Virus record (IMG/VR): IMGVR_UViG_3300031566_000314
Location: 1 to 26,140 of that record
Direction: 5' to 3' (one strand)
From: a virus
Length of the DNA stretch: 26,140 nt
Position numbers and translations under genes: made by a program. Under the pieces are notes generated by a model. The model was given only the letters and a program-made list of their open reading frames with translations. It did not search any database and was not told the origin of the DNA. The first letter of the stretch is position 1. Every line of letters begins with the position of its first letter. Shown here piece after piece: positions 1 through 26,140 of the stretch.

Positions 1-2
1 AG

Positions 3-1433
3 GTTGAGTTTGGGAAATACAAAGATTTTGAAGCCATAGGAACATCTGCTAAGCATATTGATTTAGAGAATCTATCTGATGAGCAAAAGGCTCAATTAGA
101 TAAAGACAGAAAAGATATAATCACCATTGGGTTCTTTGAAAGTCGGCTTAAAGATTTATATGCGATTTATGTTCCTGCCAAAAAGATAGTTCTCTATTCT
201 GGATGTTTACCTAATGATGACGGACTATTGAGTATATGGCACACTCTGTGGATATTGAGGGATTCCAACAATCCTTACGGCATATCTCTTTGGCAAATGA
301 TAAGAGGCAAGAAAGAATTGTATGACAAAATGTCTAACATGACGATGGATCAACTTGTCCTTTCAATACTTAAAATGTTCTTTTACACAGGAACAACTGA
401 TTTATTCGGTGAAGGAAAAATAAAGGTAACACCAGGTTTGGGGAAACAGATTCAAAACGGCGATATAAAATGGTTAGAGGTTCCCCCTCCAGGAAAAGAA
501 GCATGGGCAGGATTACAATATCTTAAATCTGGGCTTGATGATGATTCTGGTATTCCTCCAGTGCTTGAAGGAGCAATAACTGGTAAGACATTGGGTGAGA
601 TACTTCACGCAAAAGAAGCTTCACTTAAAAGATTAAAAACTCCAGTTGATAATATCTCGTATGCCATAGAACAAGACGCTTATTTGACACTCTCGTGGAT
701 GAAACAGATTTATTCAACTCCCGAGATTAAGAACTTCGCTACCACAACTGATTTGATGGCTTATGAAACAGAATCAGGTTCAACTCACGACAAACTATTT
801 GGTAAACCTAAGATGGGAACAGATGAGAACGGACAAGAATACCAAACAGACGAGATGGATGAATACAAAGCGACATTTCTTCCAGAGTTATCATTACATC
901 TTGAAGAAAAGGGAGGACAATTACACGAATCAAAAGAATCAAGATACTTTCAAGTCGGCAAAGATATTAAGTTAGAGGAATTAGGTTGGAGAGGAATGAT
1001 TGATGTTGTTCCGACTTCAATTCTTGCTCCATCTGAGGAATTAGAGAAACAAAGAAAATCAGAAGTATTTAATTTGTTAGTTCCATTGCTACAGGCAGAC
1101 CCATTATTAGTATTGAAACCGTCAAAGCAATTACTTAAAGCCAATGACGAAGACCCAGAGGATTGGTTGCCTGACGCTTGGTTAGAATTAGAAAAGACCA
1201 CTGCACCGCAATTATTCGTCAATAGTCCTACATCAGGACAACCTGGTATGGTAAGCCCAGAAGGAACACCAATACCGCCACAGACGGCACCTGGTGGGCA
1301 AAGTATGCAGGGGCAACAAGGACTTACTCCGAATCAAGGTGGAAATACCGTTGTTCCTCAAAATCAAATACAACGAGGAGCACAAAAAAGTGGTATATTG
1401 GGTTCTATTAAATCGGCACTTGGAATGAAATGA
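3..1433 (+). CDS. Portal protein, 3' part (open at left edge)
   Basis: The reading frame is open from base 3 with no stop, so the gene begins upstream; the TTG at 228 is an internal Leu, not the start. About 476 residues are present. Portal proteins form the dodecameric ring at the capsid vertex through which DNA is packaged and ejected. Support is the segment NPYGISLWQMIRGKKELYDK followed by a hydrophobic helical stretch (MTMDQLVLSILKMFF), then a PPPGKEAWAGLQYL region and a GKTLGEILHAKEASLKRL helix, an arrangement I recognise from portals of P22-like podoviruses and many metagenomic phages. The C-terminal tail (last 70 residues) is rich in Gln, Pro and Gly, as is common for portals. Its position upstream of scaffold and capsid fits. 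The stop overlaps the next ATG (ATGA), so the two are probably translationally coupled. The family call is by recognition, not alignment. Confidence 0.82.
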   Translation, partial: VEFGKYKDFEAIGTSAKHIDLENLSDEQKAQLDKDRKDIITIGFFESRLKDLYAIYVPAKKIVLYSGCLPNDDGLLSIWHTLWILRDSNNPYGISLWQMIRGKKELYDKMSNMTMDQLVLSILKMFFYTGTTDLFGEGKIKVTPGLGKQIQNGDIKWLEVPPPGKEAWAGLQYLKSGLDDDSGIPPVLEGAITGKTLGEILHAKEASLKRLKTPVDNISYAIEQDAYLTLSWMKQIYSTPEIKNFATTTDLMAYETESGSTHDKLFGKPKMGTDENGQEYQTDEMDEYKATFLPELSLHLEEKGGQLHESKESRYFQVGKDIKLEELGWRGMIDVVPTSILAPSEELEKQRKSEVFNLLVPLLQADPLLVLKPSKQLLKANDEDPEDWLPDAWLELEKTTAPQLFVNSPTSGQPGMVSPEGTPIPPQTAPGGQSMQGQQGLTPNQGGNTVVPQNQIQRGAQKSGILGSIKSALGMK

Positions 1434-1558
1434 GAAAAATAAAAGTGAAACAATTAAGAAAAGAATATTCGGCACTAAATCAGAAACCCGAATACGATAT
1501 TAAAGGTCGTATAGTTGAAGGGATGTCGTGGAGACAATACAAAAAACTTCACTCTTGA
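1430..1558 (+). CDS. Small basic protein, 42 aa, overlapping portal stop
   Basis: An ATG overlaps the portal stop (ATGA) and opens a 42-residue frame ending in TGA at 1556. The product begins MRKIKVKQLRKEYSAL and ends EGMSWRQYKKLHS; it is basic and mostly hydrophilic, with no membrane segment. Several other genes in this window use the same ATGA junction, which supports a real coupled gene rather than a chance frame. I do not recognise a family, and no function can be assigned. The stop codon overlaps the -35 element of the predicted promoter that follows. Confidence 0.5.
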   Translation: MRKIKVKQLRKEYSALNQKPEYDIKGRIVEGMSWRQYKKLHS

Positions 1559-1583
1559 CTTTAATAAATAATTTGTATAAAAT
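1555..1583 (+). promoter_or_regulatory. Predicted sigma70-type promoter before the 1608 gene
   Basis: TTGACT (1555-1560) is followed after exactly 17 bases by TAAAAT (1578-1583); each hexamer matches five of six consensus positions. The expected start is near 1590, giving a leader of about 18 bases to the ATG at 1608. A second -10-like TAAAAT lies at 1596-1601, six bases before the ATG, and would give a leaderless message. It belongs to a box shared with two other genes (AATAAATATATGGCA, 1599-1613). Confidence 0.5.
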
Positions 1584-1607
1584 GGAATTAAATAATAAAA
1601 TAAATAT

Positions 1608-1925
1608 ATGGCACAAGAAACTTCAAAGAAAATACCAGAAAAGGTATTGAAAGCAACACTGAGACCAAAAATTAGAACATCAACTGGTTGGCTCGTTAGT
1701 CGAATCAAGGAGGATAAAAAGAAAATTATAGAATTGACTGGCAAACTCAATGAAGCTAAATATAAAAGGGCTATGAGTCCGATTGGTTTGGCTAAAGAAA
1801 CAATAAAGGGATTACCCGCAGCGGCACTTAAGGTTGCGAAGAAAATAATTATTCCGTCAAAAAATATAAAATCAAATCCATTGCCAATGTTACAGAAATA
1901 TCCAAAAGGAATTAAGAAAATATAA
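1608..1925 (+). CDS. Small basic protein of unknown function, 105 aa
   Basis: 105 residues, rich in Lys (start MAQETSKKIPEKVLKATLRP), with a middle segment likely to be helical (IKEDKKKIIELTGKLNEAKY) and a C-terminal part with PAAALKVAKKIIIP, which could be an amphipathic helix. There is no membrane span, signal peptide or metal-binding motif. I do not recognise the family. It sits between portal and scaffold in a block of small orphan genes, so a minor virion or head-assembly role is possible but not shown. The start has no Shine-Dalgarno sequence; the ATG lies in the AATAAATATATGGCA box seen also at 19758 and 25797. The next gene starts four bases after the stop. Confidence 0.6.
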   Translation: MAQETSKKIPEKVLKATLRPKIRTSTGWLVSRIKEDKKKIIELTGKLNEAKYKRAMSPIGLAKETIKGLPAAALKVAKKIIIPSKNIKSNPLPMLQKYPKGIKKI

Positions 1926-1929
1926 ATAA

Positions 1930-2145
1930 ATGGATTCATTAACCAATAAAAAGTTAATAAGGATTCTTCACTCTGATGATTTTGAAGCAATAATAAAGCT
2001 TAGTGGGGAGATAGTTGAGAAATGGAACAATGATAATGTAATCGGAAAAGATGAATTTGAAACATTAAAACTATTGTTTATGCGTGAAGGAAAAAAAGAA
2101 GGTCTAAGAGAATTCTTTAGTATATTGGAAAATCCAGAATTATGA
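1930..2145 (+). CDS. Hypothetical protein, 71 aa
   Basis: A 71-residue, mostly helical, mixed-charge protein (MDSLTNKKLIRILHSDDFEA...). There are no cysteines, no membrane segment and no motif that I recognise. It begins four bases after the previous stop, and its TGA overlaps the ATG of the next gene (ATGA at 2142-2145). That spacing on both sides is the main evidence that it is translated. Function unknown. Confidence 0.55.
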   Translation: MDSLTNKKLIRILHSDDFEAIIKLSGEIVEKWNNDNVIGKDEFETLKLLFMREGKKEGLREFFSILENPEL

Positions 2146-2378
2146 CTAAAAATATCTTGAATAAATGCGTTGGACAATTGGATGAACTTTATAAAATAGT
2201 TGAAGATGGTTGGCAAACCTACGAACTACAGAATCGCAAATCAGAAATGGTTGAGAATGATAAAATTAAATTAGATATATCTATCACGCCACTACAAAAA
2301 GGATGTGGAATTATAAAGGATATTAGAAGAAATATAAATGATTTCAAAAAAGAACATAATTATGATGAAAGGACATAA
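2142..2378 (+). CDS. Hypothetical protein, 78 aa
   Basis: A 78-residue protein (MTKNILNKCVGQLDELYKIV...) predicted to be largely helical, with two Cys (positions 9 and 55) that do not form a recognisable metal site. The start overlaps the previous stop by ATGA. The 3' end overlaps the next frame by 14 to 17 bases, depending on which of two tandem ATGs is used there. No family recognised. Confidence 0.55.
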   Translation: MTKNILNKCVGQLDELYKIVEDGWQTYELQNRKSEMVENDKIKLDISITPLQKGCGIIKDIRRNINDFKKEHNYDERT

Positions 2379-2793
2379 TATCGCCAATTTAACAGATTTA
2401 GAGAATAAGAGTGATGTTGAGGTTGAAATTAACCGATACATTGATAAAGGAAAAGGACAGGATTTTGTTGAATTTAGAATAAAAGACAAAAAAGATATTT
2501 CTCCAAGTGATAAATGGAAATCAGCAAGTATATCTATAAAGGAATTATATGAATTAGTATTAATGCTTGTGAGTGGGGAACAATTAGAATCGCTAATACC
2601 CGATAGACAAATAGAAGTCAAGGTCTACGAACGACAGCATAAAATAAAATTACTCAGGAACATGAAGAAAGGCGAGATTGTAGTGGCTAATTTCAAAATT
2701 GAAATACCAACAGACATAAAAGATAATATTAAAACATTTGTAGGAAAGGATTTTAAAACACAAATAAAGGAAATCAAAGACGATAAAAAATAA
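2362..2793 (+). CDS. Hypothetical protein, 143 aa
   Basis: The frame can open at 2338, but I prefer the tandem ATGs at 2362 and 2365. They give a product starting MMKGHNIANLTDLENKSD with a short overlap of the previous gene, whereas 2338 would overlap it by 41 bases. The protein alternates charged segments with beta-like stretches (DFVEFRIKDKK, GEIVVANFKIEIP) and ends in a Lys-rich tail. It has no membrane segment or known motif. It lies in the orphan block between portal and scaffold. Function unknown; the start choice is moderately certain. Confidence 0.55.
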   Translation: MMKGHNIANLTDLENKSDVEVEINRYIDKGKGQDFVEFRIKDKKDISPSDKWKSASISIKELYELVLMLVSGEQLESLIPDRQIEVKVYERQHKIKLLRNMKKGEIVVANFKIEIPTDIKDNIKTFVGKDFKTQIKEIKDDKK

Positions 2794-2804
2794 AGGTCGG
2801 AGTT

Positions 2805-2821
2805 CCCGTGTCTTCAACGGG
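2805..2821 (+). other. Short hairpin between 2793 and 2852
   Basis: CCCGT (2805-2809) and ACGGG (2817-2821) form a five-base GC-rich stem with a seven-base loop. No run of T follows, so it is not an intrinsic terminator. It might protect or separate mRNA segments. The preceding TAAAGGTCG is repeated at 6564-6572, in another leader. Confidence 0.3.
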
Positions 2822-2851
2822 TTATAAAAAGAAGTAAAAAACTCAAACAAA

Positions 2852-3445
2852 ATGAACAAAGATATTAAATTAAAAAGAGAAGAGGCAAAGAAAAATAAAT
2901 TAAATGAGAAAGATATTTATCCACCTGACTATATGGAGGAACCAGACCCCAGATATGCTACAAAAGATGATATTGGCACGATAGTGAACGCAATCACAGG
3001 TATTGCTAAAACTGTTAATGATTTAGTAGAGAAACAAGCAAATCCAATTATCACAACGACTGATTCTGGTCTACCTGGCACGGCTGATTTAAGAAAGATT
3101 AAAGAATCTACCAAAATAGAAACAATTCCCAAATCTCCTAAACCAACAGAAGAGGAAATAGCAGGAGGGATAGAGAAAATACCAGTGCCGCCACAATGGA
3201 GAAAAATGGTGGATGAATTGCTGGGTATGGATTTCGGAATTGATGTGGTATATCCACAATCAGGGTCGGGATTTCTTTTCAAGATTATCGTTCCCACAGA
3301 AAAATCCAATATGAGTAGGGATTATAAGGAATTTTACAAAGTTGATATTAGGACAAAAGCTATCAACTATAACGAAGGTGTTGACGGAATAAGGAAATTC
3401 TGTGAAGGAGTTAAAAAGAATCTTGAAAGAAAGGCGGAGAATTAA
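2852..3445 (+). CDS. Hypothetical protein, 197 aa, probable minor virion protein
   Basis: A 197-residue protein in three parts: a charged Lys/Glu N-terminus (to about 30), a helical then Pro/Thr-rich linker (about 38-105), and a more compact C-terminal part (about 110-190) starting VPPQWRKMVDELLGMDFGID and containing beta-like segments. The C-terminal part looks like the conserved, folded domain. No enzyme motif, membrane helix or signal peptide is visible. There is no Shine-Dalgarno sequence; the ATG follows an A-rich leader (CAAACAAAATG). Function unknown. Its place in the head gene region suggests, by inference only, a head or packaging accessory role. Confidence 0.65.
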   Translation: MNKDIKLKREEAKKNKLNEKDIYPPDYMEEPDPRYATKDDIGTIVNAITGIAKTVNDLVEKQANPIITTTDSGLPGTADLRKIKESTKIETIPKSPKPTEEEIAGGIEKIPVPPQWRKMVDELLGMDFGIDVVYPQSGSGFLFKIIVPTEKSNMSRDYKEFYKVDIRTKAINYNEGVDGIRKFCEGVKKNLERKAEN

Positions 3446-3476
3446 AGATTAAAAGGTATTAATAAATTAAATATAT

Positions 3477-3944
3477 ATGCCAGAGAAAAACAAAGCACAA
3501 CAAAAGATAGTGGCAACAGCAGAACACAACTTCAAACAACCATTCAACTGGCTATATTACACTAACATGAAACTATTACTAAACATTTCAGAACGGCTCT
3601 ATGCCCTTGCTTTATTGAATCAATTTAAGGGCAATATAGAAACGATGGTTGATATATTGGAAGATGTAAAGGGATTCAAAATATCCGATGATGATTGGGT
3701 AAAAGCAGAAAAACAAGTGGTTCCCACCACAGACAAAGACGGAAACCCAGCTTCTTCTTGGCAATGGAATGACGAGAAAGGAGGCGACAAAGAGATTGAA
3801 ATAGCTAAATCGACAAAAGATTACTTAACAGCAAAGATTAAGGAACTCAACGATAAGGGAGAACTCACATTTCAAGACCGAGCGGTTATAACACTTTCGG
3901 GGAAATTATTAGAAGGAAGCGAAATAAGCAAAAAGGAGAAGTAA
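3477..3944 (+). CDS. Hypothetical protein, 155 aa, before the scaffold leader
   Basis: 155 residues. The first half is helical with aromatic residues (FNWLYYTNMKLLLNISERLY), and the second half is charged (EKGGDKEIEIAKSTKDYL...). No membrane segment or catalytic motif is visible, and no family is recognised. The leader holds TTAAAAGGTA (3449-3458), a motif repeated before other genes, then an AT-rich stretch directly before the ATG. It is the last gene before the structured leader and terminator at 3963-4071, so it probably ends a transcription unit. Confidence 0.6.
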   Translation: MPEKNKAQQKIVATAEHNFKQPFNWLYYTNMKLLLNISERLYALALLNQFKGNIETMVDILEDVKGFKISDDDWVKAEKQVVPTTDKDGNPASSWQWNDEKGGDKEIEIAKSTKDYLTAKIKELNDKGELTFQDRAVITLSGKLLEGSEISKKEK

Positions 3945-3962
3945 TTTAACAATTTAACCAAT

Positions 3963-4057
3963 AGGTATCAACTATTTGGAGAGCTGATTTTCTCCTTGAC
4001 GAGTTTGGATACCTTCTTGTTGAGGAGAAACTCGGCTTTCTGAATAGAGAGCCGAGT
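3963..4057 (+). promoter_or_regulatory. Structured leader with alternative pairings (putative attenuator)
   Basis: Three structures can be drawn. Hairpin B pairs 3989-4003 with 4016-4030: fifteen consecutive pairs, three of them G-U, with a 12-base loop. Its loop holds GATACCT (4008-4014), complementary to AGGTATC (3963-3969), so the upstream strand could form a pseudoknot with it. Hairpin P2 pairs GGAGAG (3978-3983) with TTCTCC (3990-3995) and competes with hairpin B for the same strand. CGAGTTT (4000-4006) can also pair with AAACTCG (4028-4034), which would break the base of the terminator stem that follows. Mutually exclusive stems next to a terminator are the layout of attenuators and riboswitches. 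No known class is recognised. The pairings are seen; the regulatory role is inferred. Confidence 0.5.
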
Positions 4058-4071
4058 CTTTGTTATTCTTT
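4030..4071 (+). terminator. Intrinsic terminator upstream of the scaffold gene
   Basis: ACTCGGCTTTCT (4030-4041) pairs with AGAGAGCCGAGT (4046-4057): twelve pairs, one of them T-G, around a GAAT tetraloop, with a GC-rich base. The following 14 bases (4058-4071) contain ten T. This is the best terminator in the window. It would stop or reduce transcription coming from the portal region before the highly expressed capsid genes. Confidence 0.75.
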
Positions 4072-4088
4072 AGCAAAGTAAAAATAAT
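4060..4088 (+). promoter_or_regulatory. Possible promoter for the capsid gene cluster
   Basis: TTGTTA (4060-4065; four of six), 17-base spacer, AATAAT (4083-4088; five of six). The expected start is near 4095, about ten bases before the ATG at 4105. It overlaps the T-rich tail of the terminator, so old transcripts would end and a new one would begin here. The elements are only moderate in an AT-rich background. Confidence 0.35.
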
Positions 4089-4104
4089 TAAAGTAAAAAA
4101 AACT

Positions 4105-5043
4105 ATGGCTGAAGAAAAAAAGGAAGTAAATACAGATGTTGAAAAGATTGAGTTAGAACCTTCTGAGTCCGAAGAGGGTGAAGAAGTAATAACAAAACCC
4201 GAAGACATCGAGGGAGAAGGAACTCCATCGGAATCTTCCACCGAGGAAAAACCAAGCGAAACCGAAGAGGATAAAGAAGAACCACCAATAGAGGGTAAAG
4301 GTGAAAAACTTATTACCCACGAGGAATCTTCTGAATCCGAAGAAGACAAGGGTTTCGTTGAGCCGTCAGGCGAGGATTCTGAAGACGAAATCAAGCGTCT
4401 TCCTGATGAAACGCCTCGTGAATATGCTCTTCGCTTAGAGGTCACTCGTTTGAAGCGAGGTAATCGTGAAAAACGAGCCAAAGATTTATTGGGTGATACA
4501 AAACCAGAAAAACTTCCAGAAATTACCATAGCCCAATTTAACGAATTGACTGATGATGAAAAAGAATTACTCGGTCAATATGACGCTGGTGAATTAAGCA
4601 CATTTGAGAAAATCTTAGATGCGTTGGCTAAAAAACACGGGTGGGTCAAAAGGGAGGAACTTAATTCCACACGCAATAGAGATTCCAGTAATGATATTCT
4701 TGATACCTTTTTACAAGGGCATCCCGAGTATTTACCAGAAAACGATAAAGGCAATGTGTTGTGGGAAAGATTTAAATCAGAATTCCGACTCTACAAAACA
4801 CCCGAAAATCCACGAAATTTGAAAAGAATCTTTAATAAGATTCATAAGGATATTTTCGGAGTAGAATCTGGCGGGGAACTCAAAAAAATAGATGCCAAGA
4901 AAGAGAAATTGAAAGTCGTATCTCATTCTGGCGGTTCGACTATAAGAGGTCAGTCTTCATCCGAAGGAGATCGCTTGACTCCAGACCAAAAAGCTCATCT
5001 TAAAGGATTCTCTGATAAGGACTTTGAGGAATTGGAGTTATAA
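4105..5043 (+). CDS. Scaffold-like acidic protein, 312 aa
   Basis: I place the start at the ATG at 4105 (MAEEKKEVNTDVEKIELEPS). A TTG at 4060 extends the frame but would lie in the terminator tail. The first 100 residues are extremely acidic and Ser/Glu-rich, followed by a basic segment (TRLKRGNREKRAKDLLG), a helical middle and a Lys-rich C-terminus ending in SDKDFEELEL. Scaffolding proteins guide capsid assembly and then leave or are cleaved. They are typically acidic, helical, poorly conserved, and encoded just before the coat gene, all of which fits here. The call rests on composition and position between portal and capsid, not on a sequence motif. No protease motif is visible. It is preceded by a structured leader and terminator, unlike most genes here. 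Confidence 0.65.
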   Translation: MAEEKKEVNTDVEKIELEPSESEEGEEVITKPEDIEGEGTPSESSTEEKPSETEEDKEEPPIEGKGEKLITHEESSESEEDKGFVEPSGEDSEDEIKRLPDETPREYALRLEVTRLKRGNREKRAKDLLGDTKPEKLPEITIAQFNELTDDEKELLGQYDAGELSTFEKILDALAKKHGWVKREELNSTRNRDSSNDILDTFLQGHPEYLPENDKGNVLWERFKSEFRLYKTPENPRNLKRIFNKIHKDIFGVESGGELKKIDAKKEKLKVVSHSGGSTIRGQSSSEGDRLTPDQKAHLKGFSDKDFEELEL

Positions 5044-5088
5044 ATGAAATCCGTCGAGCACTTAATAACTTAATATAAAAATAGCATT

Positions 5089-5526
5089 ATGGTAGGGTTT
5101 AAAGTATTATCGTCAATGAGGGATTCTTCATTTGGCAAGTTGCCGATTACTACTCTTGCTCTCGCCATCGGTGATTTAATAGAACAAGAGGCTGGTATAG
5201 CCACTTGGACTAAGGGTGATGCGACTTCTAACCATTGGACTCGTAAAGCGATTGTCTTAGAGGCAGTTGCTAGCGGAGCAACATCAGTGTTGGCTTACGA
5301 GTTAGATGGATTTGAGAAGGTGGAAGCACAATGTGCCAACACAGCAGCCGCAGCCGATATTGGCGATAGGATGATTCTTACCGATGAAAATACTGTTAAT
5401 AATTCCCATACTGATGTGACTGGAGGCTATCCAGCATTCATTATGGACAAAATTGGTTCAACAACCACCTCAATTATTGGCAGAGTATTAGTCGGGAACG
5501 GAGTAGACCCTGATGCTACTGGATAA
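5089..5526 (+). CDS. Capsid accessory/decoration-like protein, 145 aa
   Basis: 145 residues, rich in Ala, Thr, Gly and beta-prone segments (VLEAVASGATSVLAYELDGF; TTTSIIGRVLVGNGVDPDAT). It lies directly between the scaffold-like gene and the major capsid gene, the usual place for a capsid decoration or head-stabilising protein, and the repeated beta strands would suit a small beta-barrel or beta-tulip fold. Cys occurs once, and no signal or membrane segment is present. The next gene begins five bases after its stop, so it is probably co-expressed with the capsid protein. The assignment is from position and composition. A different minor head protein is possible. Confidence 0.6.
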   Translation: MVGFKVLSSMRDSSFGKLPITTLALAIGDLIEQEAGIATWTKGDATSNHWTRKAIVLEAVASGATSVLAYELDGFEKVEAQCANTAAAADIGDRMILTDENTVNNSHTDVTGGYPAFIMDKIGSTTTSIIGRVLVGNGVDPDATG

Positions 5527-5531
5527 AATCT

Positions 5532-6542
5532 ATGAGTATAGCACCATTAAATATAGCTCAAGCTGCTGACTTGGTAGATTTATCTATTCAGAAAATCTTC
5601 TCAAAGACTTCAGAACCTGAAGCACAGTATTCAAAATACTACAATGTCAGGTCAACGGAAGATTATTATGAAAAAGATAGTAGCCTATCAGGTCTCGGTG
5701 AGGCAGATTTCGTAGAGGAAAATGCCGCAATAGTAAGTGATACGCCTATCCAAGGTTATGACAAGACATATACCCAGAATATGGTGGGTATTATTGTATC
5801 TTTCACTTGGAAAATGTGGCGATTCGGAATTAAGAAAAGAGACCTCAACAATGTCGCAAAGGAATTAAAAGCTTCAATCGCAAGAAAGCGTGAGAAACTT
5901 TGTGCCGAACGATTAACTAATGGTTTTGAAACAACCGCTTATACACACTATGGTATAAACGGAACAACAACCATTAGCATTGCTGGAGGTGATGGTTTGG
6001 GTTTAATCGATGACGACCACACGAGGGAAGATTCAGGAACTAACATGAACAATTATGTTTTTGACGGAACCACATATAATCTTCCTTTTGATTATTCAGG
6101 ATTGAAAGCTGCACACAGAACGGCTTCATTATTCGTTGACCCGAGAGGAAATCCACGACCTGCTAATCTTGACACATTAGTGTGTAAGAAAGGTAGTGCG
6201 GTTCATTTCAAAGCAAATGAAATCTTGGGAGCAATTAAAGCTGGAAAGATTCCAGAATCAATGGATAACGATGGAGCAGCAGTTCCTGCGTTTAAGATTC
6301 TCCCACTTGACTATCTAGCAACAGCTGCCTATTGGTGGATGTTTGATAGTTCAAGAGCATTAAAGGACGAAGAAGGTCTTCAATTTATTGAATCACAAGC
6401 GACAAGTCTTGACCCCGTGAATGTGGTTTATAAAACCAAAGAAATTCAGAATAGTGCCACAACGATATTTGACTTAGGTCATAACGATGTTGCACGATGC
6501 TGGGTTGGGTCAAAAGGTGATTCGTCTTCGCCTGGCGACTAA
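5532..6542 (+). CDS. Major capsid protein (probable HK97 fold), 336 aa
   Basis: 336 residues, a typical length for an unprocessed HK97-type coat protein. The N-terminal 75 residues are helical and polar. The middle includes the long helix KKRDLNNVAKELKASIARKR and a glycine-rich excursion (about 145-185). The segment FVDPRGNPRPANLDTLVCKK followed by SAVHFKANEIL resembles the P-domain region of many podovirus coat proteins. It follows scaffold and decoration-like genes, as expected. The leader is only five bases (AATCT) and has no Shine-Dalgarno sequence. A weak hairpin overlaps the stop (ACTAATC 6538-6544, GATTAGT 6550-6556). Identity as coat is strongly suggested by context; the fold is inferred. 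Confidence 0.78.
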   Translation: MSIAPLNIAQAADLVDLSIQKIFSKTSEPEAQYSKYYNVRSTEDYYEKDSSLSGLGEADFVEENAAIVSDTPIQGYDKTYTQNMVGIIVSFTWKMWRFGIKKRDLNNVAKELKASIARKREKLCAERLTNGFETTAYTHYGINGTTTISIAGGDGLGLIDDDHTREDSGTNMNNYVFDGTTYNLPFDYSGLKAAHRTASLFVDPRGNPRPANLDTLVCKKGSAVHFKANEILGAIKAGKIPESMDNDGAAVPAFKILPLDYLATAAYWWMFDSSRALKDEEGLQFIESQATSLDPVNVVYKTKEIQNSATTIFDLGHNDVARCWVGSKGDSSSPGD

Positions 6543-6611
6543 TCTCATTGATTAGTTAAAAGGTAAAGGTCGATTAAAATCAAATTAAAATAGATGGACA
6601 GAAGTGGGTGA

Positions 6612-6625
6612 TGACAATTTTGTCA
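6612..6625. promoter_or_regulatory. Inverted repeat, operator-like, before the 940-aa gene
   Basis: TGACAA (6612-6617) and TTGTCA (6620-6625) are perfect inverted repeats around TT. A perfect TATAAT lies downstream at 6648-6653, but no -35 is correctly spaced and it is only three bases from the ATG at 6657. The palindrome could bind a dimeric regulator or form a small hairpin. The rest of the 114-base leader (6543-6656) holds only the motif TTAAAAGGTA (6556-6565) and AT-rich sequence. Confidence 0.3.
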
Positions 6626-6656
6626 AAAATTCTATACACTGTCTTTCTATAATAAA

Positions 6657-9479
6657 ATGACAATAAATAATCAAAATTATAGTTCTCCAAGAAATATAAA
6701 TCTAAAAGGTGGAATACTTAGATTTGATAAAACACATTCAAGCAATCCATTAGGAGATTTATCTTATGGATTGTATGTTGATTCTTCTGACAATCTAATT
6801 TACAGAACATTAACAACATCAGTCACTCTTGGAGCGATTGGCACGGGAAGTTCAGCTCCTTCGTTAGATGCCATTTATGCTGGAGATGCCTCTTTGGCTA
6901 TCACGGCTGGGGCTTTAACTCTCGCTGGTGCACACGCATCAAATGATGTATTGCTAATCACAAACGCATCAGGAAGTGGCGATTGTATTCAGATTACTAA
7001 TTCTGGAACAGGGAATGATATTGAGGGAACAAGTGATACTTGGCACTTCTCAAAAGCAGGTGACGCTACTCTTAATAAATTAGTAATGGCTGGTGACGCT
7101 ACGGCTGATTCTTTGACGGTCACTGCAGGAGATGTTGTTTTCTCAGACGGTTCTGTAACTATTACAGACGCCGATGATGCTACGACATTATCTATTACCA
7201 ATGATTCTTGTGTTGGAACGGCTCCATTAATTTATATTACTGGTTCTGGAACATACACGGGGACGGATGTAACATCATTCGTCACAATCAATCCTTCGGG
7301 ATTAGTGGCAGGGACAGCATTTTATTTGCTTGTAGACGCACTTGCTACTGGTTTAGGTATGCATATAGTCGGAGATGCGGTGACATCGGGTTCTTTGTTA
7401 ACTGTTTCATCTTCATCTGCGGCTATTACTAGCACAACTGGAGCATTGCTAATTATTACACATTCGGGTGCTGCTTCAACTGGTGCAGTAGTGGCTGGAA
7501 TGAGCACGGCGTCAGTTGACGATACGACTCTTCTTCAGTTATTGGCTTCGGGTGCTTTAGCGGGAGGTGTAGTATTAGATCTCTCCGCAGCAGCACTAAC
7601 AACTGGAACAGTGATAGATATCTCAGATTTGTCAGCAATTACAACTGGCAAAGGATTACACATTGATAACGATGGTGGCACTTTGACAACTGGTCAGCTG
7701 ATTCATATTGATTCAGCCTCAACCACAATTGCGAATACTGGTAGGATGTTCTTGTCAGACCACACTGGAAACGCTGGAACATCGGCGACTCTTAATGAAT
7801 TTAAGACAGTCGCAACAGATGAAACCATCTTGTGTAAGTTAACCGCAGAGGCGATGATAACAGGAAAAGTTTTGAATCTTGGAGCATTGGCTGCCTTGAC
7901 GACTGGTTCTGGTATCAGTATTGCTCACACAACTTCTGTTATTGCCAATGGAGGTTCATTGGTTCAGCTAAGCTCGTCTTCTGTTGATACTGCTACAACA
8001 AGTGGTTCAATATTGGATATAACCAATACTGGTTCTGTTGCTGGAACGCTGGTTAGGATTTATTCTAACTTGGCAGCCCAAACAGGAACTATTGGATTGG
8101 AAGTAAAAGCAGCGGGATACACAACTGGTTATACAGGTTCTGTTGTATCCCTGACGGGCTGTGGAACGACTGGAGATGCAGAAGTTCTATTGGTCACAAG
8201 TGCCAATACCACAGCAGGACAAGCTGTCAAGATTATTAGTGCAGCAACTACAACTAATGGTTCTGCATTAAATATCGTAGCAGAGGGTCTTACAACTGGC
8301 GTTGGATTGAGATTCACACATACCACTTCGGTTATTGCGGATGGTGGTTCAATGGTCAGATTAAGCGATTCTGGTGTAGCAACAGGAGGCACGACAAATG
8401 CCACAATGCTTGATATTAATAATACAGGCTCTGTGGCAGGTGTATTGGTAAGAATAAGTTCTAATCTTGCGGCACAAACAACTACAAAATTGTTTGATGT
8501 TGTGGCTGCGGGATATACCACTGGCTTCACTGGAGATGTTGCGGCAATTACTGGTTGCGGAACAACTGGTGCTGGTAATGTATTAAAAATAACTTCTGCC
8601 AATACGACAGCTGGAACTGCGGTGTATATCGACGCCGCAGCCGTTACCACTGGAACAGGATTATTGGTTACTTCGGCTGGTGTAATTATCACCACTGGAG
8701 AATTAGTAAGTCTTGTAGCAAATGGTGCGACAACCTGCACGGGTGTATTAAGAGTTTCTGCCACTGCCCTAACAGATGGATTTGTAGCAGAATTAACAGG
8801 TGGCGGAGGAACAGCAACAGCAACGGGAGGTGTATTAAATCTTGCTGCTGGAGCAGCCACTGATGGCTCGGCACTAAGGATTACAACTACTGGAATTTAT
8901 GTCGGCACAGCTGGAATCATAGATGTTAACGCAACCGAAACTACCACAGGAACAGTTATTGATATTCTCAACGAAGGTAGAACTACTGGTGATGTTATAA
9001 AGATAACCACCAATACTACTGGAACTGGAAATTATATTCACTGTTATGATGGTGCGGCTACTGATTTCAAAGTTAGTAGATACGGTGCTACAACGATTGC
9101 TGGAAACGCAATTGGAACGGCATCATTAACAATGAATAATGGAGACCTTGTTGTGACTTCTGGGAATCTTGTATTAACAGGCGGTCATATCAAGAATACT
9201 CCTCAAGCAATTGTTAACGCCAACACAGCAATTAGTATTGTGACACTTGGAACAACCATCGCAAATGATGGTGCTTCAACACATACTCTTGCTGATGGAA
9301 CAGTCGGGCAACTCAAATATATCGTTAGCACAGTTTACACTGGCGATGCGGTAATTACTCCATCAAACTTTGTTGGAAGCACAATTACCTTAAACGCCGC
9401 TGGTGATTCATGGCTCGGTGTATTCGTAGGAACAGAATGGGTGACATTAGCATTAGGTGGAACAACTGCGGTAGCATAA
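6657..9479 (+). CDS. Large repetitive beta-solenoid-like fibre protein, 940 aa
   Basis: 940 residues dominated by Thr, Gly, Ala, Ser and hydrophobic beta strands. Short units recur on the pattern TTGxxLxI (for example GTVIDISDLSAITTGKGLHI), as in right-handed beta-helices and solenoids of tailspikes and fibres. The N-terminal 65 residues are less repetitive and more charged (RNINLKGGILRFDKTHSSNP) and may anchor it to the virion. Residues about 415-678 contain a long tandem duplication, listed separately. The C-terminal 90 residues lose the repeat and resemble a fibre tip (LADGTVGQLKYIVSTVYTGD). No catalytic residues are evident. It comes directly after the capsid gene, an unusual place for a tail fibre, so a head fibre or capsid appendage is also possible. 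It is the largest gene in the window. Confidence 0.65.
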   Translation: MTINNQNYSSPRNINLKGGILRFDKTHSSNPLGDLSYGLYVDSSDNLIYRTLTTSVTLGAIGTGSSAPSLDAIYAGDASLAITAGALTLAGAHASNDVLLITNASGSGDCIQITNSGTGNDIEGTSDTWHFSKAGDATLNKLVMAGDATADSLTVTAGDVVFSDGSVTITDADDATTLSITNDSCVGTAPLIYITGSGTYTGTDVTSFVTINPSGLVAGTAFYLLVDALATGLGMHIVGDAVTSGSLLTVSSSSAAITSTTGALLIITHSGAASTGAVVAGMSTASVDDTTLLQLLASGALAGGVVLDLSAAALTTGTVIDISDLSAITTGKGLHIDNDGGTLTTGQLIHIDSASTTIANTGRMFLSDHTGNAGTSATLNEFKTVATDETILCKLTAEAMITGKVLNLGALAALTTGSGISIAHTTSVIANGGSLVQLSSSSVDTATTSGSILDITNTGSVAGTLVRIYSNLAAQTGTIGLEVKAAGYTTGYTGSVVSLTGCGTTGDAEVLLVTSANTTAGQAVKIISAATTTNGSALNIVAEGLTTGVGLRFTHTTSVIADGGSMVRLSDSGVATGGTTNATMLDINNTGSVAGVLVRISSNLAAQTTTKLFDVVAAGYTTGFTGDVAAITGCGTTGAGNVLKITSANTTAGTAVYIDAAAVTTGTGLLVTSAGVIITTGELVSLVANGATTCTGVLRVSATALTDGFVAELTGGGGTATATGGVLNLAAGAATDGSALRITTTGIYVGTAGIIDVNATETTTGTVIDILNEGRTTGDVIKITTNTTGTGNYIHCYDGAATDFKVSRYGATTIAGNAIGTASLTMNNGDLVVTSGNLVLTGGHIKNTPQAIVNANTAISIVTLGTTIANDGASTHTLADGTVGQLKYIVSTVYTGDAVITPSNFVGSTITLNAAGDSWLGVFVGTEWVTLALGGTTAVA
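7899..8690 (+). repeat. Tandem duplication of about 132 codons within the 940-aa gene
   Basis: Copy 1 spans 7899-8291 and copy 2 spans 8292-8690 (131 and 133 codons). Shared blocks in the same order are HTTSVIA, NTGSVAG, SNLAAQT, AAGYTTG, GCGTTG and TSANTTAG. The DNA has drifted at synonymous sites while the protein motifs stayed, so this is an old duplication kept by selection rather than a recent copy. There is one single-residue length change between the HTTSVIA and NTGSVAG blocks. Confidence 0.7.
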
Positions 9480-9498
9480 TGAAATAGCAATTCTTTTT

Positions 9499-9527
9499 AG
9501 AAGTTTTCTTGAGTAAGCAAAACTTCT
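9499..9527 (+). other. Hairpin after the 940-aa gene
   Basis: AGAAGTTTT (9499-9507) pairs perfectly with AAAACTTCT (9519-9527). CTT and AAG extend it inside, with one bulged C, leaving a GAGT loop. CCCTTCGGGG follows, not a T run, so it is not a classical terminator. An RNA processing or stability element is possible. Confidence 0.4.
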
Positions 9528-9558
9528 CCCTTCGGGGATAACTAATTAAAATACTAAA

Positions 9559-9891
9559 ATGATTAACGAAAAAAGATTACACGCAAATATCGACATCTCT
9601 TCTTCTGGAGATAATACGATTATCGCTGCTCCCGCTGGAACGAGTGAGTATTTGGCAATAGACCATATTAATCTTGTTCCCAATTCTGCTGTAAGTATTA
9701 TTCTTAAAACTGGAAGCACAAGCCTGAGTGGAACTTATTCTTTAACTGCCAATCAGGGATTTGTTATTGAAAACTCATATCAAGACCAAGATGGATTGCT
9801 TGTATGCGGGGCGAATGAAGCATTCATTATTAACCTAAGCGGAGCGGTTCAAGTGTCGGGATTCATAAAATATAGAATCGTAAATAGATAA
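9559..9891 (+). CDS. Small beta-rich virion-type protein, 110 aa
   Basis: 110 residues, almost all beta-prone: HANIDISSSGDNTIIAAPAG, then LVPNSAVSIILKTGSTSLSG, and a C-terminal LSGAVQVSGFIKYRIVNR. This pattern matches a group of small beta-sandwich proteins I recall from phage head and tail gene clusters; their exact role is not established to my knowledge. It has no signal peptide or membrane helix. The leader is AT-rich with no Shine-Dalgarno sequence, and the next gene starts one base after the stop. A structural role next to the large fibre is inferred from context. Confidence 0.55.
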   Translation: MINEKRLHANIDISSSGDNTIIAAPAGTSEYLAIDHINLVPNSAVSIILKTGSTSLSGTYSLTANQGFVIENSYQDQDGLLVCGANEAFIINLSGAVQVSGFIKYRIVNR

Positions 9892-9892
9892 T

Positions 9893-10759
9893 ATGTCAAT
9901 AATATCAAAACCAAAATTACAAACAGAAGAAGAAAGAATGGTTTTCCTTAACGGAGAGAATAATCGGATTAAGAAAGAATTTGACGATAAGAAGGAAGAA
10001 TATGATTCTTTGGTTTTAGAAATAAAAAAGGAATTAGCCAAACTTGATAAACAAATTCCCGAGAAAGATAATAAGATTAAATTACTTCAGGATGAAATAG
10101 ATATATTGTTTAAGAGTAGAGATACTTTAACAGACGAGAATGATAGGTTGGAAAAAGACAATAAAATTCTTCTTGAAGACAACAAGAAATTAGACATAGA
10201 AAATCACGCAGCAAAAAGATTTTCAGACGATTCAGCAACAAGAGCTGACGAGATATTAAAATCGGCAAATAAAATATATTCAGAAGCCGATACTCTTTCG
10301 TCTCGGGTTTATACCGATAAAATCGCCATTGACAAAGACAAAAAACACTGCCAAGACACAAAAATACTTCAAGCAAATAAAGAAACCGAATTGATAGAAA
10401 GAGAAGAAAAGATTATCACAAGAGAAGATATTTTAGACAAAAAGAAAGCTTTATTAATGAGTAAAGAGAAGGTATTGGCACTAAAAGGAATCACTCCTGA
10501 CGAGAAGATTGATAAAATAAATAAAGACAAAGAGAAGGAATTAGTTATTGCCGAAGAATTGATTAAAAGTCAATTAGATGAATTGAAAACGAGAAAAGAA
10601 GAATCTGGCAAAACAGCGATTGAATTAAATATAAAAGAAACTAATCTCAATAACAGAGAGGAGGAATTGATTAGTCGTGAGAAAGATTTTATAATCAGAG
10701 ACGCTGATGTGAGATTGAAAGAGAAAATGATAAAAGCAAAAGAGAAATTATTAATATAA
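9893..10759 (+). CDS. Long coiled-coil protein, 288 aa
   Basis: 288 residues, with Lys, Glu, Asp and Ile/Leu dominating and almost no Gly or Pro. Heptad-like patterns run through nearly the whole chain (for example EELISREKDFIIRDADVRLK), so it should form an extended coiled coil. No globular domain, membrane segment or catalytic motif is visible. It starts one base after the previous stop and is followed four bases later by a fibre gene, within a tightly packed cluster. It could be a fibre shaft, a spacer or an assembly chaperone for the neighbouring fibres. A tape measure is unlikely, since it is short and no tail tube genes are present. Function is open. Confidence 0.6.
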   Translation: MSIISKPKLQTEEERMVFLNGENNRIKKEFDDKKEEYDSLVLEIKKELAKLDKQIPEKDNKIKLLQDEIDILFKSRDTLTDENDRLEKDNKILLEDNKKLDIENHAAKRFSDDSATRADEILKSANKIYSEADTLSSRVYTDKIAIDKDKKHCQDTKILQANKETELIEREEKIITREDILDKKKALLMSKEKVLALKGITPDEKIDKINKDKEKELVIAEELIKSQLDELKTRKEESGKTAIELNIKETNLNNREEELISREKDFIIRDADVRLKEKMIKAKEKLLI

Positions 10760-10763
10760 AGAA

Positions 10764-12158
10764 ATGTCTCAAATTTCACCCAAAGGAGAGCAGAGCTCCG
10801 AAGAAGAAATAGAATTATTAACAGGACTTAATGATTTAAGCATTAGTTCTGATAATCAATTTATCAGAAAAACTGGTCTTTCTTCGTTTGAAAACTCCAC
10901 ACCAATAGGAGAAGGTGAAACTGAACCAGAGAAAGACCCTATATGGTTATCGGATAAACCTAAATACTTAACCTCAGTTATTGCTTCGTCTCTTTATGTC
11001 CCCTACACAGGAGCAACTGCTAATGTGGATTTAGGACTTCATAATTTAACCGTAGATACCAATACTTTACTTGTAGATTCAGTTAATCATAGAGTCGGGA
11101 TTAGGACGACCCCAACCCAACCCTTACATATTAAGGGTCATTGCGATGGTGCTGCCATTGGACCATTATTAATAACTTCTGATGGAGTTGTTGGGTGTGC
11201 TTTAAGTTTAGATGCAACGCCAAATGGAGGCTATAAATACTCATTTATTTCCACAGGGACGGGAACGCCAATGGGTGGTGGAAATTTTGGTGTTTATTCT
11301 CCAGAGTTAGGGGGATATCCATTCATAATCCGTAATAATGGACATATGAATATTGGATTTAATAAATGGCCTGACTATGGACGATTGGGCGTGTTCCCTG
11401 AAGCGGCTGGTGTAAAAGGATTATTTATACAAGGATTTGCCTCACAAACTGCAAATCTATTTGAAATACAAGATTCCACAACTGCTGTATTGGTTGTAAT
11501 AGATGCAACAGGGAAGGTAGGCATCGGTCAAACTACACCAACAGCAAGATTACATTTACCAGCAGGAACGGCAACTGCTTCAACAGCACCATTAAAATTC
11601 ACAACAGGAATAGCATTAACAACTCCCGAAACAGGAGTAATGGAATTTCACGATAGTAGATTTTGGATTACCAACACAAATGTAAGAAAAGCCATTGATA
11701 AAACGAGTGATGTCGCATTAGAAACAGTTACCGTGACGAACACGACAACAGAGACTCTTGTTTATACGGGTTTAATCTCTGCGAATAGTTTAGTAGCTGG
11801 TAATGTATTGAAACTTAATATGTCTGGAGATATAGATGAGGCAGCAGCTTCTGATACTTGCACTATTAGGGTAAAACTGGGGGGAGTGACTATGGCTACG
11901 ATAGTAAGTCCTGGTTCAGGATTAGCTAATAAATATTGGCACATAAAAGGTTGGGCTACTTTAAGAAGCGTAGGAGTATCAGGAAGTATGGCTTGGCATC
12001 TCGATATGGATGTAGGAGGAGACGCTATTGATGCTGGTGATATTTCTGTGGTAGATACCACAGGAGCTTCTAATGTAACCGTGACCGTTCAATGGAATAC
12101 GGAAAAAGAAGGAAATATATTGACATTAACACAAGGCTTTATGGAATATAAAAATTGA
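10764..12158 (+). CDS. Tail fibre protein with chaperone-like C-terminal half, 464 aa
   Basis: 464 residues. An acidic N-terminus (about 1-70) precedes VPYTGATANVDLGLHNLTVD, a motif I recognise from many phage fibres. Two copies of a shaft motif follow: VGIRTTPTQPLHIKG (about 112-126) and VGIGQTTPTARLHLPAGTAT (about 252-271). The latter leads into TAPLKFTTGIALTTPETGVM, again typical of metagenomic fibres. The C-terminal 150 residues form a beta-rich domain probably at the distal tip (IRVKLGGVTMATIV...). Fibres of this kind contact host surface receptors. There is no sign of hydrolase activity. It belongs to the compact cluster beginning at 9559. Confidence 0.7.
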   Translation: MSQISPKGEQSSEEEIELLTGLNDLSISSDNQFIRKTGLSSFENSTPIGEGETEPEKDPIWLSDKPKYLTSVIASSLYVPYTGATANVDLGLHNLTVDTNTLLVDSVNHRVGIRTTPTQPLHIKGHCDGAAIGPLLITSDGVVGCALSLDATPNGGYKYSFISTGTGTPMGGGNFGVYSPELGGYPFIIRNNGHMNIGFNKWPDYGRLGVFPEAAGVKGLFIQGFASQTANLFEIQDSTTAVLVVIDATGKVGIGQTTPTARLHLPAGTATASTAPLKFTTGIALTTPETGVMEFHDSRFWITNTNVRKAIDKTSDVALETVTVTNTTTETLVYTGLISANSLVAGNVLKLNMSGDIDEAAASDTCTIRVKLGGVTMATIVSPGSGLANKYWHIKGWATLRSVGVSGSMAWHLDMDVGGDAIDAGDISVVDTTGASNVTVTVQWNTEKEGNILTLTQGFMEYKN

Positions 12159-12184
12159 TTAAATAATTAACTAAAAACAAAAAT

Positions 12185-12619
12185 ATGGCAAGTTTTGTAA
12201 AACTAAACGGTTTCGTAGAAAACCTCGCAAACAAGGAGATAGATTTAGGTAGTGCCACTATAACGGTAGCATTATCAAATACAGCTCCAGCAGCCGAAGG
12301 AACACCACCAACAGGAACAGCGGCAGAGTGTGTTATTGCTAATGTAACACAAGTAAGTTATACATACTGCACTGCGAGAGTGGTCACAGTCACTTCTTGC
12401 ACACAAGCAGCAGGAACGCTTAAATTGATTCTCGTTGATTTAACATTGACAGCTTCAGGTGCGGTCGGACCTTTTCAGTATGTTTACCTTTATGACGACA
12501 GTTCAACGGGAGATATGTTGATAGGATATTATGACTATGGCTCAGCGGTGACATTGGCAAGTGGAGATACCTTCACGATTGATTTTGATGGCACAAACGG
12601 AGTATTAACGATAGCTTAA
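12185..12619 (+). CDS. Beta-rich phage structural protein, 144 aa
   Basis: 144 residues starting MASFVKLNGFVENLANKEID and ending in a beta-rich GDTFTIDFDGTNGVLTIA. Proteins with an FVK..FVE.LA start and a GDTFTIDFD end are common in fibre and tail regions of phages; I recall the pattern but not an assigned function. Three Cys occur (positions 49, 62 and 77). There is no signal peptide or membrane span. The next gene starts four bases after its stop. The start has the context AAAAATATGGCA, similar to other non-SD starts here. Confidence 0.6.
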   Translation: MASFVKLNGFVENLANKEIDLGSATITVALSNTAPAAEGTPPTGTAAECVIANVTQVSYTYCTARVVTVTSCTQAAGTLKLILVDLTLTASGAVGPFQYVYLYDDSSTGDMLIGYYDYGSAVTLASGDTFTIDFDGTNGVLTIA

Positions 12620-12623
12620 TTAA

Positions 12624-13931
12624 ATGGCTAATACCAAATCACTTGATTTAGAATTGAGTTCGTCTCAAAATGCCACAATCGCTGACGCAAGTCAGACAGG
12701 ATTAGATTTGTCGGAAGACCTAACGATTGAATGCTGGATTAAATTGGAACAGACCGCTTCTGGGATTGGAGCACAAGTAACAATGGTTTCAAAGGCAGAC
12801 GGAGGAGCTGGAAAAAGATTTTATGCCTTCTATCTTCGTTCTGCGGATAATCTATTGGGAATTGATATTTCTGACGACGGAACTGCAAACGATGGACATT
12901 TCTTAAAATGGAAAGGAACAACCGCTTTTACTACAACTGGAGTATGGTATCATATTGCAGTAACACTTGATTTGAGTTCTGAAACTTGTATCTTTTATGT
13001 TGATGGTGTTGCAGAAAATGGCACAGTTGATTACGGAACTGCACTTGGAATATCTCTTGCAGGAAATGATATTTCGTTTAAAGTTGGTTCATTTCAAGAT
13101 AATGGAACAGCCGATAAGTTCTTTGATGGTTTAATTGACGAAGTAAGAGTTTGGAGTGATGTTAGAACACCGACAGAAATAGACGACAATAAAGCAGTAG
13201 AACTCGTAGGTAATGAAGCAGGATTAGTGGGTTATTGGAAATTCAACGATAGTGCATTAGACGAAACCGCAAATAATAATGATTTAACTTTAAGTGGGAG
13301 TCCGTCATATTCAGCCGATATTCCCGTCTGGACAACGGATTATGCCCTTGAGGTAACGGTAGGTTCTTTTATTCTAACTGGAATAACGGTGGGATTATTG
13401 AGACCGATTATAAACATGGCAGTTAGTGTCGGGAGTTTCGTATTAACTGGAATAGCATCATTATTGACTTCGGCAAGAAAAATAGTTTGTAGTGTTGCTT
13501 CTTTTACCTTGACGGGAATAACAATAATATTAACGAAAGGGTATATAATGATAGTAGGGGTGGGAAGTTTTGTTCTAACAGGAATAAGCACAATACTTAT
13601 CAAAGCATTAAATTTAATTTGTTCAGTGGCGAATTTCACACTAACTGGTATAAATATATTACTCAAAAGAGGATATACAATGATTTGCGTAGTTGGAGAA
13701 TTTATTCTGACTGGGATAATTGTAGGATTACTAAAACCAATAATAAACATGGCAGTTAGTGTTGGAAGTTTCATTCTGACAGGAATAGAGGCAACTATCG
13801 AAAAGTTACAATTCCAAATATTTATTAAAAGACCGAATGTTGTGATTTCGGAATCAAAAATTAAGGTAGGTATTGAAAAAAGTAATATTTATGCTAAAAT
13901 TAATGGTAGTAAGCCAATAACAAAAATATGA
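12624..13931 (+). CDS. LamG-like (concanavalin-type) domain protein with C-terminal repeats
   Basis: 435 residues in two parts. Residues about 5-228 form a LamG/concanavalin A-like jelly-roll: LDLSEDLTIECWIKLEQ, then GVWYHIAVTLDLSSETCIFY, VDGV, FFDGLIDEVRVWSDVRTPTE and GLVGYWKFND, the canonical order of that family, which often binds carbohydrate. Residues about 244-389 carry seven copies of a 22-23-residue unit with core VGSFILTGI. A basic tail follows. The virion role is probably adsorption, with LamG as the sugar-binding head and the repeats as a stalk or virion-embedded segment. No catalytic residues are seen. The stop overlaps the next ATG (ATGA). LamG identity is confident; the repeat function is unknown. 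Confidence 0.82.
   Translation: MANTKSLDLELSSSQNATIADASQTGLDLSEDLTIECWIKLEQTASGIGAQVTMVSKADGGAGKRFYAFYLRSADNLLGIDISDDGTANDGHFLKWKGTTAFTTTGVWYHIAVTLDLSSETCIFYVDGVAENGTVDYGTALGISLAGNDISFKVGSFQDNGTADKFFDGLIDEVRVWSDVRTPTEIDDNKAVELVGNEAGLVGYWKFNDSALDETANNNDLTLSGSPSYSADIPVWTTDYALEVTVGSFILTGITVGLLRPIINMAVSVGSFVLTGIASLLTSARKIVCSVASFTLTGITIILTKGYIMIVGVGSFVLTGISTILIKALNLICSVANFTLTGINILLKRGYTMICVVGEFILTGIIVGLLKPIINMAVSVGSFILTGIEATIEKLQFQIFIKRPNVVISESKIKVGIEKSNIYAKINGSKPITKI
13354..13790 (+). repeat. Seven tandem VGSFxLTGI units in the LamG gene
   Basis: Cores are VGSFILTGI, VGSFVLTGI, VASFTLTGI, VGSFVLTGI, VANFTLTGI, VGEFILTGI and VGSFILTGI at a period of about 66-69 bases. An exact 20-base direct repeat (ATAAACATGGCAGTTAGTGT) lies at 13410-13429 and 13743-13762, 333 bases apart. 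This indicates a more recent duplication of a five-unit block. Confidence 0.8.
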
Positions 13932-15304
13932 AGATTTTAAGAACCTCAAATAAAGATTTAACTACTGATAAGAAGAATACATTTTTGACAACAGATATTT
14001 CGTCTGGTGGTTCAACTTTAACTGTTCAGAGCATTGTCGGATTTACGACCGATTATATTTTATGTATTGGAGAAATAGGACAAGAGAATTCAGAAATAGT
14101 CCAGACCCACGCCACAACAGCACCAAGCGGAACAACGATTACCCTATCGGCAAATCTTACCTTTAGCCATAATAGAGGCACGAAAGTTTACATTGTTTAT
14201 TGGAATCAAATTGAAATATCTTGGTCGGCAACTACAACGGGAACAAAAACAGTTCTTGATACAATAAGCATACAATCAGACCAAAACGAAACTATTTATA
14301 CTGATACCACAGAAACATCTGGATATTATTTCGTTAGGTTTGTAAATAGCATTCCAACGCCAGATACTTATTCGGACTATTCCGACCCAATCAGTTATGG
14401 TGGTTATGGAGCAAATACGGTTTTCTCGATAAAGAAAAGAGCCCTCGATGATTTAGGAGAAAAAATTGACGGAGAAGTAATAAGTGATTCATGGCTTAAC
14501 GAAGCACTATGGGAAGGAAGACGAGAACTTGATAACGAGGAAAGTATCGGAAAATGGTCTTTTAGAATAAAGAGGAACTACAATGCTGGGAGTATAATTC
14601 CTGGCACTTTTCAATTAACATTGCCAACTGATTTAAGAAAACCAAATACTGCCGAGAATATTTTATCAATTAGAATAGGACAAGATGGGCAACCCCTTGA
14701 TTATGAAGATATAGTGAGATTCAATCAAAATTATGAAGGAATAAATCATACCACATTAAACGGAGTAGTTATTGCTGCGGATACTTCAATAACTTTAACC
14801 GATTCTGGGGATTTTAAAGAATCGGGTTCTATTTCTGTGGCTGGAGATTCGGTGGATGATAGTATAGATGCTATTGCTTATACAGCTAACGCAGAAACTA
14901 CAAATATTCTTTCTGGGGTGACGGGAATAGCTACTGGGGGGCATTCTTCGGGAGTTGATGTATGGCAAAACGCTTCTTTCGGGCTACCGAGTTCTTATAC
15001 CATTAATGGCGAAGACAAGAAAATTGAGTTTAATTGTCCATTCGGAGACGATTACGCAGGAGAAAACATATACCTCGATTATTATACAATATTGCCCATC
15101 TACGATAGTGACAGCGATACTTTGGATGAACCAATCTATGACTTTTTTGTCAATTTCTTGAAATGGAAAATCAAATACAAGAAATCAAATGGGAAATTAG
15201 ATATTACCAAAGACTCAGATTATCTTTTATGGGTGCAAGGAAAGAAGAATATGATAAACCAGGAACGGCTTGGACAGAACATATATTTAATTCCAGATAT
15301 TTAA
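13928..15304 (+). CDS. Neck/adaptor-like virion protein with FnIII-like N-terminal part, 458 aa
   Basis: 458 residues. Residues 1-100 are beta-rich (ITLSANLTFSHNRGTKVYIV). About 95-158 read like a fibronectin type III domain (TSGYYFVRFVNSIPTPDTYS then DYSDPIS). A helical segment follows (KKRALDDLGEKIDGEVISDS then WLNEALWEGRRELD), which resembles head-to-tail adaptor proteins in that it precedes a tail-stabilisation-like gene. The C-terminus (FVNFLKWKIKYKKSNGKLDI) is basic and helical. An adaptor or tail-tube-junction role is my best guess, but a fibre-associated protein is possible. It overlaps the LamG gene by ATGA. The HNH gene begins four bases after its stop. Confidence 0.55.
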   Translation: MKILRTSNKDLTTDKKNTFLTTDISSGGSTLTVQSIVGFTTDYILCIGEIGQENSEIVQTHATTAPSGTTITLSANLTFSHNRGTKVYIVYWNQIEISWSATTTGTKTVLDTISIQSDQNETIYTDTTETSGYYFVRFVNSIPTPDTYSDYSDPISYGGYGANTVFSIKKRALDDLGEKIDGEVISDSWLNEALWEGRRELDNEESIGKWSFRIKRNYNAGSIIPGTFQLTLPTDLRKPNTAENILSIRIGQDGQPLDYEDIVRFNQNYEGINHTTLNGVVIAADTSITLTDSGDFKESGSISVAGDSVDDSIDAIAYTANAETTNILSGVTGIATGGHSSGVDVWQNASFGLPSSYTINGEDKKIEFNCPFGDDYAGENIYLDYYTILPIYDSDSDTLDEPIYDFFVNFLKWKIKYKKSNGKLDITKDSDYLLWVQGKKNMINQERLGQNIYLIPDI

Positions 15305-15308
15305 AAAT

Positions 15309-15860
15309 ATGTTTCCAAAAGGATTTCATCCCAAAACAGAATTTAAAAAAGGACAAGTATCTTTGGTTAAGGGAAAACATTGGAAAATTAAAGATAATTC
15401 CAAAAGAAAAGGTCATCATCCTAAATCAGAATTCAAGAAAGGAATACCCGCTTGGAATAAAGGAATAAAGAAAAGAATTAATACTGGAAGAACACATTTT
15501 AAAAAAGGAATGATTCCTTGGAATAAAGGAAAGAAAAATACATTTAAACATACCGATGAAGCTAAAAGGAAAATCAGTGAATCAGAAAGTGGTGAAAAAC
15601 ATTATAATTGGCAAGGAGGAATAGCGAATGAACCATATTCAGTTGATTGGACTAAAACTCTTAAAAGAGCAATTAAGGAGAGAGATAAATTTACCTGTCG
15701 GATTTGCGAAGAACAAGATGATTTAGTTATTCACCATATAGATTACGATAAGAAAAATTGTAATTCAGACAATTTAATAACTCTATGTAGAAAATGCCAC
15801 ACAAGGACAAATACCCATCGTGATTATTGGACTAATTATTTTCAAAATAAACTAAAATGA
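15309..15860 (+). CDS. HNH homing endonuclease, free-standing, 183 aa
   Basis: 183 residues with a complete HNH nuclease at the C-terminus: CRIC (130-133) and CRKCH (160-164) are the zinc-binding pairs, and HHIDYD (142-147) with Asn155 forms the catalytic core. The N-terminus is basic and repeats the motif FKKGxxxWNKG (about 42-52 and 64-74, with a degenerate copy at 12-22). HTDEAKRKISESESGEKHYN (81-100) matches the NUMOD3 DNA-binding motif found in mobile nucleases. Such enzymes nick or cut target DNA to spread their own gene. It sits cleanly between two virion genes, four bases after one stop and with an ATGA overlap into the next. It is more Lys- and A-rich than its neighbours, consistent with transfer. 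No intron boundaries are apparent. Confidence 0.9.
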   Translation: MFPKGFHPKTEFKKGQVSLVKGKHWKIKDNSKRKGHHPKSEFKKGIPAWNKGIKKRINTGRTHFKKGMIPWNKGKKNTFKHTDEAKRKISESESGEKHYNWQGGIANEPYSVDWTKTLKRAIKERDKFTCRICEEQDDLVIHHIDYDKKNCNSDNLITLCRKCHTRTNTHRDYWTNYFQNKLK

Positions 15861-17266
15861 TTACAAAACTCGACCCAATATCAATATGTAATTTCTCGGA
15901 CGGACTAATCGCAGGTGCTGTCGCAGATAGTCAAATGCCACTTTCAGTTGTATCTGAATCACTTAATATTGATTTTGATATTATTGGTTCGTGCAAAACT
16001 CGGCTCGGCACAACTTTATTGGGAGATAAACAATCTGGAGATATTTTAGGATTATATGAATTTAGAGATAGCGGAGCAGGAACAAATAATCAGATATTGA
16101 TGGTTAATGGAACTAATGTTTATTATTTAGTGGATTCAACTTGGACTTCAAAAAGAACGGTTACCACAGGATATAAAGCAGAATTTACAACATTCCTCGA
16201 TTTAGTATTTATGGTTAATGGAATTGATGCCACATTGACTTGGGACGGCAATCCGAGTAATAATTTTGGCACAACTCAGGCAGTTAGTGCTCCGATAGGA
16301 AATCATATTGAGAATTTTAGGTCAAGAGTATGGATAGCCAATACTAACGACAGAGTTTATTATTCTTCCTTGCCCGATTCTTCACTGGATATTACTTGGG
16401 ATACAGATTATTGGTATATCGATATTAGTCCCCAGGACGGAGATAATCTAACTAAATTAAAAAGAAGCAAGAACGCTTTGTTGGCTTTTAAGAGAGAACA
16501 CCTTTACAGGATTTATTCAGTAAACGAAACTGAGCCAGACCCTAAAATAAATGTCGGAACTTATTCAGGAAGAAGCGTGGTAGAGGCGGTTGACGGAGTT
16601 TATTTTCATCACCCATCTGGAATTTATCGTTATACTGACGGAGCGGTTGCTTGTATATCAGAACCAGTTATTGACTTTATCAAGAATATCACTGTGGCGA
16701 ATTATTCAAAGATAGTTGGATGGGAAGATGGAAACCATGTTTATTTCCAAGTTGGAGATGTAAGCATCGGGGATATAGATTATATCAATGTTGTTCTGCG
16801 ATACACAATTTCATCAAGGATATGGACATTCAGAAGTTATCCGACACAATTTCTGGCGAGTTCAAAATACAACGATGGCACAACAATATTTAACCTATGT
16901 GGAGATGATGATGGTAATATTTTAGAAATAGATACTGGCAACACAGATAATGGAAGTCCGATATTCTATTCATTAACTACACGACCTTATTTATTAGATG
17001 GTTTGTTCTCCACAAGAAAACACATTCAGAAAATGGCAATAGTGCATCAAGGATTAGAAGGGGCAAGTGTTGGCGTGAGAGTAAATAGTAATAATATAAA
17101 TGATTTCAAACCCCTCTGTCAAATAGAAGAAAAGGTCGCACAAGTTTTTTCCACCGACATCAAAGGGAATATAATTTATTTTAATATCAAGGGTAATTCA
17201 GTTGGCGAAAGTGTGGAATTCAGAGGCATAGAAATTTTAGAAGCAACGAGTGAAAGCATAGGATAA
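15857..17266 (+). CDS. Tail hub / DNA-stabilisation-like protein (gp10-like), 469 aa
   Basis: 469 residues, beta-rich throughout, with recurring strand units such as ILMVNGTNVYYLVDSTW, LVFMVNGIDATLTWDG and DGVYFHHPSGIYRYTDG. These suggest a beta-propeller, as in the packaged-DNA stabilisation or tail hub proteins of P22-like phages, which close the portal channel and hold the tail needle. The start ISICNFSDGLIAGAVADSQM, followed by SLNIDFDIIGSCKTRLG, matches the usual opening of this family as I remember it. It precedes fibre and ejection genes as expected. No membrane segment or enzymatic motif. The ATG overlaps the HNH stop. Confidence is good for a tail protein and lower for the exact homologue. 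Confidence 0.65.
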   Translation: MITKLDPISICNFSDGLIAGAVADSQMPLSVVSESLNIDFDIIGSCKTRLGTTLLGDKQSGDILGLYEFRDSGAGTNNQILMVNGTNVYYLVDSTWTSKRTVTTGYKAEFTTFLDLVFMVNGIDATLTWDGNPSNNFGTTQAVSAPIGNHIENFRSRVWIANTNDRVYYSSLPDSSLDITWDTDYWYIDISPQDGDNLTKLKRSKNALLAFKREHLYRIYSVNETEPDPKINVGTYSGRSVVEAVDGVYFHHPSGIYRYTDGAVACISEPVIDFIKNITVANYSKIVGWEDGNHVYFQVGDVSIGDIDYINVVLRYTISSRIWTFRSYPTQFLASSKYNDGTTIFNLCGDDDGNILEIDTGNTDNGSPIFYSLTTRPYLLDGLFSTRKHIQKMAIVHQGLEGASVGVRVNSNNINDFKPLCQIEEKVAQVFSTDIKGNIIYFNIKGNSVGESVEFRGIEILEATSESIG

Positions 17267-17341
17267 GGCATAATACCTATTCGCCAACAAAACGCCACAC
17301 AGGGCAAATTATGGGTAATAATTAAGGGCAAAAGAGTAATT

Positions 17342-18499
17342 ATGATAGAAAATCCACAACTTTACATTTCGTTTGGAAAAGACCTTTATCGCATATCAAC
17401 CGAGAAAATCACTTCGGATTCTTCAGATATTGACCCAGACCGAATAATATCTGGTTCTTCTATCTCGGGAACAAGTCAATCATTCGGTTATATTCAAAGT
17501 GCCAATTTTATCACAGGAACTACTGGATGGAGATTGAATAGTAATGGAGACATGGAAGCCAACACAGGAACATTTAGAGGAACATTGATTGCCAATACTT
17601 TACATATACCAGACGAAAATACTACTGTTAATTCTTTTCATGTGGAATCTGATGGTGATACATTTTGGGGATGCACACAAACAAACTTCACTGCTGATAA
17701 TGATAATGCGAAGGCATATATTCTAAAGTCAGGGGTTGCCAAATTCCAAAGCATAACTTATATTGGAAGTGCCACTCAATATTTAGATTTTAATGAAACA
17801 AATATTGTTGTAAAAGGAGTCCTGAATCTAATTGGAACATTACAATTAAAATCTTATACCGTTGCGACCTTACCCGTTGGATATAGTGCGTTCGCTTTTC
17901 CAACGGCAAATGGAACTTATTTTGATGATTGGACAAACCCAACAAACGCTTATACTGATGATGGAAATTATGCTACAGCTCTTAGTAATGATGTGTATAA
18001 TGATTATTCTGTCTTCGGAATAAATGTTCCAACATCTACATCATCAATCGTAGGAATTGAAGTTAAAGTTGAAGGACATTATACTGGTGGAACTGGCACC
18101 CCGACATTACATATAAATATAACAAAAGGTGGAGATTGGATAGCTACAAGTAAAAGTGCTAATCTTAATTTAACAACAGATACAGTTTTAACATTTGGAG
18201 GTCCGACTGATTTATGGGGAGAGACGGGTTGGTCATATGGAGATTTTACAGACCCAATATTCTGGTTAAGAATTCAAGGTAAAGACGGAGGCGGAAACGC
18301 GACGGTATCAGTAGATTACATAAAAATTAAAGTTTATTATATTGATACCCAAAATCCTATTATTGCTGGTTCAGTGACTTACGCTTCTAATGGAAGAAAA
18401 GCAGGAGAAGGTGCTGGAAATGGAACTGGAGTATTGGTCTTCTATGATTTAGCAGGAAATTGGATTGCCTGCGATACAGGAGCAACGGTCGCTGCATAA
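17342..18499 (+). CDS. Tail fibre / receptor-binding protein, 385 aa
   Basis: 385 residues. GWRLNSNGDMEANTGTFRGT (about 61-80) is the motif seen in tail-tip and host-specificity proteins just before the receptor-binding part. A central beta-sandwich (about 190-330, from PTANGTYFDDWTNPTNAYTD to VDYIKIKVYYIDT) may be a carbohydrate-binding-like domain. The end NGRKAGEGAGNGTGVLVFYD resembles a conserved tip of many phage fibres that I associate with trimer formation. There is no catalytic site. The 75-base leader (17267-17341) contains no convincing promoter and only weak purine-rich stretches (AAGGGC, AGAG). Confidence 0.7.
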   Translation: MIENPQLYISFGKDLYRISTEKITSDSSDIDPDRIISGSSISGTSQSFGYIQSANFITGTTGWRLNSNGDMEANTGTFRGTLIANTLHIPDENTTVNSFHVESDGDTFWGCTQTNFTADNDNAKAYILKSGVAKFQSITYIGSATQYLDFNETNIVVKGVLNLIGTLQLKSYTVATLPVGYSAFAFPTANGTYFDDWTNPTNAYTDDGNYATALSNDVYNDYSVFGINVPTSTSSIVGIEVKVEGHYTGGTGTPTLHINITKGGDWIATSKSANLNLTTDTVLTFGGPTDLWGETGWSYGDFTDPIFWLRIQGKDGGGNATVSVDYIKIKVYYIDTQNPIIAGSVTYASNGRKAGEGAGNGTGVLVFYDLAGNWIACDTGATVAA

Positions 18500-18532
18500 A
18501 CATTTTAATAAATAATAATTAAATTAATAAAT

Positions 18533-19720
18533 ATGGCAAAGTTTGTTAGATTTTCAAATGGGACAGACCCGAATAAAGTTTTTCAGGTGATGGGGTCGCA
18601 ATTAATCCCCATTTACGATGAAAGAGATTTAATGGAAAGAACTGGGACTAAGACAGTCGCAGATGCTTGGAGTGTGGCTAATGTCCAGCCATTAAATACT
18701 ATAACTGGGAGTCCTTATGAAAATTATTCTTATCCGACACAATATAAAGAAACAAAACCAACAACAGACCAACAAACACAGAATAATCAAACTAATGTTG
18801 AAACACAACACAACGAAGGAGATACCAGAATCGTTAATGGAAAAACTCAAAAATACATGCCAGATGGCACTTGGCAAGATGTTGCTACAACCGATACAAC
18901 AACAGGACAAAAACCATATATTCGTAATCCTTTAACAAATGATGTCTATGACAGAAATGGCAATATCATAACGGCAGAACAAGCAGCACAAATACCAGGT
19001 TTCTGGGATATGGTTGAGGTTACCGAGACCGCTCCAACAACTGGTGGCAATATTCCAGAACCAATCTATGATACTGGAAACGAAGATTTGAATAACATTA
19101 TCAAAAGTATTAATGATGTTTTAAAAACCATAACCGATTCGGGAAAAATAGTTAATCCAAATATTGATATAACTCCAGATTTAGTCAAGCAATGGGCTGA
19201 CCAAGCATCTGCAGAGTTAGACCCTTATTATAAATCACAATTTGATGCGATTAAAGACGATTTATCAACCGACCTTACTTATCTAACAGAACAATATTCT
19301 CAAGTGAGGAAAACTCAAGAAGCAACTTTCAAACAGAATTTAGCAACTCAGCGAGAGTCGGAATCAGGAGCTGGAACAATATTTAGCGGAGAAAGATTAA
19401 CACGAGAACAACAACTGGCACAAGGAGCTGAAAGGAATATGGAATCATTGGGAACTACTATGGGTTATCAGGCAGGAAAAGCTGGGGCTGCAGCGGAAAG
19501 AACCATTGGTTCGGGTGGATTAACAGGACTAACTTCGCCAACATACTCTCCGATTTCTGTATCAACTACTGGTCAAGGCGGATATACTCAATTAGGAGAG
19601 AGAGCATTATTTGCTCCCTCTGGAGGAGTAATAGGAAGTTTGGAACGAGAAAAGATTGAGAAGAAACGAGCATATAGCGATTTATTAAAGGGATATTGGT
19701 TGGCAGGACAAAATGTATAA
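18533..19720 (+). CDS. Probable internal virion (ejection-type) protein, 395 aa
   Basis: 395 residues. The N-terminal 40 residues look folded (MAKFVRFSNGTDPNKVFQVM), then comes a Gln/Thr/Asn-rich low-complexity linker (about 60-115). A helical middle (about 185-295) includes QWADQASAELDPYYKSQFDA and QLAQGAERNMESLGTTMGYQ, followed by a Gly/Ser-rich C-terminus. Helical, Gln- and Ala-rich proteins located between tail and lysis genes are typical of podovirus ejection proteins, which leave the virion with the DNA. The family is not recognised with certainty. No transglycosylase motif is visible. A strong promoter follows directly after its stop. Confidence 0.5.
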   Translation: MAKFVRFSNGTDPNKVFQVMGSQLIPIYDERDLMERTGTKTVADAWSVANVQPLNTITGSPYENYSYPTQYKETKPTTDQQTQNNQTNVETQHNEGDTRIVNGKTQKYMPDGTWQDVATTDTTTGQKPYIRNPLTNDVYDRNGNIITAEQAAQIPGFWDMVEVTETAPTTGGNIPEPIYDTGNEDLNNIIKSINDVLKTITDSGKIVNPNIDITPDLVKQWADQASAELDPYYKSQFDAIKDDLSTDLTYLTEQYSQVRKTQEATFKQNLATQRESESGAGTIFSGERLTREQQLAQGAERNMESLGTTMGYQAGKAGAAAERTIGSGGLTGLTSPTYSPISVSTTGQGGYTQLGERALFAPSGGVIGSLEREKIEKKRAYSDLLKGYWLAGQNV

Positions 19721-19722
19721 CA

Positions 19723-19751
19723 TTTACTTGATTACAAAATAATGGTATAAT
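19723..19751 (+). promoter_or_regulatory. Strong extended -10 promoter; predicted start at the ATG
   Basis: TTTACT (19723-19728), 17-base spacer, and a perfect TATAAT (19746-19751) preceded by TGG (19743-19745), giving the extended -10 TGGTATAAT. Seven bases downstream of the -10 lies 19758, the first base of the ATG of the next gene. The mRNA is therefore predicted to be leaderless. The TATAATAAATATATGG stretch is close to one at 1596-1611. Confidence 0.6.
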
Positions 19752-19757
19752 AAATAT

Positions 19758-21047
19758 ATGGCAACAAATAACAATCAAGGATTAGGAGCAATAGGACAAT
19801 GGGTTGATGTCTGGACGGGTTTAGGTTATTCTGGAGCCAAAAAAAAGGCGACAGATATTCCTGCTCAGACACAGGTAGGTCAACAACAAAATCTAAATAG
19901 AAACCCAGAACAGCAAATTCAAACTTCGGCTCCGCAAATACCTATTGTTCCTCCCAAACAAACAACTACACAAACTTCGCAAAACCAAACAATGGATATG
20001 ACTCAATTTGATAGCAACGACCCATTGAGGAAATTCAACCTTGCCTTAATGGATATGTTAAAGAAAGCACAATCGGGTGAAACCAAAACGAGCCAAGAAC
20101 AAGCCCAATTAAGAAGAGAGGCATATCAATCTGGGCAAGAAGTATTTGAGGGAGAAGAAGCGAAGATGACTCCCGAAGCAAAAATGGCAACTCTTAATAG
20201 AAATGTGGAATCATTTAATCCTTCAATTCAGGCAGCAACTACTAAAATAAATCAACTGAGAGATATTATGAATTTGATGACAACTACCTATGGAGAAGAT
20301 TTTTCAAAAATGTTGCCAGTAACTGAAGAGGACGCTCAAACATTTAAATTAGCATTACAGGCTGGTATGAACCTGCCTGTTGATATTTTAGAAAAATATA
20401 AGAAATTCTTTACTACCGACGACTTTGCTGCTTGGTCTAAAGCAAATCAACCAAAGGTATCGGCACCTTCTTCTGTCCAGGAATATCAATATTATAAACA
20501 ACAAGAAGAGGCTGCTGGTAGGATTCCTAAAAGTTATGGAGAATTTGCGACTACTCAAAAAGCTCCTACTGCCAATCAAGAAGTTACTGCTTTGTATGCC
20601 AATAGATTAGAACAAGCAGAGTCAGTATTTGACCAATTAGAAGATTATACCAATGGCTTAAGTGCTTTTGAATTAAAAACTCAAGAATTATTACCCAATC
20701 CACTAAGAAGTGCTAATTATCAATCGTTAGACCAGGCTCAACGAAACTTTGTTAATGCTACACTGAGAAGAGAATCTGGAGCTGCTATTGCTCCATCAGA
20801 ATTTGATAGTGCTACTAAACAATACTTTATTCGACCAGGAGATAGTGCTCAAGTAATAGCACAAAAGAAATTAAATAGACAACAAGTAATCGCTGGATTT
20901 ATCAGTGGCTCTGGGAATGCTTATATTCCTTCGCAATATTTAGGCGGAGATACAAGCCAGTTAAAGGTCAGAAGATTATCAGACGGAATAATTGGTCGAA
21001 TACCAGCCAATGAATTTGATGATAATTTATATGAAATAATACAATAA
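19758..21047 (+). CDS. Internal virion / DNA ejection-type protein, 429 aa
   Basis: 429 residues. After a Gly-containing N-terminus, residues 30-85 are Gln/Thr/Pro-rich. A helical body then runs to about 335. The C-terminal module RRESGAAIAPSEFDSATKQY, then FIRPGDSAQVIAQKKLNRQQ, matches a motif I recognise from many phage proteins encoded next to ejection genes. The family is usually left as hypothetical or internal virion protein. No signal peptide, membrane span or hydrolase site. It starts at the predicted transcription start of the promoter before it, with no ribosome binding site. The next gene begins one base after its stop. Confidence 0.6.
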   Translation: MATNNNQGLGAIGQWVDVWTGLGYSGAKKKATDIPAQTQVGQQQNLNRNPEQQIQTSAPQIPIVPPKQTTTQTSQNQTMDMTQFDSNDPLRKFNLALMDMLKKAQSGETKTSQEQAQLRREAYQSGQEVFEGEEAKMTPEAKMATLNRNVESFNPSIQAATTKINQLRDIMNLMTTTYGEDFSKMLPVTEEDAQTFKLALQAGMNLPVDILEKYKKFFTTDDFAAWSKANQPKVSAPSSVQEYQYYKQQEEAAGRIPKSYGEFATTQKAPTANQEVTALYANRLEQAESVFDQLEDYTNGLSAFELKTQELLPNPLRSANYQSLDQAQRNFVNATLRRESGAAIAPSEFDSATKQYFIRPGDSAQVIAQKKLNRQQVIAGFISGSGNAYIPSQYLGGDTSQLKVRRLSDGIIGRIPANEFDDNLYEIIQ

Positions 21048-21048
21048 T

Positions 21049-22638
21049 ATGCCATTTATCCCTGAATCAGAATATTTAAAACAAACAAATACACAACAAT
21101 CTGGATTTATTCCAGAATCAACTGGGACTATTCCTATATTGCCGAAACAACAAGAAACTCAATCAAAATTCTCATTAGGTAAAATGATGGGGAATATTAT
21201 TCCGAGTGCTGGTGGATTTGTTAAAAGTATTGGAACTGCTATCGCCCATCCAATAGAAACAGCAAAAAGTATTGGCAAAATAGGATTAGGTGCAGCAGAG
21301 AAATTAATTCCTGGAGAACAAGCCCATGAGCAATCTTTTAATCAAGTTAAGGATTATTTTGTTGACAGATATGGTGGAATTGACAATTTATTAAAATCAT
21401 TAGAATCAGACCCAGTTGGTGTGGCAGTTGATGTTTCTGTTCTCTTTGGTGGGGCAGGGGCAGGACTAAAAGGAATTTCGGGTGCTGGTAAAGTATCTGC
21501 TATTGGGAAAGCTGGAAAGGTAGCAAGCACGATAGGAAGAGCAATCGACCCTATTACTGCTACCACAAAAGCAATAAAAACAATTGGAATAGTTCCGAAA
21601 AAAATCATGGGAACATTGGGAGCTGAATCATTGGGAGTGACTACTGGTGCTGGGGGAGAGATAATAAGAACAGCATTCAGAAGTGGCAAGACTGCTTCAA
21701 AAGAATTTACAGAAGCATTAAGGGGAATTACTACAAAGGATAATGTTTTAACTGCTTCCAGAGACGCACTTCAAACATTAAAGAATACAAGGTCAACAAC
21801 ATATCAAAATCAATTAAACGAGATAAGTAAAATAAAACAAGTAATCAATGCCACTCCATTAAGAGCAAAGATAGATGGTTTACTCAAAGATTTTAATATA
21901 ACCAGAAATAAAAAGGGGATTCTCGATTTCAGTAAATCAAAAATAGCCGATACATCAGAGGCGAAAAGAATTCAAGCAGTAGTTGATGAAACACTAAAAT
22001 GGAAAAACAACACTCCCGCTGGATTAGATATTCTTAAACAAAGATTGGATGATTTCTTTACTCCATCTGGGCAGGGAAGAGCATTGACTGGTTCAATAAG
22101 AAGCGAGGTTAAGTCTTTACTTTCAAAGAATGTTAAAGGATATGATGCTATGGTAAAAGGATATGAAGAAACTTCTAAACTAATAAAAGAAATAGAAAGT
22201 AGTTTATCATTAAAAGCAGGAACATCTGCAGATACAACTATAAGAAAATTGGCTTCTGCTCTCAAGAGAGATGCTGATTTCAGAAAAGAATTATTAGTAA
22301 AAATAGATGATTTGAATAAATCAGATATCGCAGGACAAATAGCAGGGGCAGTTCTCAATCCTTTCGTTCCTTCTGGGTTAATAGGAAGAAGTATATTTGC
22401 TTCGGGTCCGATTTCAGCTTTATTTACTGGATTCTCTTCAGTTAGTCCGACATTGTTCTCTGGGCTTGCTTTTTCATCTCCAAGGGTAGTTGGAGAATTT
22501 ATTAGAGCATTGGGTCTTGGCTCAAGATATGCTGAGAATATTTCAAAAGCAGTTAGCAAGATTTACGAAGCGGGAGGAAGGACTACCACAAAATCATTAT
22601 TCCAATTGGGAAGATTAAAATTAAAAGAACAACAATAA
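21049..22638 (+). CDS. Probable ejection protein with amphipathic/hydrophobic segments, 529 aa
   Basis: 529 residues. It starts MPFIPESEYL and repeats FIPES at about 20. Gly/Ala/Ile-rich stretches occur at about 50-85 (NIIPSAGGFVKSIGTAIAHP) and 120-165 (DPVGVAVDVSVLFGGAGAGL). A long helical middle (about 215-400) is followed by a hydrophobic region (about 425-485, GQIAGAVLNPFVPSGLIGRS). The combination of Ala/Gly-rich segments able to insert into membranes with long helices is typical of late proteins ejected with phage DNA. The YGGIDNLLKSLESDPVGVAV region is one I have seen in such proteins. No lytic transglycosylase site is visible. It is followed by the lysis cassette. Role inferred from position and composition. 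Confidence 0.55.
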   Translation: MPFIPESEYLKQTNTQQSGFIPESTGTIPILPKQQETQSKFSLGKMMGNIIPSAGGFVKSIGTAIAHPIETAKSIGKIGLGAAEKLIPGEQAHEQSFNQVKDYFVDRYGGIDNLLKSLESDPVGVAVDVSVLFGGAGAGLKGISGAGKVSAIGKAGKVASTIGRAIDPITATTKAIKTIGIVPKKIMGTLGAESLGVTTGAGGEIIRTAFRSGKTASKEFTEALRGITTKDNVLTASRDALQTLKNTRSTTYQNQLNEISKIKQVINATPLRAKIDGLLKDFNITRNKKGILDFSKSKIADTSEAKRIQAVVDETLKWKNNTPAGLDILKQRLDDFFTPSGQGRALTGSIRSEVKSLLSKNVKGYDAMVKGYEETSKLIKEIESSLSLKAGTSADTTIRKLASALKRDADFRKELLVKIDDLNKSDIAGQIAGAVLNPFVPSGLIGRSIFASGPISALFTGFSSVSPTLFSGLAFSSPRVVGEFIRALGLGSRYAENISKAVSKIYEAGGRTTTKSLFQLGRLKLKEQQ

Positions 22639-22639
22639 T

Positions 22640-22720
22640 ATGATGATAATACGAATAATCTTAATTTTAATAATAATTGGCTGGATATTCTCGACTCCGT
22701 CAGCTGAATCTAATATATGA
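22640..22720 (+). CDS. 26-aa hydrophobic peptide at the start of the lysis cassette
   Basis: ATG at 22640, one base after the previous stop, opens a 26-residue frame: a short N-terminus with one Arg, a run of Ile/Leu (IIRIILILIIIGWIF), then STPSAESNI. This is either a single transmembrane helix or a signal-peptide-like sequence. The TGA overlaps the next ATG (ATGA), the same coupling as other gene pairs here. Its place before holin-like and peptidase genes suggests a lysis-related membrane peptide, such as an antiholin or small spanin-like component. That is inference. Confidence 0.5.
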   Translation: MMIIRIILILIIIGWIFSTPSAESNI

Positions 22721-23013
22721 ATCAAGAAACTTTATCAATTATAATTCAGGTCGCAACTCTTGGCGGAGTAATCTTTGCTATATTCAAGTTTTTCAGAGAC
22801 CCAGATGTGAAGGCAGATAAAGCCATTGATATTTTAAAGGAACAGAATAAATTAGAAAAACAAATATCCATTCAAGCCATTAAAACCATACAAAATGATA
22901 TACATACCTTGACTAATGAAGTTGGCGAACACAGAAGAAGGATTGATGATTTATGTATTGGTATAGCAAAATTACAAACTATAATTGAGGAACGAATTCC
23001 CAAAAAACAATGA
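22717..23013 (+). CDS. Membrane-anchored coiled-coil protein, holin-like, 98 aa
   Basis: 98 residues. One hydrophobic helix (about 6-25, SIIIQVATLGGVIFAIFKFF) is followed by a charged coiled coil (about 36-95) ending in Lys/Gln. The layout resembles small phage membrane proteins of the XhlA/hemolysin type with the order of helix and coil reversed. It lies directly before the M23 endopeptidase, whose ATG overlaps its TGA. It probably helps release or localise the endolysin, or works with the holin at 23707. The family is not certain. Confidence 0.6.
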   Translation: MNQETLSIIIQVATLGGVIFAIFKFFRDPDVKADKAIDILKEQNKLEKQISIQAIKTIQNDIHTLTNEVGEHRRRIDDLCIGIAKLQTIIEERIPKKQ

Positions 23014-23705
23014 AATTACCCGTAAAGGGAAAATTATCGTATGCACCAGATGGGATTGTATCTCAATACTTTAATGACCCAAGCACCAACAAAGAATTAT
23101 TAGCGAAATATCAATCTTGGGGACTAAATGGACATAACGGAATTGATTTTTACGGAGTAAGGGGAACACCAATCTGTGCCGCACATTCAGGAACAGTCAC
23201 TACTTGGTTAGGCGAAGGAGGTGCCTCCTCTGGCAAGATGATTAAACTACAAGGAGGCGATATTTACACGACTTATTTACATAACGAGGAATTACTCGTC
23301 AATACAGGAGAAGTGGTCACACAGGGGCAAATAATCGCCAAGATGGGCAACTCAGGTAGCACTCCACAGTTCTATATGGGAGTTCACTGCCACTTCGGAT
23401 TATATGGGTGCGATTCAAAAGGAAATGTAATAAATTATAATAATGGCTTTCACGGGGCAATAGACCCATTGCCTTTCTTGATAGCCGATAAAGATATGGA
23501 ATACATTATCGTAGGGAAGGAACAATACCTAATTTATGAACCATTAAAGATGGCGTTGAATATAGGAAACGAGGAAATATTAAGACAACTAATTATTAAC
23601 GGGTTAACAGGAACTCCAGAGTTGTGGGCATCTTTGCCACCTGGAACAAAGGTCTACCCATTAGTTAATAAGGAAATACTTGCCGATATATTCGGCTTCA
23701 AATAA
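23010..23705 (+). CDS. M23 (LytM-type) peptidoglycan endopeptidase, 231 aa
   Basis: 231 residues with the full zinc site of M23 metallopeptidases: H42xxxD46 in the segment GHNGIDFYG, H91 in YLH, and the H126-C-H128 pair. The glycine-rich core strands are present (GTPICAAHSGTVTTWLGEGG, then GEVVTQGQIIAKMGNSGST). The enzyme cuts peptide cross-bridges of peptidoglycan. No signal peptide is present, so it would need a holin for export. After about 165, a C-terminal segment of about 65 residues (EYIIVGKEQYLIYEPLKMAL...) looks like an add-on of unknown role, possibly cell-wall or partner binding. It is the likely endolysin, coupled to the holin-like gene upstream and followed one base later by the second holin. 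Confidence 0.9.
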   Translation: MKLPVKGKLSYAPDGIVSQYFNDPSTNKELLAKYQSWGLNGHNGIDFYGVRGTPICAAHSGTVTTWLGEGGASSGKMIKLQGGDIYTTYLHNEELLVNTGEVVTQGQIIAKMGNSGSTPQFYMGVHCHFGLYGCDSKGNVINYNNGFHGAIDPLPFLIADKDMEYIIVGKEQYLIYEPLKMALNIGNEEILRQLIINGLTGTPELWASLPPGTKVYPLVNKEILADIFGFK

Positions 23706-23706
23706 T

Positions 23707-23931
23707 ATGGAAAGCAAAAGATTCTCATTATCCAATATTGATTGGAAGAAAATAGGGACTGGATGTTTAATTGCGATTACTGGTGCGATTCTTACATATC
23801 TGACACCAATAATTACCAACCTCGAGTTGGGAGCATGGACACCACTTGTTGTTACTTTTTGGTCTGTTATCGCTAACATAGTGCGTAAATGGATTATCGA
23901 TAACACAAAAACGACAACACCGACTGAATAA
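23707..23931 (+). CDS. Phage holin, two membrane helices, 74 aa
   Basis: I start at the ATG at 23707 (MESKRFSLSNIDWKKIGTGC). An in-frame TTG at 23680 lies within the previous gene and gives a poorer N-terminus. Two hydrophobic helices are seen, about residues 15-36 (GTGCLIAITGAILTYLTPII) and 42-60 (WTPLVVTFWSVIANIVRKW), with a charged C-terminal tail. The DWKKIGTG.LIAITGA.LTYLT pattern resembles a family of small phage holins usually located beside endolysins. Holins make membrane lesions at a set time to let endolysins out. The TAA stop overlaps the probable start of the next gene. Confidence 0.75.
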   Translation: MESKRFSLSNIDWKKIGTGCLIAITGAILTYLTPIITNLELGAWTPLVVTFWSVIANIVRKWIIDNTKTTTPTE

Positions 23932-24422
23932 AAACTATTACAAAGAGAATAACAATACTGCTGATTGTGGTTTCCGCACTGGCTTTGTTTTATCCGACGC
24001 CATTATCCAAATTTCACCTGCGGTCAGCAGAACCTGGTATGATTATCATACAGGGCAATAGTATTCTTTCTGTAAATGCACCTATCTACGCTGAAAATCT
24101 TATTCTCGCAAACCGTATTTATACTACGGAGGATTTAGAATTGAAAGAAAGAATTATTGCCGAGATTTCAAGATATGATTGGGATATAAATACAGCTATC
24201 GCTATTGCCAAATGTGAATCTGGGTTAAATCCAAAAGCGTTTAATCCAGAAATAAATGCCAAAGAACTCGGCATAACTAATCATGGAAGTTATGGCGTTT
24301 TTCAACTTAATAGAACTTACGATGAGCGACTTTATGATTACCGATTTAATATTGCCGAAGCATATAAACTATATCAAAAAAGATTTTGGCAACCTTGGAC
24401 TTGTTTTTCTAAAAAAACATGA
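23928..24422 (+). CDS. Exported lysozyme/transglycosylase-like protein, non-standard start
   Basis: The frame is open from 23928. The first standard start (GTG at 23967) would cut a signal peptide in half. Reading from the ATA at 23928, which overlaps the holin stop as ATAA, gives a charged n-region (KTITKR) and a hydrophobic core (ITILLIVVSALALFYP), an excellent export signal. ATT at 23937 is a second option. Numbered from GTG, the globular part holds CESGLNP with catalytic-type Glu84, SYGVFQLN (108-115) and NIAEAYKLY (128-136), the layout of lysozyme-like (SLT) folds, ending in a WQPWTCF box. It would cleave glycan strands, so the phage has both a glycan-cutting and a peptide-cutting enzyme. 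Total about 164 residues if the ATA is used. Confidence 0.72.
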   Translation: MKTITKRITILLIVVSALALFYPTPLSKFHLRSAEPGMIIIQGNSILSVNAPIYAENLILANRIYTTEDLELKERIIAEISRYDWDINTAIAIAKCESGLNPKAFNPEINAKELGITNHGSYGVFQLNRTYDERLYDYRFNIAEAYKLYQKRFWQPWTCFSKKT

Positions 24423-24460
24423 CCAAAATTGGCTAAAATAGTTATCCCCTTTTCAACCGC

Positions 24461-24488
24461 TTGACTTGGTTTTAGTTTGTGGTAAGAT
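24461..24488 (+). promoter_or_regulatory. Predicted promoter between lysis and recombination modules
   Basis: TTGACT (24461-24466; five of six), 16-base spacer, TAAGAT (24483-24488) preceded by TGG (24480-24482), an extended -10. The expected start is near 24495, giving an 18-base leader to the ATG at 24513. A second -10-like TATAAA lies at 24499-24504 without a good -35. The 90-base gap holds no clear terminator. Confidence 0.5.
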
Positions 24489-24512
24489 TTGATTAGGGTA
24501 TAAATAGGCAAT

Positions 24513-24710
24513 ATGAATAAAGAAAAAAAAGAAAGAAATAATAAAATATATCGGGAATATAAAAAAGGTCGTTCTTCGCTTCGGGCAATAGCGAAGGAAA
24601 ACAACATTAGCCACATTAGAGTAAGACAAATAATTATTTATGTAAAACAAAAATATGGGAGAATTAACACAAAAACAATTACTTCTGGGTCAAATATTAA
24701 CAGACCTTAG
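24513..24710 (+). CDS. Small HTH protein, sigma region 4-like, 65 aa
   Basis: 65 residues, strongly basic. Residues about 12-41 read IYREYKKGRSSLRAIAKENN then ISHIRVRQII, a helix-turn-helix very like region 4.2 of sigma70 factors, including the RVRQI recognition-helix signature (36-40). No other sigma regions are present. It may be a phage transcription regulator that binds -35-like DNA, and it is first in the unit driven by the promoter at 24461. The 3' end overlaps the next gene by 56 bases, and this is the only gene in the window that ends in TAG. Resolvase-type HTH is an alternative family. Confidence 0.6.
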   Translation: MNKEKKERNNKIYREYKKGRSSLRAIAKENNISHIRVRQIIIYVKQKYGRINTKTITSGSNINRP

Positions 24711-24870
24711 TTCGTTAAATACAGAGGGACAAGAGGAAGAGATTAATTTAATTATAAGCAAAGTGACTGAATTGAAAGGGATGGTAGAAACCGAAGAAGC
24801 AGAAGAAGAAACACCAGAAATAGAATCCCAAGATGTATCAGAAGATACGCCACCAGAAGATTTAGAATAA
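24655..24870 (+). CDS. Small acidic protein, 71 aa
   Basis: 71 residues, with a helical N-terminus (LTQKQLLLGQILTDLSSL) and a very acidic C-terminal half (VETEEAEEETPEIESQDVSE). The ATG has the context AAAAATATGG, as in other genes here, and lies inside the previous frame (56-base overlap). Such acidic small proteins in early phage regions sometimes mimic DNA or inhibit host enzymes, but no specific match is seen. Function unknown. Confidence 0.55.
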   Translation: MGELTQKQLLLGQILTDLSSLNTEGQEEEINLIISKVTELKGMVETEEAEEETPEIESQDVSEDTPPEDLE

Positions 24871-24873
24871 TAA

Positions 24874-24895
24874 TTAAAAAGGTATTAAAAAGGTA
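24874..24895 (+). repeat. Tandem 11-base repeat in the leader of the 24898 gene
   Basis: TTAAAAAGGTA occurs twice back to back (24874-24884 and 24885-24895), ending two bases before the ATG at 24898. The AAGG parts could act as a weak ribosome binding site. Close variants (TTAAAAGGTA) lie at 3449-3458 and 6556-6565 in other leaders. Confidence 0.6.
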
Positions 24896-24897
24896 TC

Positions 24898-25479
24898 ATG
24901 GAAACACAAATAAATAAAAAAACAATCGACGAAACAAAATCATTGGTTATTAAAACAGAGAAACTATTGACTGGGTTTAAGGTTAATAGTCAACCGACTC
25001 TTATTAAAGCCAATGATTTTTTAGTCGATATAACCCAAGCCGAGAAAGGAGTGATTGAAAGAGAGAGGGCGATTTTAGACCCACTCAACGAAGCCAAGAA
25101 GTCAATTATGGATTTCTTCAAACCATTTAAGGAAAAATTGGCTTCTATTAAATGGCAACTTAAAAAAGATATGGGGAATTATGTTTCCGAAATAGAAAAG
25201 AAAGAAATTGAGAAAAAGAAAGAAATTGAAAAACAAGTTGCTGAAGGCAAAATAGATATCGATAAAGCATCTGCGGTTCTCCAGAAGTTTGAAGATAAAA
25301 AAGATGTCACAACTGTTAGAACTAATAAAGTTGTCAAGATTATTGACGAAAGTAAAATCCCTGATGATTATTGGGTATTAGATATGGTTAAGATAAGGAA
25401 AGCGGCACTGGCGGGGTTTATTGGCGAGAAAGAGGGCGTCAAGGTCGAGGAAGAAAAAATCGTAATTGGTAAAAGATAA
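24898..25479 (+). CDS. Recombination-associated coiled-coil protein, 193 aa
   Basis: 193 residues. Two long helical segments (about 10-95 and 95-130) include AILDPLNEAKKSIMDFFKPF and a Lys/Glu-rich coil. The C-terminal part VRTNKVVKIIDESKIPDDYW then MVKIRKAALAGF and GVKVEEEKIVIGKR follows a pattern I recall from phage proteins encoded beside single-strand annealing proteins. There, a V(D/E)ES.(I/V)P..Y segment is conserved. It is thought to be an accessory of the recombination genes, but the activity is not established. It lies two genes upstream of a Rad52-like gene, and the following gene starts two bases after its stop. Confidence 0.6.
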   Translation: METQINKKTIDETKSLVIKTEKLLTGFKVNSQPTLIKANDFLVDITQAEKGVIERERAILDPLNEAKKSIMDFFKPFKEKLASIKWQLKKDMGNYVSEIEKKEIEKKKEIEKQVAEGKIDIDKASAVLQKFEDKKDVTTVRTNKVVKIIDESKIPDDYWVLDMVKIRKAALAGFIGEKEGVKVEEEKIVIGKR

Positions 25480-25481
25480 CT

Positions 25482-25784
25482 ATGACTAAAAAAGAAAAAC
25501 AAGGGAGAGGTTGTCTTACAAATAGAATCAAGGAGAAATCAAAAAAATTATTCCATTATGAGATAACCGAACAAGAATTAAGGTTGATGGTTCATATTCA
25601 ATATGTGATGTGTAATGACCAAAAGATTGACCCAAATAAGATCAGTTCTGATGAAAGAAAAATATTATCGGAATGGAGGGATAGGGAATATATTGAAGGA
25701 GGTGTGTCAGGATTATCTATTACGAAGGATTTTTGGGACGCAATTTGCGAACTTATCTTTCTTGGTTATGTAGATATAAATTAA
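25482..25784 (+). CDS. Hypothetical protein, 100 aa
   Basis: 100 residues. A basic N-terminus (MTKKEKQGRGCLTNRIKEKS) is followed by a mostly helical body with a few aromatics, ending ELIFLGYVDIN. Three Cys (positions 11, 44 and 88) are not arranged as a metal site. It lies between the recombination-associated protein and the annealing protein, so a role in recombination or replication is possible from context alone. No family recognised. Confidence 0.55.
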   Translation: MTKKEKQGRGCLTNRIKEKSKKLFHYEITEQELRLMVHIQYVMCNDQKIDPNKISSDERKILSEWRDREYIEGGVSGLSITKDFWDAICELIFLGYVDIN

Positions 25785-25787
25785 GTA

Positions 25788-25802
25788 AATAAATATATGG
25801 CA
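25788..25802 (+). repeat. Third copy of the AATAAATATATGGCA start box
   Basis: This 15-base sequence spans the ATG at 25797 and is identical to 1599-1613 and 19749-19763. At this copy the upstream hexamer (GTAAAT) is a poor -10, so here the box looks like an initiation context rather than a promoter. Confidence 0.6.
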
Positions 25803-26140
25803 AAACAAAAAACAAAACACAAAAAACAACAAATAAAACAATCAACCGCAATAGTTCTTCGGGAAATACAATTATCTCCAAAGGCTAATGATGTAATACG
25901 AACAATTACTCCACCAGAATTTATCAAAGAAAGAAAAGGAAAGGGTGGCAAACAATTTACTTATGTTGAAACAGGATATGTAATATCCCAACTCAACAAA
26001 GCATTCACTCCAGTCGGTTGGCAATTTGAAGTGATGGAAGAAAAGGTAATGTCCAGCGAAGTTTATGTTAAGGGCAAATTGACCATCAAGGATTATAAAA
26101 CTGGTTATGAGGTATTCAAAACCCAGTATGGCACAAAAGA
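25797..26140 (+). CDS. Rad52-like single-strand annealing protein, 5' part
   Basis: The gene is cut by the right edge; 114 residues are visible. A Lys/Gln-rich N-terminus (MAKQKTKHKKQQIKQSTAIV) precedes a Rad52/Rad22-type start: FTYVETGYVISQLNKAFTPV then GWQFEV, followed by VYVKGKLTIKDYKTGYEVFK and TQYGTK. The Y.ETGYVI..LN..F...GW pattern and the following beta strands are typical of phage annealing proteins of this superfamily, which pair complementary single strands during recombination and replication. Position after the accessory protein supports this. The ATG sits in the shared AATAAATATATGGCA box with no Shine-Dalgarno sequence. Confidence 0.8.
   Translation, partial: MAKQKTKHKKQQIKQSTAIVLREIQLSPKANDVIRTITPPEFIKERKGKGGKQFTYVETGYVISQLNKAFTPVGWQFEVMEEKVMSSEVYVKGKLTIKDYKTGYEVFKTQYGTK

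What the first reader, a model, noticed from the sequence alone, without database searches (positions are those of the whole stretch)
3957..4071. Switch-like RNA structure ending in a terminator before the scaffold gene
Three overlapping helices can be drawn by hand: a 15-pair hairpin (3989-4003 with 4016-4030), a competing GGAGAG/TTCTCC hairpin (3978-3995), and a loop-upstream pairing (3963-3969 with 4008-4014) that would make a pseudoknot. A 12-pair terminator follows, and its 5' strand can instead pair with 4000-4006. Such exclusive pairings are typical of attenuators, riboswitches and protein-binding leaders. Being placed between the orphan block and the capsid genes, it could set capsid protein levels. 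I do not recognise any known class.
Basis: partly seen in the sequence, partly recalled or inferred. Interest (0 to 1): 0.65.

Follow-up and report, generated by a model that had tools for sequence, protein, structure and literature searches.

The report
Two-pseudoknot leader before phage scaffold gene
Just before the head-scaffold gene of an uncultured phage family lies a conserved, shape-shifting RNA leader: a terminator controlled by alternative pairings, followed by a small knotted RNA that hugs the start of the gene and recurs before one other gene, which looks like a new RNA control system for phage head building.

Summary
In the window, 3972-4047 forms a 31-pair hairpin (z -9.9; 0/200 shuffles), twice the reported stem. 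The loop-upstream pairing (A:A', 3963-3969 with 4008-4014) and the terminator (4030-4057) are real, but the terminator's true competitor is 3972-3987, not 4000-4006. In about 20 divergent relatives the same parts recur in the same order with different sequence: A:A' is own-best in 25/25 leaders; strands B, B' and B'' (antiterminator and terminator sharing B') co-vary (permutation 0/10000). A abuts B while A' lies 24-37 pairs away, so A:A' and B:B' should exclude each other: a two-fold attenuator. It is conserved family-wide with strong covariation and precedes one other window gene, 2852-3445. A covariance model gives 85 hits in 525 kb: 48 before scaffold genes, 33 before 2852 homologues. No Rfam family matches. 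Best reading: a cis-regulatory leader with transcription attenuation plus a translational operator, tuning scaffold and 2852 protein levels. No function was measured; effector and host are unknown.

The parts
3945..3955 (+). boxA-like TTTAACAATTT at the start of the leader, directly after the stop of gene 3477-3944
   Evidence: Motif at 8/10 or better in 13/36 leaders vs 31/359 other after-stop stretches; a lead only
3963..3969 (+). Strand A (AGGTATC), pairs with A' in the apical loop
   Evidence: A:A' own-best in 25/25 leaders, own mean -12.2 vs swapped -2.4 kcal/mol
3972..3987 (+). Strand B, 5' strand of the antiterminator base helix
   Evidence: MFE pairing with 4032-4047; B:B' own -15.9 vs swapped -8.0, permutation 0/10000
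3989..4003 (+). Strand C of the upper stem
   Evidence: 15 pairs with 4016-4030
4008..4014 (+). Strand A' (GATACCT) in the apical loop
4016..4030 (+). Strand C' of the upper stem
4032..4047 (+). Strand B', shared by antiterminator (with B) and terminator (with B'')
4030..4057 (+). Terminator hairpin 4030-4041/4046-4057 (B':B''), U-rich tail from 4058
   Evidence: 12 pairs, -19.2 kcal/mol alone; counterpart written for 20 relatives
4058..4063 (+). S1 5' strand of the start-codon pseudoknot (also the first part of the terminator's U-rich tail)
4068..4072 (+). S2 5' strand (CUUUA)
   Evidence: own loop complementary to own S2' in 62/68 elements vs 32.0 +/- 2.6 with shuffled partners
4073..4078 (+). 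S1 3' strand
   Evidence: S1 99.6% paired, 4 of 5 pairs with double changes, 55 elements
4089..4093 (+). S2 3' strand (UAAAG) followed by UAAAAAA, 11 nt before the ATG
   Evidence: covariance-model hit 4058-4099, E 2e-4; this sequence was in the training set
4105..5043 (+). Scaffold-like gene: acidic disordered N-terminus, all-helical rest
   Evidence: AlphaFold model; lies between portal and major capsid genes
2805..2834 (+). Second copy of the pseudoknot: S1 2805-2809/2817-2821, S2 2812-2815/2831-2834
   Evidence: the same element precedes the homologous gene in many relatives
2852..3445 (+). Gene of unknown function carrying the same pseudoknot; C-terminal alpha-beta domain (residues 107-197)

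Best explanation
A cis-regulatory leader with two layers. Layer 1 (transcription): RNA polymerase coming from the upstream head genes makes the leader, which can take two exclusive folds. Fold R: B pairs B' under the C:C' stem, B'' is left free, no terminator forms and the polymerase reads through into the scaffold/capsid genes. Fold T: A pairs with the apical loop A' (pseudoknot on C:C'), B is held as a loop, B' is free to pair B'' and transcription stops. Layer 2 (translation): an H-type pseudoknot whose 3' strand ends 11 nt before the scaffold ATG, followed by A-rich GUAAAA sequence, acts as a translational operator. The same operator sits on gene 2852, so one trans-acting factor, probably a phage protein (2852 itself or the scaffold), would repress both when in excess. 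Shown: anatomy, conservation, covariation, repetition before the two genes. Inferred: termination, exclusivity in vivo, repression and the identity of the factor.
For: Fold z -9.9. A:A', B:B' and B':B'' recur in order A-B-A'-B'-B'' in 20 leaders, with strand-swap permutations of 0/10000 for B:B' and B':B'' (21 leaders) and A:A' own-best in 25/25. In most leaders A ends 0-6 nt before B while 24-37 pairs lie between B and A', so A:A' and B:B' should not coexist. The two folds are close in energy, and leaders that favour R more have stronger A:A' (Spearman 0.54, p 0.014, 20 leaders). Start pseudoknot: 45/50 scaffold leaders at -10 kcal/mol or better, shuffle means mostly -1 to -5; covariation score 0.636 vs 0.216 shuffled and at most 0.274 slid. 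Model R1 over 525 kb: 81 of 85 hits before the scaffold or the 2852 homologue. In an independent pattern scan of viral contigs, the clear pseudoknots directly before an ATG lay in contigs of this phage family. T4 gene 32 has a comparable operator, a ~28-nt pseudoknot plus UUAAA/UAAA repeats (PMC535899).
Against: No RNA, termination or protein-binding data. The window's U-tract is weak (CUUUGUUAUU). A terminator was not found in several relatives (L010, L019, L026, L028, L043, L067, L072, L079), so attenuation is not universal. Many 2852 homologues (41/98 loci by a strict descriptor, some of them fragments or repeats) lack a detected pseudoknot. The 2852 domain resembles ribosome-associated HPF/YfiA only weakly (Z 5-6). 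Strands A, A', B, B', B'' were picked by hand as complementary, so pairing within a leader is by construction; the swap test shows only that the pairing is specific to each leader, and related leaders are not independent.
Confidence: 0.6

Rival explanations
1. RNase III processing site: the 24-37-pair hairpin is cut to separate the upstream mRNA from the capsid mRNA and to set its 5' end; the start-codon pseudoknot then shields the new 5' end.
For: The long intergenic duplex is the most widely kept part; simple-hairpin relatives without a terminator exist (L043, L072, L079).
Against: Does not predict a third strand B'' that repeats B and is followed by U, nor A:A' kept in 25 leaders.
Confidence: 0.2
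2. Riboswitch: a small metabolite stabilises the A:A'/C:C' pseudoknot and a second ligand site exists in the start pseudoknot.
For: Pseudoknot plus terminator and RBS-proximal pseudoknot resemble riboswitch designs; the A-rich loop resembles preQ1-I.
Against: The sequences of A, A', C and the loops differ between leaders, where a ligand pocket would be kept; no Rfam riboswitch matched; the controlled genes look structural, not metabolic.
Confidence: 0.07
3. boxA/NusB-dependent antitermination controls the terminator, the hairpin being a passive spacer.
For: TTTAACAATT enriched at leader starts, 13/36 vs 31/359.
Against: Only about a third of the leaders have it; it does not explain exclusive pairings.
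Confidence: 0.08
4. The start pseudoknot is a constitutive translation enhancer or mRNA stabiliser, not a regulated operator.
For: Present before only two or three genes per genome, possibly ones needed in large amounts; A-rich start region in a phage whose other genes show little Shine-Dalgarno signal by eye.
Against: Not before the major capsid gene, which needs the most protein; the S2 3' strand lies where a ribosome-binding site would.
Confidence: 0.2

Closest known systems
T4/RB69 gene 32 translational operator (PMC535899)
   Same: H-type pseudoknot of roughly 30 nt in a phage leader followed by UAAA-type repeats and the start codon; diverged sequence with kept structure
   Different: There an unstructured component of more than 40 nt lies between pseudoknot and coding start; here S2 mostly ends within about 25 nt of the ATG. 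Gene 32 encodes an ssDNA-binding protein; here a scaffold-like protein and a protein of unknown function. Two genes carry the element here.
Pseudoknot-controlled transcription attenuators and riboswitches (from general knowledge)
   Same: Shared strand between an upstream helix and a terminator; pseudoknot in one state
   Different: No conserved ligand pocket seen; A:A' excludes the antiterminator by geometry; followed by a second, RBS-proximal pseudoknot
P22 scaffolding-protein autoregulation (Wyckoff & Casjens 1985, cited as ref 45 in PMC5744158; details from my own knowledge)
   Same: A scaffold gene whose own product limits its synthesis
   Different: No RNA element is known to me for P22; different phage, host and sequence; autoregulation is not shown here
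preQ1-I riboswitch
   Same: Small H-type pseudoknot with A-rich loop near a ribosome-binding site
   Different: No Rfam match at relaxed threshold; different conserved bases

Membership tests
Intrinsic-terminator attenuator | Terminator hairpin with U-rich tail before the gene | tested here: met
   4030-4057, 12 pairs, weak U-tract; counterparts in relatives
Intrinsic-terminator attenuator | Upstream strand that competes for the terminator's 5' strand, kept by covariation | tested here: met
   B:B' and B':B'' swap tests, permutation 0/10000
Intrinsic-terminator attenuator | Effector-dependent change of termination | not testable with these tools
   needs in vitro transcription
T4 gene 32-type operator | H-type pseudoknot upstream of the start codon | tested here: met
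T4 gene 32-type operator | UAAA repeats in the segment before the start codon | tested here: met
   GUAAAA after S1 and after S2 in most of 55 elements
T4 gene 32-type operator | More than 40 nt of less structured sequence 3' to the pseudoknot, including the ribosome-binding site | tested here: not met
   S2 ends within about 25 nt of the ATG in nearly all assigned elements, 11 nt in the window scaffold leader
T4 gene 32-type operator | Binding and repression by the gene's own product | not testable with these tools
   no binding data
preQ1-I riboswitch | Match to the Rfam model | tested here: not met
   absent at E up to 10 in the window and up to 5 in two relatives
boxA antitermination element | boxA sequence at leader start | tested here: inconclusive
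   13/36 vs 31/359 at 8/10 matches
RNase III processing site | Cleavage within a long duplex | not testable with these tools
   a long duplex is present; cleavage needs 5'-end data or enzyme
HPF/YfiA fold for protein 2852 domain | Structural similarity to HPF | tested here: inconclusive
   top rows Z 5.0-6.1, rmsd 2.6-3.4 over 71-77 residues, within the range of common arrangements

The most novel reading that the evidence does not exclude
A new phage RNA regulon: protein 2852 binds the start-codon pseudoknot on its own and the scaffold mRNA, while an exclusive-fold attenuator upstream gates transcription of the capsid genes, so that head-protein ratios are set by RNA at two levels.
Probability: 0.25. 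Interest if true: 0.85.

Novelty: new variant of a known kind. Interest (0 to 1): 0.68.

Why it matters
The element matches nothing in Rfam 15 and its phage family has no match in the annotated phage collection searched. It offers a concrete, testable RNA site for control of scaffold level, a question known from P22 since the 1980s, and it shows two pseudoknot mechanisms stacked in about 150 bases. The same operator on two genes makes the search for a trans-acting regulator direct.

Tried and rejected
Rfam at gathering score (window and 14 loci) and relaxed (three leaders): no cis-regulatory match near its cut-off. The competing GGAGAG/TTCTCC hairpin: nothing in the relatives was seen to support it. 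A conserved ligand pocket: sequences of A, C and loops differ freely. Protein families: no PHROGs match; Pfam only for the capsid protein and an M23 peptidase among the genes tested. Foldseek for protein 2852: no hit below E 0.4 in PDB and none below 0.001 in BFVD. Host: no capsid-protein relative in genome contigs, one portal relative in an unnamed 0.7 Mb bin in which no 16S gene was found. Automatic pseudoknot assignment failed for the L002 and L003 scaffold leaders, but the covariance model finds both. A scripted terminator search missed the window and L003, which were then written by hand. Two scripts stopped with errors part-way; their missing parts were redone. Literature search found no paper on such an element; open-licence PMC texts only.

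Full report
Check of the observation. The window is a viral contig of 26,140 bases. Region 3970-4050 folds into a near-continuous hairpin: 16 pairs (3972-3987/4032-4047), one mismatch, 15 pairs (3989-4003/4016-4030) and a 12-base loop, -42.7 kcal/mol, z -9.9, 0/200 shuffles. The competitor of the terminator's 5' strand is the 5' base of the long hairpin, because 3976-3987 and the terminator's 3' strand are near repeats. Nothing in Rfam matches at the gathering score, and relaxed matches are far below their cut-offs.

Relatives. The major capsid protein finds 31, then 73 loci in viral contigs, down to about 43% identity; the two sets overlap. Gene order portal - small genes - 2852 homologue - scaffold - small protein - capsid is largely kept. 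The family has no match in 50,697 phage records and only one portal relative in bacterial genome contigs, on a small contig of an uncultured 0.7 Mb bin; the host is unknown.

Leader anatomy in relatives. Reading the stretch before the scaffold gene shows the same plan in different letters: A, B, C, loop with A', C', B', then B'' and a U-rich run. B/B'/B'' triples could be written for 21 leaders including the window, all checked to occur in the sequence. Swapping strands between leaders destroys the fit: B:B' -15.9 own vs -8.0 swapped, B':B'' -14.6 vs -7.6, both 0/10000 permutations; A:A' -12.2 own vs -2.4 swapped, own-best in 25/25. A:A' beats shuffled upstream sequence at 3/300 or better in 16/21 leaders, though not in the window itself (51/300). 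These strands were chosen by hand, so the swap tests show leader-specific pairing, not an unbiased discovery rate.

Geometry. A ends 0-6 nt before B in most leaders (one overlap of 1 nt; 8-15 nt in L005, L069, L093), while 24-37 pairs lie between B and A'. Thirty A-form pairs are about 80 angstroms; six nucleotides cannot span that. Hence A:A' and complete B:B' should be alternatives. With A:A' the terminator strand B' is free (fold T); with B:B' it is not (fold R). Without A:A', fold R is favoured by 0-10 kcal/mol in most; adding A:A' brings the two close, and the two quantities correlate (Spearman 0.54, p 0.014; Pearson 0.44, p 0.053; 20 related leaders). Which fold wins in the cell, and what tips it, is not shown. 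Candidates: the ribosome ending at the upstream stop (9-23 nt lie between that stop and A in all but one of the 20 leaders with an assigned A:A'), NusB/S10 at the boxA-like motif, or a phage protein.

Start-codon pseudoknot. Directly downstream, 4058-4093 forms S1 (CUUUGU/GCAAAG) and S2 (CUUUA/UAAAG). Scanning 50 scaffold leaders, 45 have such a pseudoknot at -10 kcal/mol or better with S2 6-17 nt before the ATG, while shuffles reach the observed value rarely in most leaders (window 2/200). Among 415 other gene starts 92 also pass, and many of the strongest of these precede the homologue of 2852. In an alignment of 55 elements, S1 is paired in 99.6% of cells with double changes at 4 of 5 pairs; the whole has covariation score 0.636 vs 0.216 shuffled and 0.27 or less when slid. 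For S2, the loop fits its own 3' partner in 62/68 cases against 32.0 +/- 2.6, at most 41, with partners shuffled. A covariance model with S1 only, over 58 loci and both strands, gives 85 hits: 48 before scaffold, 33 before 2852 homologues, two before another small gene upstream of the scaffold (L036, L180), one beside a listed hit in L208 and one inside the L068 scaffold gene; many hits are training sequences. Within the window the only hits are 2805 and 4058.

Limits. The strict descriptor finds the pseudoknot before 57 of 98 loci with the 2852 homologue and 81 of 108 with scaffold; loci overlap, several are cut or repeated, and some 2852 homologues do lack it. A terminator was not found in a number of relatives, which keep a plain hairpin or A:A'.

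Proteins. The scaffold assignment rests on position, acidic disordered N-terminus and an otherwise helical model. Protein 2852 has a confident C-terminal alpha-beta domain (pLDDT about 95); a second-look alignment puts several HPF/YfiA chains first at Z 5-6, too weak for a claim; some homologues carry a zinc-finger-like N-terminus (L019, L028, L070). It is a candidate regulator only.

Comparison. The downstream element works like the T4 gene 32 operator (pseudoknot plus UAAA repeats, PMC535899) but fails its spacing feature, so it is not filed as a member. The upstream element meets the sequence criteria of an attenuator. P22 scaffold autoregulation (cited in PMC5744158) is the closest biological precedent.

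Noticed in passing
L018 875-1059; also L019-L025, L028-L030: The major capsid gene is interrupted at several different positions in relatives; L018 carries a group I intron (Rfam RF00028, E 8e-10).
   Followed up: partly
L012, L013: In-frame TGA aligns with invariant or nearly invariant tryptophans of the capsid protein in L013, suggesting TGA=Trp in that phage or host; L012 is a close relative.
   Followed up: partly
window 2795-2844: Around the 2852 pseudoknot an extra outer helix (GAGTT 2800-2804 / AACTC 2840-2844) and an upstream GGTCG motif recur in several relatives.
   Followed up: partly
L074, L081 (also weaker in L087): Leaders without a detected terminator have a promoter-like TTGACT-17-GATAAT directly upstream.
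   Followed up: no
L074, L081, L087, L098 scaffold leaders: A short hairpin appears to be inserted in the A-rich loop of the pseudoknot, leaving S1 and S2 intact when read by eye.
   Followed up: no
window 4105-4135 and relatives: A further GAAGTAAA copy lies at the start of the scaffold coding sequence (KEVN/EVK) in many relatives.
   Followed up: no
window 15309-15860: Open reading frame with an HNH-like CxxC..HH..CxxCH pattern; probably a homing endonuclease.
   Followed up: no
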